In this document: in pieces, positions 1 through 64,000 of the stretch
Numbering within the stretch: position 1 is the first letter of the stretch
Layout of the letters: every line of letters starts with the position of its first letter
From: a virus
Length of the DNA: 64,000 bases
Strand: one strand, 5' to 3'
IMG/VR virus record: IMGVR_UViG_3300042453_004186
Span: 1-64,000 of that record
Made by a program: the position numbers and the translations under genes
The notes under the pieces: model-generated
Databases searched by the model: none
Told to the model about the DNA's origin: nothing
Seen by the model: only the letters and a program-made list of their open reading frames with translations

Positions 1-2
1 TT

Positions 3-287
3 ACAATGACCAATTCTGGGTCATTTGTAGTTTATAGTTTACCAACAGCTTCTTATGATACTGCATTCTTTGATTACTCAATCAAATCTGGTTCTAATGC
101 AAGAGCAGGACAGATTATGGCTATACAAAGTGGTTCATCTGTAAATTTTACAGAAACAACTACAACAGACTTTGGAAATACAACAGCTGTTTCGTTTACT
201 GTAATAGTATCAGGTTCAAACATGGTATTAACAGGATCAGCATCAACTGGTTCTTGGACAATAAAATCAATAATAAGAGGTTTATAA
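3..287 (+). CDS. C-terminal part of a virion/tail-associated protein (5'-truncated)
   Basis: The reading frame is open to the left edge of the window, so this is the 3' end of a longer gene; an internal ATG at 6 gives 93 residues. The visible part is rich in Ser, Thr, Gly and Asn and beta-strand-like, similar in composition to the fibre-type proteins that follow. It ends in a short basic/hydrophobic tail and its TAA is one base before the next ATG, so it is probably co-transcribed with the LamG-like genes. No specific family is recognised. The structural role is inferred from composition and neighbours. Confidence 0.55.
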   Translation, partial: TMTNSGSFVVYSLPTASYDTAFFDYSIKSGSNARAGQIMAIQSGSSVNFTETTTTDFGNTTAVSFTVIVSGSNMVLTGSASTGSWTIKSIIRGL

Positions 288-288
288 T

Positions 289-1542
289 ATGGCTTTTAAT
301 TACAGCCCCAAAATAGTTACAGATGGATTAGTTTTGTATTTAGATGCAGCTAACCTTAAATCTATACCTGTAGACCCTACAGTGAACTTAGCTTTATGGA
401 GCCAAGATTTTTCCCAATCAGTATGGAGTAAAAGTATCTATGATACCACCACAACCGGCTCTATAGCACCTGATGGAACTCCTACAGCGACATTAATAAA
501 TGAGACAAATGCTTATCTAAACCCAGCAACTGTAGCACAAGCTAATATTATAGCAACCTCTCCTACAATTACATATTCAATATATACAAAAAAAGGAACA
601 GCTACTTCTCGGTCTTTTTTATTAAGAAACAATACAACTTCAACTAATTTTACAGGTCTTAGTTTTCAATATAGTATAAGTAGTTCTACTACAGGATGGA
701 CAGTACAAGATGTTGGAAACGATTGGTTTCGTTTATCATACACTCAAACCACAGGAATTACCCCAGGCGACATATTACAAATATATGCTGGAAGAACGGG
801 CGCGGCTGCTTCTGGCTCTACAGCGACGTGGTATGTTTGGGGTGCTCAAGTGGAAGCAACTTCATATGCTACTCCATACATTATAAGTACATCTACAAAT
901 GGAAGAAGAAATACATGGTCTGATTTATCAAGAAATAACAACACAGCAACTTTATTAAGTTCTAGCATTTCAGGAAGTATTCCTACTTTCCCGTCGGCTG
1001 GTAATCGTGTTTTACAATTTGATGGAACTAGCAGCTATGCTTTAGTTTCTGGGAGTTCTACCTTACAACCTTCGTCTTCATTTACTTTAGAATGTTTATT
1101 TACCCCTAAAAATATAAATAATGGAGCTTGGATAGTAGCCTATACTGGAGACCTACTAGGAGCTACAGTTAAATATGGGTTTAGAATAAATTTTGGAAAC
1201 ATACTTGTTGGATATATTAGCCCAAACTCTTCAGCTGTTGCTCAAATATCTAGCAATAGTTTAACAATTAATACCCCAATAGCAGGTACATTATCGTATG
1301 ATGGCTCATTTGCAAGAATTTACTGTAATGGACTTTTAATTAATAGTGCCTCTATTTCAGGTAGTATGGATTATAGTGTATATGGAGCTCCATTTTTCTT
1401 AACAATGGGAAGAAAAAACACCCCGGATGGTGCATATACAAGTGAAAATATTAGCTCTGTCCGTTTATACAACAGAGCACTCTCTCAAGCAGAAATCACC
1501 CAAAACTACAATGCAACCAAAACCCGATTCGGATTAACATAA
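289..1542 (+). CDS. LamG/concanavalin A-like structural protein, copy 1
   Basis: This 417-residue protein opens with the VTDGLVLYLDAAN motif typical of phage tail-associated proteins carrying a LamG-like (concanavalin A-like lectin) fold. It ends with a RLYNRALSQAEITQNYN motif, the usual last strand of such domains. The C-terminal half (about residues 215-417) is the LamG-like domain. The region from about 30 to 200 is an inserted Ser/Thr-rich beta domain that the next two paralogues lack. It probably binds host surface glycans or decorates the tail. It is the first of three tandem paralogues, with start and stop codons almost touching. Fold assignment is from motifs; the ligand is unknown. 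Confidence 0.7.
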   Translation: MAFNYSPKIVTDGLVLYLDAANLKSIPVDPTVNLALWSQDFSQSVWSKSIYDTTTTGSIAPDGTPTATLINETNAYLNPATVAQANIIATSPTITYSIYTKKGTATSRSFLLRNNTTSTNFTGLSFQYSISSSTTGWTVQDVGNDWFRLSYTQTTGITPGDILQIYAGRTGAAASGSTATWYVWGAQVEATSYATPYIISTSTNGRRNTWSDLSRNNNTATLLSSSISGSIPTFPSAGNRVLQFDGTSSYALVSGSSTLQPSSSFTLECLFTPKNINNGAWIVAYTGDLLGATVKYGFRINFGNILVGYISPNSSAVAQISSNSLTINTPIAGTLSYDGSFARIYCNGLLINSASISGSMDYSVYGAPFFLTMGRKNTPDGAYTSENISSVRLYNRALSQAEITQNYNATKTRFGLT

Positions 1543-1543
1543 C

Positions 1544-2302
1544 ATGGCAGGAAGTGTAGCACCAAACTTAGTAACAGATGGATTAATCCTCTATCTAGAC
1601 CCAGCTAGCCCTAAAAGCTATGTTAGTGGAGCAGCTGTCATTACTGATTTGAGCACAAATGTAAACAGTACTATTACAGGTACATATGTAATTGATACTA
1701 CAACATATGGAGTACCAGTTTTGTCTCTAAATAACACAGGATCAGCTAGTGATGGTCAAGTGCAAGTAGTAACACAAGATTTAAACGCGTTAGCTGTAAC
1801 TCAAAATTTTACAGTAATGTTTGCTGCTAGAAAAAATTTCTATGGTATTGGGGGAAATAACGCTGGTAACAGTCAATTATTTCAAGGTGTTTCAAATGGG
1901 TATAATACTGGTTGGAGAATTAATGAAAGTACAACAGGCACACCCGGGGCTCCATTTACTGGGAACCCAATCACAAATAACCAATATTTTGGATTTGGGT
2001 ATAATGATCTTAACACATCGCTAACCGTAGCATCACCTATAGGCTCAGGAAATAGTATGTGTATATGTGCTTTTACTGTATCTCCAACAACAATTCTAGG
2101 TTTTGCAAATGGAGGAACAACTTCTAGATCTAACCCATTAACATACGCCCCAAGTACAAGTGCTCCGAGAATATCATTTACTGGAGCAGGACAAGGATCA
2201 TGGAATGGATTTATTGGATTTTTTATGATATATAATAGAGCACTATCATTGACTGAACTTACCCAGAACTATAATGTAATGAGAAAAAGATATAACATAT
2301 GA
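1544..2302 (+). CDS. LamG/concanavalin A-like structural protein, copy 2
   Basis: This 252-residue paralogue of the preceding gene starts with VTDGLILYLDPASPKSY and ends with MIYNRALSLTELTQNYN. It consists of essentially one LamG-like beta-sandwich and lacks the extra N-terminal insertion of copy 1. Its ATG lies one base after the TAA of copy 1 and its TGA overlaps the ATG of copy 3 (ATGA), which suggests translational coupling. Likely a tail or capsid surface adhesin; the carbohydrate-binding role is inferred from the fold. Confidence 0.7.
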   Translation: MAGSVAPNLVTDGLILYLDPASPKSYVSGAAVITDLSTNVNSTITGTYVIDTTTYGVPVLSLNNTGSASDGQVQVVTQDLNALAVTQNFTVMFAARKNFYGIGGNNAGNSQLFQGVSNGYNTGWRINESTTGTPGAPFTGNPITNNQYFGFGYNDLNTSLTVASPIGSGNSMCICAFTVSPTTILGFANGGTTSRSNPLTYAPSTSAPRISFTGAGQGSWNGFIGFFMIYNRALSLTELTQNYNVMRKRYNI

Positions 2303-3006
2303 GTACTTTATCAGGTGGACCAAATGTAGTAGTAGATGGATTAGTATTATGGTTAGATGCTGCTAATACTAAATCTTATGTTAGTGGAAGTACAAGTATT
2401 ACAAGCTTAAATAGGCCCGCTGCTTCTAGTATATGGTCGGGATCGGTTCCTACTCCTGGTTTCCAAAATGGGAATATAATCCTAAACACAGGAACATATC
2501 TAACATCATTCCCAGGAGTATCACAATCTTTATTTCCTCAGTCAAGCGGATCCATATCTATATGGATAAATGCCATTTATGGAATAGAACAAGGAGGTGG
2601 AGGAAAAGGATATTTTGATTCATACGACTTATCTAGAAATCATATTTTTATACGTAGTGCAAATGGTATTAATCAAATATCATTACAAATATCTGGGGCA
2701 GCACAATATAATTCTTCTTATAGCCACACTACTGCTCAAGGTAATACATGGTACAACTATGCTATAACCTATATAACAGGTACAAGTAGAAATTTTAAAG
2801 TATACATAAACGGAACATTAGTAAATAACACTACCCCAGCTTCTGCTTCCTGGGTTCCGGATGGTCAAAACACTGGGTATGGAAATCAAGTAGGAAGTAC
2901 TATGAGTGGGTCTTATGGGCCATTGTTAATATATAACAAAGTGCTTTCCCAAGCAGAAATCCTCCAAAACTACAACGCACTCAAATCACGTTTCAACCTT
3001 ACATAA
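2299..3006 (+). CDS. LamG/concanavalin A-like structural protein, copy 3
   Basis: This 235-residue third paralogue starts VVVDGLVLWLDAANTKSYVSG and ends IYNKVLSQAEILQNYNALK. It shares the SYVSGS segment with copy 2 and the SQAEI..NYNA.K.RF.LT ending with copy 1. It consists of a single LamG-like domain. The start overlaps the previous stop by four bases. The three copies probably arose by tandem duplication followed by divergence, as is common for receptor-facing phage proteins. The exact virion location cannot be told from sequence. Confidence 0.7.
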   Translation: MSTLSGGPNVVVDGLVLWLDAANTKSYVSGSTSITSLNRPAASSIWSGSVPTPGFQNGNIILNTGTYLTSFPGVSQSLFPQSSGSISIWINAIYGIEQGGGGKGYFDSYDLSRNHIFIRSANGINQISLQISGAAQYNSSYSHTTAQGNTWYNYAITYITGTSRNFKVYINGTLVNNTTPASASWVPDGQNTGYGNQVGSTMSGSYGPLLIYNKVLSQAEILQNYNALKSRFNLT

Positions 3007-3031
3007 TATTTATAATAAAATAAAAAACAAA

Positions 3032-3391
3032 ATGGCAGTACAAGTAACCGGATTTTTCCAAAACCCACAAACAGGATTGATTTACGAATCTCCTCTATTA
3101 ACATTAGTACCACACCTTCAATATGCAGGCCAAATTGCAATGGATGTATTCATTGCTAGCAATGGTGCAGTAGGATATCAAAGTATTGATAAATCTACTT
3201 TAACATATGATCCTACAATTACAGATGCATACACTCAATTGATTGATGCTTTGGATACTTATGTAATTGATAATCTTAAAGATGCTAATGCTATCAATAG
3301 TGCATCAACATTTACAAAATATTCTCCTCCAGCTCCTGAGCCAACTCCAGAACCAACACCTGAGCCAACTCCTGAGGAACCAGTTATTTAA
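3032..3391 (+). CDS. Small protein with PEPTPEPT repeat tail
   Basis: This 119-residue protein has an N-terminal globular part of about 95 residues and a C-terminal low-complexity tail (about residues 101-117) of tandem Pro-Glu-Pro-Thr units. The tail is likely an extended linker or surface-exposed stalk. I do not recognise a family. It sits between the LamG-like genes and the long fibre-like gene and is preceded by an ATATTTATAATAAAA stretch resembling the phage's -7 elements. A structural accessory role is inferred from position. Confidence 0.55.
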   Translation: MAVQVTGFFQNPQTGLIYESPLLTLVPHLQYAGQIAMDVFIASNGAVGYQSIDKSTLTYDPTITDAYTQLIDALDTYVIDNLKDANAINSASTFTKYSPPAPEPTPEPTPEPTPEEPVI

Positions 3392-3430
3392 CATATTTAT
3401 AATTAACCTGGAAAGTGAAGGGTAAAAATT

Positions 3431-5191
3431 ATGCCAAACGAATTTAAAGTCAAGAATGGTCTTATTATAGACCAAGGTGGAGCTACTATTACTGGTTCTG
3501 TAATTGCTACTGGTGGTTTTACTGGTAGTCTACAAGGAACATCTAGTTGGGCAACCAATGCTTTAACAGCTTCATTTATTAATACTGCAAGTACAAACGC
3601 ATTTGTACAAGGTGGAAATAGTTTTGGTACTACTGCTTTATTAGGTACTAATGATAATCAATCATTAGCATTTAGAACAAATGGTTCTACTAAAATGCTT
3701 ATTTCGGGTAGTGGAGTTGGTATAGGTAATATTCCTCAATCTGGTTTTTCACTCGATGCAAATAGTAGTATAGTAACTCGAGCTTCATTCTATGTAAATA
3801 GTGATATTTACTTTTTTGGCCCCTCAAACTCTAGTATTAGAATCAGCGGGTTAAGATTTACAGACCTCACCACCTCTACAACTCAGGTTAATATATCAAC
3901 AACAGGTAATTTAGGTATTGGTATTGGAACTACTACAGCATCTTCCCGTCTTCAAGTACGTGGCTCAGGTACAACATCCGCTACAACAGCACTACGAGTT
4001 GAAAACACAAACACAAGTGCAAGTTTGGTAGTATTAGATGATGGTTATGTTGGTATCGGAACAGGATCAGCAGCTTACAATTTAGATGTAAATGGAAGCA
4101 CTATGCTTCGTGGTATTACATATGGTGTTGGTTCGGGTGGAGCAGCAGTTCAATTACTTTCAACTGTAAGTACAAATATTGGTGTTGTGGGTGGTAATGC
4201 TTCCAATCCTTTAAGATTACTTGGTCAATACTTGCAGTTTTATGTAGGTAATACACAAATGGGATTGTTTCAACCAACAACAGGTAATTTTATACTCCAA
4301 AACGGTGGTATATTCGCAGACGCAGGGTATAGATTAGATGTAAGTGGTAGTGCAAGAATTACAAATAATCTAAATGTAACAGGATCATTAATAGTATCAG
4401 GAAGCTCAATAATAACAGGATCATTACAAGTAGGAATTCCTGGCACTAGTGCCGCAACTATTGATACCGCAGTTGGTACATTAGGTAAAGGTAGTGGAAT
4501 TTCTGTAGATTGGGTAAATAGAACATTATATGATTCAACTGCTGGAGTCAGTACTGATTGGGAAAATAGAATATTATATGACCAAGCTGGTGCGGATAGC
4601 GTTGAGTGGAACGGTAGAGTATTATATGATAGTGGTATTAACGCATCAATTGATTGGGAAAATAGATTACTATCTACGCCAGGTGGGTATAATGCTTTAG
4701 TATATAGTAATGATATAACTGCTAATAGTGAATTATATATTAAACAAGTTATAGGTACTGGAATACAAGAAGATGCTGTAAGTAGCACAACTTATTCCGG
4801 CCAAATAATTATAGGAACATTAGATCCTGGGGTATCAACTCACCAATTAGTGTATTTAGATACTGATGGTGATTGGAAACCAACTAAAGCAGGAATTGCA
4901 TATGGAGCAAATAAAATGTTAGGAATATGTGTTGATAGCGGTAAAAGCCAAATCCTAATTGAAGGGGACGCACCTGTAAGTGATGATAATACCCAAGGTG
5001 CTTATGTAATAGGAGCAGACCATGGTCTACCAGTATATGTTTCCGCTACAACAGGCGAAATGACTGTGACAGCACCGTCAGGTACAGGCGAGTTAGTGAG
5101 AATAGTAGGTCATATTTATTATCAAAGTACAACGGATACTAATTGGTGGACAATGAAGTTTAGACCAAGTAATGATTGGTACGAAATATAA
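3431..5191 (+). CDS. Tail-fibre-like structural protein
   Basis: This 586-residue protein is built of Ser/Thr/Gly-rich repeats such as ITGSVIATGGFTGSLQGTSS, ALTASF, GNLGIG and NVTGSLIVSGSS, the pattern of trimeric beta-helical phage tail fibres. Around residues 357-415 there are four copies of an xxDWxNRxLYD motif. The C-terminal 150 residues look globular (DGDWKPTKAGIAYG, ending in SNDWYEI) and may be the tip. No chaperone-type peptidase motif was recognised. A host-attachment function is inferred from the repeat pattern and the neighbouring LamG-like genes. Confidence 0.7.
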   Translation: MPNEFKVKNGLIIDQGGATITGSVIATGGFTGSLQGTSSWATNALTASFINTASTNAFVQGGNSFGTTALLGTNDNQSLAFRTNGSTKMLISGSGVGIGNIPQSGFSLDANSSIVTRASFYVNSDIYFFGPSNSSIRISGLRFTDLTTSTTQVNISTTGNLGIGIGTTTASSRLQVRGSGTTSATTALRVENTNTSASLVVLDDGYVGIGTGSAAYNLDVNGSTMLRGITYGVGSGGAAVQLLSTVSTNIGVVGGNASNPLRLLGQYLQFYVGNTQMGLFQPTTGNFILQNGGIFADAGYRLDVSGSARITNNLNVTGSLIVSGSSIITGSLQVGIPGTSAATIDTAVGTLGKGSGISVDWVNRTLYDSTAGVSTDWENRILYDQAGADSVEWNGRVLYDSGINASIDWENRLLSTPGGYNALVYSNDITANSELYIKQVIGTGIQEDAVSSTTYSGQIIIGTLDPGVSTHQLVYLDTDGDWKPTKAGIAYGANKMLGICVDSGKSQILIEGDAPVSDDNTQGAYVIGADHGLPVYVSATTGEMTVTAPSGTGELVRIVGHIYYQSTTDTNWWTMKFRPSNDWYEI

Positions 5192-5200
5192 AAATAATTT

Positions 5201-5686
5201 ATGGCTAATATAACTCAAATAAATGGAAATACAATAGCAGCTACTACAGTTATAGGCTCATACTTTGCTCAAGGTAAACTAAGTGCTAACCAACTAATAG
5301 CTACAGGATCAGACGTTGTTATACAATTTGCAGATGATATTGACCCACAAAGTTGGTGGAATACTTCAACATATAGATTTACTCCAACTATAGCTGGCTA
5401 TTACAATGTTTCATTTGGTGTATGGTTTGAAAATATGGCTGTTACCTCATCAGCACAAGTTAATGCTCAAGCAAGAAAAAATGGAAATTCATTTATGATT
5501 ATCCAACAACCATGTAATGTTGGTACTGGTATAAGTTTAACTGGTACTAAAATTGCTTTTCTTAATGGCAGTACTGATTACCTTGATTTTACAGCATTTA
5601 ATGGAGCATCTGTTTCTAAAAACATTCAACAAGGAACAGCAGCTGGATCTGGTACCTGGTTCGCAGCATCTTTATTAACACAATAA
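5201..5686 (+). CDS. C1q/TNF-like jelly-roll structural protein
   Basis: This 161-residue protein has the pattern YRFTPTIAGYYNVSFGVWFE near residue 65, then AQARKNG and a hydrophobic-alternating C-terminus. That is the signature of C1q/TNF-like jelly-roll domains used as trimeric tips or head decorations in phages. It is the last gene of the structural block. A promoter-like element begins directly after its stop. Fold assignment is by motif only; attachment or decoration is an inference. Confidence 0.6.
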   Translation: MANITQINGNTIAATTVIGSYFAQGKLSANQLIATGSDVVIQFADDIDPQSWWNTSTYRFTPTIAGYYNVSFGVWFENMAVTSSAQVNAQARKNGNSFMIIQQPCNVGTGISLTGTKIAFLNGSTDYLDFTAFNGASVSKNIQQGTAAGSGTWFAASLLTQ

Positions 5687-5718
5687 TTTGGCCTATAAAA
5701 TCTTTATTACTATATTAC
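5687..5718 (+). promoter_or_regulatory. Predicted promoter, TTTG-N20-TATATTAC
   Basis: The -33-like TTTG is at 5687-5690, the spacer is exactly 20 bp, and the -7-like TATATTAC is at 5711-5718, 15 nt before the ATG at 5734. The TTTGGCC start is shared with the terminator-associated promoters elsewhere, but no hairpin is present here. The consensus resembles the Bacteroidota housekeeping promoter. Confidence 0.6.
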
Positions 5719-5733
5719 TAGAAAATAAAGGTT

Positions 5734-7011
5734 ATGTATTGGTTAGTAGAAACTAAAGATCAATTAAGAGAATTTTTTAATCAAGACTATAAAGAAGTCT
5801 TTGTTGAGATTATTCCTTACCATAATCAAATTCATCCTGCCTTAAATGATGTATGTTTAGTCTATATTAGACCAACTTATGATTCTAAAGGATATATGTT
5901 TTGTATTGACCATAGTGAAACAATGTCACTTGGAAAAACATATATTGAAAAATTATTAAAACATATAGACACAGTCTATGTTAGGGATAAAAAATCATTC
6001 TTATATTATTTCCAACTAAACAAAGTAACAGATATTTCTTCTATTAAGTATGTAGAAACTCCATCTGAACCTGTATTTGATATCTTTTATAGAAAACATC
6101 CTAATAAAACGGATATTAACAAAATAATTCCAATAGTTAAGCATTATGAGGTTTGTGAGAATATTTATACTCAACTCGAAGATGTTTTAAAGGCACCTAA
6201 ACCAGAATATGTTAAATTTTATAATAAAGGTGCTTTAGCATTTTTTGGGATTGAAAAGAACGGAATTAAAATTAATGAAGACAAGTTTTATAAATACTAT
6301 GAACCAAATAATAGCTTATACTCAGTACGCGATAGTAGGGTGTTTACTCAATATAACCTCAATACTACAACAAGACGCCCATCTAATGCCTTTAATAGCA
6401 TTAACTTCGCTGCTCTAAAGAAAGATAACCACTCAAGATCGAGCTTTATACCACAAAACAATGAATTTCTTGAAATTGATATTTCAGCGTACCATCCAAC
6501 TTTGGCTGGACAATTGGTTGCTCATGAATTTGACAACCCTGATATTCATGCTGATTTTGCTAGCATGTATGGCGTAGACTACGCTAAAGCAAAAGAATTA
6601 ACATTCAAACAGTTATATGGAGGAGTATTTAAACAATACCAACACCTCGAATTCTTCCAGAAAATACAAAAATACACAAATACAGCTTGGAACCAATTTA
6701 CCACTACTGGTATCTTTACAGCACCAGTTTCAGGTTACATATTTAAAAACGATTCATTAGAAAACATGAATCCGCAAAAGTTATTTAATTATATCTTACA
6801 AAACTTAGAAACATCAATAAACATAGGTATACTACTTAAAATTCATAAGATATTAGCAGGTAAAAATACTAAAATAGTTCTATACACATATGACTCATTT
6901 CTACTTGATTGGGATGAAGATGAAGAACAAGAATTAGAAGCAATAAAAAACATATTTAAAGAACTAAATTTAGCAATCAAAATTAATAGAGGACGCAGTT
7001 ATGACTTTTAA
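5734..7011 (+). CDS. Divergent family A (PolA-like) DNA polymerase
   Basis: This 425-residue protein carries a family A polymerase core. TTRRPSN at 212-218 corresponds to the TGR segment. Motif A is EIDISAYHP with D249, and DIH at 270-272 is conserved. Motif B keeps K287-x3-F291-x3-Y295-G296, as in PolA and T7 polymerase, but the usual upstream Arg is Tyr. Motif C is YTYDS with D387. The first 130 residues resemble a shrunken 3'-5' exonuclease domain without visible DxE residues. The two metal-binding Asp are kept, so activity is plausible. The phage also has a family B replicase at 21580, so this enzyme may serve repair, primer processing or bypass. Confidence 0.75.
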   Translation: MYWLVETKDQLREFFNQDYKEVFVEIIPYHNQIHPALNDVCLVYIRPTYDSKGYMFCIDHSETMSLGKTYIEKLLKHIDTVYVRDKKSFLYYFQLNKVTDISSIKYVETPSEPVFDIFYRKHPNKTDINKIIPIVKHYEVCENIYTQLEDVLKAPKPEYVKFYNKGALAFFGIEKNGIKINEDKFYKYYEPNNSLYSVRDSRVFTQYNLNTTTRRPSNAFNSINFAALKKDNHSRSSFIPQNNEFLEIDISAYHPTLAGQLVAHEFDNPDIHADFASMYGVDYAKAKELTFKQLYGGVFKQYQHLEFFQKIQKYTNTAWNQFTTTGIFTAPVSGYIFKNDSLENMNPQKLFNYILQNLETSINIGILLKIHKILAGKNTKIVLYTYDSFLLDWDEDEEQELEAIKNIFKELNLAIKINRGRSYDF

Positions 7012-7444
7012 GGCGAGATATGATATGTATAATCCGAATATTGAAAATATTAAGGATTTGAACAACAAGTTATTTTGCACATTCACAAGTGGTGAGGAAC
7101 TAGATGAGTTAGTAAGTGAACTGTCTACTGTTTACACTATTATGTACAATAAAATGTTTGTGTTATTTGTAAAAAGCACAAACGAATACGTTGTCACTTA
7201 CAATGTTGACCAAAATAACGTAAATGAAATTCCCGAGAACACAATTTTAGTTCATCGTAAAAAAGAAACCAATACTCTTTATACTATAAATGCTCTAAAC
7301 GAATTAATTAAAAAATTAAACAGTGGAGTAGTTGATATGTCTTATAGAGTAAGTTGGCCACACTATAGAAACAGTATATTATTAACTCAACATAACGAGT
7401 TAAAACAATTGAATACAAAGGTATTCAAGATCATTGAATTATAA
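7001..7444 (+). CDS. Hypothetical protein downstream of PolA-like gene
   Basis: This 147-residue protein overlaps the end of the polymerase gene by 11 bases. An alternative ATG at 7025 would remove the overlap and give 139 residues. The composition is ordinary and soluble, with alternating beta segments in the middle (VYTIMYNKMFVLFVKS). No family is recognised. Coupling to the PolA-like gene suggests a related DNA-metabolism role, but that is context only. Confidence 0.6.
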   Translation: MTFKARYDMYNPNIENIKDLNNKLFCTFTSGEELDELVSELSTVYTIMYNKMFVLFVKSTNEYVVTYNVDQNNVNEIPENTILVHRKKETNTLYTINALNELIKKLNSGVVDMSYRVSWPHYRNSILLTQHNELKQLNTKVFKIIEL

Positions 7445-7505
7445 GGTACGTAACGTTAAAGAAACACTACGAGAAAAAGGCATTTTAAAAGCTTGTATTA
7501 GCTAA

Positions 7506-7537
7506 CTTGGCCTATTAAGAAAAATGTAGTATATTAT
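7506..7537 (+). promoter_or_regulatory. Predicted promoter, CTTG-N20-TATATTAT
   Basis: CTTG is at 7506-7509, followed by 20 bp and TATATTAT at 7530-7537, 27 nt before the gp32-like ATG at 7565. The stretch TTGGCCTATTAA mirrors the promoter at 5687 (TTTGGCCTATAA). It is the only intergenic gap of any size in the replication block and would drive the gp32-to-nrdA run. Confidence 0.55.
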
Positions 7538-7564
7538 ATAGTAACAATTTAAAACCAAATAAAA

Positions 7565-8419
7565 ATGGACATCAATGCGATTAAACAGAGATTAAATTCT
7601 CTACAAGCAACCGGAGCCAAAAAGGAAAAGGTTGATTATTCCAAGTACTATTGGAAACCAAAACAAGAAGGTAAATACCAAATCCGAATTGTACCTTCAG
7701 TACTAAACAAAGAAAATCCGTTTCAAGAAGTGTTTGTACACTATGGATTATCTAAATTCCCAACTTATGCCCTAACAAACTGGGGTGAAAAAGATCCAAT
7801 TGTAGAATTTGCTAAACAACTTCGTCAAACAAATGACAAAGAAAACTGGAAACTAGCTAAAAAGTTAGATCCTAAAATGCGAGTATTTGCTCCTGTTATT
7901 GTTCGTGGTGAAGAAGACAAAGGAGTTCGTTTGTGGGAATTTGGAAAGGAGATCTATATGCAATTACTAGGTATTGCTGAGGATGAAGATTATGGAGATT
8001 TTACTGATATTAACGAAGGCCGTGACTTTACAGTTGATGCTTCTATCGGTGATATTGGAGGTCGTCAAGGTATTAAATGTTCAATTCGTGTTAAACCAAA
8101 AACATCACCTTTAGGAACAGACAAGGCTGAAATTAAATCATGGTTAACTGAACAACCAAGTGTCTTAGAATTACAAAAGAAAAACAGCTACGAAGATCTT
8201 AAAGATGTACTAAAGCGTTTCTTAAACCCAGATGAAGAAGAAGAGGAAGTTGAAGAAACAGAAACAGTTGAAGATACAAAGGATGAAGATCCAATCTTAG
8301 TTAAGGCAGAACAGCCAAAATCAAATTATACACTTCAAACCAAACCAAAAGCAACTAAAGCAGATAAATTTGATGCTTTATTTGGTGATGATGAGGACAG
8401 TGAAGAAGCACCATTTTAA
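7565..8419 (+). CDS. gp32-like single-stranded DNA-binding protein
   Basis: This 284-residue protein is similar in layout to T4 gp32. A basic N-terminal segment (INAIKQRLNSLQ) is typical of the cooperativity domain. It is followed by an OB-fold core with YWKPKQEGKYQIRIVP and RLWEFGKEIYMQLLGI. The C-terminus from about 220 is strongly acidic and ends in DDEDSEEAPF, similar to the partner-recruiting tails of SSB and gp32. It coats ssDNA during replication and recombination. It is followed 9 bp later by the UvsX-like gene, which fits a shared role. The identification is by motif and context. Confidence 0.85.
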   Translation: MDINAIKQRLNSLQATGAKKEKVDYSKYYWKPKQEGKYQIRIVPSVLNKENPFQEVFVHYGLSKFPTYALTNWGEKDPIVEFAKQLRQTNDKENWKLAKKLDPKMRVFAPVIVRGEEDKGVRLWEFGKEIYMQLLGIAEDEDYGDFTDINEGRDFTVDASIGDIGGRQGIKCSIRVKPKTSPLGTDKAEIKSWLTEQPSVLELQKKNSYEDLKDVLKRFLNPDEEEEEVEETETVEDTKDEDPILVKAEQPKSNYTLQTKPKATKADKFDALFGDDEDSEEAPF

Positions 8420-8428
8420 TAAACAGTT

Positions 8429-9514
8429 ATGGCTAAAAAGAAAGAATCACTTACTACAGCAGTATCTGCTGAGATGAAAGCAAACTTTAACTTAGAGAAA
8501 TTTAAGGAAAAGAAATTACTCAACAATACTGTTAAATTTAAAGAACAAAAGTGGATTCCATTCTCTGAAGCATTACAAGACTCAACATCACTCCCAGGTG
8601 CAGCAATAGGACATATTAATCTATTGCGAGGACACAGTAACACAGGTAAGACAACAGCCTTACTTGAACTAGCAATTAATGCCCAAAAAATGGGCATTTT
8701 GCCTGTGTTTATCATTACAGAGATGAAATGGTCTTGGGAACATGCTAAACAAATGGGTTTCCAAGTTGAAGATATAGTTGATACTGAAACAGGTGAAATT
8801 GTAGATTATAAAGGATTCTTCCTATACAATGATAGAAGCACGCTACAAACAATTGAAGATGTAGCTGAATTTATTGCTGATTTGTTAGATGAACAAAAGA
8901 AAGGGAATTTACCTTATGATTTATGTTTCTTCTGGGATTCAATCGGTTCTATACCTTGTAAAATGAGTGTTGAAGCAAATAAAAATAACCCGATGTGGAA
9001 TGCAGGAGCAATGTCACAACAGTTTGGTAATTTTATTAATCAACGTTTCCCATTATCAAGAAAAGAATCATCACCATATACAAATTCAATGGTTGCAATT
9101 AATAAAATATGGATAGCACCTGCTGAAAATATTTTCTCTCAACCTAAAATGAAGATGAAAAATGGTGAGACTATGTTTTTAGATGCTTCTATTGTACTAA
9201 CATTTGGTAATATTACTAATAGTGGCACAAGTAAGTTAAAAGCAACTAAAGATGGTAAAGAAGTTGAATTTGCAGTTCGTACTAAAGTATCTGTAGATAA
9301 AAACCACGTTACAGGATTACAAACTAAAAATACAGTTGTAGCTACAATCCATGGTTTTATTCAAGACGATAACAAAGACATAACTGAATATAAAAAACAA
9401 CATGCTCACGAATGGGTACATATTTTAGGTAGCATCGAAGGTATTGGTCTTACTGAGGATAAGTCAGAATGGGAAGAAAGTAAAGAAGCAATTACCTTAA
9501 TTGATGAAGAATAA
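8429..9514 (+). CDS. uvsX: UvsX/RecA-like recombinase
   Basis: This 361-residue RecA-fold ATPase has Walker A GHSNTGKTT at 68-76 and a hydrophobic Walker B strand (DLCFFWDSIGSI) near 170. The following region GAMSQQFGNFINQRFP and the basic C-terminal half match the UvsX arrangement. It drives strand exchange for recombination-dependent replication and repair on gp32-coated ssDNA. Start context is ACAGTTATG with no Shine-Dalgarno. It lies between the gp32-like and FEN-like genes. Confident as a RecA-superfamily recombinase; UvsX orthology is inferred from phage context. Confidence 0.85.
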   Translation: MAKKKESLTTAVSAEMKANFNLEKFKEKKLLNNTVKFKEQKWIPFSEALQDSTSLPGAAIGHINLLRGHSNTGKTTALLELAINAQKMGILPVFIITEMKWSWEHAKQMGFQVEDIVDTETGEIVDYKGFFLYNDRSTLQTIEDVAEFIADLLDEQKKGNLPYDLCFFWDSIGSIPCKMSVEANKNNPMWNAGAMSQQFGNFINQRFPLSRKESSPYTNSMVAINKIWIAPAENIFSQPKMKMKNGETMFLDASIVLTFGNITNSGTSKLKATKDGKEVEFAVRTKVSVDKNHVTGLQTKNTVVATIHGFIQDDNKDITEYKKQHAHEWVHILGSIEGIGLTEDKSEWEESKEAITLIDEE

Positions 9515-9516
9515 AA

Positions 9517-10557
9517 ATGGATAAAAAGGACCTATTAAGATTACTAGACGACATGGATAAACCCAGTAATCCTGTCGGAACATTTAACAAACACAGTAGA
9601 GTATTAATTATAGATGGTTTAAATTTATTTTTACGTAACTTTGCTGTATTGAATTATGTCAATCAAGATGGGGTCCACATAGGTGGGTTGGGAGGATTCT
9701 TACGCTCATTAGGATTCTTAATAACCCAAAACAAGCCCACTTCCGTTTACATTATATTTGATGGGGTAGGTTCAACCGTTAATCGGAAGAACCTACTCCC
9801 CGAATATAAATCGGGAAGGAATATATCTCGAATGACTAATCATGATACATTTGATGATTTAGATGAAGAAAACGAATCTAAAGTAAACCAAATATCACGA
9901 CTGATACATTATCTACGTTGTTTACCCGTTAATCTTATATCACTCGATAAAGTTGAGGCAGATGACGTTATATCGCATTTATCCCGCTATATGTCAACTA
10001 AATACGATAGCAAATGTGTGATTGTATCCGCAGATAAAGACTTCCTACAATTAGTAGACGATAATATTACTGTGTATAGTCCAATGATTAAAGAGTACTA
10101 TACTCCAACTACAGTAGTAGAAAAATTTGGATTATCTCCTAAGAATTTTATATTATATAAGACATTAATGGGTGATAATTCAGATAAAATACCGGGAGTA
10201 AAAGGTTTAGGACCTAAAAAGATATTTAAATTCTTCCCAGAATTGCAGGCCCAAGATATGTCTTTAGATGATTTGTTTAACATTTGTGAAAGCAAATATA
10301 AGGAACATGTTATTTACTCTAAAATCATATTTGATTTTGATGCTATAAAAAACCACTATAAGATAATGGATTTAGGTAACCCATTATTAGATGAAGACGA
10401 AAAAGAATTTATTGAAGAAATAATTAGTAATAATGTAGATTCAATAAAAGCTGCTGATTTCCTAAAGATGTACCATGAAGATGGTTTAGGACATATCCTT
10501 AATAATATAGATTATTGGATTAGAAATACATTCACAACATTAAATAGTTTTAAATAA
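9517..10557 (+). CDS. 5'-3' exonuclease / RNase H-type FEN nuclease
   Basis: This 346-residue protein has a PIN/FEN fold. It shows LIIDGLNLFLRNF near residue 30, IIFDGVGS near 85, the acidic pair in VEADDVISHLSRY near 145, VSADKDFLQLV near 170, and a helix-hairpin-helix MGDNSDKIPGVKGLGPKKI near 215-235. These are the metal-binding and DNA-binding motifs of T4 RNase H and PolA 5'-nuclease domains. It probably removes RNA primers and flaps on the lagging strand. Since the PolA-like protein at 5734 has no 5'-nuclease domain, this enzyme would provide that activity separately. Confidence 0.85.
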   Translation: MDKKDLLRLLDDMDKPSNPVGTFNKHSRVLIIDGLNLFLRNFAVLNYVNQDGVHIGGLGGFLRSLGFLITQNKPTSVYIIFDGVGSTVNRKNLLPEYKSGRNISRMTNHDTFDDLDEENESKVNQISRLIHYLRCLPVNLISLDKVEADDVISHLSRYMSTKYDSKCVIVSADKDFLQLVDDNITVYSPMIKEYYTPTTVVEKFGLSPKNFILYKTLMGDNSDKIPGVKGLGPKKIFKFFPELQAQDMSLDDLFNICESKYKEHVIYSKIIFDFDAIKNHYKIMDLGNPLLDEDEKEFIEEIISNNVDSIKAADFLKMYHEDGLGHILNNIDYWIRNTFTTLNSFK

Positions 10558-10566
10558 ACAAGTTAT

Positions 10567-11931
10567 ATGACATTAAGCACACTGTCTCAGTATGGAATGC
10601 ACTTCCAGATCAAAGTTTTGTCCTCTTTACTTACACGTAAAGAATTTCTAATAAACATCCATGATGTAATTAGTGAAGAGTACTTTGACAATTCGGCACA
10701 TAAATGGATTATTAGTGAAATTCTTAAGTATTACAACCATTACCATACTACACCAAGTATGGATATACTTAAGGTAGAAATGAAAAAAATTGAAAATGAA
10801 GTATTACAACTAGCAATTAAAGAACAACTTCGAGAAGCATATACTGCCTCAGAAGATGATTTAGCATATGTTGAACAAGAATTTTCTAATTTTTGTAAAA
10901 ACCAACAACTAAAAAAAGCACTATTAACATCAGTTGACTTATTAAAAGCAGGAGACTACGATTCAATTAGACATTTGGTTGATAATGCCTTAAAATCAGG
11001 TCAAGATAAAAATCTAGGTTTAGAATATAATAAAGACATTGAGTCTCGATATAGAGAAGAACACCGAATTGCAATTCCTACACCTTGGGATTTATTTAAC
11101 AACTTATTCCAAGGTGGCATTGGACCAGGTGACTTTGGCTTAATATTTGGTAATCCGGGAGGTGGTAAATCATGGACATTAATTGCCCTAGGAGCACATG
11201 CTGTTAAATTAGGATTTAATGTTATACATTATACTCTTGAGTTAGGTGAAGATTATGTAGGAAGACGATATGATGCTTGTTTTACAGAAGTACCTGTAAA
11301 CACAATTATGGATTTCAAAGACAGAGTAGAATCAACTATTACCGAATTACCCGGCAATCTAGTAATTAAAGAATACTCACCAGGCAAAGCATCAATGTCT
11401 ACATTAGAGGCACATATTAAAAAATGCATTGAACAAGATTTTAGACCAGACCTTATTATCATTGATTACGTAGATCTTCTTCGTTCTAAAAGAACAAACT
11501 CTGAAAGGAAAGAGGAAATAGATGATATTTATTTAAGCACAAAAGGATTAGCTCGTGAGATGAAAATTCCAATTTGGAGTGTATCCCAAGTTAATAGATC
11601 AGGTGCAAAAGATGACATTATTGAAGGAGATAAAGCAGCCGGTAGCTACGATAAAATTATGATTACAGATATATCAATTTCATTATCACGTAAAAAAGAA
11701 GATAAGGTAGCCGGCACAGGTCGATTCCATATCATGAAAAATCGTTATGGTGGTGATGGAATGACATTTGGAGCCAAAGTAAACACATCAACTGGCCACT
11801 TCGAGATATTTGATGACTACGAAGAAAACGAAGAATCATATACCCCTTCTAAACCTGTAAACGAATTCAGCGACGTAAACGCTCAGGAACGAGAGACTCT
11901 TAAAAAGAAGTTTTTCGAATTACAATCTTAA
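10567..11931 (+). CDS. Replicative DNA helicase, DnaB/gp41-like
   Basis: This 454-residue protein has a helical N-terminal domain (about 1-140) and a RecA-like motor with Walker A GNPGGGKSW at 195-203, HYTLELGEDYVGRR, and Walker B LIIIDYVDLL near 300. WSVSQVNRSGAKDD and the SRKKED segment follow the DnaB motif order. It unwinds the fork as a hexamer. The C-terminal 30 residues are acidic and probably flexible. A weak promoter for the next gene overlaps the 3' end. It differs from uvsX, which has a distinct DNA-binding loop arrangement. Confidence 0.87.
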   Translation: MTLSTLSQYGMHFQIKVLSSLLTRKEFLINIHDVISEEYFDNSAHKWIISEILKYYNHYHTTPSMDILKVEMKKIENEVLQLAIKEQLREAYTASEDDLAYVEQEFSNFCKNQQLKKALLTSVDLLKAGDYDSIRHLVDNALKSGQDKNLGLEYNKDIESRYREEHRIAIPTPWDLFNNLFQGGIGPGDFGLIFGNPGGGKSWTLIALGAHAVKLGFNVIHYTLELGEDYVGRRYDACFTEVPVNTIMDFKDRVESTITELPGNLVIKEYSPGKASMSTLEAHIKKCIEQDFRPDLIIIDYVDLLRSKRTNSERKEEIDDIYLSTKGLAREMKIPIWSVSQVNRSGAKDDIIEGDKAAGSYDKIMITDISISLSRKKEDKVAGTGRFHIMKNRYGGDGMTFGAKVNTSTGHFEIFDDYEENEESYTPSKPVNEFSDVNAQERETLKKKFFELQS

Positions 11932-11942
11932 TATTATATTTA
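11911..11942 (+). promoter_or_regulatory. Possible promoter before nrdB
   Basis: TATATTTA at 11935-11942 is placed 4 nt before the nrdB ATG at 11947, the same spacing as at several stronger promoters. The -33 position is a T-run (11911-11915) without a clear TTG, so this may be weak or regulated. Confidence 0.4.
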
Positions 11943-11946
11943 CAAA

Positions 11947-12897
11947 ATGATTATCGAAGCTAGAAATTTCTACAAGCCATTCGAGTACCAACAGGCTTTT
12001 GATTTTTATAAAGATCAACACCGTTCACATTGGTTAGCGGATGAAGTTCCACTCGCATCTGATTTAGGTGACTGGAAATTAAAATTAACTGAACCTGAGA
12101 AGAATTTAATTGGAAACATATTAAAATCATTTGCTCAAACAGAAGTTCACGTAAATGATTATTGGTCGACAAAAGTATCAGTATGGTTTCCAAAACCTGA
12201 AATTCAAGCAATGGCTCGTGTGTTTGCTGATTTTGAATCAATTCATGCTGAAGCATATGCTCGTTTGAATGAAGAATTAGGTTTAGATGATTTTCAAGCG
12301 TTCTTAGAAGACGAAACATCAAAAGCAAAAATTGAGCGTTTAATTGAAACACCAGGTGAAACATTAGAGGAAAGAGCATTATCATTAGCCATATTCTCAG
12401 CGTTCACTGAAGGAGTAAATTTATTTAGTTCGTTTGCTATATTAATGAGTTTCCAATTAAGAAACTTAATGAAAGGAACAGGCCAAATTGTTGAATGGAG
12501 TGTTAGAGATGAATCATTACATTCTAAAGCAGGATGTTGGTTGTTTAGAACATTACTTGAAGAACAACCAGAACTAAATACTGACGTTTTAAGAAAAGCA
12601 GTAACCGAAGCTTGTCAAATATCAGTACAATTAGAATTTGATTTTATTGATAAGGCGTTTGAAATGGGAGATGTTGATGGATTAAATGTTAATCAACTAA
12701 AAAATTTCATTAAAGCACGAGCTAACGAAAAAATGATAGAATTAGGTTACACCGCGATTTATAATGACATTGATCCAAATTTATTAAAACAAATTGAGTG
12801 GTTTGGTCATTTAACAAGTGGTAAAACACATCAAGATTTCTTTGCAGGAAGAGTAACAAGTTATTCAAAATCAACAGCAGATTGGGACGATTTATAA
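11947..12897 (+). CDS. nrdB: Ribonucleotide reductase class I, beta subunit
   Basis: This 316-residue four-helix ferritin-like protein holds the di-iron/tyrosyl radical cofactor. FESIHAEAY at 96-104 provides Glu97, His100 and the candidate radical Tyr104, equivalent to E115/H118/Y122 of E. coli NrdB. FTEGV and RDESLH supply the second set of Glu/His ligands. It is shorter than the E. coli protein (375), as is usual in phages. It works with NrdA encoded 11 bp downstream to make dNDPs. All visible metal ligands are intact. Confidence 0.93.
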   Translation: MIIEARNFYKPFEYQQAFDFYKDQHRSHWLADEVPLASDLGDWKLKLTEPEKNLIGNILKSFAQTEVHVNDYWSTKVSVWFPKPEIQAMARVFADFESIHAEAYARLNEELGLDDFQAFLEDETSKAKIERLIETPGETLEERALSLAIFSAFTEGVNLFSSFAILMSFQLRNLMKGTGQIVEWSVRDESLHSKAGCWLFRTLLEEQPELNTDVLRKAVTEACQISVQLEFDFIDKAFEMGDVDGLNVNQLKNFIKARANEKMIELGYTAIYNDIDPNLLKQIEWFGHLTSGKTHQDFFAGRVTSYSKSTADWDDL

Positions 12898-12907
12898 AAT
12901 ATAAAAA

Positions 12908-14632
12908 ATGAGTATACAAGTAGACACAGATGGATGGGTTAAAGGAAAGAATTACCCAAGTTGGATGGATGAGATAGCAGTTAGTATGATTTCAAAAGGT
13001 TATTTATTACCTGATGAAGATGTATTTGACGCATATAAGAGAGTAACTAAATCAGCTGCTCGCAGATTAAAACGTAAAGACTTACAACCATTCTTTTATG
13101 AGGCAATAGTTAAGAACTGGTTATGTTTAGCATCACCTGTATTATCAAATTTAGGTACAGAACGTGGAATGCCAATTTCATGCTTTGGTATTGATGTTGG
13201 AGATAGTATCGAAGGCATAGCAGATGCTAACTCTGAGTTAATGAGACTATCATCTCAAGGTGGTGGTGTAGGCATTGGTTTATCTCGCATTAGAGGCCGA
13301 GGTAAACAAATTAAAGACAATGGTGTGTCTGAAGGTATTGTTCCATGGGCTAAAATTTATGACTCAACTATTTTAGCTACTAATCAAGGATCAGTTCGTA
13401 GAGGAGCAGCATCAGTTAATTTACATATTAACCATCCTGACATTGAGGAATTTTTACAAATTCGTAGACCAAAAGGTGATGTTAATCGTCAATGTTTGAA
13501 TTTACATCAGTGCGTTGTTATTGATGATAAGTTTATGACTGACCTAGACAATAAAGAGCCTAGAGCAATGAAATTGTGGGGTGAGATTTTAAAAACACGT
13601 CTTGAAACAGGTGAACCTTATATCATGTTTGAAGATAATGTTAACAATGATAATCCTGAAGCATATAAGAAAAATAACTTAAATGTTTCAATGACTAATA
13701 TTTGTTCTGAAATCTCATTATATACAGACGAATTACACTCATTCATTTGCTGTTTATCATCTTTAAACTTAGCTCGTTGGGATGAATGGAAAGATTTTAC
13801 ATTTGAGAATGGAATGACATTACCTGAATTAACTTGTTGGTTCTTAGAAGGTGTATTGCAAGAATTTATTGATAGAGCTAAAAATGTTAAGTTTATGGAA
13901 AACACAGTTCGTTCTGCTACTAAAGGTAGAGCAATTGGAATTGGTGTTTTAGGATGGCATACCTTTTTACAATCAAAGAACTTACCATTTGTAGGTATTC
14001 AAGCAACTGCTCATACAAGAATGATATCTGACTTTATTGAGAAAGGCGCTTTAAAAGCATCTCGTGAACAAGCAGAATTATATGGTGAGCCAGAATGGTG
14101 TAAAGGTACAGGTATGAGACATACTCATCACTTAGCAATTGCACCTACAGTATCAAACGCCCATATTTCAGGAGGTGTATCACCTTCAATCGAACCTATT
14201 CCTGCTAACGTTTATAATTTGAAAACAGCAAAAGGTGTATTCATTAAACGTAATAGAATATTAGAAGAATTACTTGAAACTAAAGGATATAATATTGATA
14301 GTGTTTGGGAACAAATTCTAAAAGATCAAGGCTCAGTTATTAATGTCCCTTCTTATATTTTAACTGATGAGGAAAAGGAAGTATTCTTAACATTCAAAGA
14401 AATCAATCAATTAGAAATTGTAAGACAAAATGGTGTTAGACAAGAATATGTAGATCAAGCTATTTCATTAAATTTATGTTTTGACCCAAATGATACTCCA
14501 AAATGGATTAGCCAAGTACATAAAGAGGCTCATAAATTAGGAATTAAAACATTATATTACTTACGCACTGAATCAGTGTTAAGAGGAGATAATTTACAGC
14601 GCTTATCAGAATGTATCTCTTGCGAGGGGTAA
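12908..14632 (+). CDS. nrdA: Ribonucleotide reductase class I, alpha subunit
   Basis: This 574-residue subunit has the catalytic residues in place: ISCFGID with C92, the NICSE loop with N264, C266 and E268, and the second redox cysteine in CCLSSLNLAR (C281/C282). A C-terminal CISC pair (C569, C572) suits thioredoxin or glutaredoxin recharge. It is about 190 residues shorter than E. coli NrdA and begins directly in the catalytic barrel. No N-terminal ATP-cone is seen, so dATP feedback inhibition through a cone is unlikely. Its TAA is followed by a terminator. Confidence 0.93.
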   Translation: MSIQVDTDGWVKGKNYPSWMDEIAVSMISKGYLLPDEDVFDAYKRVTKSAARRLKRKDLQPFFYEAIVKNWLCLASPVLSNLGTERGMPISCFGIDVGDSIEGIADANSELMRLSSQGGGVGIGLSRIRGRGKQIKDNGVSEGIVPWAKIYDSTILATNQGSVRRGAASVNLHINHPDIEEFLQIRRPKGDVNRQCLNLHQCVVIDDKFMTDLDNKEPRAMKLWGEILKTRLETGEPYIMFEDNVNNDNPEAYKKNNLNVSMTNICSEISLYTDELHSFICCLSSLNLARWDEWKDFTFENGMTLPELTCWFLEGVLQEFIDRAKNVKFMENTVRSATKGRAIGIGVLGWHTFLQSKNLPFVGIQATAHTRMISDFIEKGALKASREQAELYGEPEWCKGTGMRHTHHLAIAPTVSNAHISGGVSPSIEPIPANVYNLKTAKGVFIKRNRILEELLETKGYNIDSVWEQILKDQGSVINVPSYILTDEEKEVFLTFKEINQLEIVRQNGVRQEYVDQAISLNLCFDPNDTPKWISQVHKEAHKLGIKTLYYLRTESVLRGDNLQRLSECISCEG

Positions 14633-14652
14633 GCGATTTTATATAAATAAAA

Positions 14653-14684
14653 TGTGGCCTTCGGGCCATTTTTTATTATCTTTA
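14653..14684 (+). promoter_or_regulatory. Predicted promoter built around a terminator, TGTG-N20-TATCTTTA
   Basis: TGTG at 14653-14656, a 20 bp spacer consisting of the terminator hairpin and T-run, and TATCTTTA at 14677-14684. The ATG of the next gene is at 14689, only 4 nt past the box, so a leaderless mRNA is likely. Confidence 0.6.
14656..14675 (+). terminator. Rho-independent terminator after nrdA (UUCG loop)
   Basis: The GGCC-TTCG-GGCC hairpin at 14656-14667 has an exceptionally stable cUUCGg tetraloop and is followed by ATTTTTT. It lies 23 bp after the nrdA stop. It is embedded between the two boxes of the next promoter. Confidence 0.8.
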
Positions 14685-14688
14685 CAGC

Positions 14689-14982
14689 ATGAAAGTTGGA
14701 GCCTTAGTAGAATGTATCAATGATACATGGAAACAAGAAACAATAAATTTAATACCCAATAGACCTATTAAGGGAAAATACTACACTATTCGAACTGTTG
14801 AAAAATACCCACATGGTGTGGGTGTCACATTAGAAGAAGTTGTTAACGGAATGATAGCCATGCATAATGGCCAACCTACTGAACCTACATTCGATGCAGA
14901 ACGATTCCGTGAACTAGAAGACCTACCAGATATAGAAGAGCTTTTAGAAGAAGTTTTTTCAGATGAACTTGTAAGCAAATAA
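14689..14982 (+). CDS. Hypothetical 97-residue protein
   Basis: This small soluble protein has an N-terminal half that looks like a compact beta-barrel, of the kind in small regulatory SH3-like phage proteins (KVGALVECIND, GKYYTIRTVE, GVGVTLEEV). The C-terminus is acidic and helical (DLPDIEELLEEVF). I do not recognise a named family. It is the first gene after the nrdA terminator and starts 4 nt after a -7 box. The next gene is the DpdA-like transglycosylase, so both may belong to one transcript. Confidence 0.6.
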   Translation: MKVGALVECINDTWKQETINLIPNRPIKGKYYTIRTVEKYPHGVGVTLEEVVNGMIAMHNGQPTEPTFDAERFRELEDLPDIEELLEEVFSDELVSK

Positions 14983-15006
14983 TCTAATATTTATATTAAA
15001 TCAGTT

Positions 15007-15822
15007 ATGAAAACACCCCGTATCAAATTATCACACGAAGTACCATTAGCAGTACTACCCGTATCAAAAACATTTAACGATTATGATTATTGTTTGCCTC
15101 ATTTGTTAGACAAAGAATATGATTACTTTGCGTATTTTGAAGAAGCTAAAAAAGAAGGCCGATATATTATCATGGATAATAGTTTACATGAACTAGGCCA
15201 TGCTTATGATACAGATCGTTTATTACATTGGGTAAACTACTTTAAGCCAAATGAATTTATTGTACCCGATGTATGGCAAGACATGCAAGGTTCTATTGAT
15301 AATGCAGCAGAATGGGCTCATATTGAGTTACCTGAAGAAACATTAAAAGTAGCAGTAGTACAAGCAACTTGTATTGAAGATGCTGCTGAATGTTATTTAA
15401 AATACAAAGCATTAGGTTACAAGAAAATAGCATTTTCATATGGTGCTGGGTACTATAAAGAGCACTTCAATCACCCCAACCCAGCTATATCAACTGCTAT
15501 GGGTAGAGTAAACGTTATTGGTACATTGTATGCGGCTGAAGTAATCGATGATAGTGATAGAATCCATTTACTTGGATGTGCAGCGCCACAAGAATTTATT
15601 TACTATAAAGATATGAAGTTTATTGAAACAATAGATACTTCAAACCCAATTATGGCTGCTATGGAAGGTACATTATATACTAATCAAGGATTAGATGAAA
15701 AACCAATACTCAAAATTGACCAGGCAATGAATACACCTGTAGGGATGATTGATTGGGTTAAAATCCATACTAATGTAAATAAGTTTAGAGAAATAAATCA
15801 GTTACAAACAATTTTAAATTAA
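15007..15822 (+). CDS. dpdA: DpdA-like 7-deazaguanine DNA transglycosylase
   Basis: This 271-residue TIM-barrel protein resembles the tRNA-guanine transglycosylase superfamily. IIMDNSLHELG (D57) fits the substrate-binding Asp segment. FIVPDVWQD (D88) matches the PD-V-x-D pattern of phage DpdA proteins, HLLGCAAPQEF at 187-197 corresponds to the substrate-recognition glycine loop, and IDTSNP with D210 is the candidate nucleophile. DpdA enzymes exchange guanine in DNA for a 7-deazaguanine base. The neighbours queC, queD, queE and folE supply preQ0, which strongly supports this over a tRNA role. The protein is compact compared with bacterial Tgt (about 375). Confidence 0.75.
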   Translation: MKTPRIKLSHEVPLAVLPVSKTFNDYDYCLPHLLDKEYDYFAYFEEAKKEGRYIIMDNSLHELGHAYDTDRLLHWVNYFKPNEFIVPDVWQDMQGSIDNAAEWAHIELPEETLKVAVVQATCIEDAAECYLKYKALGYKKIAFSYGAGYYKEHFNHPNPAISTAMGRVNVIGTLYAAEVIDDSDRIHLLGCAAPQEFIYYKDMKFIETIDTSNPIMAAMEGTLYTNQGLDEKPILKIDQAMNTPVGMIDWVKIHTNVNKFREINQLQTILN

Positions 15823-15830
15823 TAAAAGTT

Positions 15831-15983
15831 ATGGAAGAAACATGGTTTGGGGGTATTTCTCCTACACAAGGTAACCTATATGAACAAGAATGGACTGAGG
15901 CTATTAAAAAGTTAAGGAAAGGTCGTCTTAGTTTATCAAACGAGGATACAAATATTATATTACAAATAGCAAATAAATTATGA
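15831..15983 (+). CDS. Small 50-residue protein between dpdA and queC
   Basis: The ORF begins at an ATG in the phage's preferred AAAGTTATG context and its TGA overlaps the queC ATG (ATGA). It encodes a 50-residue acidic-then-basic peptide with Trp6 and Trp21. No family is recognised. Conserved spacing and the overlap with queC make it a likely real gene translated with the deazaguanine operon. Confidence 0.5.
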   Translation: MEETWFGGISPTQGNLYEQEWTEAIKKLRKGRLSLSNEDTNIILQIANKL

Positions 15984-16861
15984 AGAAACAAGCAGTATTA
16001 TCATTAAGTGGGGGAATGGATAGTTCCACTTTATTGCTTCATCTACTTGCCAATGGCTATGAAGTTACAGCATTATCATTCGATTATGGTCAAAAACATA
16101 ATGTAGAATTAGAACGTGCTAAAGATTTAGTTAAGTATATTAATAGTAGTCCTAACCGAGAATGGTATAACAGTGATTTTGAACAAATGGTTATCAATTA
16201 TCCTATTGTTAAACATCAAGTGATTGAACTTAAAGGATTATCTGAATTACTAAACTCAGCATTAGTAACTGGTGGTAAAGAAGTACCTGAAGGACACTAT
16301 GCTGAAGAAAATATGAAAGCAACAGTAGTCCCAAATCGTAATAAGATTTTTAGTTCTATTATTCAAGCAGTTGCATTATCAATTGCCGAACAGAAAGGGA
16401 CAGATTGCGCTATAGCAATGGGTATTCACGCAGGTGACCACGCTATTTATCCTGATTGCCGCCAAGAATTTAGAGATGCTGATTTTGAAGCATTTAAAGC
16501 GGGTAATTGGGGAGCTGAGAAAGTATATCACTATACACCTTATCTTCATACTGATAAGTTTGGTATTCTAGAAGATGGGGATAAGTGTGTAAATAAACTT
16601 GGCTTAGACTTTAATGAAGTGTATGTTCGCACTAACACAAGTTACAAACCAATCAAACATTACTACAGACCAGAAACAAATGCTTACAAATGGTACTCAG
16701 ACTATAAATCAGCATCATCAGTAGAACGAGTTGAGGCATTTATGAAACTTGGAAAACCAGACCCTTGCGAATATGCAAATGAAACAGGTCCTGTAAGTTG
16801 GGAAACAGTAGTAGAACATGTAAAAACAATTTTAAATAATCATAATAATGCCAACATCTAA
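15980..16861 (+). CDS. queC: 7-cyano-7-deazaguanine (preQ0) synthase QueC
   Basis: This 293-residue PP-loop ATPase has SLSGGMDSSTLL at 8-19, SFDYGQKHNVE near 35, VPNRNKIF near 115 and GIHAGDHAIYPDCRQEF near 150, the full QueC motif order. It converts 7-carboxy-7-deazaguanine to preQ0 with ATP and ammonia. The C-terminal zinc site of bacterial QueC (Cys in TCY and CGxCxxC) is absent. The matching region reads NTSYKP and then DYKSASSVER, so all four ligands are replaced. Core catalytic motifs are intact, so activity is probable with an altered fold-stabilising region. Confidence 0.9.
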   Translation: MKKQAVLSLSGGMDSSTLLLHLLANGYEVTALSFDYGQKHNVELERAKDLVKYINSSPNREWYNSDFEQMVINYPIVKHQVIELKGLSELLNSALVTGGKEVPEGHYAEENMKATVVPNRNKIFSSIIQAVALSIAEQKGTDCAIAMGIHAGDHAIYPDCRQEFRDADFEAFKAGNWGAEKVYHYTPYLHTDKFGILEDGDKCVNKLGLDFNEVYVRTNTSYKPIKHYYRPETNAYKWYSDYKSASSVERVEAFMKLGKPDPCEYANETGPVSWETVVEHVKTILNNHNNANI

Positions 16862-17012
16862 AAAACGAGGTGGGAAGAAAGCTCACAACAAGCGAGTTTC
16901 AAATCGAAATGAAACAATTGCTAAAAATAGATTAGTTATGGAACGTAAATTTATGGCCATGCTAAAAGAACAAATGCAACGACAAAACCCAGAAACTGAA
17001 GACAATGCCTAA
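16848..17012 (+). CDS. Small basic 54-residue protein
   Basis: This ORF overlaps queC by 14 bases and the following thioredoxin-like gene by 8. It encodes a Lys/Arg-rich N-terminus (KKRGGKKAHNKR) and a helical Met/Gln-rich C-terminus. It might bind nucleic acid, judged on charge alone. The double overlap and fully open frame in a dense operon favour a real gene. Confidence 0.5.
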   Translation: MPTSKKRGGKKAHNKRVSNRNETIAKNRLVMERKFMAMLKEQMQRQNPETEDNA

Positions 17013-17259
17013 AGAATTATTTTATTACACAGCACCATGGTGTCAACCATGCCAAACATTAGGTCCAATTATGGAGGATGTTGCTAGACAAATCCCAGTC
17101 CATAAACAAAATATTGACTATATTGACCCAGCAATATTAACAGCTGCTAATGTACGAAATGTACCCACAGTAGTATTAACAGAAAATGGTCAAGAATTAA
17201 AACGTTTTGTAGGCGTAAAATCACATTCACAAATTATTAATTGGTTAAACGAAGGATAA
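17005..17259 (+). CDS. Thioredoxin-like protein 1
   Basis: This 84-residue thioredoxin fold has the redox pair C13-Q-P-C16 in APWCQPC and a cis-proline segment VRNVPTVVL. It is shorter than canonical thioredoxin (about 105), missing the first beta-alpha unit, like other phage thioredoxin/glutaredoxin-like proteins. It could recharge the C-terminal CISC of NrdA or serve the QueE/QueD steps. The stop overlaps the queD ATG (TAATG). Confidence 0.8.
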   Translation: MPKELFYYTAPWCQPCQTLGPIMEDVARQIPVHKQNIDYIDPAILTAANVRNVPTVVLTENGQELKRFVGVKSHSQIINWLNEG

Positions 17260-17741
17260 TGGCAACAAGATATATATCAACTAAATTATTTGAAAACTAC
17301 TCAGTAGCAATTAGACAATATAAAGCAGCACATTCACACTGCCAATTATTACATGGTTATGCTTTAAAATTTAAAGTATGGTTTGCATCTAATGAACCTA
17401 ATATTGATGAACAATTAGATGATATGAATTGGATTGTTGATTATGGTGGATTTAAAACACCACCTAAAGGTAATGGTTTGAAAGATTGGATGGACCATAT
17501 GTGGGACCATACAACATTAATTCAAGCTGATGATCCATATCGTGATTTGTTTGAACAGATGCAAATGGAAGGACTATGTAAAGTACATTTCTTAGAAAAG
17601 ATGGGTGCTGAAAGTAATGCCCGTTTAGTGTATGAACACTTTAATGAAGTATTATCTAAAACAGATGCTGGTCGTTGTAAATGTATTAAAGTAGAATGCT
17701 TTGAAAATGATAATAACAGCTCAATTTACGAGGAAATATGA
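17259..17741 (+). CDS. queD: 6-carboxytetrahydropterin synthase QueD-like
   Basis: This 160-residue T-fold protein converts dihydroneopterin triphosphate to 6-carboxytetrahydropterin. Visible motifs are KAAHSHCQLLHGYALKF near residue 20-36 (zinc His, catalytic Cys, LHG), NWIVDYGGFK near 63 and MWDHTTLIQ near 84. The canonical LHGH reads LHGY here, so one zinc ligand position is Tyr. The ATG at 17259 is chosen over an upstream TTG at 17241 because it overlaps the thioredoxin stop (TAATG) and fits the family start. Confidence 0.82.
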   Translation: MATRYISTKLFENYSVAIRQYKAAHSHCQLLHGYALKFKVWFASNEPNIDEQLDDMNWIVDYGGFKTPPKGNGLKDWMDHMWDHTTLIQADDPYRDLFEQMQMEGLCKVHFLEKMGAESNARLVYEHFNEVLSKTDAGRCKCIKVECFENDNNSSIYEEI

Positions 17742-18520
17742 AACCAGGTAGAATAGAAGATTATAATAAAAAATTACCTATTGTAGAGTTATATACAGCT
17801 GTACAATCTGAAGGTAGTAGAGCAGGTATGCCCACAGTAGTTATTAGAACTACAGGATGTACTCATAGATGTTGGTTTGGTGACGGCGGTTGGTGCGATT
17901 CATGGTATACGAGTATTCATCCTGAAAAAGGAAAATATACGTTTAATGATATTATAGCTATTTATGACAATAACCCATTTATTAGAGAAATGATGTTAAC
18001 AGGTGGTTCACCTACAATGCATCCTGACTTAGTAAACGAATTAACCCATTTAGCAGAAAAACGTGGCTTATTTATCACAATCGAAACAGAAGGTTCTCAT
18101 TTCATTGAAACTGACTACCCTATTGGTCTTATATCTCTTAGTCCTAAGTTCAGTAACAGCGTTCCTACAATTGGGACTCTTACTCCGCAAGGTAAAGTTG
18201 CTGACCAAAAGATGGTGGACCAACATAATAAGTTTCGTCTTGATAAAGAAACAATAAGAAAGACACTAGATTACCATTATGATTATCATTTTAAACCTGT
18301 TTGTAATCCTATTGAAATGCCTGAAGCATGGGCTGAGATTGAAGCATTTAGAGTTGAAATGGATATTCCAAAACGTAAAACTTGGTTAATGCCTCCTGGT
18401 GATACAAGAGATGAATTAATCCGAGTATACCCTATGGTGATGGATTTTTGTAGAGACAATGGTTATAATTTTACAGGACGTGAACATATTATAGCATTTG
18501 ACACAAAACGAGAAGTATAA
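17738..18520 (+). CDS. queE: 7-carboxy-7-deazaguanine synthase QueE (radical SAM)
   Basis: This 260-residue radical SAM enzyme has a variant cluster motif in RTTGCTHRCWF...WCDSWY with C41, C45 and C53 (C-x3-C-x7-C). MLTGGSPTMHPDL near 87 matches the SAM-binding GGEP/GGSP motif. SLSPKFSNS near 133 is typical of QueE. It rearranges 6-carboxytetrahydropterin to 7-carboxy-7-deazaguanine. The start overlaps the queD stop by four bases. Cluster spacing between the second and third Cys is longer than the usual CxxC, a trait reported for several QueE subgroups. Confidence 0.87.
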   Translation: MKPGRIEDYNKKLPIVELYTAVQSEGSRAGMPTVVIRTTGCTHRCWFGDGGWCDSWYTSIHPEKGKYTFNDIIAIYDNNPFIREMMLTGGSPTMHPDLVNELTHLAEKRGLFITIETEGSHFIETDYPIGLISLSPKFSNSVPTIGTLTPQGKVADQKMVDQHNKFRLDKETIRKTLDYHYDYHFKPVCNPIEMPEAWAEIEAFRVEMDIPKRKTWLMPPGDTRDELIRVYPMVMDFCRDNGYNFTGREHIIAFDTKREV

Positions 18521-18795
18521 TGGATAAACAACTGTTAACCGAAACACTTAAGACAAAGAACACTGTTACACTCTTCTACGCCGACTGGTGTGGGGGGTGT
18601 AAAGTGGCTCACCCTATGGTTCAAGAAATTGCTGAAAAACTTGGGTTTGAATTAATTCAAATTAATGAAAATACTGAGTTAGAAGAAGCATTTGCCGTAG
18701 ATTATTACCCACACGTAATATTGTCTCATAAAGGAAAAACTAAAGCATACCCCGGGTTACATTCAATAAAAGAGTTACATGAAAGTATTATTTGA
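18520..18795 (+). CDS. Thioredoxin-like protein 2
   Basis: This 91-residue thioredoxin fold has C24-G-G-C27 in FYADWCGGCK and the cis-proline in DYYPHVIL. It is the second thioredoxin-like protein in 1.3 kb and is closer to classical thioredoxin than the first. It overlaps queE at TAATG and the next gene by 17 bases. Possible partners are NrdA or the radical SAM/QueC steps. Confidence 0.82.
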   Translation: MDKQLLTETLKTKNTVTLFYADWCGGCKVAHPMVQEIAEKLGFELIQINENTELEEAFAVDYYPHVILSHKGKTKAYPGLHSIKELHESII

Positions 18796-19288
18796 AAATG
18801 AAGTTATTGATGCGAGAGTAGATCATATCGCAACACAAATTCTAAACCGCCATAAATCCGAAAAAATTCCAATTGTATTGGTATGTGTATTAAATGGTGG
18901 TTTTTTATTCTTTAATGAAATAGTTAAACGACTATCATCATTAGACCCTGAGGTTGATTTCGTAAAAGTAAGATCATATGAAGGTAGAGAACGAGGTGAT
19001 CTACAAATGATACTTGAAAAATCAACAAATGTTACTGGTAAACATGTTTACATCATAGATGATATCTATGACTCAGGAATAACAATGAATGCTCTAGCCA
19101 ATTACTTCTACTCATACGACCCAGCAAGTGTTCAAATGGTTACTTTAATTAAACGATACATCAATGAAGTAAATATGCCTGTAGGCTCACTTTATGGATT
19201 TGAAATTACAGATGAATGGGTAGTAGGATATGGGATGGATGATGATTTAGGAAAGAAAAGAAGTTTGCCTTATATATTGGCAATCTAA
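18779..19288 (+). CDS. Hypoxanthine/purine phosphoribosyltransferase-like
   Basis: This 169-residue type I phosphoribosyltransferase has the PRPP-binding motif VYIIDDIYDSGITM near residue 91-104. LVCVLNGGFLFFNEIVKRL near 36 and VKVRSYEGRE near 65 match the HGPRT pattern. It would join a purine base to PRPP. Placement inside the queuosine-type cluster raises the idea of salvage of deazapurine bases, but ordinary purine salvage is equally consistent. Confidence 0.82.
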   Translation: MKVLFENEVIDARVDHIATQILNRHKSEKIPIVLVCVLNGGFLFFNEIVKRLSSLDPEVDFVKVRSYEGRERGDLQMILEKSTNVTGKHVYIIDDIYDSGITMNALANYFYSYDPASVQMVTLIKRYINEVNMPVGSLYGFEITDEWVVGYGMDDDLGKKRSLPYILAI

Positions 19289-19307
19289 AAATAATTTATT
19301 ACATTTA
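19276..19307 (+). promoter_or_regulatory. Predicted promoter for folE, ATTG-N20-TACATTTA
   Basis: ATTG at 19276-19279 lies inside the 3' end of the phosphoribosyltransferase gene, followed by 20 bp and TACATTTA at 19300-19307. The folE ATG is 6 nt downstream. No hairpin is present between the boxes. Confidence 0.5.
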
Positions 19308-19313
19308 GGTTAT

Positions 19314-20009
19314 ATGAAAGAAAATAGAAGAAAATTTCACAATGACATCGAATGCGTACAAAATGGTCTCGCAAACGGTTCTGCTTTAGATCGTCCATTG
19401 ACAGATGAAGAAAAGCAACAAATGATTGAAGAAGCAACAGAACACTTTGGTAAGTTCTTAACAGCATTAAAGTGTGATTGGCAAAACGATCCTAACTCTG
19501 CCGACACACCTCGTCGTGTAGCTAAAGCATATGTTAATGATTTATGGGCTGGTCGTTACAATGGATTTACTGATATTACTTCATTCCCATCAGATGGTTA
19601 TGATGGAGTAATTATCGAACGTAATATTCAATTAACTTCAATGTGTTCACATCATCACCAAACAATTAGAGGTGTAGTACATATTGGTTACATTGCAGGT
19701 GCAGAAGGTAGAGTAATCGGTTTATCTAAATTAAATCGTATTGTAGAACACTTTGGTCGTAGAGGAGCTATTCAAGAACAATTAACAGCAGCTATTCATC
19801 AAGCAGTAAATAAAGTTTGTGAAGGTAATTTAGGTGTTATTGTAACTGTAGTTGCTACACACAATTGTGTAAGTTGTCGTGGCATTAAACATCAAGGTGC
19901 TGCAATGGTCACTACCAAAGCATCAGGTGTGTTTATGGAAAACGATAACTTAGCACGTAAAGAATTTTTTGATTCACTTAAAATAAATAATGGTCATGTC
20001 TCAATCTAA
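19314..20009 (+). CDS. folE: GTP cyclohydrolase I
   Basis: This 231-residue enzyme converts GTP to dihydroneopterin triphosphate, the first step of preQ0 synthesis. The zinc and active-site motifs are intact: MCSHHHQTIRG near 110-120, VIGLSKLNRIVEHFGRR near 138, and HNCVSCRGIKHQGA near 183 followed by the usual C-terminal domain. With QueD, QueE and QueC it forms a complete GTP-to-preQ0 route. It has its own promoter-like element. Confidence 0.93.
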   Translation: MKENRRKFHNDIECVQNGLANGSALDRPLTDEEKQQMIEEATEHFGKFLTALKCDWQNDPNSADTPRRVAKAYVNDLWAGRYNGFTDITSFPSDGYDGVIIERNIQLTSMCSHHHQTIRGVVHIGYIAGAEGRVIGLSKLNRIVEHFGRRGAIQEQLTAAIHQAVNKVCEGNLGVIVTVVATHNCVSCRGIKHQGAAMVTTKASGVFMENDNLARKEFFDSLKINNGHVSI

Positions 20010-20622
20010 ATTAGAAAAAAAACAAGCAGAACTTATTGAGTTATTAACAACACAAGTTGCTGATTTATCTATGATGTCCAAAATTGAATTTGGAGATGAT
20101 GTAGTTAAAAAATGGAACGAATTATCAAATGAAATTAATAACATAAAAGAAAATTATGTTCCATTTGTTAGTGAAGTAGAGGAATTTAATGCTACAATGG
20201 GTAAACCAAATAATTATGAACCTACTATCCCATCTAAAGATGAATGGATGTTTGTTTATAATTTCATTCTAGAAGAACTAGAAGAATATAAAGACGCTTG
20301 TGAAGAAGGAAATATTGTGGAAGTGTTAGATGCACTTTGTGATATTACTTATGTTTCATTAGGAAACGGAGCTATGCTTCACGGATTGAAAGATAAAATA
20401 TTACCTGCTTATGCTGAAGTGCAAGCTTCAAATATGAGTAAAGCTTGTAAAACAGAAGAGGAAGCTAACTTTACAGTTCGTGTCCGAGAACAAGAACAAG
20501 GTGAAAAATGTCACTATGAAAAACAAGGTGATTACTATATAGTGTATCGTTCTCGAGACCGTAAAGTAATGAAATCTATCAATTACTTTAGACCAAATCT
20601 TAAACAGTTTTTAGATAAATAA
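19996..20622 (+). CDS. MazG/PRA-PH-like NTP pyrophosphohydrolase
   Basis: This 208-residue protein carries an all-alpha NTP pyrophosphatase-like core near residues 80-120: ILEELEEYKDACEEGN followed by VLDALCDITYV, giving the EExxE and D metal-binding residues. The remainder has a helical N-terminus and a basic C-terminal beta part (DYYIVYRSRDRKVMKS). Members hydrolyse NTPs or dNTPs to the monophosphate. The ATG at 19996 is preferred; an in-frame ATG at 19990 adds two residues. It overlaps folE and ends before a strong terminator. Confidence 0.7.
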   Translation: MSQSKLEKKQAELIELLTTQVADLSMMSKIEFGDDVVKKWNELSNEINNIKENYVPFVSEVEEFNATMGKPNNYEPTIPSKDEWMFVYNFILEELEEYKDACEEGNIVEVLDALCDITYVSLGNGAMLHGLKDKILPAYAEVQASNMSKACKTEEEANFTVRVREQEQGEKCHYEKQGDYYIVYRSRDRKVMKSINYFRPNLKQFLDK

Positions 20623-20642
20623 AAATCATACCTATTAAAACC

Positions 20643-20670
20643 AAAGACCTGGCGCCCCAGGTCTTTTTTT
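20643..20670 (+). terminator. Rho-independent terminator after the deazaguanine operon
   Basis: An 8 bp stem AGACCTGG / CCAGGTCT (20645-20652 and 20657-20664) with a CGCC loop, extended by A-T pairs and followed by a run of seven T. It is the strongest hairpin in the window. The 5' arm carries the CTGG that serves as -33 box of the next promoter. Confidence 0.88.
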
Positions 20671-20681
20671 GTGTATATTTA
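20649..20681 (+). promoter_or_regulatory. Predicted promoter around a terminator, CTGG-N21-TATATTTA
   Basis: CTGG at 20649-20652 is inside the hairpin stem, and TATATTTA is at 20674-20681. The spacer is 21 bp, one more than in the sister elements. The ATG at 20692 is 10 nt downstream. Confidence 0.5.
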
Positions 20682-20691
20682 TAATAAAACT

Positions 20692-20889
20692 ATGAGTTTA
20701 AAAAGTAAAAATGGATTAATTACTAAAATAAGTCAATTTTCTAGGCCAAACCCTAAAAAATATGATCCATTTCCTATTAATATAAATTCATTCTCATACG
20801 GAGGATCACCAAGTTCTCCTACTCCTACACCTCCACTACCATCTGCTGGTGCTTTTTCAAACGCTTTTTCAAACGCATTTAATACTTAA
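20692..20889 (+). CDS. Small proline-rich protein
   Basis: The 65-residue protein has a basic N-terminus, a middle segment with GGSPSSPTPTPPLPSAG and a C-terminal AFSNAFSNAFNT repeat. The ATG at 20692 lies downstream of the -7 box; a GTG at 20671 would start inside the promoter and is rejected. It resembles short virion-associated linker proteins, but no family is recognised. It is paired with a fibre-like gene. Confidence 0.55.
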   Translation: MSLKSKNGLITKISQFSRPNPKKYDPFPININSFSYGGSPSSPTPTPPLPSAGAFSNAFSNAFNT

Positions 20890-20896
20890 CCAAATA

Positions 20897-21517
20897 ATGT
20901 CACAACAAAGTAAAACCACACTACAATCAGCTATCAATACTCAAATAGCAGATAACACATCCGGAGATATATCAGCAGCTGACATAAGAGATAATCTTAT
21001 TAATATAACTGATAGCTTATTATTTAATACTGGTTCCCAAAGTATTACTGGGTCATTAACTATTACTGAAAGAGTTACATTAGTATCAGCTTCTACAAGT
21101 TTCACCATAGGTGAAGGAGCAATTAACTTACAATCTACTTCTAGTACTATTATCCCATCAATAGTATTAGCTTCATCTAATGGAACAAGATATATTAAAA
21201 TTTGTTACTCTGATGGATATAATGCATTCGTATCAAATGGAGATACATGGATATACGGTATTAATAGTTTAAATCTTGATTCTAATAATGATGTTAATGT
21301 ATGGAGTCGTCTTAATGCTACTCAAGGTATAACAGTAACTGGAAGTGCAATTATAAGTGGTAGTTTAATAGTAACTGGCTCTACTAGTTTACAGGGACTA
21401 ATGACTCTACAGCCAGCTGATCCTCTCCCTTCAGTAACAAATGGTTCAATATCTTATTCATCAAGCGGAGATTTTTATTTTGGTAGTGGAAGTGCTTGGA
21501 GAAAATTAACATTATAA
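20897..21517 (+). CDS. Fibre-like structural protein
   Basis: This 206-residue protein has an N-terminal helical oligomerisation-type segment (LQSAINTQIADNTSGDISAADIRDNLINITDS). Beta repeats follow of the kind ITGSLTI, VTGSAIISGSLIVTGSTSLQG, shared in style with the large fibre gene at 3431. The C-terminus ends YFGSGSAWRKLTL. The ATG at 20897 is chosen because the upstream extension lies in the preceding gene. A virion role is inferred. It is isolated between the modification cluster and the polymerase gene. Confidence 0.62.
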   Translation: MSQQSKTTLQSAINTQIADNTSGDISAADIRDNLINITDSLLFNTGSQSITGSLTITERVTLVSASTSFTIGEGAINLQSTSSTIIPSIVLASSNGTRYIKICYSDGYNAFVSNGDTWIYGINSLNLDSNNDVNVWSRLNATQGITVTGSAIISGSLIVTGSTSLQGLMTLQPADPLPSVTNGSISYSSSGDFYFGSGSAWRKLTL

Positions 21518-21540
21518 TCTTTAAAGATATATTTTAAATT

Positions 21541-21566
21541 AGGCTTGGGAAACCAAGCCTTTTTTA
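21541..21566 (+). terminator. Rho-independent terminator before polB (GAAA loop)
   Basis: AGGCTTGG / CCAAGCCT stem at 21541-21548 and 21553-21560 closed by a GAAA (GNRA) tetraloop and followed by TTTTT. It terminates the fibre-like gene transcript and doubles as spacer of the polB promoter. Confidence 0.85.
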
Positions 21567-21575
21567 TTATATTTA
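21544..21575 (+). promoter_or_regulatory. Predicted polB promoter around a terminator, CTTG-N20-TATATTTA
   Basis: CTTG at 21544-21547 sits in the 5' stem arm, with a 20 bp spacer and TATATTTA at 21568-21575. The polB ATG (21580) is 4 nt downstream. Confidence 0.62.
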
Positions 21576-21579
21576 GGTT

Positions 21580-24165
21580 ATGTACCAAGCAATATATTAC
21601 GATCGCCAAACCTATACTTACTACTTACGAGATGATAAACAAGGCTGGATGGATTTCCAACTCCAGCCTACGTTTTGGAAACGTGTTCCTGGATGGCAAG
21701 AAGGTGCTAGACCCGTTTTAACTGGTGGTTGGGCTATTCCTACTAAAAAGTTTAACAAGGATGATAAGGATTTGTTAGAAAAAGATATTGACAAATCATT
21801 ATATGCTTTACGAGAATTATACTACAAAGAAGATGATGTTGTGCCTTCTTGGCATAACATTGTTTATATAGATATTGAGATTGAAATGGGTGGTGCCTTA
21901 ACACCAAGCTATGTCCAACAAGCACCTATGCCTTTAACATCTATTGCTCTTATAGATATAACAACTAAACAAAAAATATGCTTAATTGTTGACCCATCAG
22001 GCCAAATCGAGGAAGTTAACCAAGATGGTAAACATATTATTCCTTGTAAAAACGAACGCGAACTAATAGGTAAATTTTTATCTAAATATGAAGAATTAGA
22101 CCCTACAATATTAGTAGGATATAACTCAGATTATTTTGATATGCCGTATCTTTACCACCGTTTAATGCAAGTTATAGGTGAAGAGGAAACATCACGTTTA
22201 TCTCCAATTAGAAAAATAAGTGTTAGAGAATTTAATGGTGAATCACAAATCACTATTGGTGGTGTTAACTGTTTAGATTATATGTTACTTCATAAAAAAT
22301 ATATTATGAAGGAAGAACCATCATATAAATTAGGTGATATTGGAACCAAGTATGTTGGTTTAGGTAAGATTGAGTATGAAGGTAATTTGAATACGTTATT
22401 TAGAGATGATCTAGATAGATTTATAGAATATAATCTTCGTGACGTTGAAATTATTGAGGCATTGGAGGATAAACTTAAGTTTATCAACCTAACAATAATG
22501 ATATCCCATATCTGTAATATACCTTATGAATCAATCTACTATAATACAGTAATGAATGAGGGTGCTATATTGAAGCATCTTAAACGTGAAGGCATCATAT
22601 CACCAAACAAACCAACCACCCATAACCCAGCACTAAAATCATTTAAAGCAAGTTATGCTGGTGGTTATCTACTAGAACCTATACCTGGTTTGTATTTTGA
22701 TGTTATCGACTTAGACTTTACTTCACTATATCCTTCAATTATTAAATCACTTAATTTAGGTATTGAGACATTAGTTGGTAGAATTAAAGTTGATTATAAT
22801 GCAACATATGAGCAAAACCATAGTTTAGAAAAACTTAAAGAACGTAACCCTGAAGAAGTAATAGTAATTGAAAAAGTAAATAAAAAAGATTATACTACAT
22901 CTCAAACCAAAGTTACTATTAAGCAACTAATAAGTATTATTGAAGAAAGTAATTTAACAGTAGCAGCATCTGGTGCTATGTTTAGAACAGATGAACAAAG
23001 TGTTGTTGCTAAAATTCTAGAAGGTTGGTTTGATAAACGAGAACATTACCGTGGTTTAAAGAAAAAAGCAGGTAAAGAAGAAGATTGGGCTAACTATAAG
23101 TTATATGATTTGTTCCAACACGCATTCAAAATCTTACAAAACGCAATGTATGGTACATTTGCTAAAAGTGGATGGAGATATACTGATGGCCAACTAATAT
23201 GCAGTGCTGCTATTACAAACACAGGACAAAGATTAACCCAAGAATCAATTGTATTTACCAATAACAAACTAAACACCGAACTAAAATCAGATAAACAATA
23301 CATCTGTATTAGTGATACTGACTCAATGTATATTGAACTAGGTGATTTATTAAGACATAGGTACCCAGATGCTACTAAAGAAGAAAAGGACAAGTACATA
23401 TTAGAAATGGCACTTGAAATCCAAAACGAAGCAAATGCTAACTTGGATACAATGTGTAAAGAATTATTTAATATTGATGCTTCTAAACATTACTTCCAAT
23501 TAAAACAAGAAGTAATTGCTACCGGTATCCTGGTTACTGGTAAGAGAAGATACGCTATGTATGTTACTAATAAGGAAGGTGTTGCTGTTGAAGAATTGGA
23601 TATGAAGGGGCTTGAATTGATGAAGTCTAACATGAATAAACGATTCAAAGGATTTGGTGAGCAATTTATTAAAGATATTTTATTTGGTAAACCGAAATCT
23701 GAGTTAGATACTTCAATCATTAATTTTTACAAGTTAATCAAAACATTAGATCCTAAAGAATTAGGCAAACCTACTGGAGTGAAACAAATCAATTCGTATA
23801 AGGTGCCAGCCCGAGCAGGTGAAATGTTTAGTTCATTTAAACTAAAAGCACCAGCTAATACTAAAGCAGCAGTACGTTATAATGACTTGCTTAAATTTAA
23901 AAGATTAGACAAGCAGTACGAATCAATTATTGAAGGTGATAAAATCTTTATTATTAATCTAAAAGCTAATCCTTATAAATTAGAAACAATCGGTTTACCC
24001 AATGCTAAGGTTCCTGATGAAATAGAAAAATTTGTTAAGGATTATATTAATGTAGATGAGATTTTTGAATCGTTGCTATTAAACAAATTAAAGGAACTTT
24101 ATAGTGACCTTAAATGGGAATTTCCGCCTTTAAATGCTAATGTTACAAAATTCTTTGCCTTCTAA
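21580..24165 (+). CDS. Family B DNA polymerase (replicative)
   Basis: This 861-residue polymerase resembles T4 gp43 in layout. The 3'-5' exonuclease has VYIDIEIE (D98, E100) and the later YNLRDVEIIEAL. The polymerase domain has DLDFTSLYPSIIKSLNLG near 376-393, KILQNAMYGTFAKSG near 517-531, and SDTDSMYIEL near 577-586, all catalytic residues intact. VTGKRRYAMYV near 655 is the KKRY-type primer-contact motif. The C-terminus ends in NVTKFFAF, a likely clamp-binding tail. It is the main replicase, supported by the clamp gene 23 bp downstream. Confidence 0.95.
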   Translation: MYQAIYYDRQTYTYYLRDDKQGWMDFQLQPTFWKRVPGWQEGARPVLTGGWAIPTKKFNKDDKDLLEKDIDKSLYALRELYYKEDDVVPSWHNIVYIDIEIEMGGALTPSYVQQAPMPLTSIALIDITTKQKICLIVDPSGQIEEVNQDGKHIIPCKNERELIGKFLSKYEELDPTILVGYNSDYFDMPYLYHRLMQVIGEEETSRLSPIRKISVREFNGESQITIGGVNCLDYMLLHKKYIMKEEPSYKLGDIGTKYVGLGKIEYEGNLNTLFRDDLDRFIEYNLRDVEIIEALEDKLKFINLTIMISHICNIPYESIYYNTVMNEGAILKHLKREGIISPNKPTTHNPALKSFKASYAGGYLLEPIPGLYFDVIDLDFTSLYPSIIKSLNLGIETLVGRIKVDYNATYEQNHSLEKLKERNPEEVIVIEKVNKKDYTTSQTKVTIKQLISIIEESNLTVAASGAMFRTDEQSVVAKILEGWFDKREHYRGLKKKAGKEEDWANYKLYDLFQHAFKILQNAMYGTFAKSGWRYTDGQLICSAAITNTGQRLTQESIVFTNNKLNTELKSDKQYICISDTDSMYIELGDLLRHRYPDATKEEKDKYILEMALEIQNEANANLDTMCKELFNIDASKHYFQLKQEVIATGILVTGKRRYAMYVTNKEGVAVEELDMKGLELMKSNMNKRFKGFGEQFIKDILFGKPKSELDTSIINFYKLIKTLDPKELGKPTGVKQINSYKVPARAGEMFSSFKLKAPANTKAAVRYNDLLKFKRLDKQYESIIEGDKIFIINLKANPYKLETIGLPNAKVPDEIEKFVKDYINVDEIFESLLLNKLKELYSDLKWEFPPLNANVTKFFAF

Positions 24166-24184
24166 AAAATATTTATTATATTAT
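24154..24184 (+). promoter_or_regulatory. Possible promoter for the clamp gene, TTTG-N19-TATATTAT
   Basis: TTTG at 24154-24157 lies in the end of polB, and TATATTAT is at 24177-24184 with a 19 bp spacer. The clamp ATG is 4 nt further. The TTTGCC start resembles the TTTGGCC of the other elements. Confidence 0.42.
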
Positions 24185-24188
24185 AGTT

Positions 24189-24914
24189 ATGATATCAAAA
24201 ATAGAATTACAATCCGTTATTGAAAAATACCATTTAAATGGTTTAATTGAAAGTGTTAAATGGTCAATTGATGACAAAAAACAATTAACCATTAACTTTA
24301 CATCCCCCACTCGTGAAATGGTAGGAACACTTATTCATACTAATTTCCCATTACCAAAATCCGAGATAGGAATTAATGATACAACACAATTAGATAAACT
24401 ATTATCTATTACTAGTGGAGAATTATTACTAGACTACGCTAAAGAGAAAAATACACTCACCAAACTATTAATCTCCGACAACCAGTATAATCTAAATTAT
24501 ACATTGGCAGATTCATTTATTATACCTAAATCTGGTACATATAATGGCCCTGAGGAGTATAATATTGAAACTACATTAAATGATGAAGTAGTAACAGCAT
24601 TGATTAAGGCTAAAAATGCACTATCAAATAGTGAAAATGTCGTTGTAAAACCGGGTTTACTTGGTTTAGAATTTACCTTCGGTGGAGATGTTGAACATGC
24701 AAATAAAGTTACTTATTCCATCCAAAATTTAGAAGTTAATACTGAAGATGCATTTACTTTAGTTTATAACTCGTCGTTATTGAAAGAAATACTAGTGGCT
24801 AACAAAGGTATGGAGAGTGGTAGAATTCATGTTAATTCAAATGGTTTGATGAAACTTACATTTGATCACAAAACATTTACAAGTCTTTACTATATTGTTG
24901 CAAAAGAACAATAA
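24189..24914 (+). CDS. DNA polymerase sliding clamp, gp45-like
   Basis: This 241-residue acidic protein has the length and strand pattern of the T4 gp45 trimeric clamp (228). The C-terminal GLMKLTFDHKTFTSLYYIVAKE is typical of clamp terminal strands, and the tandem alpha/beta units have low sequence conservation. It tethers the family B polymerase and, in T4, also activates late transcription. Its identity is supported by the order polB-clamp and the nearby gp44/gp62-like genes. Confidence 0.78.
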   Translation: MISKIELQSVIEKYHLNGLIESVKWSIDDKKQLTINFTSPTREMVGTLIHTNFPLPKSEIGINDTTQLDKLLSITSGELLLDYAKEKNTLTKLLISDNQYNLNYTLADSFIIPKSGTYNGPEEYNIETTLNDEVVTALIKAKNALSNSENVVVKPGLLGLEFTFGGDVEHANKVTYSIQNLEVNTEDAFTLVYNSSLLKEILVANKGMESGRIHVNSNGLMKLTFDHKTFTSLYYIVAKEQ

Positions 24915-24936
24915 AATATATATTTATATTAAACAA

Positions 24937-24968
24937 TTAGGTCTTTTATTAAAAAGTTTGTATATTTA
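24937..24968 (+). promoter_or_regulatory. Possible promoter, TTAG-N20-TATATTTA
   Basis: TTAG at 24937-24940, 20 bp, TATATTTA at 24961-24968, then 19 nt to the ATG at 24988. The -33 box is one base off TTTG. A second TATATTTA-like stretch at 24918-24927 lies upstream without a matching -33. Confidence 0.4.
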
Positions 24969-24987
24969 CACAATATAAAAACAAGTT

Positions 24988-25305
24988 ATGAGTGAAACAC
25001 AAATGCCAGCGTCATTAACGCTGATCAAGGATCCGGCTCTGGAACCTTATTTTATTGGGAAAGATAGCAACAGCTACACAGTTTATGAAACTGTTTACCC
25101 AGGCACAAATGAAAATGGAAGAGGTCGCAAGACACGTGAGAAAGAAGCAGTTAAAACGCTATCGTTCCACTCTAGTATTGCTTCTGCCCTAAATTCAATC
25201 GCTAAATTAAAAGTAGAAAATCGTCCTGTTTACAATACTATTAAAGAGTATATTAGTGAATGGAATCGAGTAAAAGAAGAAATCAATCAAATAGTTAATT
25301 TTTAA
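24988..25305 (+). CDS. Hypothetical 105-residue protein
   Basis: This soluble, mainly helical protein has a basic central stretch (NGRGRKTREKEAVKTLSF) and a C-terminal amphipathic helix (YISEWNRVKEEINQIVNF). No family is recognised. It begins the chaperonin operon, two bases before groES, so it may be co-expressed with it. Confidence 0.6.
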   Translation: MSETQMPASLTLIKDPALEPYFIGKDSNSYTVYETVYPGTNENGRGRKTREKEAVKTLSFHSSIASALNSIAKLKVENRPVYNTIKEYISEWNRVKEEINQIVNF

Positions 25306-25307
25306 AT

Positions 25308-25610
25308 ATGAAACAGTTACAAGCAACGTTTAACGCGGTTATTGTTAAACCCCGCGAAGAAGAAGAAGGAATGTTTGGTTCCATCATTGTACCCGATATG
25401 GGTAAAGAAAAAGCGCTTATTGGTACCATCGTATCTGTAGGCCCAGGCCAACACTCATTCTCAGGTGAATTTATCCCTACAGTACTACAAGTAGGAATGG
25501 AAGTAATGTTACCAAGTATGGGCCCAAACAAAATTGAATTGGAAGGACAAGAGTATTGGGTATGCCCTGAAAATCAAGTATTAGCAATCATTCAAACAAC
25601 AGAACAATAA
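25308..25610 (+). CDS. groES: Co-chaperonin GroES
   Basis: This 100-residue protein of the Cpn10 family has ATFNAVIVKPREEEE at the N-terminus, a mobile-loop region GSIIVPDMGKEKALIGTIVSVGPG, and the C-terminal strand EGQEYWVCPENQVLAII. The length matches bacterial GroES (about 97). It caps the GroEL ring encoded immediately downstream (one base gap). A phage-encoded pair can replace host chaperonin for folding capsid or other phage proteins. The mobile loop is longer and more Met/Gly-rich at its tip (EGMFGSIIVP). Confidence 0.9.
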   Translation: MKQLQATFNAVIVKPREEEEGMFGSIIVPDMGKEKALIGTIVSVGPGQHSFSGEFIPTVLQVGMEVMLPSMGPNKIELEGQEYWVCPENQVLAIIQTTEQ

Positions 25611-25611
25611 T

Positions 25612-27228
25612 ATGAGTAAAATTATCGAATTCGGTCCTGAAGCAAGGAAAAAACTTGTAACTGGTATTGATAAACTAGCAAACGCAGTTACGTCTACATT
25701 AGGTCCAAATGGTCGTAATGTGGTTATAGCAAATCAAGGTGGTTACCCCCAATCAACAAAAGATGGTGTAACTGTAGCCAAAAACATTTCACTTGAAGAT
25801 CCAATTGAAGAATTGGGTGTACAACTTGTAAAACAAGCAGCTATTAAAACAGCTGAAGGAGCAGGTGATGGTACAACTACATCTACATTATTGGCTCAAG
25901 AAATGGTTAAAGCTGGATTAACCCACTTAAACAATGGAGTAAATGCAGTAACTATCAAACGTGATATTGATGCCGCAGTTAAAGACGTAGTTGCAGAATT
26001 ACGTAAAGGTATATCACAAGACATTAGCTCTGAAGATCAATTAAAACAAGTAGCCACTATCTCAGGCAATAACGACCCAGAAGTAGGAGAGTTGATTGCA
26101 ACAGCAATGAATAAAGTAGGCCGTGAAGGAGTAGTTTACATTGAAGAATCTAAATCAGGTGAAACATATCTTGAAACAGTAGAAGGTATGCAGTTTGATC
26201 GTGGTTATAAATCACATTACTTTGTTACAGATAACAACACAATGAGTTGCACACTTGAAAATGCTTATGTATTAATTGCAGATAAGCGTTTTTCATCTGT
26301 AAAAGAATTATTACCAATCCTAGAAAATGTAGGTAGTCAAGGCAAATCATTACTTATTATCGCAGAGGATATTGATGGTGAAGCATTAGCTACACTTATC
26401 GTTAATAAAATGCGAGGTACACTTAAAGTAGCAGCTGTTAAAGCACCTGACTTTGGTGATCGTAGAAAACTTATTTTAGACGATATTGCAATTTTAACAG
26501 GAGGTGAGGTATTTAGTACTGACAAAGGCATGAAATTAGATCGCTTTGATGCGAAATGGTTCGGCCAAGCTAGATTAGTTACAATTACAAAAGATGAAAC
26601 AACGATCGTTGATGGACGAGGAGAATCTGAACGAATACAAGCACGTATTGAAGAACTTCAGCTTCAAATCGAAAAAGCAAAAACCCCATTTGAACAAGAA
26701 AAACTCCAAGAAAGACTCGCGAAATTTGTCGGAGGAGTAGCAATTGTTCACGTAGGTGGAAATACAGAAACTGAGGTCAAAGAAAAGAAAGACCGCGTAG
26801 ATGATGCACTTCAAGCAACCAAAGCTGCAATTGAAGAAGGTATCGTACCCGGTGGTGGATCAGCTTTACTATATGCTCGTGAAGCAATTAAAAATAGTAA
26901 AACCGTAGGTGGACAAATTGTTTATCAAGCATGTGGTGCACCATTTATGAAAATCCTTACTAATGCTGGTTCTACTGAACAAGAAGCATATTACTTAATC
27001 AACAAGTTAGGTGGTAATGATAATTGGAAAGGATATAATTTAGTATCTGAAAAATTCGTTAACATGAAAGACGCAGGTATTATTGACCCAACTAAAGTTA
27101 CTCGTACTGCAATTGAAAACGCAGCATCAGTAGCAGGAACAATTCTATTAACAGAATGCACTGTCGTAGACAAGCCTGAAGATAAAAAACAGGATGATAT
27201 GATGGGTGGAATGGGAGACATGTTCTAA
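25612..27228 (+). CDS. groEL: Chaperonin GroEL
   Basis: This 538-residue full-length chaperonin is close to the usual 548. ATP-binding and hydrolysis motifs are intact: LGPNGRNV near 30, TKDGVTVAK near 50 (catalytic Asp), GAGDGTTTSTLLAQ near 84-97, and VDDALQATKAAIEEGIVPGGG near 394-414. The C-terminus keeps the Gly-Met tail (MMGGMGDMF). Nothing suggests decay, so this should form a working ring with the phage GroES. Host-derived acquisition is plausible; a phylogeny would be needed to show the source. Confidence 0.96.
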   Translation: MSKIIEFGPEARKKLVTGIDKLANAVTSTLGPNGRNVVIANQGGYPQSTKDGVTVAKNISLEDPIEELGVQLVKQAAIKTAEGAGDGTTTSTLLAQEMVKAGLTHLNNGVNAVTIKRDIDAAVKDVVAELRKGISQDISSEDQLKQVATISGNNDPEVGELIATAMNKVGREGVVYIEESKSGETYLETVEGMQFDRGYKSHYFVTDNNTMSCTLENAYVLIADKRFSSVKELLPILENVGSQGKSLLIIAEDIDGEALATLIVNKMRGTLKVAAVKAPDFGDRRKLILDDIAILTGGEVFSTDKGMKLDRFDAKWFGQARLVTITKDETTIVDGRGESERIQARIEELQLQIEKAKTPFEQEKLQERLAKFVGGVAIVHVGGNTETEVKEKKDRVDDALQATKAAIEEGIVPGGGSALLYAREAIKNSKTVGGQIVYQACGAPFMKILTNAGSTEQEAYYLINKLGGNDNWKGYNLVSEKFVNMKDAGIIDPTKVTRTAIENAASVAGTILLTECTVVDKPEDKKQDDMMGGMGDMF

Positions 27229-27500
27229 TGGCTACCGAGGTCAAAGAAGAATTAGTATTGATCGCTGAGCGACACCCACCTGGAGATCAGTGGGTGTTGC
27301 TTGTTGATCCTAATCATGTGTATAAGTCATTAACTGAAGTATTAGAAGGTTATTTTGAAGAAGCTGGAGGACTATCATGTGACTTTAGATTGTCACCTAT
27401 GAAGGGTAAATTATATGCTATTGATAGTGTAGTGGTTGAGAAAGCAGCACCACCCCCACCTCCACCACCTAAGAAATTTAACATGTACGGTGATTATTAA
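27228..27500 (+). CDS. Hypothetical protein with polyproline tail
   Basis: This 90-residue protein overlaps the groEL stop by one base (TAATG). It has a beta/alpha N-terminal part of about 70 residues and a run of seven prolines (about 76-82) before KKFNMYGDY. No family is recognised. The Pro tract is probably a linker to a short C-terminal peptide. It ends 10 bp before a terminator and so closes the chaperonin operon. Confidence 0.6.
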   Translation: MATEVKEELVLIAERHPPGDQWVLLVDPNHVYKSLTEVLEGYFEEAGGLSCDFRLSPMKGKLYAIDSVVVEKAAPPPPPPPKKFNMYGDY

Positions 27501-27507
27501 AATAAAA

Positions 27508-27539
27508 TTTGGCCTTCGGGCCATTTTTTATTATCTTTA
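27508..27539 (+). promoter_or_regulatory. Predicted clamp-loader promoter around a terminator, TTTG-N20-TATCTTTA
   Basis: Perfect TTTG at 27508-27511 whose G is the first base of the hairpin, a 20 bp spacer containing hairpin and T-run, and TATCTTTA at 27532-27539. The gp44-like ATG is 4 nt downstream. Confidence 0.68.
27511..27529 (+). terminator. Rho-independent terminator after the chaperonin operon (UUCG loop)
   Basis: GGCC-TTCG-GGCC hairpin at 27511-27522 followed by A and six T. It is nearly identical to the terminator after nrdA. Confidence 0.82.
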
Positions 27540-27543
27540 TAGT

Positions 27544-28482
27544 ATGAAAGAAAATAGTTTATTTGTAGAAAAATATAGATCTAAAACATTAGAAGATTAT
27601 ATTGGTAATGAGCAATTAAAATCTATTGTTGCTCAATACATTGAAAAAAACGATTTACAAAACTTACTATTGTATGGTACACCTGGTACAGGTAAAACAA
27701 CATTAGCTAAATTAATTGTAAACAACTTTGATTGTGATTTCCTCTACATTAACGCAAGTGATGAGAGAGGTATTGACACTATTAGAGATAAAGTTCAAGG
27801 TTTTGCTTCAAGTGCTTCATTTAAACCAATTAAGATTATTATCTTAGATGAAGCTGATTTCTTAACTATACAAGCACAAGCATCACTTCGAAACATTATT
27901 GAGACATATTCTCGCACTACCAGATTTATATTAACATGTAATTATCTTGAGCGTATTATTGATCCACTTCAATCACGTTGTCAAGTATTAAAAATTACAC
28001 CTCCATCTAAAAAAGAAGTAGCAAAACACATTGCTGGTATTCTAGATAAAGAAGAAATTAGTTATGAATTAGGGGATTTAGCCCTAATAGTTAACAAACA
28101 CTACCCAGATGTTAGAAAAATACTTAACACTTGCCAAGTAAATACTGTTGATGGGGGTGCTAATGACTTATATCTTAAAATAGATAAAACAGTATTAACA
28201 GGTAGTTATAAAGACGGATTATTAAAGGAACTTAAATCACCATCTAAAGATAGTTTTAAAAACATTAGGCAAATACTTGCTGATAGCAATTTGGATGATT
28301 TTGAAGATGTTTATAGATTCCTATATGATAGTTTAGATGAGTATGGTAACAATGATTTAGCTAAAGCATTAATTGTTATTGAAATAGAAAATTATATGTA
28401 CCATGCTAACTTTAGAATCGATAAAGAAATTAATGTAATGGCTTTATTAGCCTCAATTTTAAAAATAATAAATAATAAATAA
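27544..28482 (+). CDS. Clamp loader ATPase, gp44/RFC-small-subunit-like
   Basis: This 312-residue AAA+ protein has FVEKYRSKTLEDYIGN at the N-terminus, Walker A YGTPGTGKTTLAKL at 44-57, Walker B IIILDEADFL near 100, and the SRC arginine-finger motif in PLQSRCQVLKI near 145. It loads the gp45-like clamp using ATP. The ATG at 27544 is preferred over a longer frame from 27436, which would read through the terminator and promoter. The gp62-like partner is two genes downstream. Confidence 0.92.
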   Translation: MKENSLFVEKYRSKTLEDYIGNEQLKSIVAQYIEKNDLQNLLLYGTPGTGKTTLAKLIVNNFDCDFLYINASDERGIDTIRDKVQGFASSASFKPIKIIILDEADFLTIQAQASLRNIIETYSRTTRFILTCNYLERIIDPLQSRCQVLKITPPSKKEVAKHIAGILDKEEISYELGDLALIVNKHYPDVRKILNTCQVNTVDGGANDLYLKIDKTVLTGSYKDGLLKELKSPSKDSFKNIRQILADSNLDDFEDVYRFLYDSLDEYGNNDLAKALIVIEIENYMYHANFRIDKEINVMALLASILKIINNK

Positions 28483-28483
28483 A

Positions 28484-28738
28484 ATGAGTAATCAACAACA
28501 AAACCTCAACATTAAAGTTGACCCAAGCCAAACAACACCAATTGTTTCCCCTGAAGGAAAACAAGTGTTTACTGAAGGTGTTTTGCTACGTAAAGTATCT
28601 AAATTCTTAGCTGGCACAGCAGAGGATGCAATTATGCCTGTCCCTTGCTTTTACGACCCTACCTCAGGTAAGATCTTAATCGAAATGTTACCAACTGAAT
28701 TTAGAGAAGAATACCAAAAGTACAATGACTCTCTTTGA
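28484..28738 (+). CDS. Hypothetical 84-residue protein
   Basis: This small protein between the two clamp-loader genes contains VSPEGKQVFTEGVLLRKVSKFLAGT and a C-terminal CFYDPTSGKILIEMLP. No family is recognised. It overlaps the gp62-like gene by 14 bases, which suggests co-translation and possibly a replisome accessory role. Confidence 0.6.
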   Translation: MSNQQQNLNIKVDPSQTTPIVSPEGKQVFTEGVLLRKVSKFLAGTAEDAIMPVPCFYDPTSGKILIEMLPTEFREEYQKYNDSL

Positions 28739-29135
28739 TTGGATTAACCAGATCACTTACGAGAAAAAATCTTGGAATTTATTTACTGAGGAAGAGAAAA
28801 AATCATTTGAACCATACATGATTCATCGATTCCTCAGTATGAATCCTGAGTACATTGAATTTGTAAATTTAGTACAAACTTTCCCATATTCTGATAAAGA
28901 AAAAACGTATAATATATATTTATATATGATACCCAAAAAGAAAATGTTCTTAAAATATATTAAATCTACAAAGTCTAAAACCAAAGAAGCATTGCTAAAA
29001 CATATTGCTTCTTACTACGAGTGTTCACTTGGTGAAGCGGAAGAATATACTCACATATTAAGAGAATCTGGTATCAAATCTATTCTTTCTAAATTAGGAA
29101 TTGAAGAAAAGGAACAAAAGAAGTTATTAAAATGA
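28725..29135 (+). CDS. Clamp loader small subunit, gp62-like
   Basis: This 136-residue helical protein has LFDWINQITYEKKSW at the start, MIHRFLSMNPEYIEFVN near 32, YMIPKKKMFLKYIK near 66, and a C-terminal LLKHIASYYECSLGEAEEYTHILRESG. The order of these segments parallels T4 gp62 (187 residues). The family is poorly conserved, so context next to the gp44-like gene carries weight. It would complete the clamp-loader complex. Confidence 0.72.
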   Translation: MTLFDWINQITYEKKSWNLFTEEEKKSFEPYMIHRFLSMNPEYIEFVNLVQTFPYSDKEKTYNIYLYMIPKKKMFLKYIKSTKSKTKEALLKHIASYYECSLGEAEEYTHILRESGIKSILSKLGIEEKEQKKLLK

Positions 29136-29386
29136 AGGATAAAATTACAGAAGCAGTTATTGAAGATCTTAAATCAAGAAGTGAACGTGGTATTAAAAAA
29201 TATAACACTACTTTAGATCAAAATAACAAAGATGATTACATGAATCATCTATATGAGGAACTATTAGACGCAGCTCAATATGTTAAAAAAGAAATGTCTA
29301 TTATTCCTGAAATTCAAGAATTAATCCAAAAATACCCTAACAATGCTGAGTTAGGGGAGATTATTCGTAATAAGTATAAAAAATAA
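29132..29386 (+). CDS. Small MazG-like / phage nucleotide-metabolism-type protein
   Basis: This 84-residue protein contains RSERGIKKYNTTLDQN and HLYEELLDAAQYVKKEM. That pattern is seen in many small phage proteins related to the MazG/dUTPase-like all-alpha pyrophosphatases. Only one acidic EExxD segment is visible, so enzymatic activity is uncertain. The start overlaps the gp62-like stop by four bases. Confidence 0.55.
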   Translation: MKDKITEAVIEDLKSRSERGIKKYNTTLDQNNKDDYMNHLYEELLDAAQYVKKEMSIIPEIQELIQKYPNNAELGEIIRNKYKK

Positions 29387-29389
29387 GTT

Positions 29390-30325
29390 TTGGCTAAATC
29401 GGTTCCATTTTTAGTAAAGGTTATAAAGAATTATAAACCTCAAGAGATAAATTATGCTTTTCAAAAGACAATCTCTTATAGTCAATTTTCTGTTTATAAT
29501 GAATGTCCTTTAAAATGGAAATTACTTTATAAAGATAATTTACAAATATATCAACCAACAATTCATACTGTATTTGGAACAGCAATGCACGAGACTATCC
29601 AAGCATATATTACTAAAATATATGATGAAAGTGGAGCAGCAGCTGATAGAATGAACTTAGATGAATTATTCGAAGACAGATTCAGAGAAACATATAGTTC
29701 TGAATATAAAAAGAATAAGAGCATTCATTTTAGCTCATCACCCGAAATGAGAGAATTTTATGATGACGGGTTGGCTATTATAGATTATCTAAAAAAGAAA
29801 CGAAACCAATACTTCAGTATCAAAAACTGGCATTTAGTAGGATGTGAAATTCCTATTGTCATTAACCCAACTGACCAACATAAAAACTTGTTATATAAGG
29901 GCTATCTTGACCTAGTATTATATAATGAAGTTACAAATAAGTTGAAGATAATCGATTTTAAAACATCTACTAGGGGTTGGAATGACGATACCAAAAAAGA
30001 TGAAAATAAGCAATTTCAACTAATATTATACAAACATTATTTAAGTAAACAATTTAATGTTCCTGAAGATAATATTGATGTTGAATTTGTTATATTAAAA
30101 AGAAAAATATGGGAGGAAAGTGAGTATCCCCAAAGTCGAATTCAAGAATATGCTCCACCAAGTGGGAAAGTAAAAATGAATAAGGCTAAAACTGCTTTGA
30201 ATAAATTTCTTGATGAATGTTTTGAGTTAGATGGAACATTTAAAGAAACAGATCACCAACCAACAGTAAACAAAAACTGCCAATGGTGCCCGTTTAATAA
30301 CAGAAAAGATTTATGCCAAGTGTAA
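29390..30325 (+). CDS. PD-(D/E)XK nuclease, RecB/Cas4-like
   Basis: This 311-residue protein has the RecB-family order. ISYSQFSVYNECPLKWKL is near 28-45, HTVFGTAMHETIQAY near 60, and YKGYLDLVLYNE near 170 is followed by LKIIDFKTSTRG, giving Asp and D-x-K active-site residues. A C-terminal cysteine group (CQWCPFNNRKDLC, with an earlier Cys near 151) may hold an iron-sulfur cluster or zinc as in Cas4/AddB. The start is TTG in a GTTTTG context, with no better ATG upstream of the first conserved motif. Likely a DNA end-processing exonuclease. Confidence 0.8.
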   Translation: MAKSVPFLVKVIKNYKPQEINYAFQKTISYSQFSVYNECPLKWKLLYKDNLQIYQPTIHTVFGTAMHETIQAYITKIYDESGAAADRMNLDELFEDRFRETYSSEYKKNKSIHFSSSPEMREFYDDGLAIIDYLKKKRNQYFSIKNWHLVGCEIPIVINPTDQHKNLLYKGYLDLVLYNEVTNKLKIIDFKTSTRGWNDDTKKDENKQFQLILYKHYLSKQFNVPEDNIDVEFVILKRKIWEESEYPQSRIQEYAPPSGKVKMNKAKTALNKFLDECFELDGTFKETDHQPTVNKNCQWCPFNNRKDLCQV

Positions 30326-30365
30326 TTTTCTCACTTTTATATATATTTATATACAAATAAAAGCT

Positions 30366-30554
30366 ATGAGTAAAAAAGACATGACACTTACAAGTGTTAA
30401 AGTACAAAGCGAGTTATTTGAAGATTTTAAAATGAGTTGTGTAAAACATAAGTTCTCTTTACAAAAACTTGTAGACCGCACAATCCATTTATATCTTACA
30501 GACGACGAGTTTAGAAAATCAATTCACAATCACAATAATTTAGATATAAAATAA
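30366..30554 (+). CDS. Ribbon-helix-helix-type small DNA-binding protein
   Basis: This 62-residue protein fits the RHH (Arc/MetJ-like) pattern: a strand TLTSVKVQSELF, then helix EDFKMSCVKHKFS and helix LQKLVDRTIHLYLTD. It would bind DNA as a dimer. Its position directly upstream of the 24-gene glycan island makes it a candidate regulator of that island. An ATATATTTATATAC stretch at about 30338 upstream resembles a -7 box but lacks a clear -33 box. Confidence 0.68.
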   Translation: MSKKDMTLTSVKVQSELFEDFKMSCVKHKFSLQKLVDRTIHLYLTDDEFRKSIHNHNNLDIK

Positions 30555-30560
30555 AGTTAC

Positions 30561-31997
30561 ATGAATTCAAGTTTTGCTTATCTTCCTCAAAACGAAAGGA
30601 AGAAAATCTTGCTTATCTGCGATGACATTAGAGTTCATTCAGGTGTAGCAACAGTTGCTCGAGAAATGGTAATAAACACCGCTCAGCATTTTAATTGGGT
30701 TAACGTTGGGGGAGCCATTAATCACCCAGAACAAGGTAAACGCTTAGACTTAAGCGCAGATACTAATGTTAACACCGGGTTAACTGATAGCTCAGTTGTA
30801 GTATACCCAACCAACGGATATGGGGATGCTCGTTTCATTAGACATCTAATCCAAATGGAAAAGCCAGATGCTATTTTCCTAATTACTGACCCAAGATATT
30901 TTATCTGGCTATTTCAAATCGAAAACGAAATCAGAAAGAAAACACCTATTATCTATTTGAATATTTGGGATGATTACCCAGCGCCAATGTATAATAAGCC
31001 ATATTATGAATCATGTGATGCTTTGTTGGCTATTTCAAAACAAACTAAAAACATTAATGAATTAGTGTTAGGTGATAAAACAAAAGGTAAAATCATTGAG
31101 TATGTTCCTCATGGGTTAAATGAAGAAGTATTTAAACCACTTAATAAAAAAGATAAAGAATTAATCGATTTTAAAAAGAAATTATTTGGAGGTAAAGATA
31201 TTGATTTTGCTTTATTCTTTAACTCAAGAAATATTCGCCGCAAACAAATTCCGGACGCATTATTTGCTTATAAAATATTTATCGATTCATTAACTGAAGA
31301 ACAAGCTAAGAAATGTGCTTTTGTATTGCATACCCAAGTAGTAGATGATAATGGTACTGATTTGGAAGCAGTAAGAGAAATGTTATTTGGAAGTGACTCT
31401 AAATATAATATCATATTCTCTAACCAAGTATTAGATCCTAATGGAATGAATATGTTATATAACAGTACAGATGCTCAAATTTTATTAACCAATAATGAAG
31501 GATGGGGATTAAGTTTAACCGAAGCAATTTTAGTAGGTAACCCTATTATTGCAAACGTAACAGGTGGAATGCAAGACCAAATGCGTTTTAGTAAAAAAGG
31601 CAAATGGATTGATTTTAGTGCTGATTTCCCTTCTAACCATACCGGTAAGATTAAAGAACATGGTGAATGGGCTTTCCCAGTATACCCGACTAATAGATCA
31701 ATTCAAGGCTCTCCATTAACTCCTTACATTTGGGATGATAGATGTAATGCAGAAGACGCGGCTGAACAAATTAAAGCTGTTTATAAATTATCTAAAGAAG
31801 AGAGACAAGCATTAGGATTAAAAGGTCGTGAATGGGCTTTAAGTGAAGAAGCTGGGTTCACAGCTGAAAATATGGGTAAAAAAGTTATTAAAACATTAGA
31901 TAAGTTGTTTAAAACTTGGAAACCAAGAGAAAAATATGAATTTATAAACACAAGTGAAGTTAAAGATAAAGTAGTACCTCACAAATTAGTATATTAA
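30561..31997 (+). CDS. Glycosyltransferase, GT-B fold (family 4-like)
   Basis: This 478-residue protein opens with a Rossmann strand (KKILLICDDIRVHSGVATVARE). It has the GT-B C-terminal features NSRNIRRKQIPDALFAYK near 223, and NEGWGLSLTEAILVGNPIIANVTGGMQDQ near 310-338, which holds the E-x7-E-like donor phosphate/ribose contact. It would transfer a sugar from a nucleotide donor. It is the first gene of the glycan island and is followed by a related GT. Donor and acceptor cannot be told from sequence. Confidence 0.8.
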   Translation: MNSSFAYLPQNERKKILLICDDIRVHSGVATVAREMVINTAQHFNWVNVGGAINHPEQGKRLDLSADTNVNTGLTDSSVVVYPTNGYGDARFIRHLIQMEKPDAIFLITDPRYFIWLFQIENEIRKKTPIIYLNIWDDYPAPMYNKPYYESCDALLAISKQTKNINELVLGDKTKGKIIEYVPHGLNEEVFKPLNKKDKELIDFKKKLFGGKDIDFALFFNSRNIRRKQIPDALFAYKIFIDSLTEEQAKKCAFVLHTQVVDDNGTDLEAVREMLFGSDSKYNIIFSNQVLDPNGMNMLYNSTDAQILLTNNEGWGLSLTEAILVGNPIIANVTGGMQDQMRFSKKGKWIDFSADFPSNHTGKIKEHGEWAFPVYPTNRSIQGSPLTPYIWDDRCNAEDAAEQIKAVYKLSKEERQALGLKGREWALSEEAGFTAENMGKKVIKTLDKLFKTWKPREKYEFINTSEVKDKVVPHKLVY

Positions 31998-32003
31998 GAA
32001 GTT

Positions 32004-33311
32004 ATGAGTAAACCGTTATTTTTTATCTCCTGCCCTATTGATACTTATAGTGGCTACGGAGCACGCTCTCGAGATTTAGTTAGAGCAATTATTGAATTAG
32101 ATAAATACGATGTAAAGATTATCCCACAAATGTGGGGTAATACTCCCTGGGAATTTATCCATGATAACCCAGAGTGGGAATTTTTAAATGATCATATTTG
32201 GAATCAACCTCAATTACCAAAGCAACCTGAGATTTGGATGCAAATTACTATACCAAGTGAATTTCAACCTATTGGAAAATTTAATATTGGAGTAACAGCC
32301 GGTATTGAAACAACAATTTCACCAGGTGATTGGATTGAAGGATGTAATAGAATGAATTTAGTATTAACTTCTTCTGAACATTCTAAAGAGACATTTATTA
32401 AAACTGTGATGCAGCAGGTAGATCAACGCACTAACCAAGTTGTTGGTGAGTTAAAAATTGAAAAACCAATTGAAGTACTATTTGAAGGTGCAAATGTTGA
32501 AATTTATAAACCACTTGACAAAGTATCTTTATTCCCTGAGTTAAATGATATTAAGGAAAAATTTGCATTTCTGTTTGTAGGTCACTGGATTAATGGTGAT
32601 TTGGGTGAGGATAGAAAAAATGTTGGGTTATTAATTAAAATGTTTTTTGAAATATTTAAAAATAAAAAAGATAAACCTGCACTTATTTTAAAAACATCTC
32701 AAATGGGTTCTTCATATGTAGACCGAGATGAAATTTTAAAGAAAATTAAAGCTATCAAAAACTCGGTTAACAGCAAAGATTTACCTAATGTCTATTTAAT
32801 ACACGGTGAATTTAGTGATGTTGAAATGAATGAGTTATATAATCATCCTAAAATTAAAGCGATGATTAACTTAACTAAAGGTGAAGGATTTGGACGACCA
32901 CTACTTGAATTTAGTTTAACTAAAAAACCAATTATCACAACTAATTGGAGTGGACATACAGATTTCTTAAACCCAGAATTTACTACAATGTTACCTGGTA
33001 CATTAACTAATGTTCACCCAAGTGCTGCTAACAATTGGTTATTAAAAGAATCACAATGGTTCTCAGTAGATTTAGGCCATGCTGGTACTACCATTAAAGA
33101 TATATTTGAAGACCACAAGAAATATATTGATGGTGCTAAACGCCAGGCACACAAAAGCAAAACTGAGTTTAGTTGGGATAAAATGAAGGATAAAGTAGAT
33201 GAATTATTTACTAAATATATCCCTGAGTTCCCGAAACAAGTTCAATTGCAACTCCCTAAATTAAAAAAGATTGAATTACCAAAATTAAAAAAAGTAGAAA
33301 ATAATGGATAA
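32004..33311 (+). CDS. Glycosyltransferase, GT-B fold
   Basis: This 435-residue protein has FISCPIDTYSGYGARSRDLVRA at the N-terminus, a typical donor-side FLFVGHWINGDLGEDRKNVGLLI near 190, and LTKGEGFGRPLLEFSLTKKPIITTNWSGHTDFL near 290-322, the conserved acid-containing motif of family 4-type enzymes. The tail is Lys/Leu-Pro-rich with repeated LPKLKK. It overlaps the next gene by eight bases. Probably works in sequence with the upstream GT. Confidence 0.8.
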   Translation: MSKPLFFISCPIDTYSGYGARSRDLVRAIIELDKYDVKIIPQMWGNTPWEFIHDNPEWEFLNDHIWNQPQLPKQPEIWMQITIPSEFQPIGKFNIGVTAGIETTISPGDWIEGCNRMNLVLTSSEHSKETFIKTVMQQVDQRTNQVVGELKIEKPIEVLFEGANVEIYKPLDKVSLFPELNDIKEKFAFLFVGHWINGDLGEDRKNVGLLIKMFFEIFKNKKDKPALILKTSQMGSSYVDRDEILKKIKAIKNSVNSKDLPNVYLIHGEFSDVEMNELYNHPKIKAMINLTKGEGFGRPLLEFSLTKKPIITTNWSGHTDFLNPEFTTMLPGTLTNVHPSAANNWLLKESQWFSVDLGHAGTTIKDIFEDHKKYIDGAKRQAHKSKTEFSWDKMKDKVDELFTKYIPEFPKQVQLQLPKLKKIELPKLKKVENNG

Positions 33312-33762
33312 AATTATAAATTGTCCTAAATCAGGAGGTGACTTGTGTTATGAAACACAGGTCACACCTGAAATAACAAATTGGATGTCACTATCCTGTG
33401 GGTTTTGGACTAACTCACTTATGACTGAAGGAAGTGAATTTTATGATACTCAAATGGAAATGCTTCCTGAGTTATATAAAGAATTAGCTTGGAAAGATGA
33501 AGCAACAGGTTTAATTTGGTTACCACAAACAATCAATGAGCCTAAACAAGGTATGGTGTTTGCTAATGGTAATGATACTTCAAACTGGAAGTGGGCGGCT
33601 GTTAAAGCAGTGCCTGTAACTGAAGAAGAAAAATTCAAATACCCAATTCCAAAACAACCTGGTAAATTTTATGAGTATAGAATGGATATGAATACTCTTA
33701 AACATTTTGAAGAAAGAGACTTCATAGATGCTTTAAGTTACATAGGTTTACTCCCAGAATAA
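33304..33762 (+). CDS. Hypothetical 152-residue protein
   Basis: The N-terminus (CPKSGGDLCYETQVTPEIT) looks like half of a zinc ribbon. The rest is rich in Trp and aromatic residues (SNWKWAAVKAVPV). No family is recognised. It sits inside the glycan island between GT and epimerase genes, but nothing in the sequence ties it to sugar chemistry. Similar small proteins occur in other large phages as far as I recall, with no function assigned. Confidence 0.6.
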   Translation: MDKIINCPKSGGDLCYETQVTPEITNWMSLSCGFWTNSLMTEGSEFYDTQMEMLPELYKELAWKDEATGLIWLPQTINEPKQGMVFANGNDTSNWKWAAVKAVPVTEEEKFKYPIPKQPGKFYEYRMDMNTLKHFEERDFIDALSYIGLLPE

Positions 33763-33770
33763 TATAACAT

Positions 33771-34655
33771 ATGAACATATTAGTTACAGGTGGAGCCGGC
33801 TTTATAGGCTCTAACCTAACAAAAAAACTAAAAGAAACATACCCTAAATCTAATATTACAGTATTAGATAATTACTTCACAGGTAAACCTAAAAACCATA
33901 TACCAGATGTTGAATACATAAGTGGTAATACATGGGATGCTAAAGAATTATTAGCCGGCTGTAAATTTGATATCGTATATCATTTTGGGGAATATTCTCG
34001 GATAGTTAAATCATTTGATGACATACAATATGTAATTAAAACTATTCTATATGGTACCCCGATTATCTTAGACTTATGCCTAGAATGGAATGCTAAAGTT
34101 ATATACTCAGCATCATCATCAAAATTTGGGAATGATGGTAAAGATGAAAATTTATCTCCATATGCTTGGTGTAAATCTAAAATGGTAGAACTAATAAAAA
34201 ACTACTCAAAATGGTTTGGTCTTAAATATGAAATTTGTTATTTTTACAATGTATATGGCCCCAACCAAATAGTTGAAGGTGATTATGCTACAGTAATAGG
34301 AATATTTGAAAAACAATACAAAGAAAACAAATCTTTAACAGTAGTTACACCTGGCACCCAAAGTAGAGATTTTACACACGTAGAAGATATAGTTGAAGGG
34401 CTAATAAAAGTTACGGAACAAGATGAACAAAATGAATGGCATTTAAGATCTGGAAAAAACATAACTATTTTAGAGGTAGCTACATTGTTTGATCATAAAT
34501 GGGAATTTGTCCCTGAAAGAAAAGGTGAAAGGTTTACTAGCAAAGAATTCCCTTCAGATACTCAAGAAAAATTAGATTGGAAGCCAAAGCATACTTTAAA
34601 AAATTGGATAGATAAGATAAAAAATGAAAATCAGTTATGCAATCACAGTTTGTAA
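33771..34655 (+). CDS. NAD-dependent sugar epimerase/dehydratase (extended SDR)
   Basis: This 294-residue Rossmann enzyme has MNILVTGGAGFIGSNL (GxxGxxG). The catalytic YAWCK (Tyr-x3-Lys) is near 136, with Ser-rich YSASSSKFG before it and FYNVYGPNQ after it, as in UDP-glucose 4-epimerase and relatives. It would act on a nucleotide sugar. The C-terminus overlaps the following glycosyltransferase start by 32 bases, a large overlap for this genome. Substrate is unknown. Confidence 0.82.
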   Translation: MNILVTGGAGFIGSNLTKKLKETYPKSNITVLDNYFTGKPKNHIPDVEYISGNTWDAKELLAGCKFDIVYHFGEYSRIVKSFDDIQYVIKTILYGTPIILDLCLEWNAKVIYSASSSKFGNDGKDENLSPYAWCKSKMVELIKNYSKWFGLKYEICYFYNVYGPNQIVEGDYATVIGIFEKQYKENKSLTVVTPGTQSRDFTHVEDIVEGLIKVTEQDEQNEWHLRSGKNITILEVATLFDHKWEFVPERKGERFTSKEFPSDTQEKLDWKPKHTLKNWIDKIKNENQLCNHSL

Positions 34656-35244
34656 TGAACTAGAAGAAGTAAGTCGTTTACTTAATTTCCTACATCAACA
34701 TAAACGATCTGAAGATGAAATTTGTGTTTTATTAGATAAACCAAAAGCATCTCAACAGTTATTAGATGAACTTTATTATTGGTCATCTAAAGATATTATC
34801 ATCTTAAAAGAAAGTGCATTTCAAGGTCATTTTGCTGATTGGAAAAATGAATTAAACAGAATGTGTTCTGGTGATTATATCTTCCAAATTGACGCCGATG
34901 AAGTGCCCAATGAAGAATTACTAGAAGCACTCCCAGATATATTATCTAACTCCGGGTCTGACGTTATATTAACTCCTAGAATTAATATTGTAGAAGGTAT
35001 TACTCCTCAACATTTACAAATGTGGGGTTGGAAACAAAATGATAAAGGATGGGTTCAATTCCCTGATTACCAATGGAGAATATTTAAAAATACTCCGGGT
35101 ATTACATGGAAGAATAAAGTACATGAAGTACTAGATGGATATAAGACATATGCTTATCTGCCTGAGTTTGAAGAGTATTCTTTATACCATTATAAACACA
35201 TATTAAGACAAGAATCACAAAATAATTTTTACAATAAGTTATGA
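34624..35244 (+). CDS. Glycosyltransferase family 2-like
   Basis: This 206-residue GT-A enzyme starts KISYAITVCNELEEVSRLLNFL and has the metal-binding IDADEVPNEELLEALPDIL near 90 (DAD as DxD). QWRIFKNTPGITWKNKVHEVLDGY near 155 is typical of small LPS-type GT2 enzymes. It is short for the family but includes the nucleotide-binding half and the acceptor loop. Its stop overlaps the GME-like gene start (ATGA). Confidence 0.8.
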   Translation: MKISYAITVCNELEEVSRLLNFLHQHKRSEDEICVLLDKPKASQQLLDELYYWSSKDIIILKESAFQGHFADWKNELNRMCSGDYIFQIDADEVPNEELLEALPDILSNSGSDVILTPRINIVEGITPQHLQMWGWKQNDKGWVQFPDYQWRIFKNTPGITWKNKVHEVLDGYKTYAYLPEFEEYSLYHYKHILRQESQNNFYNKL

Positions 35245-36287
35245 GAAAGCAGGATATTAAAAAAACAGCTTTAATATTAGGGGGAGGAGGATTTATAGGT
35301 GGACATTTAGCTAAACGTCTTAAAGAAGAAGGATTTTGGGTACGAGTAGTAGATATTAAAAAACACGAATATTTTACTGAAGCCGAGATATGTCACGAGT
35401 TTATTCAAGGTGACCTACGAGACCCAATGTTAGTAAGTCGAGTAATGATGGCCCCAAATCAAATATCTGAGAATGATAATATAAACTCATTTGATGAGGT
35501 TTATCAATTAGCAGCAGATATGGGCGGAGCAGGCTATATCTTCACAGGCGATAATGATGCAAACGTAATGCATAACTCAGCATTAATAAATTTAAATGTA
35601 GTACATGAAGCATCTAAAAAATCCGCTAAACGAGTATTTTACAGCTCTTCAGCATGTATGTACCCAGAACATAACCAGCTAGACCCCGATAACCCAAATT
35701 GCGAAGAATCAAGTGCATACCCTGCAAACCCAGATTCAGAGTATGGTTGGGAAAAATTATTTAGCGAAAGATTATTTTTAGCATTTAATCGTAACTACAA
35801 ATTAGATGTAAGAGTAGCTCGTTTTCATAACATATTTGGACCACAAGGTACTTGGAAAGGTGGTAAAGAAAAAGCACCTGCTGCTATGTGTCGTAAAGTT
35901 GTTGAGAGTGAGGGTGAAATTGAAGTATGGGGTGATGGAAAACAAACTCGATCGTTTCTTTATATCGATGAATGTATTGAAGCAGTTCTTCAATTTATGA
36001 GACAAAATGAATTTTTAGGCCCAGTCAATATTGGATCTGAGGAAATGGTTACTATTAATCAATTAGCTGAGATGGCTATTAAAGTGTCTAATAAGAGTAT
36101 TAAAATTAAAAATATTGCTGGGGAGGAATTTAAAGCCAAATATGGTTTTAAATGCCCTGTAGGCGTTAGAGGAAGAAACTCAGATAATAAATTATTTAAA
36201 GAAAAGGTAGGATGGGAGCCAACTCAGCCGTTAATTAAAGGTATAGAAAAAACATACAATTGGATTAAAGAACAACTATATAAATAA
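35241..36287 (+). CDS. GDP-mannose 3,5-epimerase-like SDR
   Basis: This 348-residue protein is close in motif layout to plant and bacterial GDP-mannose 3,5-epimerase. It shows LGGGGFIGGHLAKRL, VYQLAADMGGAGYIF, SSSACMYPEHNQLD with catalytic Ser, SEYGWEKLFSERL (Tyr-x3-Lys), and RFHNIFGPQGTWKGGKEKAPAA. FGPxGTWKGGxEKAPAA is nearly diagnostic for this enzyme. It converts GDP-mannose to GDP-L-galactose or GDP-gulose. The product could feed the fucosyltransferase-like GT10 gene nearby, since GDP-sugars are its usual donors. Confidence 0.85.
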   Translation: MRKQDIKKTALILGGGGFIGGHLAKRLKEEGFWVRVVDIKKHEYFTEAEICHEFIQGDLRDPMLVSRVMMAPNQISENDNINSFDEVYQLAADMGGAGYIFTGDNDANVMHNSALINLNVVHEASKKSAKRVFYSSSACMYPEHNQLDPDNPNCEESSAYPANPDSEYGWEKLFSERLFLAFNRNYKLDVRVARFHNIFGPQGTWKGGKEKAPAAMCRKVVESEGEIEVWGDGKQTRSFLYIDECIEAVLQFMRQNEFLGPVNIGSEEMVTINQLAEMAIKVSNKSIKIKNIAGEEFKAKYGFKCPVGVRGRNSDNKLFKEKVGWEPTQPLIKGIEKTYNWIKEQLYK

Positions 36288-36288
36288 T

Positions 36289-36852
36289 ATGATATACAAA
36301 ACCCACAGTCAAATAACTGTTAAAGGAGAAAAAGGATTAACACCTTTTGATCTATTTGGAAAATACAAATTTAATCATAATATCTTTTTTGAAACTGGAA
36401 CCCACCATGGTGATGGCGTAACAAGAGCCTTAAAACTTGGCTTTAATAAAGCACTTTCAGTAGAAATAGACCAAAACTATTTTCTAGAGTGTTATGATAA
36501 ATTCACAGAAGAAATAATTCAAGGTAAAGTTCATTTATTCTTTGGAGATTCTAATGCATGGATGGATCACATGCTAAAACTAATAAAAGAACCAACACTG
36601 TTTTGGCTAGACGGACACCCAGATGGTATTGATGGAAATCCACTATGGGAAGAATTAAATGCTATAAAACGTCATAATATTAAAACTCATACTATTTTGA
36701 TAGATGATATTCCAATTTATTTTGATCCTAAACAAGTAGAAGATAAATTATTAGAAATAAATCCAAATTATGTTTTTACATATGAAAACGCCCTTAATGA
36801 AAATAATGGTGACGTATATAAAAATTATCATTTAGCAGCATACATAAAATAA
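36289..36852 (+). CDS. Putative SAM-dependent methyltransferase-like protein
   Basis: This 187-residue protein has a Rossmann-type start FFETGTHHGDGVTRALKLGF followed by ALSVEIDQNY (acidic residue ending strand 2). HLFFGDSNAWM and FWLDGHPDG follow, as in class I methyltransferases. It could methylate a sugar or its glycan. The lack of a full GxGxG leaves some doubt, and a nucleotide-binding protein of other chemistry is possible. It lies between the GME-like gene and the cupin-fusion gene. Confidence 0.55.
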   Translation: MIYKTHSQITVKGEKGLTPFDLFGKYKFNHNIFFETGTHHGDGVTRALKLGFNKALSVEIDQNYFLECYDKFTEEIIQGKVHLFFGDSNAWMDHMLKLIKEPTLFWLDGHPDGIDGNPLWEELNAIKRHNIKTHTILIDDIPIYFDPKQVEDKLLEINPNYVFTYENALNENNGDVYKNYHLAAYIK

Positions 36853-36862
36853 AACAAATAAC

Positions 36863-38779
36863 ATGCATAAAGTAGTTCATAAACCTTGGGGAAAAGAAGA
36901 ATGGTTAGCATTAAATGATTTTTATTGCTACAAACGAATTTACATAAATGCTAAGTATAAAACCAGCTATCAATACCACCAATTTAAACATGAAACCAAC
37001 TACATCATTTCAGGAACAGCTGAAGTGTGGTTAGAAAATGATGAGGGTGTTGTTGAGAAAAAAATTATGGGTGCCGGGGACTTTTTTGATGTTACTCCAC
37101 CTAAAAAGCATAGAGTTATAGCTATAACTGATATTATTTTACAGGAAGTATCTACCCCACACGTAGACGATGTTATTAGAATAAACGATGAATTTAATCG
37201 AACAGACGGAAAAGTAGAAGCAGAGCATAAAACACCGGCAGTACTGATTCTAGCAGCCGGGATAGGCAGTCGTTTAAAAAATTTAACTAAAAATATTAAT
37301 AAAGCATTATTACCTATTAACAATAAGGCTATTATTTCTTATATTATAGATAAATTCCCTAATGAATATGAATTTGTAGTAGCCCTTGGGTATAAGGGAG
37401 AATCACTAAAAGAATATTGTCTGCTAAATTACCCAAACCATAAATTTACATTCGTAAACATTAATAACTTCGACCAAGAAGGTTCAGGGCCTGGGTACTC
37501 AGCACTGCAGTGTAAACAACATTTGCAACGCCCGTTTTATTTTGTAGTAGCAGATTGTATTATAGACTCAAAAATGCCCCATTTAGATGGAAATTGGTTA
37601 GGCGTTTACCCTACTAGCTACCCTGAAAAATACTCCACAGCAGATGTAGATGAAAATGACAATATCCTAAAATTTGTAAACAAAGACACACAAGGATATG
37701 ACAACGCATTTATAGGTCTAGCCAGCATTTGGGATTTTGATATATTTTGGAGTGAACTAGAATCTAATACTCAAAATGGGGAAATAGTATCTGCATTTAA
37801 AAACCCAGACAAATACCCTAGCTTTAAAGCTAAGCATCTAAAATGGTTAGACACAGGTAATTTAGATGATTTAAACCGAACTAAAGAGTATTTTGGTGAT
37901 AATCCGTTGTCATTGTACAAAGTAACAGATGAAATAACATATAAGGAAAATAAATTTATCAAATTTAATCCTAGTGAAACATTTATTGAAAATAAAACAG
38001 AACGAGCTAATATTTTAAAAGATATTATCCCGTCTGGGTTTTCTAATAGTAAGTATTTTATTAGTTATAATTGGGAAAATGGGGAAACATTGTACCACTA
38101 TGATAATTTAAATTATTTTCTTAAGTTTTTAGATTTTTATGATAACCTTATTAGTACTAAAGCTAAGTTTTTTGATGGAAACATAAATGAATTTACCGCA
38201 TTTTATATTGATAAAACTAATCAACGCAAAAATAAATTTATAGAAAAATTTGGAGAGCAATATGCTGAACAAGAATACTCTATTAATGGTGTTAAATACA
38301 AATCCTTAAACAACATATTAGATAATCTAAACATTGAGCATGCTGCTTTTAAAATGTATGATTTATTTCACGGTGATTTACAATTCGATAATATACTTTT
38401 TGACCCAACAACTGATAAGTTTACATATATTGATTGGAGAGAATCATTTGCTGGTAATACAAAAGGTGGAGATTTGTACTATGATTTAGCTAAATTATAT
38501 GGTGGTTGTATTATCCCTTATAATAAAGTTAAAGACGATTCATATATTACTTTAAATGAAGGGTCATCTAACATAAGTTATTCTTGCAAGGTATCTAAAC
38601 ATTTGGCCCAATTTAAAACAGAATACGAAAAATGGATAGTAACCAATGGATATGACTTAAACACAGTAAAACTCATTACAGCTATAATATTCTTAAACAT
38701 GTCCCCACTTCATGATGATAAATTTTCTAAAATGCTGTGGTTTAAATCTATTGAATTGCTTAGCAATGCTAATAAATAA
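36863..38779 (+). CDS. Cupin - nucleotidyltransferase - kinase trifunctional fusion
   Basis: This 638-residue protein has three domains. Residues 1-115 are a cupin of the mannose-6-phosphate-isomerase C-terminal type (KPWGKEEW, YHQFKHETNYIISG). Residues about 124-355 are a sugar-phosphate nucleotidyltransferase with LILAAGIGSRLKNLTKNINKALLPI and VVADCIID. Residues about 375-638 are an aminoglycoside-phosphotransferase/choline-kinase-like kinase with FHGDLQFDNILFD near 500 (catalytic Asp) and YIDWRES near 522. It could phosphorylate, then activate, a sugar or alcohol such as a choline- or mannose-type substrate. Fusion boundaries are inferred from motifs. Confidence 0.8.
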   Translation: MHKVVHKPWGKEEWLALNDFYCYKRIYINAKYKTSYQYHQFKHETNYIISGTAEVWLENDEGVVEKKIMGAGDFFDVTPPKKHRVIAITDIILQEVSTPHVDDVIRINDEFNRTDGKVEAEHKTPAVLILAAGIGSRLKNLTKNINKALLPINNKAIISYIIDKFPNEYEFVVALGYKGESLKEYCLLNYPNHKFTFVNINNFDQEGSGPGYSALQCKQHLQRPFYFVVADCIIDSKMPHLDGNWLGVYPTSYPEKYSTADVDENDNILKFVNKDTQGYDNAFIGLASIWDFDIFWSELESNTQNGEIVSAFKNPDKYPSFKAKHLKWLDTGNLDDLNRTKEYFGDNPLSLYKVTDEITYKENKFIKFNPSETFIENKTERANILKDIIPSGFSNSKYFISYNWENGETLYHYDNLNYFLKFLDFYDNLISTKAKFFDGNINEFTAFYIDKTNQRKNKFIEKFGEQYAEQEYSINGVKYKSLNNILDNLNIEHAAFKMYDLFHGDLQFDNILFDPTTDKFTYIDWRESFAGNTKGGDLYYDLAKLYGGCIIPYNKVKDDSYITLNEGSSNISYSCKVSKHLAQFKTEYEKWIVTNGYDLNTVKLITAIIFLNMSPLHDDKFSKMLWFKSIELLSNANK

Positions 38780-39374
38780 AGATACTAAAATATTCTGCTC
38801 ATTTTCCTCTAACCCCGGAAATAATGGATGTGAATTTTTTAATACTAAATTCCAAGAAAACAATATTAATGCTGTATATAAGTCGTTTTACTCAAATGAT
38901 ATAGCTAAATCCATAGACGCCGTTAAAACATTAGATATTGCTGGATTTGCTGTTAGTATGCCATTTAAAACCACAGTATTAGATTATGTTGATGAAATAG
39001 ATGATGCAAGCCAAAACATAGGTGCTGCTAACACTATCACAAATACAAACGGGTATCTAAAAGCATACAACACAGATTGGATAGGGGTTTCTAAATATAT
39101 TTTGGAAAGCATTGATTTTTTAACTATATTGGGTGATGGAGGATTTAGTAAAGCTATTCAATATATGTGTGTTAAAAAGAATATTCCATATCAAATTATC
39201 ACAAGAAAAGATTGGGATAAAGTATACAATTTAGAAGGATATGTTTTTAATGCTACCCCGATAGATGTAAATACTAAAGGACATTTGATAGATGGTAGAC
39301 CATTTACTGAACAAGGTAAGATAATAGCTAAATTACAAGCAGAAGAACAATATAAAATATACATAAACTTATGA
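38766..39374 (+). CDS. Shikimate dehydrogenase-like (AroE family) oxidoreductase
   Basis: This 202-residue protein follows the AroE layout: FAVSMPFKTTVLDYVDE with K68, NIGAANTITNTNG, YNTDWIGV with D104, and the nucleotide-binding GDGGFSKAI at 123-131. Lys and Asp match the catalytic pair of shikimate dehydrogenase. The N-terminal substrate-binding SLS motif is missing (FSSNPGNNG instead), and the protein is about 70 residues short. It probably reduces a different ketone. The ATG at 38766 overlaps the fusion gene by 14 bases; the longer frame from 38712 lies inside that gene. Confidence 0.72.
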   Translation: MLINKDTKIFCSFSSNPGNNGCEFFNTKFQENNINAVYKSFYSNDIAKSIDAVKTLDIAGFAVSMPFKTTVLDYVDEIDDASQNIGAANTITNTNGYLKAYNTDWIGVSKYILESIDFLTILGDGGFSKAIQYMCVKKNIPYQIITRKDWDKVYNLEGYVFNATPIDVNTKGHLIDGRPFTEQGKIIAKLQAEEQYKIYINL

Positions 39375-40348
39375 CACCTAAATACTTTATAGGACCGATG
39401 TCCAAAAATGTAGTAGACACTATTATAGAGTTTTGCAATGAAACAAATAATACCATAGGTCTAATCCCATCTCGTCGACAAGTAGAATGGAATGGAGGGT
39501 ATGTAAACAATTGGTCAACCAAAGAATTTGCAAACTATGTTAGATCTAAAACAGATAAAATTCTACTAGTTAGAGATCACTCAGGCCCAGGACAAGGGCA
39601 ATTAGATGATGATGGATACCAATCCTTGTCAGAAGATTGTAAACATTTAGATATTATTCATATTGATCCTTGGAAAAAGTACCCCGCCTTTAACTTAGGA
39701 TTAAAAGAGACAATCAAAATGATTGAATATTGTTATGATCTAAACCCTAATATACAGTATGAGGTAGGCACAGAAGAAGCCATTAGACGATTTGAACCAT
39801 ATGAATTAGATGATTTAATACACCAACTTAAATCCCAATTGACCCCTGAAGTATTTAACCAAATAAAATACCTAGTAATCCAATCTGGTACTTCTTTAAA
39901 AGGAACAAATCAAACTGGTGCTTATGACTCTAGTAGATTAAAAGAAATGATTGATGTATGTAAACGCCATAATCTTATCTCTAAAGAACACAATGGAGAC
40001 TACATCCCAGTTTCTACTATTAAAGAAAAATTTGAATTAGGATTAGACTCAATTAATATTGCCCCTGAATTTGGGTTAATTGAAACATTAACTTATCTAA
40101 ATGAAATAACCGATTCTGACACATTTGAAAAATACTTTCAAATATGTTATGATTCTAAAAAATGGGTAAAATGGGTAAATGAAGATTTTGACCCACATTC
40201 TAATAAAGAAGAATTGATTAAAATATGTGGTCATTATGTTTTATCTAACCATCATTTTTTATATGATATTAAATCTAAATTTCCCAATATAGATCAACAA
40301 GTTAAAAACAATATCAAAAACAAATTAAAAGAGTTATATGGATGCTAG
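39371..40348 (+). CDS. GatZ/KbaZ-like aldolase-family TIM-barrel protein
   Basis: This 325-residue protein has IGLIPSRRQVEWNGGYVNNW, LLVRDHSGPGQGQ, IIHIDPWKKYP and YEVGTEEAIRRF. The order resembles the tagatose-bisphosphate aldolase GatZ/KbaZ family (Q-x-GGY, DH-x-GP, KIHLD). It would bind a sugar-phosphate or catalyse aldol chemistry. Similarity is at motif level only. The gene overlaps the AroE-like stop by four bases and the HAD gene start by 11, and ends with one of only two TAG stops seen in the window. Confidence 0.6.
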   Translation: MTPKYFIGPMSKNVVDTIIEFCNETNNTIGLIPSRRQVEWNGGYVNNWSTKEFANYVRSKTDKILLVRDHSGPGQGQLDDDGYQSLSEDCKHLDIIHIDPWKKYPAFNLGLKETIKMIEYCYDLNPNIQYEVGTEEAIRRFEPYELDDLIHQLKSQLTPEVFNQIKYLVIQSGTSLKGTNQTGAYDSSRLKEMIDVCKRHNLISKEHNGDYIPVSTIKEKFELGLDSINIAPEFGLIETLTYLNEITDSDTFEKYFQICYDSKKWVKWVNEDFDPHSNKEELIKICGHYVLSNHHFLYDIKSKFPNIDQQVKNNIKNKLKELYGC

Positions 40349-40697
40349 ACCTAAAACCATATTCTGTGATATAGATGGAACACTAGTAGAACATGCTCCT
40401 CCATCTACTACAGCTAACCCTAATTATAAAATGGAAATTTTAGATGGGACTATTGAGAAATTACTTGAATGGGATAAGAAAGGTTACTATATTATTTTAA
40501 CAACTGGAAGAAAAGAAAGTTTAAGAAAAGTAACAGAACACCAACTTTCTGAAGTAGGGATATTTTATGATCAACTAATAATGGGAATTGGGGGTGGGCC
40601 CCGATATCTTATTAATGATAAAAAACCTGAAGGTACTAAAGCTGCATTTAGTATTTGTTTAGATAGAAATAGCGGAATAAAAGAATTAGATATATGA
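40338..40697 (+). CDS. HAD-superfamily phosphatase
   Basis: This 119-residue minimal HAD enzyme has FCDIDGTLVEH (D11, D13), ILTTGRKES near 52 with the conserved Thr, and YLINDKKPEGTKA near 90 with Lys and acidic residues. It lacks a cap domain and likely dephosphorylates a small sugar-phosphate, in line with sugar-synthesis neighbours. It could remove phosphate from the product of the preceding aldolase-like enzyme. Confidence 0.8.
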   Translation: MDARPKTIFCDIDGTLVEHAPPSTTANPNYKMEILDGTIEKLLEWDKKGYYIILTTGRKESLRKVTEHQLSEVGIFYDQLIMGIGGGPRYLINDKKPEGTKAAFSICLDRNSGIKELDI

Positions 40698-41803
40698 TAT
40701 TATTTTGTAATACATTCATAACAGAAACAAAACCAGCAATTGGAAAAGGGTTTGTGTTTAGAGAAAATTTGCAATCGTTTTCTAATTTTGATATCCTTAA
40801 ATACTCACTAGCTGGTTTAGCAGTTGCTTACCCTTGGAGTAAGGTTATTCTTAAAATATCTTTAGATGATATCTATAAACATCGACAACAAGAGTTAGAG
40901 GATTTTATTAAGATTGAGTTTAAGAATTTTAATTTAATCTTAAAATGGGAAAGAAATGAGTACCAAAATGATTGGGAAAAAGATTATGAATTACTAGACG
41001 ATAACCTAATATGGTTTTATTGTAACCACGATCATATATTTTTTGATAACAGCACCCAACACTTAGAAGAACTAGTGAATAAAATGGAAAATGAAAACCT
41101 ATGCTCACTACAGTTCTCCCATTGGCCTGAAAATATCAGAACAGCTAAGCTTGGGGGATCAGATTTAACTAGAAACCCATCAACATATCAAGTTCATGAT
41201 AATTCACTTTCGATTGTATCAACTAATTTTGATAGTATTCAAATTATAACTAAAGATTTATATTATAGTTGGTGGTGTGAAGGTGAGTTTAATCATATTA
41301 GACTACCACGACCTGATTTTTTTGGAATAGGACTAGCCGAAATTAAACCTATCCCACATCACAAAGTTATGATCCCACTAAAGGAAATATGTAGGCACTT
41401 TGACGGGTACCAACACGTTTACCCCCAAATAACTAACAACCAGTGCCCGGCTATAGATATTCCACCCGGGTTTTTTGAGAATGATATTAAAATAAGATAT
41501 GGTTATGATAATTATAAAGAAGGTTGGGTTAATATAAACCCTAAAAATCCAAATTATTATGCATATAATAAATCTGGGGTTGATTATAAGTTTACTTTAG
41601 AAGATTTGCCTTTAGTTTGGAAGAATAGAATTTCATCCATAGATTTAAATCCTAATATAGATGAAGAAGAGATGCTACAGTATCGTCTACAATCCGTTTT
41701 AGAAATGGTATACACTTCTGAAATGTTTATTATTGATGAAGAAGTAAAGAATAAAATACTGAATAATTACTTAAAACCTTTTAATTATAATCTAGATGCT
41801 TAA
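40694..41803 (+). CDS. Unassigned protein, possibly a GT-A glycosyltransferase
   Basis: This 369-residue protein has an N-terminal half with alternating strands and LIWFYCNHDHIFFDNS near 101-116, where HDH could act as a DxD-like metal site, followed by LQFSHWPENIRTAKLGGSD. No confident family. Cluster position between a phosphatase and a GT10 gene suggests glycosyl transfer. It overlaps both neighbours by a few bases, like the rest of the island. Confidence 0.5.
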   Translation: MILFCNTFITETKPAIGKGFVFRENLQSFSNFDILKYSLAGLAVAYPWSKVILKISLDDIYKHRQQELEDFIKIEFKNFNLILKWERNEYQNDWEKDYELLDDNLIWFYCNHDHIFFDNSTQHLEELVNKMENENLCSLQFSHWPENIRTAKLGGSDLTRNPSTYQVHDNSLSIVSTNFDSIQIITKDLYYSWWCEGEFNHIRLPRPDFFGIGLAEIKPIPHHKVMIPLKEICRHFDGYQHVYPQITNNQCPAIDIPPGFFENDIKIRYGYDNYKEGWVNINPKNPNYYAYNKSGVDYKFTLEDLPLVWKNRISSIDLNPNIDEEEMLQYRLQSVLEMVYTSEMFIIDEEVKNKILNNYLKPFNYNLDA

Positions 41804-42656
41804 AGTATTCTCTAATTTTATAGGAGCAAACGAATTTGAATCAGCACTTACAGATGATTTAAAATCTAAACCTATAACTATATTTAATGATTATCCTATT
41901 ACTTCATTAGAGGAATTAAATATTAATCCTTACAATATACTAATAGTATCTGAGCCAAATCAATTATTTGGTATTCACAATTGGGTGATTAGTAATTATC
42001 ATGCTTTTGATATAATATTAGCCTGGGGACAAGAAATTTTAAATAAATGTCCTAATGCTTTATTTTTTCCATTTGGTATTAGTTGGTTAGATAAAGAATA
42101 TATTGATAATATTGATAGTATTGATAAAAAATTTGAAGTATCATTTTTATGTGGTGCTAAACAAATGATTGAAGGACATCATCTAAGACACAGATTACAT
42201 AAAAGAGGTGATGAAATTACTATCCCTAAACAATGGTACTATACCCTAGAAGATTACCAATACAACAACGGAAACCACACTATTGTTAAATATAAAGACA
42301 AATCACCAGGGCATGAAAAGAAAAAACTATGGAATAGTATGTTTTCAATATGTGTAGAAAATTCTTCAAATCGAGGATACCATACTGAGAAGGTAATAGA
42401 TGCATTTTTATCCAAAACCATTCCTATATATTGGGGTTGCCCAAATTTAGAAGAATTAGGATATGATTCCGATGGTTTCATTTATTGCACAAATGAGGAT
42501 GAGATCATCAAAGCAACGAATGAATTAACCCCAGATTATTATTACAGTAGAAAAAATGCTATAGAACATAATTTTGAGTTAGCTAAACACTATGCTGATT
42601 TATTTGGTAGATTTAAAGATACCATAGAAGAAATTGTTGAATTTAATAATCTATAA
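41796..42656 (+). CDS. Glycosyltransferase family 10 (alpha-1,3-fucosyltransferase-like)
   Basis: This 286-residue protein carries the GT10 signature FSICVENSSNRGYHTEKVIDAF near 186-207, followed by TIPIYWGCPNLEELG. This is the donor-binding segment of GDP-fucose transferases (ENS..YxTEKxxDAF...P.YWG). It transfers a GDP-linked sugar, usually L-fucose, to an acceptor glycan. GDP-L-galactose from the GME-like enzyme would be an alternative donor. The N-terminal acceptor half is divergent. Confidence 0.85.
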   Translation: MLKVFSNFIGANEFESALTDDLKSKPITIFNDYPITSLEELNINPYNILIVSEPNQLFGIHNWVISNYHAFDIILAWGQEILNKCPNALFFPFGISWLDKEYIDNIDSIDKKFEVSFLCGAKQMIEGHHLRHRLHKRGDEITIPKQWYYTLEDYQYNNGNHTIVKYKDKSPGHEKKKLWNSMFSICVENSSNRGYHTEKVIDAFLSKTIPIYWGCPNLEELGYDSDGFIYCTNEDEIIKATNELTPDYYYSRKNAIEHNFELAKHYADLFGRFKDTIEEIVEFNNL

Positions 42657-43754
42657 ATGTACGATTATATAATAGTAGGGTCAGGTTTTTTTGGTTCAAT
42701 ATGTGCTCATGAACTTAATAAACAAGGTTATAAATGTCTTGTTTTAGAAAAAAGAAACCATATTGGTGGGAATTGTTATACTGATAATAAGGATGGGATT
42801 AATATTCATACTTATGGTCCTCATATCTTCCACACATCAAATGAAAAAGTATGGGAATGGATTAACCAATTTGTTTCCTTTAACAACTTTACTTTAAGAC
42901 CAGTTGCTAATTATAAGGGAGAAATATATTCTTTACCTTTTAATATGTGGACATTTTCTAAACTATGGAATGTTACCCACCCGGACCAGGCTAAAAGAAT
43001 AATAGAACAACAAAGCGAAGAAATAAACGACCCATCTAATTTAGAAGAACAAGCAATTAAATTAGTTGGTAGAGATGTATATGAGAAATTAATTAAAGGA
43101 TATACATCTAAGCAATGGAGGAAAGACCCTAAAGATTTACCTAAAGAAATAATCAAACGCCTCCCAGTCCGATTTACATATGACAACAATTACTTTAATG
43201 ATAAGTATCAAGGTATTCCAATTGGAGGATACACTCAAATATTTGAAAAATTATTAGATGGAATTGAGGTAAAACTTGAAGTTGATTATTTACAAGATAA
43301 AAAGTATTGGGATAATTTAGCTAAAAAAGTAATATACACTGGGCCTATAGATGCTTTTTATGATTACCAATTTGGGGAATTAGAGTATAAAACAACCAAA
43401 TTTGACCACAAAAAACTAAACACAGATAATTTTCAAGGCACAGCAATGATGAATTATACTGATGATGAAACTCCTCATACTAGATGTATTGAACATAAGC
43501 ATTTTGAAAATATATCTTCACCTATAACTTGGATAAGTTGGGAATACCCGACTGAGTATAAAGCAAAAGAAACAGAGCCTTATTACCCAGTCAATGATGA
43601 TGAGAATAATTTTAAATATTCTCAATACAAAACTTTGGCTGATAATGAATCAAATATTATATTCGGTGGCCGACTGGCAGAGTACAAATACTATGACATG
43701 CATCAAGTAATTGAATCGGCTTTAAATTTTATAGAAAAACAAATCAAACAATAA
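42657..43754 (+). CDS. glf: UDP-galactopyranose mutase
   Basis: This 365-residue flavoenzyme has YDYIIVGSGFFGSICAHEL (FAD-binding GxGxxG), KRNHIGGNCYTD, HTYGPHIFHTS, YTSKQWRKDPKDLP and a C-terminal FGGRLAEYKYYDMHQVIESAL. The order and length match Glf (about 370). It converts UDP-Galp to UDP-Galf, so the island can make galactofuranose-containing glycans. The gene abuts its neighbours without gaps. Confidence 0.93.
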   Translation: MYDYIIVGSGFFGSICAHELNKQGYKCLVLEKRNHIGGNCYTDNKDGINIHTYGPHIFHTSNEKVWEWINQFVSFNNFTLRPVANYKGEIYSLPFNMWTFSKLWNVTHPDQAKRIIEQQSEEINDPSNLEEQAIKLVGRDVYEKLIKGYTSKQWRKDPKDLPKEIIKRLPVRFTYDNNYFNDKYQGIPIGGYTQIFEKLLDGIEVKLEVDYLQDKKYWDNLAKKVIYTGPIDAFYDYQFGELEYKTTKFDHKKLNTDNFQGTAMMNYTDDETPHTRCIEHKHFENISSPITWISWEYPTEYKAKETEPYYPVNDDENNFKYSQYKTLADNESNIIFGGRLAEYKYYDMHQVIESALNFIEKQIKQ

Positions 43755-44699
43755 ATGAAAACAATAGCAGTATTTAGTAATGTAACTACAGGTAAATTTC
43801 TACAGCATACCCAAATGATAGATAAATACACTGAGTTAAATCAAATGCATGGGAATGATCAATCTCGATATAATGAGTATGTAGATTGTTGTCTAAAAAG
43901 CTTTAGAAAATGGCACCCAGACATTGAAATGGTTTATATCAATGATGATAATCTAGAAGAGTATCTTAATTTATTTGGTAATCCAAAATTAATAAACAGT
44001 AGTGTAGCTCAAAAATTTGTTATAGCTTATGAAGTAATGAAATACTACAAAGCAGACAAACTGATAGTATTAGATATAGATACCATTACGTGTGCTAGAT
44101 TTGATGAAATGTTAGAAGATAATGAGCATGATATACTAGCAAGTTTAAATTATAATATACAAGATAAAACTGAGTATTTTGAGACCCCATTTTATACTTT
44201 AGAATTTGAAGATGGAACAACAATACAAGATAGTGCCAACCTAAACTCAGGAGTAATATGTTTTAACAATATAAAGGCATTAGAAAGATGTGTTGAGTTA
44301 ATGGTTATGCACCCTAGTGTGTTTGGGGAACAAGGAGCATTTAATGAATTAGTATGGACCGAGCAAACTTTTTCAACTCGTATCTTAGATGGACCGTACC
44401 CTACTAGTGAAGTAGTATATAATGTTAGAGCCAAAGGAGTTAATTATACTAACCATATTTTTGATCTAGCCATAAACAACCCGTACCAGGCTCCAATTTA
44501 TCATTACTATGTTAATGATGGAAAATTATTTACTCATGATCATAAACACATTAAAGTATGGCACATTGCCGAAGGGTTACACGGACGACCTTTAGAAGAT
44601 TTTAATCGTTTAACACATTTATACAAAACAAAATTGTTTAATTCTGACACTATAAAATTCTTTAAGGAAGAATGTGGGTGTAATGAATTTTTTAATTAA
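43755..44699 (+). CDS. Glycosyltransferase, GT8-like GT-A
   Basis: This 314-residue protein has a nucleotide-binding start, SSVAQKFVIAYEVMKYYKADKLIVLDIDT near 76-104 with DID as the metal DxD motif, and ANLNSGVICFNN near 160-171. These are features of GT8 and related retaining transferases. HKHIKVWHIAEGLHGRP near 259 matches the C-terminal His contact of such enzymes. A promoter-like element overlaps its 3' end. Confidence 0.75.
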   Translation: MKTIAVFSNVTTGKFLQHTQMIDKYTELNQMHGNDQSRYNEYVDCCLKSFRKWHPDIEMVYINDDNLEEYLNLFGNPKLINSSVAQKFVIAYEVMKYYKADKLIVLDIDTITCARFDEMLEDNEHDILASLNYNIQDKTEYFETPFYTLEFEDGTTIQDSANLNSGVICFNNIKALERCVELMVMHPSVFGEQGAFNELVWTEQTFSTRILDGPYPTSEVVYNVRAKGVNYTNHIFDLAINNPYQAPIYHYYVNDGKLFTHDHKHIKVWHIAEGLHGRPLEDFNRLTHLYKTKLFNSDTIKFFKEECGCNEFFN

Positions 44700-44704
44700 A
44701 TTTA
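44673..44704 (+). promoter_or_regulatory. Possible internal promoter of the glycan island, TGTG-N20-TAAATTTA
   Basis: TGTG at 44673-44676 in the end of the GT8-like gene, 20 bp, TAAATTTA at 44697-44704, and the ATG of the aminotransferase-fold gene 6 nt on. TGTG is the same -33 variant as at 14653. It would split the island into two transcripts. Confidence 0.45.
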
Positions 44705-44710
44705 CAGAAT

Positions 44711-45862
44711 ATGAAAAAAGAAAAAAAAGTATGGTATGCTCCGTATAAGTTTGAATCTTATGGAGAAGAAGAAATTAAAGCAGTAGAAGCATGTCTTCGT
44801 GATGGTTGGCTAGGTGGCTTTGGCCCTCGCTCAGTTGAATTTGAAGAAAAAATAGCCAAGCGCTTTGGTAAAAAATACGGTGTATTTGTTAATTCAGGTT
44901 CATCTGCTTGTTTATTAGCATTAGCTGCTTTAGATTTACCTAAAGGGTGTAAAATTATTACCCCAGCTTGCACATTTAGTACTACTTTAGCTCCAATTAT
45001 TCAATTAGGCTTCAAACCAGTATTTGTAGATGTTGGATTAACTACTTATGTTCCAACTGTAGCAGACATTATTGCTATGATTGATGATGAAGTAAAAGCA
45101 ATTATGGTACCTAATTTGATCGGTAACAAACCAGATTGGAAATTACTACGTTCTGAATTAAAACGTATTGGAAGAGAAGACATTATTGTAATTGAAGATT
45201 CAGCAGACACAGTTACTTATACTGAAGAAACAGATGTTGCTACTACTAGTTTTTATGCTAGCCACGTTATTACAGCTGGTGGAACAGGAGGGATGGTGAT
45301 GTATAACGATAAAAAACACGTTGATAGAGCATTACAATACCGAGATTGGGGTCGTATGGGTGATAATTCTGAAATTATGGATGATCGCTTTAACCACAGT
45401 GTAGATGGTATCCCTTATGATCATAAATTCCTCTATGATGTACTAGGATATAACTTTAAATGCTCAGAAATGAGTGCTGCATTCGGCCTAGTACAATTAG
45501 AACGTTTTGAAACATTTAAAAATACTCGTAGAGATAATATTAGACGTTATTTTGAGAACCTTAAAGATGTAAAGGAAATTATCTTACCAGATGATAGTAT
45601 TGAACCAAACTGGTTAGCTATCCCACTACAAACAGAAAGACGTTTAGAATTACTAACCTTCCTAGAAGATAATAATATCCAAACCCGAGTAACATTTGCT
45701 GGTAACGTAACACGCCACCCAGTTTATAGAGAATATCTCCAACCATTTGAAAACTCAGATACAATCATGAAGAATGGTTTCTTATTAGGAGCACATCATG
45801 GAATGACTATCGAGGATGTAGATTATGTTTGCGACAAGATTAAAGAATTTTTTAATAAATGA
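44711..45862 (+). CDS. RfbH-like PLP/PMP-dependent sugar dehydratase (DegT fold)
   Basis: This 383-residue DegT/DnrJ-fold enzyme has VNSGSSACLLALAAL and TPACTFSTTLAP near 60-92, and TSFYASHVITAGGTGGMV near 179-196. The residue at the usual PLP-lysine position is His185, as in RfbH (E1, CDP-4-keto-6-deoxyglucose-3-dehydrase) and ColD-type enzymes. So it more likely removes a hydroxyl than transfers an amine. C-terminal NWLAIPLQTERR and QTRVTFAGN are RfbH-like. An E3-type reductase partner was not found in the window. Confidence 0.8.
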   Translation: MKKEKKVWYAPYKFESYGEEEIKAVEACLRDGWLGGFGPRSVEFEEKIAKRFGKKYGVFVNSGSSACLLALAALDLPKGCKIITPACTFSTTLAPIIQLGFKPVFVDVGLTTYVPTVADIIAMIDDEVKAIMVPNLIGNKPDWKLLRSELKRIGREDIIVIEDSADTVTYTEETDVATTSFYASHVITAGGTGGMVMYNDKKHVDRALQYRDWGRMGDNSEIMDDRFNHSVDGIPYDHKFLYDVLGYNFKCSEMSAAFGLVQLERFETFKNTRRDNIRRYFENLKDVKEIILPDDSIEPNWLAIPLQTERRLELLTFLEDNNIQTRVTFAGNVTRHPVYREYLQPFENSDTIMKNGFLLGAHHGMTIEDVDYVCDKIKEFFNK

Positions 45863-46818
45863 AAGTAGTATATGTAACAGGCTGTTTGGGTTTCATAGGT
45901 TCCTATGTTACCCGAGCATGCCTTAAAAAAGGATGGTATGTTAAAGGTGTAGATAAAATAACCTACGCTGCTAATGAAGATTTATTAGAAGAGTTTAACC
46001 AATATAAAAATTTCTCATTTGTACATTGTGATATAAATGATCTTAAATTCTTATATGATTGTGATTTTATAATTAACACAGCGGCTGAAACTCATGTTGG
46101 CAATAGTATTGCTAGCAGTGCTGAGTTTGTTAAATCAAACATAGATGGAGTACATAACCTACTAGAGCTAATTAAAAATCATAGAGGTGAAAACTCAACC
46201 AAACCTGTTTTATTACATTTTAGCACAGATGAGGTGTATGGGGATATAGATGAAGGTGAGCACACTGAGGAACATCTACTTAAACCAAGTAACCCTTACT
46301 CAGCAACTAAAGCAGCTGCAGATATGTTAATTATGGCTTGGGGTAGAACACACAATGTACCTTATATGATTATTAGACCAACTAACAATTATGGAATTGG
46401 GCAATATGTTGAAAAATTAATACCTAAAACAATTAAATGTTTAAATTTAGGCCGTAAAATACCTTTACATAATAATGGTACACCTTATAGAAATTGGTTG
46501 TATGCTGGTGACACAGCAAAAGCTGTTATTACATTAATTGAGAAAGGGCAAATAGGTGAGATATATAACGTAGCAGGAGGATTTGAACAACAAAATATTG
46601 ATACTGTCTCTACAATAATTGAAGCATACTATAAATCACCTTTACCTTATGAGGCTATAGAAAAACACATTGATTTCAAATATAGCAGACCAGGTATGGA
46701 TGTTAGATATGCTTTAGATGATTCTAAAATTAAAGCATTGGGTTGGGAACCTAAAGCAGATTTTAATTATGTTATCTTAGGAATGGTTAATTATTATAAA
46801 GAAAAATTTATATGGTAA
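45859..46818 (+). CDS. dTDP-glucose 4,6-dehydratase-like SDR
   Basis: This 319-residue protein has VYVTGCLGFIGSYVTRACL, NTAAETHVGNSI, HFSTDEVYGDI with the Asp-Glu proton relay, and NPYSATKAAADMLI with Tyr-x3-Lys. The STDEVYG motif is typical of RmlB. It would make a 4-keto-6-deoxy nucleotide sugar, the substrate class of the RfbH-like enzyme encoded just upstream. The nucleotide (dTDP, CDP or GDP) is uncertain. Confidence 0.87.
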   Translation: MKVVYVTGCLGFIGSYVTRACLKKGWYVKGVDKITYAANEDLLEEFNQYKNFSFVHCDINDLKFLYDCDFIINTAAETHVGNSIASSAEFVKSNIDGVHNLLELIKNHRGENSTKPVLLHFSTDEVYGDIDEGEHTEEHLLKPSNPYSATKAAADMLIMAWGRTHNVPYMIIRPTNNYGIGQYVEKLIPKTIKCLNLGRKIPLHNNGTPYRNWLYAGDTAKAVITLIEKGQIGEIYNVAGGFEQQNIDTVSTIIEAYYKSPLPYEAIEKHIDFKYSRPGMDVRYALDDSKIKALGWEPKADFNYVILGMVNYYKEKFIW

Positions 46819-47429
46819 ATCTAAAAAAGCGAATTGTTGAAATAGCATATAAACACAAATTAGGCCATTTAGGAAGCTATCTCTCAAGTGTTGAGATAGT
46901 AGATGAAATTTACTCAAAGATGAGTAAAGACGATATCTTTATCCTATCATCAGGACATGCTTCATTAGCAATGTATGTTTGTATAGAAAAATATTTTGGT
47001 ATTGATGCTGAAATGTTATTTTTAAAGCATGGTGGTCATCCTCACAGGGATGAAAAAAACAAAATATATTGTTCAACGGGTAGTTTAGGTTTAGGTTTAC
47101 CTATAGCATTAGGTAGAGCATTAGCTAACCCAAATCGGAAAGTATGGGTTTTGATAAGTGATGGAGAAGCAGCTGAAGGCAGCATTTGGGAATCACTTAA
47201 AACAATCCAAGAATTAAATATTAGCAATATTGAAGTATTTGTTAATATAAATGGATTATGTGCATATAAAGAAGTAGATATAGATTATATGTCAACTCGA
47301 CTTAAAGCATTTTTACCTAGAATTGAATTAAGATATACCACAGTAGAGCAATACCCATTCTTAAAAGGACTTAATGCCCACTACCATGTAATGTCAGAGG
47401 AAAACTATAAACAAGTTATTGAATCATGA
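46812..47429 (+). CDS. Transketolase-like, TPP-binding (N-terminal) subunit
   Basis: This 205-residue protein has HKLGHLGSYLSSVEIVDEIY, SSGHASLAMYV, STGSLGLGLPIALGRALA and ISDGEAAEGSIWESLK followed by NINGLCAYKE, matching the pyrophosphate-binding half of transketolase. It is compact (a bacterial split N-subunit is about 270). It needs the adjacent Pyr-domain protein for activity. Two-carbon ketol transfer in this locus would serve branched or higher-carbon sugar synthesis. Confidence 0.85.
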   Translation: MVNLKKRIVEIAYKHKLGHLGSYLSSVEIVDEIYSKMSKDDIFILSSGHASLAMYVCIEKYFGIDAEMLFLKHGGHPHRDEKNKIYCSTGSLGLGLPIALGRALANPNRKVWVLISDGEAAEGSIWESLKTIQELNISNIEVFVNINGLCAYKEVDIDYMSTRLKAFLPRIELRYTTVEQYPFLKGLNAHYHVMSEENYKQVIES

Positions 47430-47902
47430 GAAAACAATTCGCACAACTTTTACATACCGAAATGTCCTCTAACCCAGATATTTATTTAATTACTGGAGAT
47501 CTGGGTTATGGATTATGGGATAAAATTAGGGATGATTATCCGGATAGATTCTATAATGTGGGGTCTTCTGAAATGGCAATGATGGGGGCAGCTATTGGTT
47601 TAGCAATGGATGGTAAAATTCCTTATGTATACTCGATTACTCCATTTGCAATTTATAGGCCATTTGAGATGATCCGTAATTATCTCGATCATGAAAAAAT
47701 CCCTGTAAATATTGTTGGGGGTGGTAGAGATAAGGATTATGGTTATTTAGGGTTTTCTCATTGGTCTCATGATGATAAAGAAATAATGGGTGTTTTCCAT
47801 AATATAATTTCAAGTTGGCCTGAAAATGATAGTGAATTGTCTGATAGTTTTTTATTTTCCCTTGATAAGCAACTACCCACTTATATAAATCTTAAACGAT
47901 GA
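47426..47902 (+). CDS. Transketolase-like, pyrimidine-binding subunit (lacks C-terminal domain)
   Basis: This 158-residue protein has VGSSEMAMMGAAIGLAMDG with the cofactor-activating Glu, VYSITPFAIYRPFEMIRN, and a GFSHWSHDD segment of the Pyr domain. The transketolase C-terminal domain is absent, so this is about half the length of a normal split subunit (about 310). It overlaps its partner by the ATGA junction. Both halves have complete motifs, so this is a designed pair and not a broken gene. Confidence 0.82.
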   Translation: MRKQFAQLLHTEMSSNPDIYLITGDLGYGLWDKIRDDYPDRFYNVGSSEMAMMGAAIGLAMDGKIPYVYSITPFAIYRPFEMIRNYLDHEKIPVNIVGGGRDKDYGYLGFSHWSHDDKEIMGVFHNIISSWPENDSELSDSFLFSLDKQLPTYINLKR

Positions 47903-48672
47903 AAATACTAATCACAGGTGGAAATGGTTATATAGCTAAAAGTTTACATAATGCTTTTAAAGATAAGTATGATGTAACATCTATTACAAGACAAAATTTT
48001 GATTTAACTGATTCATTTGAGACATTAAAATATTTTTCAAAACATTATTTTGATGTTGTTATTCATTGTGCCGTAAGTGGAGGCAGTAGACTTAGACCTG
48101 ACACTTGGGGGGATATGGATAATAATCTTAAGATGTATTATAACCTATTATATTGTAAAAATAAATTCGGAGCATTAATACACTTTGGGTCAGGAGCAGA
48201 AACAAATGCCCCTGAAACTCCGTATGGTATAAGTAAAAGAGTTATAGCTAATTCTATTTCTGAGATACCTAACTTTTATAATATTAAAATATTTGGAATG
48301 TTTGATGAGAATGAGTTAGATACTCGATTTATTAAAGGAAACATCAAACGTTATATAAATAAAGAACCCATAGTTATCCATCAAGATAAGTTTATGGACT
48401 TCTTTTATATAAAAGATTTGATTTCTTTAGTAGATTATTATATTATTAATGATAATGTACCTAAACAAATAGATTGTTCATATATTGGTTTATATAAATT
48501 ATCTGAAGTAGCAAATATTATTAATGATTTAGATGATCATAAAGTAGATATTCAAATTGAAAAAGAAGGAACAGCACTATCGTATTATGGAACAGCTAAT
48601 GTGTTACTAGATTTTATAGGTTTAAAAGAAGGAATTAAAGAGGTTTATAATAAACTCAAAAATGAATATTAA
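47899..48672 (+). CDS. NAD(P)-dependent sugar epimerase/reductase (SDR)
   Basis: This 257-residue Rossmann protein has ILITGGNGYIAKSLHNAF, IHCAVSGGSRLRPDTWGD, HFGSGAETNAPETPYGISKRVIA with Tyr-x3-Lys, and FMDFFYIKDL. It is short and resembles 4-ketoreductases and epimerases of deoxysugar pathways. It could finish the product of the dehydratase/transketolase steps. ATGA overlap at the start. Confidence 0.78.
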   Translation: MKILITGGNGYIAKSLHNAFKDKYDVTSITRQNFDLTDSFETLKYFSKHYFDVVIHCAVSGGSRLRPDTWGDMDNNLKMYYNLLYCKNKFGALIHFGSGAETNAPETPYGISKRVIANSISEIPNFYNIKIFGMFDENELDTRFIKGNIKRYINKEPIVIHQDKFMDFFYIKDLISLVDYYIINDNVPKQIDCSYIGLYKLSEVANIINDLDDHKVDIQIEKEGTALSYYGTANVLLDFIGLKEGIKEVYNKLKNEY

Positions 48673-49594
48673 AATTACCTACCACATAATGCCGTGGGAG
48701 ATAGACTATGCATTACTAACATTTACCCAACTAAAGAAATCTAAATACTATCTACCCCCAGATGTAAACATAACCATAGATAGTGCTTTAAATTTATCAT
48801 CATATTTAATTAATTGGGATGAAAGTAAACTACCAAAAGAATATTTTATTGAAAAATACAAACAATTATCCTTATTACTAAAAGATTATAACCATAATCC
48901 TAAAATATATGATGGTAACGAGCTATACGGGCACTTAGACTTACAAAGAGACTGCATATCCCCAGAGATAGATTACTATATGGGCATATGTCCTGACATG
49001 TATTTCAGTGAATATCTATTATCCTATATAATACAGGCTGCTCAATCTATACCTAATAAGTACTTTATATTAACTACTCAAATTGGGAAACTATGGGATA
49101 GTTCTTGGGATATATTAACACACAAAGAATTTTGTGATTATGATTATAAAGATTGGGAAACTAGTTTAGATATATTTGATATAGATAATTACTTACACAC
49201 CACCCAAGAAGATATTAATGTATCTCCAATTGATCAATTTAAATGGGCTGGGTGGTTTGATCTATATAATAAAGCATTCTTTGAAGAGATTGCTCCTGTA
49301 CCTCAAGACTGGAAAGGATATGGTGGGTGGGATTTGTACTCTATGCATTCATCCTATTTTCTTAAAGAAAAACTAAACCAGGATGTTCAACAGTACATTT
49401 TAAATAATCAAATTGTATTCCCGTACGGAATTGGTCCTTTAAGAGTAGAAAATTTAGATGGGTTTATGGTAGATTATTACAGAAAACTAATGGTAAAAAA
49501 TGATTTAAAATATACTCAAAGTAAAGAGTTTAATCAAAATGTGCCCTCATTTATCCAACAAAATATAAATAATTTAATTTTTAAATTTAAATGA
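48662..49594 (+). CDS. Probable glycosyltransferase, GT-A type
   Basis: This 310-residue protein has MGICPDMYFSEYLLSYI near 98-114, similar to a donor-site acidic motif (xDxY/F). KWAGWFDLYNKAFFEEIAPVPQDWKGYGGWDLY near 195-227 resembles the acceptor loop GGxxLF...GW.GWGGED of GT2/GT7C-like enzymes. Assignment is tentative but fits the neighbourhood. It overlaps the SDR upstream and the GT-B gene downstream. Confidence 0.55.
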   Translation: MNIKITYHIMPWEIDYALLTFTQLKKSKYYLPPDVNITIDSALNLSSYLINWDESKLPKEYFIEKYKQLSLLLKDYNHNPKIYDGNELYGHLDLQRDCISPEIDYYMGICPDMYFSEYLLSYIIQAAQSIPNKYFILTTQIGKLWDSSWDILTHKEFCDYDYKDWETSLDIFDIDNYLHTTQEDINVSPIDQFKWAGWFDLYNKAFFEEIAPVPQDWKGYGGWDLYSMHSSYFLKEKLNQDVQQYILNNQIVFPYGIGPLRVENLDGFMVDYYRKLMVKNDLKYTQSKEFNQNVPSFIQQNINNLIFKFK

Positions 49595-50526
49595 AAATCT
49601 TATATTTAACAGATTTAAATTACAATGGAGTAACAACTGGCTTCCAAATGGGCCCTAGGCCCCCCATGAGTTGGGTATCAGGACTAGAATCATACCACTG
49701 TAATTACTTAAATATAGATAACATACCTTATGATGATTTTGATATAGCAATACTAGGGTGTCTTCATGAGAATGTAGATATATTAAATATAGATATAATA
49801 AATAAAGTTAGAAATATATCTAAAAAACTATTATTCCAACATGATAGTGATCATAGATATTTTTATAAAAACAATAACATATTGCGTAGCTATATGTTAA
49901 ATTTTATTATCATAAATGTTGATGGAATACTGGTTCATAATGATTTGGATAAAAAGTACTATGAGAATCTATACCAAAAACCATGTTTTTATCACAAGCA
50001 GTTACTATTAGATGTCTATAATCAATTAGATTTACCTAATAAAAAAGAAAATTTTATATTAGGAGGTATAGAAGACAGATATGGGGCATTAGATGGATAC
50101 ATGCTCCTCCAAGATTACCCTTCAGAAAAAATATACCATTTTGGGAATAACACACAAATCCCAAATTTAAATTCAATATCGAATGATTTTGATTATATTA
50201 AATACAATCAACTCTTAGCTAAATTCAAAATAGCCATTAACCTAACCCCACTAGCTATAGGAGGATCATTCCCACTACAGTGTGCTATGGTAAAAACTCC
50301 ATGTATTGGATGGAATAACTCTAACCCCCATAAAGAATGTTTTCCTGATCTAGTTGTAGATTATGGTGACTTTGAAGGATTAAGAATAATTTTGAATAAA
50401 TTAATAACTGATATAGATTTCTACAATGATGTAACTAATAATGCTAGAGACATGTTTGTTAAAGAATTCTCTTCAGTAAAAGATTACAAAGAAAATATGA
50501 TTAAAATCTTCAATCAAATACAATAA
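49591..50526 (+). CDS. Probable GT-B glycosyltransferase
   Basis: This 311-residue protein starts KILYLTDLNYNGVTTGFQMG with an N-terminal Rossmann-type domain. It has a C-terminal FKIAINLTPLAIGGSFPLQCAMVKTPCIGW near 211-240, followed by DLVVDYGDFEGLRIIL. That resembles the donor-binding C-domain of GT-B enzymes, although the acidic E-x7-E motif is not obvious. DSDHRYFYKN near 88 might be an acceptor loop. Function is inferred from pattern and context. Confidence 0.6.
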   Translation: MKILYLTDLNYNGVTTGFQMGPRPPMSWVSGLESYHCNYLNIDNIPYDDFDIAILGCLHENVDILNIDIINKVRNISKKLLFQHDSDHRYFYKNNNILRSYMLNFIIINVDGILVHNDLDKKYYENLYQKPCFYHKQLLLDVYNQLDLPNKKENFILGGIEDRYGALDGYMLLQDYPSEKIYHFGNNTQIPNLNSISNDFDYIKYNQLLAKFKIAINLTPLAIGGSFPLQCAMVKTPCIGWNNSNPHKECFPDLVVDYGDFEGLRIILNKLITDIDFYNDVTNNARDMFVKEFSSVKDYKENMIKIFNQIQ

Positions 50527-51344
50527 TGAGTAACATATCTATATTCGGAGGAACCGGGTTCATAGGCTCAGCATTTTACAAAAAATACCCTGATTCAATT
50601 ATTATGGGTAGAGATGAGGTTAATCCTGCTACTAATAATATTTTATACCTAATAAGTACAGTTGATAATTATAATGTATTAACTAACCCTTATATTGATA
50701 TAGAGACTAATCTTGTTCATCTAATGAAGGTGTTAGAGAATTGTAAAGACAGAGATGTTACATTTACATTTATTAGTTCTTGGTTTGTATATGGTAAGAC
50801 TGGGCTACCAGCAAACGAGAATTCAATATGTAATCCTAAAGGATTCTATTCTATAACTAAATATGCTGCTGAGCAATTATTAGAGTCATATTGTAAAACA
50901 TTTGATATCAAATACAAGATTATTAGACTAGGAAATGTAGTAGGGAAAAATGACAATAAAGTATCTAAAAAGAAAAATGCACTCCAGTTTCTGTTAAACG
51001 AAATAAAAGAAAATAATAAAATAAACCTATATAACAAAGGCCAATTTTATAGAGATTATATAGACGTTGAAGATGTTGCAGACGGTATTAAATTTATCAT
51101 AGATAATGGCGAAAACAGCGAGGTATATAACCTAGCATCCGGGGTACCAGTACTATTTAAAGACATTATTGACTATGCTTATAGCCAATTAAACTCAACA
51201 AGTGAGATTGGGGTAATGGAACCTACCGATTTTCATAAGTTGGTCCAAGTTGAATCAATGTATCTAGATACTACAAAATTAAATAATTTAGGTTTTAAAC
51301 CTTCTAAAAACATTTACCAAATAATAGATAACTTAATAAAATGA
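50526..51344 (+). CDS. NAD-dependent epimerase/dehydratase (SDR)
   Basis: This 272-residue protein has ISIFGGTGFIGSAFYKKY, FISSWFVYGKTGLPAN, FYSITKYAAEQLLES with the Tyr-x3-Lys catalytic pair, and RLGNVVGKND. YRDYIDVEDVADGIKFI near 175 is the usual cofactor/substrate loop of sugar epimerases. It is the fourth or fifth SDR of the island; the substrate is unknown. The start overlaps the previous stop by one base. Confidence 0.8.
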   Translation: MSNISIFGGTGFIGSAFYKKYPDSIIMGRDEVNPATNNILYLISTVDNYNVLTNPYIDIETNLVHLMKVLENCKDRDVTFTFISSWFVYGKTGLPANENSICNPKGFYSITKYAAEQLLESYCKTFDIKYKIIRLGNVVGKNDNKVSKKKNALQFLLNEIKENNKINLYNKGQFYRDYIDVEDVADGIKFIIDNGENSEVYNLASGVPVLFKDIIDYAYSQLNSTSEIGVMEPTDFHKLVQVESMYLDTTKLNNLGFKPSKNIYQIIDNLIK

Positions 51345-52255
51345 TATCATTAGTAATACCTACAGTAAGTAGAACCCGAGAGTACACTGATGCTCTTATT
51401 AAAAACATTAGAGAAATTTATCCCAATGAAAATGAAGTAGAGATTGTTGTTGAGGAAAATGACAATGTAACTATGGGGGTAAATTATAATAACGCTGTAG
51501 CCAAGGCCAATGGTGAAAAAATAATCCTACTCCATAATGATATGATCCTCAAACCAGGATTTGTCGAAACCATGGACAGAGACATTATTAAAGGTAGAAT
51601 TGTAACCTACACTCGAGTTGAACCCCCAGTTTATAACGATATATACCCTGGTAAAATAATACTTGATTGTGGTCGAGATTTAAATTCACTTGACACCGAA
51701 AAATTCTATAATCTACCACTAGGAGAAGAATTGCAGGATGGAGGATCTCAATTATTCTTAGGTTGTTATAAAGAAGATTACATCGGAATTGATGGACATA
51801 CTTTTAAATTATTCTGTGAGGATGATGATTTTCATCTTAGATGTGATATAGCAGGGCTTGAAAGAAAAGTAAGCCCCGCCCAAGTATATCATTTTGTAAG
51901 TAAAACATCTCGTACAACAGCCGATTACCAACAAATAGAACATAATTCAAATATAAGTTTTGTTAAAAAATGGGGCTTTAGAAACTCTATATACAATGTT
52001 GTTTATAAAAAATCTGTAATAATACATAACTCTAACCCCCAACTTGATCAGGCTTTGAAACCTTGGTTTAATGGAGGACAAGATATAATTGTTGAAGTTG
52101 ATGGGGGTGTTTTTAATCAAGATGATTTTGATATCATTCAACAATTAAATGATATTATTAAAGAACATGGTGAGATAGGTACATTTGAATTAGGTAATCT
52201 AAAAATTACTATTAATTCAATGGATGAATATCAAAATGATCTTATTAAAATATAA
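51341..52255 (+). CDS. Glycosyltransferase family 2-like, last gene of the glycan island
   Basis: This 304-residue GT-A enzyme starts MISLVIPTVSRTREYTDALI, has KIILLHNDMILKPGFVETM near 64-82 where HND stands at the DxD position, and LGCYKEDYIGIDGHTFKLFCEDDDFHLR near 150-177 with the EDDDF acceptor/catalytic acid motif. The C-terminal 90 residues are an extra acidic domain. A promoter-like TTTG starts immediately after the stop, which separates the island from the small-gene region. Confidence 0.8.
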   Translation: MISLVIPTVSRTREYTDALIKNIREIYPNENEVEIVVEENDNVTMGVNYNNAVAKANGEKIILLHNDMILKPGFVETMDRDIIKGRIVTYTRVEPPVYNDIYPGKIILDCGRDLNSLDTEKFYNLPLGEELQDGGSQLFLGCYKEDYIGIDGHTFKLFCEDDDFHLRCDIAGLERKVSPAQVYHFVSKTSRTTADYQQIEHNSNISFVKKWGFRNSIYNVVYKKSVIIHNSNPQLDQALKPWFNGGQDIIVEVDGGVFNQDDFDIIQQLNDIIKEHGEIGTFELGNLKITINSMDEYQNDLIKI

Positions 52256-52287
52256 TTTGTCTTATTTATTTTTTGATATTATCTTTA
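52256..52287 (+). promoter_or_regulatory. Predicted promoter, TTTG-N20-TATCTTTA
   Basis: TTTG at 52256-52259 directly follows the TAA of the last glycan gene, with exactly 20 bp to TATCTTTA at 52280-52287. The ATG of a 58-residue ORF is 7 nt downstream. No hairpin lies between the boxes. Confidence 0.62.
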
Positions 52288-52294
52288 CAAAAGA

Positions 52295-52471
52295 ATGGAA
52301 TATAAAGAATATTTTTATTACTCAAACATAGATCCAACCCAAGAGCACCTAGGTAAGTGTACTGCCGGGACTATAGGTATAGCGGTTATTCATTTTGCTT
52401 CAATGAAGAAAATGGAAATTAAAGATTGGTTACAAATATATTCCGTAAAAGAAAAAGATGAATCTAAATAA
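52295..52471 (+). CDS. Small 58-residue hypothetical protein
   Basis: The ORF starts 7 nt after a promoter-like element and overlaps the next gene by 14 bases. The N-terminus is aromatic (MEYKEYFYYS) and the C-terminus basic. A central GTIGIAVIHFASM could be a short hydrophobic helix. No family is recognised. Confidence 0.52.
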   Translation: MEYKEYFYYSNIDPTQEHLGKCTAGTIGIAVIHFASMKKMEIKDWLQIYSVKEKDESK

Positions 52472-52838
52472 TTTTGGTAGCAAACTCAAATTCAGTAAAA
52501 GTGGTAAATCCGAAGAGAAGGAAACATTTATTGAGACTGTAGTTCTTCTTGAGCATTGCTGGAGCCGTACTAATGTAATGCATGAGGAATTAGGTATAGA
52601 TCTTTGGAGCTATGAGGAAACATACTATAAAATAATTGAAAACCTAATATTCTTAAAATACAGTGAAAGTACAGCTAACCTAATCATGTGGTATGTATAT
52701 GATAGATTTGATGCTGACGGAAAATTGTTAGGGTTAAACATAACACTCCCGGGTAAAAAACCTAAATTACATATGGTTAAAACACCATTGGATCTTTGGA
52801 ATTTAATTGAAAAAATAAATAAAACAAATAATAAATGA
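52458..52838 (+). CDS. Hypothetical 126-residue protein
   Basis: This soluble, mainly helical protein contains VVLLEHCWSRTNVMHEELGIDLWSYEETYYKIIENLIFL and a C-terminal PLDLWNLIEKINK. No family is recognised. It overlaps both neighbours, and the ATGA junction with the following gene suggests translational coupling. Confidence 0.6.
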   Translation: MNLNNFGSKLKFSKSGKSEEKETFIETVVLLEHCWSRTNVMHEELGIDLWSYEETYYKIIENLIFLKYSESTANLIMWYVYDRFDADGKLLGLNITLPGKKPKLHMVKTPLDLWNLIEKINKTNNK

Positions 52839-53191
52839 GTAGACAATGTATTACATGCGGGGAAGATATTCACCCAAAACGATTGGAAATTCTACCAGGC
52901 ACTCAAACTTGTGTGAAACACTCCACAGTTGAGAAAAAAGTAGCTGTAACCGTTCAAATGGGTGAAGGCGATCACACTTGGATTGAGACATATGCTGTCG
53001 AGAGAGAGGATTATGACAAAATGATGGAATTAGAAACTGGGATAAAAAACAAACCCAACCCAATCCCATCAGTACTAGATGATGAAGAGTTTACAGAATG
53101 GAACGAAACTATGCTAGATGGCTTAGACGATGAAGAGTTCCCGGATGTAGAAGAATTTTTAACTGAAGGTTACGCTGAAGAGGAGGAATAA
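52835..53191 (+). CDS. Small zinc-finger (DksA/TraR-like) protein
   Basis: This 118-residue protein begins RQCITCGEDIHPKRLEILPGTQTCVKHS, which resembles the DksA/TraR zinc finger (C-x2-C, then C-x2-C). The fourth ligand is not Cys, and His28 could substitute. The C-terminal half is highly acidic (DDEEF repeats, ending EEEE). It might touch host RNA polymerase as DksA-like proteins do; this is inference. A clean AGGAGG at its end precedes the next ATG. Confidence 0.55.
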   Translation: MSRQCITCGEDIHPKRLEILPGTQTCVKHSTVEKKVAVTVQMGEGDHTWIETYAVEREDYDKMMELETGIKNKPNPIPSVLDDEEFTEWNETMLDGLDDEEFPDVEEFLTEGYAEEEE

Positions 53192-53832
53192 TGGCTAAGC
53201 CCAAACCCATAACTAAAGAAATGGTTGTTAGTGCGATGGATAAAACTAAATCCGTTCGTGCTGCGGCCCGTTACTTGAATTGTTCTTATCAACACCTTAA
53301 AAAATACATGAAGGTGTATAAGAACGAAGATGGGATTTCGTTATTTGAGGCACATAAAAACCAATCTGGTAAAGGTATACCTAAATTCCTTACCCACTCA
53401 CATTTTAAGAAAAAAGACCCGGCTATACTAGATATAATTGAAGGTAGAGTAGACGCATCTCACTTCAACCCACAGAAATTAAAGTATAGAATGATAACTG
53501 AGGGTTACTTAAAAGAAGAATGTGCTAATTGTGGGTTCCATGAAAGACGGGTTTCTGATTATAAGACTCCACTAATAATGCATTTTAAAGATGGTAATAA
53601 ACAGCACTATAACTTAGGTAATGTAGAAATGCTTTGCTATAATTGTTATTATCTAATGGTGGGAGAAGTATTTGATAACAAACAAATTGAAGGTTTAGAG
53701 GACCACAAACCCACATATAACAGCCAAGTTGATTGGGAATTAGATGATTATACTAAACAACGATTATTGGAATTAGGACTAGATAAACCCGAACCTAAAG
53801 ACGACGGATCAGAATTTATTAGTAGATTCTAA
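53191..53832 (+). CDS. HTH plus HNH-like zinc domain protein
   Basis: This 213-residue protein has an N-terminal helix-turn-helix-like segment (SVRAAARYLNCSYQHLKKYMKVYK near 22-45). A C-terminal HNH-like module follows: CANCGFHERR near 111 (first Cys pair), PLIMHFKDGNKQHYNLGNVEMLCYNCYYL near 127-155 with His, Asn and the second Cys pair. The last HNH His is Tyr, so nuclease activity is doubtful and a DNA-binding role is possible. The AGGAGG upstream is one of the few clear Shine-Dalgarno sequences here. Confidence 0.68.
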   Translation: MAKPKPITKEMVVSAMDKTKSVRAAARYLNCSYQHLKKYMKVYKNEDGISLFEAHKNQSGKGIPKFLTHSHFKKKDPAILDIIEGRVDASHFNPQKLKYRMITEGYLKEECANCGFHERRVSDYKTPLIMHFKDGNKQHYNLGNVEMLCYNCYYLMVGEVFDNKQIEGLEDHKPTYNSQVDWELDDYTKQRLLELGLDKPEPKDDGSEFISRF

Positions 53833-53851
53833 TTAATATTTATCAGTGAGT

Positions 53852-54007
53852 ATGAAAAAGAAGAGGCATAAAGAAATTGAAACGGATTATGAAGCTATCA
53901 AGTCTAAACACCTTGAGCGGCTAGCGGATCAGATTCTTAAAAATGATGAGAAGATGAATCAACTCAAAAGTAAAGAAATTGACCCAAAATTTTTAAACTT
54001 ATTCTAA
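53852..54007 (+). CDS. Small 51-residue charged protein
   Basis: This ORF begins after a TAATATTTATC stretch and is highly charged and helical (MKKKRHKEIETDYEAIKSKHLERLADQILKND is too polar for a membrane segment). It ends PKFLNLF one base before the next ATG. No family is recognised. Confidence 0.52.
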   Translation: MKKKRHKEIETDYEAIKSKHLERLADQILKNDEKMNQLKSKEIDPKFLNLF

Positions 54008-54008
54008 A

Positions 54009-54350
54009 ATGGCTACAGAAATTACCTTAAATAACAGTGAAGAGTTTCAAGAGATGGTGGATAGAAAGGATTTTGTTATATCTAAAGCCGTTGTAGAATC
54101 TATTTTATCTAATTTAAACGGACGAAAAAAACACGTCCATGTTCTATCAGTAAATTGTTTAGAAGAAGAAGCAATATTTGACATAACACTTGAAAGACAG
54201 TTTTTTGCTGATACGTTACAAGAAAACTTAAAATACTATATTGAGCAGGAATTATATGAGGATTGCACTAAAATAGTAGAAGCTATAAATACACTAAAAT
54301 CAAAACAAACACACACTAAAAATGGCAAAAGCAAAACAATCAGCGACTAG
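54009..54350 (+). CDS. Hypothetical 113-residue protein
   Basis: This protein has an acidic N-terminal helix, a central VHVLSVNCLEEEAIFDITLERQFF beta-like part and a basic C-terminal tail. No family is recognised. It ends in TAG and overlaps the next small basic gene by 29 bases. Confidence 0.58.
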   Translation: MATEITLNNSEEFQEMVDRKDFVISKAVVESILSNLNGRKKHVHVLSVNCLEEEAIFDITLERQFFADTLQENLKYYIEQELYEDCTKIVEAINTLKSKQTHTKNGKSKTISD

Positions 54351-54465
54351 AACATTTATCGCAAAACCAAGAAAGAAAAGACCAGGCGTACATAGCAAGA
54401 AAAAGCAAAGTAAGAATAAGAATAGTAAAAACTATGTTAAGCCTTACAACAAGCAAGGAAAATAA
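54322..54465 (+). CDS. Small basic protein, RKKRPGVHSKKK type
   Basis: This 47-residue, extremely Lys/Arg-rich protein has TFIAKPRKKRPGVHSKKKQS and ends KNYVKPYNKQGK. Similar tiny proteins with an RPGVH-x-K core are common in large phages as far as I recall, without a known function. The charge suggests nucleic acid binding or packing in the virion. It is too short for many gene callers. Confidence 0.65.
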   Translation: MAKAKQSATRTFIAKPRKKRPGVHSKKKQSKNKNSKNYVKPYNKQGK

Positions 54466-54482
54466 ATTAAACAAAAATAGTT

Positions 54483-54629
54483 ATGAGTAAAAACAGTGCA
54501 TTACAAAATTACGAGTGTTTAAAGTCGTATATTCAAGTTCTAGAAGGTAAACGTAAGAAAAAAGAAGTTATCAAACTACGAAACGAGAAAACATACACAA
54601 CTAAAAACGCTTATAGAAGTGAGTATTAA
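54483..54629 (+). CDS. Small basic 48-residue protein
   Basis: The ATG is in the preferred ATAGTTATG context. The product is Lys-rich (EGKRKKKEVIKLRNEK) with an N-terminal helix containing one Cys. No family is recognised. It overlaps a GTG-started ORF by 11 bases. Confidence 0.52.
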   Translation: MSKNSALQNYECLKSYIQVLEGKRKKKEVIKLRNEKTYTTKNAYRSEY

Positions 54630-54774
54630 AACTTATTTAGATACTATCCCGGATGAAGATCTAGTTACTTTAATTGAAGATGATTGGGACAACATCCGGG
54701 ATTTTTGTATACTATTAACCTTAGATATGGAATTGGTGAGGCAAGATACACCATTTTATAATCTTCCCAACTAA
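54619..54774 (+). CDS. Small acidic 51-residue protein (GTG start)
   Basis: An open frame from GTG at 54619 encodes a 51-residue acidic helical peptide (PDEDLVTLIEDDWDNIRDFC). The start overlaps the preceding gene, and the TAA is followed 4 bp later by the terminator-promoter element. No ATG is available. Plausible but unproven gene. Confidence 0.42.
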   Translation: MSIKTYLDTIPDEDLVTLIEDDWDNIRDFCILLTLDMELVRQDTPFYNLPN

Positions 54775-54777
54775 AGA

Positions 54778-54809
54778 TTTGGCCTACGGGCCTTTCTTTC
54801 GTATATTTA
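54778..54809 (+). promoter_or_regulatory. Predicted promoter around a terminator, TTTG-N20-TATATTTA
   Basis: Perfect TTTG at 54778-54781, a 20 bp spacer of hairpin and T-run, TATATTTA at 54802-54809. The next usable ATG is at 54826. This is one of the two best matches in the window. Confidence 0.68.
54781..54800 (+). terminator. Rho-independent terminator (UACG loop)
   Basis: GGCC-TACG-GGCC hairpin at 54781-54792 followed by TTTCTTTC. The UNCG-type loop is conserved with the other short hairpins while its second base varies. Confidence 0.75.
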
Positions 54810-54825
54810 CAGAAAAGCAAATGTT

Positions 54826-54948
54826 ATGAAACGAGACGTAAAACCAGATGATGTGTTTTTTGTTCTAGCAGCAACAATTGGGGTAGCAGTAATATCAATG
54901 TATGCTATATCAGCAGTGTTTAATTTAATTGTTTATCTAATAAAATAA
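54826..54948 (+). CDS. Small single-pass membrane protein
   Basis: This 40-residue peptide has a charged N-terminus (MKRDVKPDD) and a hydrophobic stretch from about residue 11 to 38 (VFFVLAATIGVAVISMYAIS and on), enough for one membrane helix. An ATG at 54821 is followed by an early stop, so 54826 is used. It could be a holin-like or other inner-membrane peptide; there is no direct evidence for lysis. Confidence 0.55.
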   Translation: MKRDVKPDDVFFVLAATIGVAVISMYAISAVFNLIVYLIK

Positions 54949-54953
54949 AGGTT

Positions 54954-55205
54954 ATGAGTAAAAAAGTAGGACAAATCACCAACACATGGAAAAAGGCACT
55001 TGAATACATTAAGGCCGAAAACACTGAAAAAGCAGTTGAAACCCTTGATACATGCTTGTTAATCATAGCCCGAGCCCAAGAAAATGGAGCTACAGAATTA
55101 GATGGTAAAGACCTTGACTTATGGAAAATGAGAGTATGGGTTAAAATTGAAGATCTTGGAGTACTACCAGAAGCAAATCTAGGTTATGAGACGCAAGACA
55201 TCTAA
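54954..55205 (+). CDS. Hypothetical 83-residue helical protein
   Basis: This mainly helical protein contains ITNTWKKALEYIKAENTEKAVETLDTCLLII, reminiscent of a single TPR-like repeat. Start context AAAGGTTATG. It overlaps the next gene by 20 bases. Function unknown. Confidence 0.58.
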   Translation: MSKKVGQITNTWKKALEYIKAENTEKAVETLDTCLLIIARAQENGATELDGKDLDLWKMRVWVKIEDLGVLPEANLGYETQDI

Positions 55206-55392
55206 ACCCATAATCGAAGAAGAACCACAATTCATAGTACTAAATGAATACTGTCAGGTGTGGACTGGGTTCCGAGAAGGGTGGGCTGAGTTCTCAGATA
55301 ACATAGATGATGCTAAACCTCTTAATAATGATAAGCAACTTAAATGCTTGGAAATATACACTTACCATAAACTAGAAAAGGAATATATATGA
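55186..55392 (+). CDS. Hypothetical 68-residue protein
   Basis: This small protein has a basic N-terminus and FIVLNEYCQVWTGFREGWAEFSDNIDDAKPL, a pattern seen in small phage proteins of unknown function. The ATG is in GGTTATG context inside the previous gene, and its stop overlaps the following membrane protein start (ATGA). Confidence 0.55.
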   Translation: MRRKTSKPIIEEEPQFIVLNEYCQVWTGFREGWAEFSDNIDDAKPLNNDKQLKCLEIYTYHKLEKEYI

Positions 55393-55727
55393 AACTATTA
55401 TTAGGAATGTTAGTGGGAGTGTTAGCTCAAGTATTAACTTTTCTCCAATTACAAGGAAGGTGGAAATATGAGTGGATGAAAACCCATCAGTGGGCTATGG
55501 TGTTATTGGGTATACCGATCTCAATGCTATTTATGACATCAGTCAGCCTAATGGTACAACATTTTGATGGACAACTGTGGCCATCTAGATTAATAGGTTT
55601 TGTCATAGGCACAGTCATGTTTACAATTATGTCTGTATCATTATTTGGAGAACCAATAACAATGAAGACAGCTATTTGTTTAGGGTTAAGTTTTATTATA
55701 TTAATGGTACAATTATTTTGGAAGTAA
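55389..55727 (+). CDS. Small multi-pass membrane protein
   Basis: This 112-residue hydrophobic protein has four probable membrane helices (about 2-22, 36-55, 68-85 and 91-111), joined by short polar loops. The layout resembles the four-helix small multidrug resistance/DMT type, but no conserved membrane Glu of EmrE is visible. Role unknown; it may be a holin candidate by topology only. Confidence 0.62.
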   Translation: MKLLLGMLVGVLAQVLTFLQLQGRWKYEWMKTHQWAMVLLGIPISMLFMTSVSLMVQHFDGQLWPSRLIGFVIGTVMFTIMSVSLFGEPITMKTAICLGLSFIILMVQLFWK

Positions 55728-55753
55728 TATATGTATATCCATATATTTGCCGA

Positions 55754-55966
55754 GTGAAAAAAGTATTTAGACAACACATAGATAAAATAATCAAAATACT
55801 TAACTCTATAGAAAATGAGGAGCAGTTGGATTGTGCGAAAACAATAATAAGCAATTTTGTAGATTATTGGAAGTTTAAAAAAGCAGATGTAAAAGAAATT
55901 AGAGATAATTTGGCTACATTTAATATGATTTATAAATTTAAAAGGGATAGTTTTTATGAGCAATGA
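55754..55966 (+). CDS. Hypothetical 70-residue helical protein (GTG start)
   Basis: A longer frame opens at a TTG (55676) inside the membrane protein gene, but a GTG at 55754 gives a more compact helical protein (VKKVFRQHIDKIIKILNSIE on to FKRDSFYEQ). Basic and acidic residues alternate as in small coiled proteins. No family is recognised, and the start is uncertain. Confidence 0.45.
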   Translation: MKKVFRQHIDKIIKILNSIENEEQLDCAKTIISNFVDYWKFKKADVKEIRDNLATFNMIYKFKRDSFYEQ

Positions 55967-56123
55967 AGAGCGCATTGAAGAAATATTTTACCAAGCACAT
56001 ATAGCTGGAGATGTAGACAAACTACACCAGTATATAAACGAATATAAAATATCTCACCCTTATAAAACCCAAAATGAAATAATTGAATTAGCCCACTTCA
56101 AGGTTAAAACAGATAGAATGTAA
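55956..56123 (+). CDS. Small 55-residue hypothetical protein
   Basis: The ATG overlaps the end of the preceding gene by 11 bases. The product is acidic and helical at its N-terminus (MSNEERIEEIFYQAHIAGD), with HQYINEYKISHP following. No family is recognised. It fits the run of tiny overlapping genes here. Confidence 0.5.
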   Translation: MSNEERIEEIFYQAHIAGDVDKLHQYINEYKISHPYKTQNEIIELAHFKVKTDRM

Positions 56124-56140
56124 ATAAATAAAAAATAAAT

Positions 56141-56467
56141 ATGTTAACAACAATTATCACAGTTATCCTAGTAGTAGGATTATTCGCCGCATTAGGCTAC
56201 ACTACAAACAAAATCAGTTCATTAGAGGACACAATTGATTCATTACTTGGCGAAAACCAAACACTTCACCAAGAAAAAGAAATGATTGACGCAACACGCC
56301 AATTGCTTCGAAATGAAGTAATTGTACTAAATGCTCAAATTAGAGCAATGGAAGGTAAGTCAATGCATGCTATTATTGATGTTCCTAAAACTGAGGAAAC
56401 AAAACCTAAAAAGAAAAAGTATTTTAAGAAAAAGGCAGCCCCTAAAATGTCGGCTGACAAAAAGTAA
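56141..56467 (+). CDS. Membrane-anchored coiled-coil protein with Lys-rich tail
   Basis: This 108-residue protein has an N-terminal membrane helix (residues 3-21, TTIITVILVVGLFAALGYT) and a coiled-coil-like segment from about 25 to 72 (SSLEDTIDSLLGENQTLHQE and beyond). A basic tail KPKKKKYFKKKAAPK follows. The topology is compatible with an inner-membrane spanin-like protein, but other anchored proteins look the same. It precedes a terminator. Confidence 0.58.
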   Translation: MLTTIITVILVVGLFAALGYTTNKISSLEDTIDSLLGENQTLHQEKEMIDATRQLLRNEVIVLNAQIRAMEGKSMHAIIDVPKTEETKPKKKKYFKKKAAPKMSADKK

Positions 56468-56487
56468 TTTATAATTTTTTCATGATT

Positions 56488-56514
56488 AAGGCTTGGATCA
56501 CCAAGCCTTTTTTA
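56488..56514 (+). terminator. Rho-independent terminator (ATCA loop)
   Basis: AAGGCTTGG / CCAAGCCTT stem at 56488-56496 and 56501-56509, ATCA loop, followed by T-run. The stem is the same as that of the terminator before polB (21541) with a different loop. Confidence 0.85.
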
Positions 56515-56523
56515 TTATATTTA
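56492..56523 (+). promoter_or_regulatory. Predicted promoter around a terminator, CTTG-N20-TATATTTA
   Basis: CTTG at 56492-56495 in the stem, 20 bp, TATATTTA at 56516-56523, then 19 nt to the ATG at 56543. Confidence 0.6.
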
Positions 56524-56542
56524 TAGTATAATTAAACACATC

Positions 56543-56680
56543 ATGGAAAATAATAATACATTAAACGGCCTATCACTACGACACGTTGCCCAAATAGTGA
56601 GGCGCAGAATGATACAGAAGGCAAAACCTTCAGGTAAAGTATATAATAGAAAGAAATATAAATCAAGTAATGAGGACTGA
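56543..56680 (+). CDS. Small basic 45-residue protein
   Basis: This ORF follows the promoter and overlaps the next gene by 11 bases. The product is basic with LSLRHVAQIVRRRMIQKAKPS, suggesting an amphipathic nucleic-acid-binding helix. No family is recognised. Confidence 0.52.
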   Translation: MENNNTLNGLSLRHVAQIVRRRMIQKAKPSGKVYNRKKYKSSNED

Positions 56681-56885
56681 TGTACTTACTATCAATGGTA
56701 TACCGTATGTTGTAAAACGTAAAGTATGGTTTGGTAAATTTGTAGACAACTTAACTGGCCAAACTAGAAACGAACTTATTGATCTATGGAGAGAATATAC
56801 GGAAGCAGATCAGATATATCATGAAGGTGAGACATTATTCTTTTTACAAGAAATTAAAGAACCAGAATGGGAGGAAATAATATGA
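56670..56885 (+). CDS. Hypothetical 71-residue protein
   Basis: This small soluble protein has VLTINGIPYVVKRKVWFGKFVDNLTGQTRNELIDLW and an acidic C-terminus. No family is recognised. Its 3' end supplies a GGGAGG Shine-Dalgarno-like sequence for the next gene. Confidence 0.56.
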   Translation: MRTDVLTINGIPYVVKRKVWFGKFVDNLTGQTRNELIDLWREYTEADQIYHEGETLFFLQEIKEPEWEEII

Positions 56886-57061
56886 AAAAACTAATTTTAT
56901 TCTTAATCGTAGCTGCTTTAGCTTCATGTTCAGCTCCTCAAAAAGGATATGACTATAAACATCATCATAAAAGACAACAGTTGATGTATAAACAAACTAA
57001 ACGAGTTAATAAAGGTAAAAGCCCATTACATCATCAATGTTCACCTAAAAAACATAGGTAA
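56882..57061 (+). CDS. Small lipoprotein
   Basis: This 59-residue protein has a clear lipoprotein signal: basic start, hydrophobic LILFLIVAALAS and lipobox LASC with Cys17. The mature part is rich in His and Lys (HHHKRQQ, KSPLHHQCSPKKHR). The ATG at 56882 is preferred over one at 56867 because it gives a standard signal peptide and is preceded by GGGAGGAAATAAT. It could be a small outer-membrane lipoprotein such as an o-spanin; that is inference. Confidence 0.62.
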   Translation: MKKLILFLIVAALASCSAPQKGYDYKHHHKRQQLMYKQTKRVNKGKSPLHHQCSPKKHR

Positions 57062-57630
57062 TGACTAGTAGAAAAAATAGATACTTTGATAGAGAAGACC
57101 AATTCAGAAGTATTGTTTTAAGTAATGATATTGATAATGAATCAGTTGAAGAAGTTATCCAATTCATATTAGATGCTAATGAGTATGATGACGAGCAAGA
57201 CTCAGTCTCTAAAGATTTTGAGCGTAAACCTATTAAATTGGTTGTTAATAGTTTTGGTGGGGTGATTTATGATGGTTTTGCTTTAGTAGGTGTAATTGAA
57301 AATTCAATAACACCAATTCATACTTACTGTTATGGTTATGCTATGTCAATGGGGTTACCAATATTTGCTTCTGGTCATAAACGATTCGCAAGTAAATATG
57401 CTACATTCATGTATCATGAGGCTTTAGATACTCACCCATACGATAAGTTATCTATTATTAAAGAGAATTTAGATGAAAGTAATCGTCTTATGAGGCAATA
57501 CGATTCGTATTTAATCTCAAAAACATCTATATCTCAAAAACAACTAGACGAGGTTAAAAAATCAAGACGTGACTGGTATTTTACAGCTAACGAAGCATTA
57601 ACATATGGAATTACGGATGAAATTATATAA
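57061..57630 (+). CDS. ClpP-like serine protease
   Basis: This 189-residue protein has the ClpP/crotonase-type fold with a full apparent catalytic triad. S96 is in YGYAMSMGLP (GxAxSMG), H119 in TFMYHEAL (MxHE/Q), and D171 in RRDWYFTANEAL. PIKLVVNSFGGVIYDGFALVG near 57 matches the INSPGG segment. ClpP is usually partnered with a Clp ATPase, which is not in the window; phage forms often act as prohead proteases instead. It starts with TAATG overlap after the lipoprotein. Confidence 0.85.
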   Translation: MTSRKNRYFDREDQFRSIVLSNDIDNESVEEVIQFILDANEYDDEQDSVSKDFERKPIKLVVNSFGGVIYDGFALVGVIENSITPIHTYCYGYAMSMGLPIFASGHKRFASKYATFMYHEALDTHPYDKLSIIKENLDESNRLMRQYDSYLISKTSISQKQLDEVKKSRRDWYFTANEALTYGITDEII

Positions 57631-57700
57631 TTGGTGGAAACGATTTGTTAAGAAACATATCATAGCCGAGTGTCCTAAAGAATTAGACGATTTATTTTAA
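57617..57700 (+). CDS. Micro-ORF, 27 residues
   Basis: An ATG at 57617 inside the end of the ClpP-like gene opens a 27-residue frame (MKLYNWWKRFVKKH start, acidic end). Its TAA overlaps the ATG of the thioesterase gene (TAATG). The precise overlaps suggest it may be translated, perhaps only to couple the two neighbours. Evidence is weak. Confidence 0.32.
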   Translation: MKLYNWWKRFVKKHIIAECPKELDDLF

Positions 57701-58134
57701 TGGAACTAATCACAACTTACATTTGTAAAAAAGGAGACATTGGTGTACACGACAATATGTTTGGTGGCACCATTATGTCTCTAATTGATGATGCCGCCGC
57801 ATCATACACCGCCCAAATCTGTGATACACAACGGGTTGTTACCTTAAAAATTGATGAGTTAATATTTAAAAAACCAGTCAAGGTAGGTAGTATACTTAAA
57901 TTATATGGTGAGGTAGTATCATTTGGAAACACTTCAGTAACAATATACATTGAAGTAAGAAAACATAATGTTTATACAGGGGCACAAGAAACAGTTACCC
58001 ACACTAAAATTATATTTGTTCGTATTGATGATGAAGGTAAACCATTACCTATACACCAGTATGTAAAAGATAGATATTGGGAACGAAAGAAACAATACGG
58101 AAAGGGACTATTGAATCCTGACGAGAAAAAATAA
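57700..58134 (+). CDS. Acyl-CoA thioesterase, YciA-like hotdog fold
   Basis: This 144-residue hotdog protein has VHDNMFGGTIMSLIDDAAASYTAQ near 16-39, corresponding to the N-x-x-G-x-x-FGG-x-x-M-x-x-x-D motif of YciA/BACH thioesterases. VTLKIDELIFKKPVKVGSILKLYGEV near 47-72 and the strand VTIYIEVRKHNV follow. It would hydrolyse acyl-CoA or a related thioester. Such an enzyme is unexpected in a phage and has no evident partner among neighbouring genes. Confidence 0.83.
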   Translation: MELITTYICKKGDIGVHDNMFGGTIMSLIDDAAASYTAQICDTQRVVTLKIDELIFKKPVKVGSILKLYGEVVSFGNTSVTIYIEVRKHNVYTGAQETVTHTKIIFVRIDDEGKPLPIHQYVKDRYWERKKQYGKGLLNPDEKK

Positions 58135-58159
58135 TCATATATTTATAATAAAATAAACT

Positions 58160-58870
58160 ATGGCATTTAACGTATACGAGTGGAGACGCAATCAATTACT
58201 AACTGAGAGTAGTATTCATCCCGATCCAAAAGATTTAACAACTAATCCTGAGGCAGATATTAAACAGTATCGTGAACAATTATTCCAACGACTTTTAAAA
58301 GATCTAGGAGACAATCCTAAAGCAATTGAGATCATAAAGAGACAAATGGGAGATATTAATGAAAATGAAGATTCATCATCTGTTATTGTTAAAAAAATTA
58401 AAGACTTAACATGGGAAGATGTTGACGGTTTAGCTTTACCTACAAAAACATCTGGGGTATTAAGAGCAATGAAGGCTACTAAAGATTTAGATTCATGGAA
58501 GAATGAATTTAAAGGCAATGAACTAGAATTAGAAGTAACAGTTGATAAAGGTGCCGATATGTGGTTTAATAAGGTTAAAATTGAAAAATTGACCCAAAGC
58601 GACCCAATGGGATTCCAAGCTAAAATAGATGCTAAAAAAGGTAAAAAATCTGGTTTAGATGAAATAGAAGGTGACCCTGATGATTACTATGGATATAATG
58701 AACCTTATGATCATAGTGTAGAAGCTGATGACTTTGGGTATAATAATGATAAAGTTGCTTTCGTAGCAGATGCTTTACAAGTTGCTTGGAATATGGGTAA
58801 AGGAAATAATGAACTTGATTTTGAAGATATGGCTAGATCAACTGTTAAAGATTTAGAAACTAGATTCTAA
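58160..58870 (+). CDS. Hypothetical 236-residue protein
   Basis: The N-terminus FNVYEWRRNQLLTESS is followed by a helical region, then a Gly/Asp/Tyr-rich acidic stretch near 170-195 (DDYYGYNEPYDHSVEADDFGYN). No family is recognised. A TATATTTATAATAAAA stretch precedes it. It is the last gene before a terminator-promoter element. A virion or scaffolding role is possible but unsupported. Confidence 0.6.
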   Translation: MAFNVYEWRRNQLLTESSIHPDPKDLTTNPEADIKQYREQLFQRLLKDLGDNPKAIEIIKRQMGDINENEDSSSVIVKKIKDLTWEDVDGLALPTKTSGVLRAMKATKDLDSWKNEFKGNELELEVTVDKGADMWFNKVKIEKLTQSDPMGFQAKIDAKKGKKSGLDEIEGDPDDYYGYNEPYDHSVEADDFGYNNDKVAFVADALQVAWNMGKGNNELDFEDMARSTVKDLETRF

Positions 58871-58895
58871 TAATCTAAAAACATATTAAATAAAA

Positions 58896-58927
58896 CTGGG
58901 CCTTCGGGCCCTTTTTTCGTACATTTA
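58896..58927 (+). promoter_or_regulatory. Predicted promoter around a terminator, CTGG-N20-TACATTTA
   Basis: CTGG at 58896-58899, 20 bp spacer, TACATTTA at 58920-58927, and the next ATG 4 nt on at 58932. The -33 box is degenerate while the spacing is exact. Confidence 0.52.
58898..58917 (+). terminator. Rho-independent terminator (UUCG loop, 5 bp stem)
   Basis: GGGCC-TTCG-GGCCC hairpin at 58898-58911 followed by six T. Confidence 0.83.
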
Positions 58928-58931
58928 CAGC

Positions 58932-59402
58932 ATGAATATTTTCTACATACATGCTAACCCGATTATTGCTGCTCAACAATTAGCCGATGATCATATTCGT
59001 AAAATGCAAATTGAATCAGCTCAAATGTGTTGTACAGCACATTGGGAAACAGGTTCTGAAGCACCTTATAAACGTGCTCATAAAAATCACCCATCAACTA
59101 TTTGGACTAGGCAATCAATTCAACACTACAATTGGTTAGTTGAACATGGGTTGGAAATATGTCGTGAGTTTGAGATGCGTTATGGCAAGTCACACGCAAC
59201 AAAGAAAGTATTAGAATGGTGCCAAACCAACAAACCTAACCTACCAGACAATGGTTTTGTTGAACCGCCAAAGTGTATGCCTGAGGAGTTTAGAGTAGAG
59301 GATACTATTGAATCGTATAAGAACTTTTATATTAACGATAAAGTTAAAGTTAAAAAGTTAGATTGGAAAAAAGTACCATCACGTAAACCAAATTGGATAT
59401 GA
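58932..59402 (+). CDS. Conserved phage protein, unknown function
   Basis: This 156-residue protein starts MNIFYIHANPIIAAQQLADDHIRKMQIESAQMCCTAHW. That N-terminal pattern (two-His helix H-x-x-K-M-x-x-E-x-A-Q) is shared by many T4-like and cyanophage proteins of unknown function as far as I recall. Conserved His, Lys and Glu could form a metal or phosphate site. The C-terminus is basic. It overlaps the lytic transglycosylase gene start (ATGA). Confidence 0.62.
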   Translation: MNIFYIHANPIIAAQQLADDHIRKMQIESAQMCCTAHWETGSEAPYKRAHKNHPSTIWTRQSIQHYNWLVEHGLEICREFEMRYGKSHATKKVLEWCQTNKPNLPDNGFVEPPKCMPEEFRVEDTIESYKNFYINDKVKVKKLDWKKVPSRKPNWI

Positions 59403-59905
59403 AAAAACTACTGATTTCTTTAGGAGCAATTGGGTTATTCACTAGCGGAACACTCTACACTGCCCCAGACCCAGCACCATGCTCTGTTTCACAACGAATG
59501 CATGACGCAATTGTATTATATGCTGATTCATTTGGGGTTCCTTTAAATATTGCTTTTAATATAGCATATCTAGAAACCACGTATAGAGGACCGCATGACC
59601 ACGAGTATAATCACAGAAAAACATCATCATGTGGAGCAGTTGGTCCAATGCAAATTATGCCTAGATGGGCTTCTCACTACGCTGGTTTTAATGTAACTAA
59701 ACAGCAATTAAGAGACAGCATTGAACTGAATGTGATGATATCAATGAAGATGATGGCTTCTAATTTTAGGAAAACTAAAAGTTGGAAACAAGCCGCCGGT
59801 AAATACCATACTGGTAAACCATGTATTGATTGGTATGCTAAAAAAGCAGTACTAAAAGATTATAAAGTAAATTGGCTTAAACCAGATTCAATAGTAAATT
59901 TATAA
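59399..59905 (+). CDS. Secreted lytic transglycosylase (SLT domain)
   Basis: This 168-residue protein has a hydrophobic signal-like N-terminus (KKLLISLGAIGLFTSGTLY). The SLT catalytic segment AFNIAYLETTYRG contains the candidate catalytic Glu59, followed by SSCGAVGPMQIMPRWASHY, the G-x-x-GPMQIMP motif. It cleaves peptidoglycan glycan strands. The signal sequence suggests export. The ATG at 59399 overlaps the upstream stop and is preferred to a TTG at 59393. Confidence 0.85.
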   Translation: MKKLLISLGAIGLFTSGTLYTAPDPAPCSVSQRMHDAIVLYADSFGVPLNIAFNIAYLETTYRGPHDHEYNHRKTSSCGAVGPMQIMPRWASHYAGFNVTKQQLRDSIELNVMISMKMMASNFRKTKSWKQAAGKYHTGKPCIDWYAKKAVLKDYKVNWLKPDSIVNL

Positions 59906-59916
59906 ACAAAAATAAT

Positions 59917-60165
59917 ATGGCTGAATTTAGTAAACAATGGGTCGAGCTAAATGTCCCGGAAATGGGTTGGGATTTTGATATTGAAGTAGTCGCTTCTGAA
60001 ATGCCTAAAAGTACAATGATTCCTTACATTTGTGAAGGGTTTGGGTTTTTAGCAATTGGGAAAGATGAAAACAATCAAATCCACCTAGCAATGCCCACAG
60101 GTAATTCCAGTAAAGAAGGATCTGAAATAGAATGGAAAAAAATAGAGGAGGTAATCAATGGTTGA
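59917..60165 (+). CDS. Hypothetical 82-residue protein
   Basis: This small acidic protein has WVELNVPEMGWDFDIEVVASEMP and GFGFLAIGKDENNQIHLAMP, a compact alpha/beta look. No family is recognised. Its 3' end contains GAGGAGG seven bases ahead of the next ATG, so the two are likely co-translated. Confidence 0.56.
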   Translation: MAEFSKQWVELNVPEMGWDFDIEVVASEMPKSTMIPYICEGFGFLAIGKDENNQIHLAMPTGNSSKEGSEIEWKKIEEVING

Positions 60166-60397
60166 TCCTATGATGTCATTATATGAATACCTAGGTAAAG
60201 CAGCTGGGAATGATTTAGGTAAACAAGTATATCTTGCTGCTTGCTATAAAGATATAAAAGTGGGGATGAGAGAAATATCTAACCCAAAATATACAGGTAA
60301 TGTAATGTTGTACCCTAAGTCATTTTTGGATGGGTATTTCAATCCACCCACCCCTGAAGGAATTATTGGTAGTGAGGGAGAGGATTTACCATTTTAA
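60158..60397 (+). CDS. Hypothetical 79-residue protein
   Basis: This protein is helical at the N-terminus (MMSLYEYLGKAAGNDLGKQVY) with a C-terminal Pro/Gly-rich tail ending EGEDLPF. That acidic end finishing in Pro-Phe recalls SSB-type tails. No family is recognised. A GAGGAGG Shine-Dalgarno at 60145-60151 supports the start at 60158. Confidence 0.55.
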   Translation: MVDPMMSLYEYLGKAAGNDLGKQVYLAACYKDIKVGMREISNPKYTGNVMLYPKSFLDGYFNPPTPEGIIGSEGEDLPF

Positions 60398-60424
60398 AAC
60401 AACTTAAAGAAATATGTACAAAAA

Positions 60425-60456
60425 TTTGGCCCTCGGGCCTTTTTGTCGTATATTTA
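60425..60456 (+). promoter_or_regulatory. Predicted promoter around a terminator, TTTG-N20-TATATTTA
   Basis: Perfect TTTG at 60425-60428, 20 bp spacer holding the hairpin, TATATTTA at 60449-60456. The ATG at 60483 follows a 26-base AT-rich leader with AAAGGTTATG. Confidence 0.68.
60428..60444 (+). terminator. Rho-independent terminator (CUCG loop)
   Basis: GGCC-CTCG-GGCC hairpin at 60428-60439 followed by five T. Confidence 0.75.
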
Positions 60457-60482
60457 GAGTATAATTAAAAATAATAAAGGTT

Positions 60483-60809
60483 ATGAGCAAATCAATCACA
60501 CTTTCAGGTAATCAAGAATTACAATTCGTTACAGACAGTTGGGAAAAAACAGTTACAGTTTACTTATTTGATACAATAAGTGATACACGAGTAACATTAA
60601 CCGAGTTTGTAGGTGGTAAATGGACATCAAAATCAAATGCTCATTTAGATAAATTCTTTGAATTAATTAAAGTTAATCCTAAGATTAGAGTTGCAATGAA
60701 AAAAGCATTTGGTGAATTGAAAACCGAAACACCAGTAAGTACATTTCAAACTACACTAAGTTGTTTTAAGCGTCGTTTTATCATCAAAATTAAAAAATTA
60801 GTAAAATGA
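60483..60809 (+). CDS. Hypothetical 108-residue protein
   Basis: This basic protein has an N-terminal beta-rich part (ITLSGNQELQFVTDSWEKTVTVYLFD) and a strongly basic C-terminus (CFKRRFIIKIKKLVK). No family is recognised. Start context AAAGGTTATG. It overlaps the following caspase-like gene by four bases (ATGA). Confidence 0.58.
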   Translation: MSKSITLSGNQELQFVTDSWEKTVTVYLFDTISDTRVTLTEFVGGKWTSKSNAHLDKFFELIKVNPKIRVAMKKAFGELKTETPVSTFQTTLSCFKRRFIIKIKKLVK

Positions 60810-61351
60810 AAACATTAGTAATACATCCTTCAGACTATTCAACTGATTTTCTGAAGCCAATCTACGAAGGTGTAGAGAATAAAACAGTTATTACTCAAAG
60901 TAAAAGCAGGGAAGAAATAATCGAGTTGATTGAAAGTCATGATCGAGTAATGATGATGGGACACGGATCACCCTCAGGTTTATTTGGAATAGGTTTTAAT
61001 AGAATGTTTGTAGTTGACGGTGGATTAGTTGAACATCTAAATAAAAAGAAAAACAACGTATTTATTTGGTGTAACGCAGATAGATTCGTTGAACGATTCC
61101 AATTAAAAGGATTCTATAGTGGGATGTTCATCAGTGAAGTAGGTGAAGCATATTATTGTGGGTTACCAGATGTTCCCCAATCAGTAGTGGATGAATCAAA
61201 CGATGAATTTGCTAGAATGCTAGGTGAATGTTTTACTGATAAGAAACAATTGAATGAATCTTATAATGACGTTAAAAATAGTTATGGTAAGTTGGCTGAA
61301 ACCAACATCGTAGCAAAGTACAATTATGAACGTTTATATTTAGCAAGTTGA
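60806..61351 (+). CDS. Caspase/CHAT-like fold protein
   Basis: This 181-residue protein has a His-Gly motif (RVMMMGHGSPSGLFG, H53-G54) and, after one beta-alpha unit, VFIWCNADRFVERF with C89. The spacing and strand contexts resemble the His/Cys dyad of clan CD peptidases (caspase, CHAT). The surrounding pattern is alpha/beta. Whether it is an active protease is unknown. It is translationally coupled (TTGA overlap) to the metallophosphatase, which may indicate a two-gene unit. Confidence 0.55.
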   Translation: MKTLVIHPSDYSTDFLKPIYEGVENKTVITQSKSREEIIELIESHDRVMMMGHGSPSGLFGIGFNRMFVVDGGLVEHLNKKKNNVFIWCNADRFVERFQLKGFYSGMFISEVGEAYYCGLPDVPQSVVDESNDEFARMLGECFTDKKQLNESYNDVKNSYGKLAETNIVAKYNYERLYLAS

Positions 61352-62088
61352 AAACAATAATATTAGGAGATATTCATGGCCGCAGTGTTTGGAAAGACAT
61401 TGTTGCCCAAGAAAAAGCAGATCGAGTTATCTTTATAGGAGATTATTTTGACAGTTTTGATATTGATCCTGTTGTGCAACAACACAACTTTAAGGAGATT
61501 ATTGAATTTAAGGAGAAGAGTGAGTGTGAAGTTATCTTACTAATTGGTAATCATGACTTCCATTATTTGCCAATGGGTGAAACATACTCCGGATATAAAC
61601 ATGGAGCAATGCCTGTTAATAGACAACTATTAGAAGAAAATAAACATCACCTACAGATGTGTTATCAACTTGATAATATCCTGTTTACGCACGCTGGTAT
61701 AGGTCATAATTGGTTAGTATACCAAAATCAATATGAACCATTTACAGATCAAGGTACTGTAACTAATATAGCTGATTTTGTAAATGCTATTTGGAAATAC
61801 CAACCTAATCGTTTTATGTTCTGTGGTATTGATCAGTATGGTGATACTAAAACACAAACGCCTATTTGGATTAGACCTTCTAGTTTGATGTCTGGTAATA
61901 GAGATACATTCTTGAAAACAGATTATATTCAAGTAGTAGGGCATACTAAGGTTAGAAAGATTGATATTGAAGGCAAAGCAACTGGAGGTAGATATTATTT
62001 TATTGATACCTTTGATGATTCAAGCCAGTTTTTAATTTATGAAGGTGAAGAATTTAAAGTAGGAGTAGTTGAGAATGAGACTGAGTGA
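61348..62088 (+). CDS. Calcineurin-like metallophosphatase
   Basis: This 246-residue enzyme has the metallophosphoesterase series IILGDIHGR near 4-12, VIFIGDYFDSFD near 27-38, LLIGNHDFHYL near 63-73, FTHAGIGHNW near 111 and VVGHTKV near 197. All metal ligands are present. It may be a protein phosphatase like lambda phosphatase or a nucleotide/nucleic acid phosphatase. The start is TTG overlapping the upstream TGA. No ATG lies before the first conserved motif, so TTG is likely correct. Confidence 0.88.
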   Translation: MKTIILGDIHGRSVWKDIVAQEKADRVIFIGDYFDSFDIDPVVQQHNFKEIIEFKEKSECEVILLIGNHDFHYLPMGETYSGYKHGAMPVNRQLLEENKHHLQMCYQLDNILFTHAGIGHNWLVYQNQYEPFTDQGTVTNIADFVNAIWKYQPNRFMFCGIDQYGDTKTQTPIWIRPSSLMSGNRDTFLKTDYIQVVGHTKVRKIDIEGKATGGRYYFIDTFDDSSQFLIYEGEEFKVGVVENETE

Positions 62089-62266
62089 GGTAACAGTGTA
62101 TCCTAGAGTATATAATGTTGTTGAAACAACAGATTCTAGATTCACAAGTGATGAAGTGAAGGTATGTCAAGTAAGTGAAACATCATTACTGGTAGCTATA
62201 GGCTCAGGCCTAGCATTTGTATTAAGTAAAGAAGAAGCAAAACAAACTAAAGTAGAACCAAGATGA
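62075..62266 (+). CDS. Hypothetical 63-residue protein
   Basis: This small protein overlaps the phosphatase end; the ATG at 62075 is preferred to a TTG at 62069. It contains EVKVCQVSETSLLVAIGSGLAFVLSKEEA, possibly a small beta-barrel. No family is recognised. ATGA overlap with the lipoprotein gene. Confidence 0.52.
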   Translation: MRLSEVTVYPRVYNVVETTDSRFTSDEVKVCQVSETSLLVAIGSGLAFVLSKEEAKQTKVEPR

Positions 62267-62580
62267 AAAAAATAGCATTAACATTACTAAGCATAGGTTT
62301 AATCAGTTGTGATCTAATTACAGCACCACCAATTCTTATTCCTCGTACTGATACTGTAGTTGTAAGTCCACAACCTATTATACCAACAGACACTACTAAA
62401 GCGTGGCCTATTAAAGTTATATCTGTAGAAAGAAATATAGATAAAAGTATAGATATGAAGTGGCAAGTAATAACTGAGAATGGAATTATGTATTATACTA
62501 ACAAAAAGCCACAAATTGGAGATGTAGCTTTCTGTTTAGGAGTGGATGAAGAAATTGTTGAATGTGACTGCGAAAAGTAA
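62263..62580 (+). CDS. Lipoprotein upstream of the endolysin
   Basis: This 105-residue protein has a lipoprotein signal peptide (MKKIALTLLSIGLISC, lipobox LISC, Cys16). A Pro/Thr-rich region follows (PPILIPRTDTVVVSPQPIIPTDT), then a small folded C-terminal part with three Cys at the end (FCLGVDEEIVECDCEK). Position next to the endolysin suggests an envelope or spanin role, but no family is recognised. Confidence 0.68.
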   Translation: MKKIALTLLSIGLISCDLITAPPILIPRTDTVVVSPQPIIPTDTTKAWPIKVISVERNIDKSIDMKWQVITENGIMYYTNKKPQIGDVAFCLGVDEEIVECDCEK

Positions 62581-62614
62581 AAGTTAAGTGATATTTATCA
62601 CTAAACAATTTACT

Positions 62615-63442
62615 ATGTTACTAAAAAACGGATCACGAGGAGAAGAAGTTAAACAACTTCAAACATTACTAGGCCTAGGAGCAGATGGAATATTTGGACC
62701 AGGCACTGAAGCTAAAGTTAAAGAATGGCAAGCAGCTAACGGATTAGCAGCTGATGGTATTGTAGGAGATGGTACATGGGGTAAGATGTTTGGGACACCA
62801 GCACCAGCAGCACCCGCAGCACCAGTAGCAATACCACCAAGCTCATTTAAACTAGATGCTTTAAAAGGACATGTTCCCGACTCAGTAATAGCTCAAATCC
62901 CGGATACAGCTGCTAAATTCAATATCACTACTCCATTACGTCTAGCTCATTTCTTAGCACAATGTGGACATGAGTCAGGTGGGTTTAAATTTATCAATGA
63001 AAACCTAAACTACTCAGCAGATGGATTAAAAAAGATATTTGGTAAATATTTTCCTGGTGACTTAGCTAATTCTTATGCTCGTAACCCAGAAAAAATTGCT
63101 TCTCGTGTTTATGGAGCAAGAATGGGTAATGGTGATGAGTCAACAGGTGAAGGATATAAGTATCGCGGACGTGGTTACATCCAATTAACTGGTAAGTCTA
63201 ATTACACTAATTTTGCTAATTTCATAGGCGAAGACACAGTTGCTAATCCTGATTTAGTAGCAACTAAATACCCATTGGCATCAGCAGCATTTTTCTTTGA
63301 CTCAAATAAATTATGGTCAATATGTGATAAAGGAGCTGATGAAGCAACTGTCACTGCGGTTACTAAGCGAGTAAACGGCGGTACAATTGGTTTACCTGAT
63401 CGTATTAAACACTTCAATGAGTACTATAGTTTATTGAAGTAA
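62615..63442 (+). CDS. Endolysin: peptidoglycan-binding plus GH19 chitinase-like domain
   Basis: This 275-residue protein has an N-terminal peptidoglycan-binding domain (residues about 1-60, GSRGEEVKQLQTLLG, DGIFGPGTEAKVKEWQ) and an Ala/Pro linker (62-75). A glycoside hydrolase family 19 domain follows with AHFLAQCGHESGGF (catalytic Glu120), YKYRGRGYIQLTGKSNY and a C-terminal RVNGGTIGLPDR. It degrades peptidoglycan at lysis. The ATG at 62615 is taken because the upstream GTG (62588) adds residues outside the domain. Confidence 0.92.
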   Translation: MLLKNGSRGEEVKQLQTLLGLGADGIFGPGTEAKVKEWQAANGLAADGIVGDGTWGKMFGTPAPAAPAAPVAIPPSSFKLDALKGHVPDSVIAQIPDTAAKFNITTPLRLAHFLAQCGHESGGFKFINENLNYSADGLKKIFGKYFPGDLANSYARNPEKIASRVYGARMGNGDESTGEGYKYRGRGYIQLTGKSNYTNFANFIGEDTVANPDLVATKYPLASAAFFFDSNKLWSICDKGADEATVTAVTKRVNGGTIGLPDRIKHFNEYYSLLK

Positions 63443-63444
63443 CA

Positions 63445-64000
63445 ATGAACTCCCTAAAGAATAAAATTTCTTTATTTTTCAAAACCTTACTCAATTCTTT
63501 ATTTGTAAAAAAGGAATTAAGTGAGACAGATAAGTTTATCGACAAAGCAGCTATTATATCTATAACTGATGAAAACGGTAAAATTACTTATGTAAATAAA
63601 AAATTTGAAGATATTTCTGGGTGGAAACTTGAAGAAGTTATAGGTAAAGACCATTCAATAGTTAATTCTGGAACCCAACCTGATGGGTATTGGGGTGAAA
63701 TGTATAAGACAGTATTAAGAGGTGAGATATGGAATGACATTGTGTGTAATAAAACTAAAGACGGGGAGTATTATTGGGTAGACACTTACATTAGAGCCCG
63801 TTTTGATAAATGTGGTAAACTAAAAGGCTTCTCATCTATTAGGCAAGATGTTACCAAAATCATGGAACAATCAGCTGAGTTGAATAGAAAAAATATATAT
63901 CTAGAGCACGCAGCTAAAATTCTTAGACATGACATGCACTCAGGTATTAACACCTATATACCAAGAGGTATTAGTTCATTAGAGAGAAGACTCAGTCCCG
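63445..64000 (+). CDS. PAS-domain sensor histidine kinase (3'-truncated by window)
   Basis: An open frame from ATG 63445 runs to the window end (185 residues visible). After a basic N-terminal segment, residues about 35-140 form a PAS domain (ISITDENGKITYVNKKFEDI, GYWGEMYKTVLRGEIW, YYWVDTYIRARFD, IRQDVTKI). An H-box-like stretch AAKILRHDMHSGINTYIP follows with His162. This layout is that of a two-component sensor kinase; the ATPase domain would lie beyond the edge. No membrane helix is obvious, so it may sense a cytosolic cue. Confidence 0.8.
   Translation, partial: MNSLKNKISLFFKTLLNSLFVKKELSETDKFIDKAAIISITDENGKITYVNKKFEDISGWKLEEVIGKDHSIVNSGTQPDGYWGEMYKTVLRGEIWNDIVCNKTKDGEYYWVDTYIRARFDKCGKLKGFSSIRQDVTKIMEQSAELNRKNIYLEHAAKILRHDMHSGINTYIPRGISSLERRLSP

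Follow-up and report, generated by a model that had tools for sequence, protein, structure and literature searches.

Candidate transcription terminators nested within promoter spacers in T4-like phages predicted to infect Flavobacterium-type bacteria

Introduction

At eight intergenic sites in the genome of a T4-like virus, a hairpin with a T-run lies between a TTG-type box and a TAnnTTTA box. Does a single sequence of about 32 bp end one transcript and start the next at these sites, and is the overlap more than a coincidence? The window analysed here comprises 64,000 nucleotides of a 64,424-bp IMG/VR virus record (IMGVR_UViG_3300042453_004186). Its T4-like genes encode a family-B polymerase, a UvsX-like recombinase, NrdA, QueC, GroEL, an RFC-like clamp loader, ClpP and a gp32-like protein. 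Neither known RNA families nor tRNA genes were found in the window.

Hairpins between predicted promoter boxes

All eight sites listed in the original prediction were found at their coordinates when the window sequence was reread (Table 1), and an independent scan of the + strand for GC stems followed by T-runs returned these eight and no others. In all eight, the hairpin with T-run is followed by the box; on the - strand, the same scan gave three matches, none of them with a box after it. First-order random 64-kb sequences contained 0.18 such hairpins each, and none was nested in 60 trials.

Table 1. Nested modules and related promoter-like sites in the window
Positions	Strand	Feature	Remark
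5687..5718	+	promoter geometry without hairpin: TTTGG-N19-TATATTAC	
7506..7537	+	promoter geometry without hairpin: CTTGG-N19-TATATTAT	before gp32-like gene
14653..14684	+	nested module: TGTGG (-33), stem TGGCC-TTCG-GGCCA (14655-14668), T-run, TATCTTTA (-7; 14677-14684)	ATG 4 nt after
19276..19307	+	promoter geometry without hairpin: ATTGG-N19-TACATTTA	
20646..20681	+	terminator GACCTGG-CGCC-CCAGGTC + T7, then TATATTTATA	weak -33; spacer 21
21542..21575	+	nested module: stem GGCTTGG-GAAA-CCAAGCC including CTTGG (-33), T-run, TATATTTA	before family-B DNA polymerase; ATG 4 nt after
24937..24968	+	promoter geometry without hairpin: TTAGG-N19-TATATTTA	by eye
27508..27539	+	nested module: TTTGG, stem GGCC-TTCG-GGCC, T-run, TATCTTTA	before RFC-like AAA+ clamp-loader gene; ATG 4 nt after
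52256..52287	+	promoter geometry without hairpin: TTTGT-N19-TATCTTTA	by eye
54778..54809	+	nested module: TTTGG, stem GGCC-TACG-GGCC, TTTCTTT, TATATTTA	
56490..56523	+	nested module: stem GGCTTGG-ATCA-CCAAGCC including CTTGG, T-run, TATATTTA	
58896..58927	+	nested module: CTGGG (-33), stem GGGCC-TTCG-GGCCC, T-run, TACATTTA	ATG 4 nt after
60425..60456	+	nested module: TTTGG, stem GGCC-CTCG-GGCC, TTTTTGT, TATATTTA	

The proposal that all eight share one design holds for seven of them, which fit TTTGG/CTTGG-N19-TAnnTTTA, two with one mismatch at -33; at 14653, the mismatched box is TTTGG in the orthologues. The eighth, at 20649, departs from it and reads CCTGG at the -33 position. Since a separate promoter-like box, TATTTATA, lies within its TATATTTATA box and the orthologue in L043 has no TTGG, the site is probably an ordinary terminator before a TATTTATA-type promoter and thus a different module. 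The -33 box had further been placed within the 5' arm of the stem. This is true of the whole box in the GGCTTGG sites, but the GGCC sites have just the GG of TTTGG within the stem, with the TTT outside it. That the arrangement wastes no bases was an overstatement, as 6-30 nt of non-coding DNA separate the upstream stop codon from the hairpin; at six of the eight sites, the hairpin is preceded by 20-30 nt of such free DNA.

With a GC stem, a short loop and a T-run directly after it, the modules look like intrinsic terminators. The predicted folding energies of the window hairpins, -8.7 to -15.3 kcal/mol, are in a range similar to those of two terminators of phage RB49 (-10.6 and -15.3 kcal/mol). 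In some modules, the T-run is interrupted (ATTCTTTAT, AATCTTTAT) and the stem only 4 bp long, suggesting that termination may be partial.

Recurrence in related viruses

A set of 76 related viral loci was found via the polymerase. Under a strict rule, 45 of their 55 unique hairpin-plus-T sites on the + strand were nested, compared with none of the 25 - strand sites (p = 5e-13; as contigs and loci are related, this and the following p-values overstate independence and are indicative only). A lax reading adds a few nested + strand sites, and hardly any terminator of these phages was found at a different distance from the promoter box. Free-gap scans across all viral contigs, in which the gap before TATATTTA could be anything from 4 to 30 and no spacing was therefore presupposed, gave the same picture: CTTGGN4CCAAG was followed by TATATTTA at a gap of 10 in 51 of 70 unique sites among the matches listed, and GGCCTTCGGGCC at a gap of 9 in 52 of 67 sites. 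TTT preceded GGCCTTCGGGCC in 49 of the 52 correctly spaced sites vs. 0 of the 15 at other gaps. When the box was scrambled, no such peak appeared, except for matches overlapping the module's own TATATTTATTA and one related sequence family. A chance origin was rejected on the basis of the random sequences, the strand control, the free-gap scans and the scrambled-box control. The nesting and the spacing scans thus put the sharing of about 32 bp by a putative terminator and a putative promoter far from chance. The nested module is real; its roles in termination and initiation are predicted from its sequence.

Predicted promoters with and without a hairpin

Five further sites in the window, intergenic or near-intergenic, have the promoter geometry without a hairpin (Table 1). 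The enrichment of the spacing that had been predicted for related genomes was borne out: on the + strand of the 76 loci, TTGG-Nk-TA[TC]NTT occurred at 202 sites with k = 19 (equivalent to TTG-N20) vs. about 22 at other values of k, and the - strand of these loci had no spacing peak. The 202 sites comprise 146 without a hairpin, 7 with a hairpin lacking a T-run, and 49 with hairpin and T-run. As about three quarters of these promoters have no hairpin, the hairpin is dispensable for promoter function.

The phage sites have the two boxes of Bacteroidota primary-sigma promoters, TTG or TTTG at -33 and TAnnTT at -7, some 19-21 bp apart. In these bacterial promoters, the -7 box, TAnnTTTG, spans positions -12 to -5 in Flavobacterium psychrophilum and other Bacteroidetes (PMC9723704). 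Another likeness is that no Shine-Dalgarno sequence was seen before the starts. The phage promoters differ in that the box usually ends in A, not G, and in that the spacing is tightly 19-20.

Between the -7 box and the ATG (window sites 14653, 21542, 27508 and 58896; L004-L078), the distance has two peaks, at 4-6 nt (about 72 of the 165 promoters whose ATG is no more than 45 nt away) and at about 15 nt. A -7 box at -12 to -5 would leave transcripts of the 4-6 nt class with no leader or almost none, and this class far exceeds the leaderless share of 5.5% reported for F. psychrophilum (PMC9723704). Leaderless genes were considered as a reason for the nesting and rejected: near-leaderless starts follow 28 of 47 hairpin promoters and 45 of 118 others, an association (p = 0.015) that is weak, since the sites are related.

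Boxes of the type TATTTATA also occur shortly before start codons, at window positions 3007, 3394, 14988, 20676, 30344 and 58140. In the cultured Flavobacterium phage vB_FspM_immuto (Immutovirus; hereafter immuto), an ATG follows within 24 nt after 20 of 30 + strand copies. These boxes seem to form a promoter class of their own, perhaps a late one.

Conserved geometry and changing stems

Among the CTTGG stems, the lengths of stem and tail add up to 15 throughout (5+10, 6+9, 7+8, 8+7, 9+6): the total is fixed by the promoter geometry, so a longer stem has a shorter tail. N19 is also kept with the stems GGCC, GCTCC and GGCCTC. At orthologous sites before the polymerase gene, the stem is GGCTTGG/CCAAGCC, GGCTCC/GGAGCT or GGCCTC/GAGGCC, and at those before the RFC-like gene it is GGCC-UUCG, GGGCC, GGCTTGG or GGCTTGC. 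U-G and G-U pairs are present in several stems and would suit an RNA hairpin of the + strand, although transitions in the 3' arm mostly yield wobble pairs anyway. It had been argued that selection acts on the design and that the sites are not copies of one element. The preservation of N19 or N20 while stems are swapped at orthologous sites supports the former, but copying happens as well, as the sites at 14653 and 27508 have approximately 30 identical bases in common.

In four loci (L006 13354, L009 13354, L010 3281 and L056 13895), the spacer hairpin GCTTGG-CCAAGC is followed by A's, not T's, and the L009 copy carries a compensatory change to GTTTGG-CCAAAC. These hairpins are not terminators, and the inverted repeat may have a second role there.

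Genomic placement and gene exchange

The module tends to occur where the upstream gene differs from the conserved neighbor. Upstream of the family-B polymerase gene, a promoter was found in 2 of 30 loci with the conserved neighbor vs. 21 of 30 with another gene (p = 5e-7), and 11 of those 21 promoters carry the hairpin. At the next junction (24189), the hairpin module was present beside none of 44 conserved vs. 8 of 23 changed neighbors (p = 8e-5). The RFC-like gene has 17 unrelated upstream neighbors among 35 phages, mostly with the module, which is also present beside the commonest of them. At two control junctions, uvsX and RFC+1, the neighbors are mostly conserved and the promoter is absent.

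In L036, near-identical modules at 6338 and 6923 flank a gene for 174 amino acids, which lies between the usual neighbor and the RFC-like gene. Similarly, near-identical modules at 340 and 636 in L176 form direct repeats around a small gene. Such repeats could permit gain or loss of genes via homologous recombination.

Host and distribution

Most members of the group are metagenomic, and the promoter type together with immuto points to Flavobacterium-type bacteria as their hosts. The UvsX-like protein of the window is 60% identical to that of immuto, which is annotated with an ssDNA-binding protein, gp32-UvsX, NrdA, QueC, GroES/GroEL and glycosyltransferases. In the region corresponding to that of the family-B polymerase (window 21580-24165), immuto has a family-A polymerase (37898-40231), with similar neighbors and GroES/GroEL following, an apparent polymerase replacement. 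In immuto, TTG-N20 peaks at 60 sites, compared with 2-10 for other spacings, and the four nested modules found there (33322, 67962, 70245 and 104388) have stems peculiar to this phage. Several other terminators of this phage, including those near the capsid and terminase genes, are un-nested.

No nested site was found in the scanned parts of phages phi38:1, crAss001 and FCL-2, and the module was therefore rejected as a general feature of Bacteroidota phages. In the scanned parts of Microcystis phage Mel-JY01 (L332), the best named match of the polymerase, the hairpins are ordinary and un-nested. Its record contains TTTGG-N19-TATATTTG at 53695 and 66116 and a mild excess of TTG-N20; the phage may really infect a member of the Bacteroidota that shared the culture. 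A general host feature was rejected too: the free-gap scan of cellular genomes with the host-type box TATATTTG was flat, and among 296 genomes of Zobellia's order, Flavobacteriales, a scan for the CTTGG type yielded three matches, all of them at a wrong gap.

Proposed mode of action and alternatives

The module is quite probably a two-in-one signal, working as a promoter when in DNA and as a terminator when in the RNA transcribed from upstream. Both signals would be read by the Flavobacterium-type RNA polymerase of the host. At the DNA level, TTTGG or CTTGG at -33, N19, and TAnnTTTA or TATATTAA at -7 would make up a primary-sigma promoter from which the next gene is transcribed, a role to which consensus, spacing and position point. 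At the RNA level, the stretch that separates the boxes and extends into the -33 box would fold into a tetraloop hairpin followed by U's, which, by the established anatomy of intrinsic terminators, may release the upstream transcript some 7-9 nt past the stem. The predicted release point would be at the edge of the -7 box, approximately 12 nt before the next start. In this way, the module may end the transcript of an extra gene, keep read-through off the promoter, and restart a core gene. As the copies are near-identical, they could double as short homology for gene exchange.

Two further readings bear on why the two signals are nested. The hairpin may be a terminator whose position is a by-product of crowding, short gaps leaving no other room before the promoter. 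The genes are dense indeed, with intergenic gaps of 48-85 bp at most window sites, but free non-coding DNA precedes the hairpin at most sites (see above), terminators are nearly absent at other distances from the promoter box, and the similarly dense, T4-like RB49 has a tandem arrangement; we consider crowding possible but doubtful. The free DNA upstream also makes the economy of bases insufficient as an explanation. Alternatively, the nesting might serve a hand-over, in which the polymerase, having released its RNA at the edge of the -7 box, does not leave the DNA but binds sigma and starts anew some 12 nt downstream. This is conceivable since released polymerase can remain on the DNA and re-initiate nearby, and a terminator near a promoter is predicted to favor re-initiation by the same polymerase (PMC6978380, PMC6978322, PMC11347151). 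In those studies, terminators and promoters are separate, whereas in the phage module release would occur no more than about 12 nt from where the next transcript starts. We regard the hand-over as unlikely; if it did occur, a single polymerase would transcribe one gene block after another into messages of their own, which would often be leaderless.

Other readings dispense with one of the two signals. The inverted repeat could be a DNA operator that overlaps the -33 box and binds a dimeric phage regulator, the T-run being incidental. The recurrence of the CTTGG/CCAAG palindrome and the few copies in promoter spacers without a T-run would fit, but at least five unrelated stems occupy this place (GGCC, GGCTTGG, GCTCC, GGCCTC and those of immuto), also by exchange at orthologous sites, nearly all loops are 4 nt and of RNA-type tetraloops (UUCG, GAAA), T-runs are on the 3' side only, and wobble pairs replace Watson-Crick pairs in several stems, with the reservation made above. 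An operator is therefore very improbable. Still less credible is a hairpin that stabilizes or defines the 3' end of a processed upstream mRNA with no termination involved: GC-rich tetraloop hairpins can protect RNA 3' ends, but protection does not require a T-run, and one that comes right behind the stem, mostly on just the + strand, is the hallmark of an intrinsic terminator. We give equally little credence to the TA box being a T4-type late promoter, which needs no -35 element, with an accidental TTG at -33. In its favor, the genomes are T4-like and several genes, among them the one at site 20649, have a TATTTATA box before them, but TTGG is fixed at N19 in the 146 hairpin-free sites as well, TTG is fixed at N20 in immuto, and TTT before GGCC goes with the correct spacing.

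Comparison with known systems

Arbiol et al. in 2010 and Comeau et al. in 2014 reportedly described PeSL (promoter early stem-loop) cassettes in T4-like phages such as RB49 and phi1. A PeSL consists of an early promoter and a stem-loop and is tied to gene shuffling in T4-like phages (PMC4503421); the cassettes are also cited in another account (PMC5931544). The phage modules resemble PeSLs in combining a host-type promoter with a stem-loop terminator, in being repeated within one T4-like genome, and in lying beside exchangeable genes, for which PeSLs have likewise been proposed as short homology. However, in the RB49 sequence examined, the stem-loop is followed by 16-34 nt and then by a complete TTGACA-N17-CATAAT promoter, whereas the hairpin of the nested module lies inside the promoter and the stem has bases in common with the -33 box. 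As they may work alike but are arranged differently, we keep the two apart. Synthetic terminator-promoter bifunctional elements of yeast (PMC10298055) also have both roles in one element but are engineered, eukaryotic and fused, not nested in a spacer. A literature search on terminators overlapping promoters returned nothing on point. The original prediction knew of no description of the module in Bacteroidota phages, and the search gave no match for the nested arrangement, but composite promoter-terminator cassettes are known, with the two parts side by side in RB49.

Concluding remarks

The nested terminator-in-promoter is a new arrangement beside the promoter-terminator cassettes already known in T4-like phages. 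A promoter spacer, usually seen as filler, can house a full candidate terminator, and selection preserves the geometry of the promoter while the putative terminator inside is repeatedly rebuilt. As a cultured pair, immuto and Flavobacterium sp. LMO8, carries the module, termination, initiation and hand-over are directly testable, and a compact insulated part is on offer for the genetics of Bacteroidota. For the T4-like phages themselves, the finding links gene exchange to a compact part that may stop one transcript and start the next.
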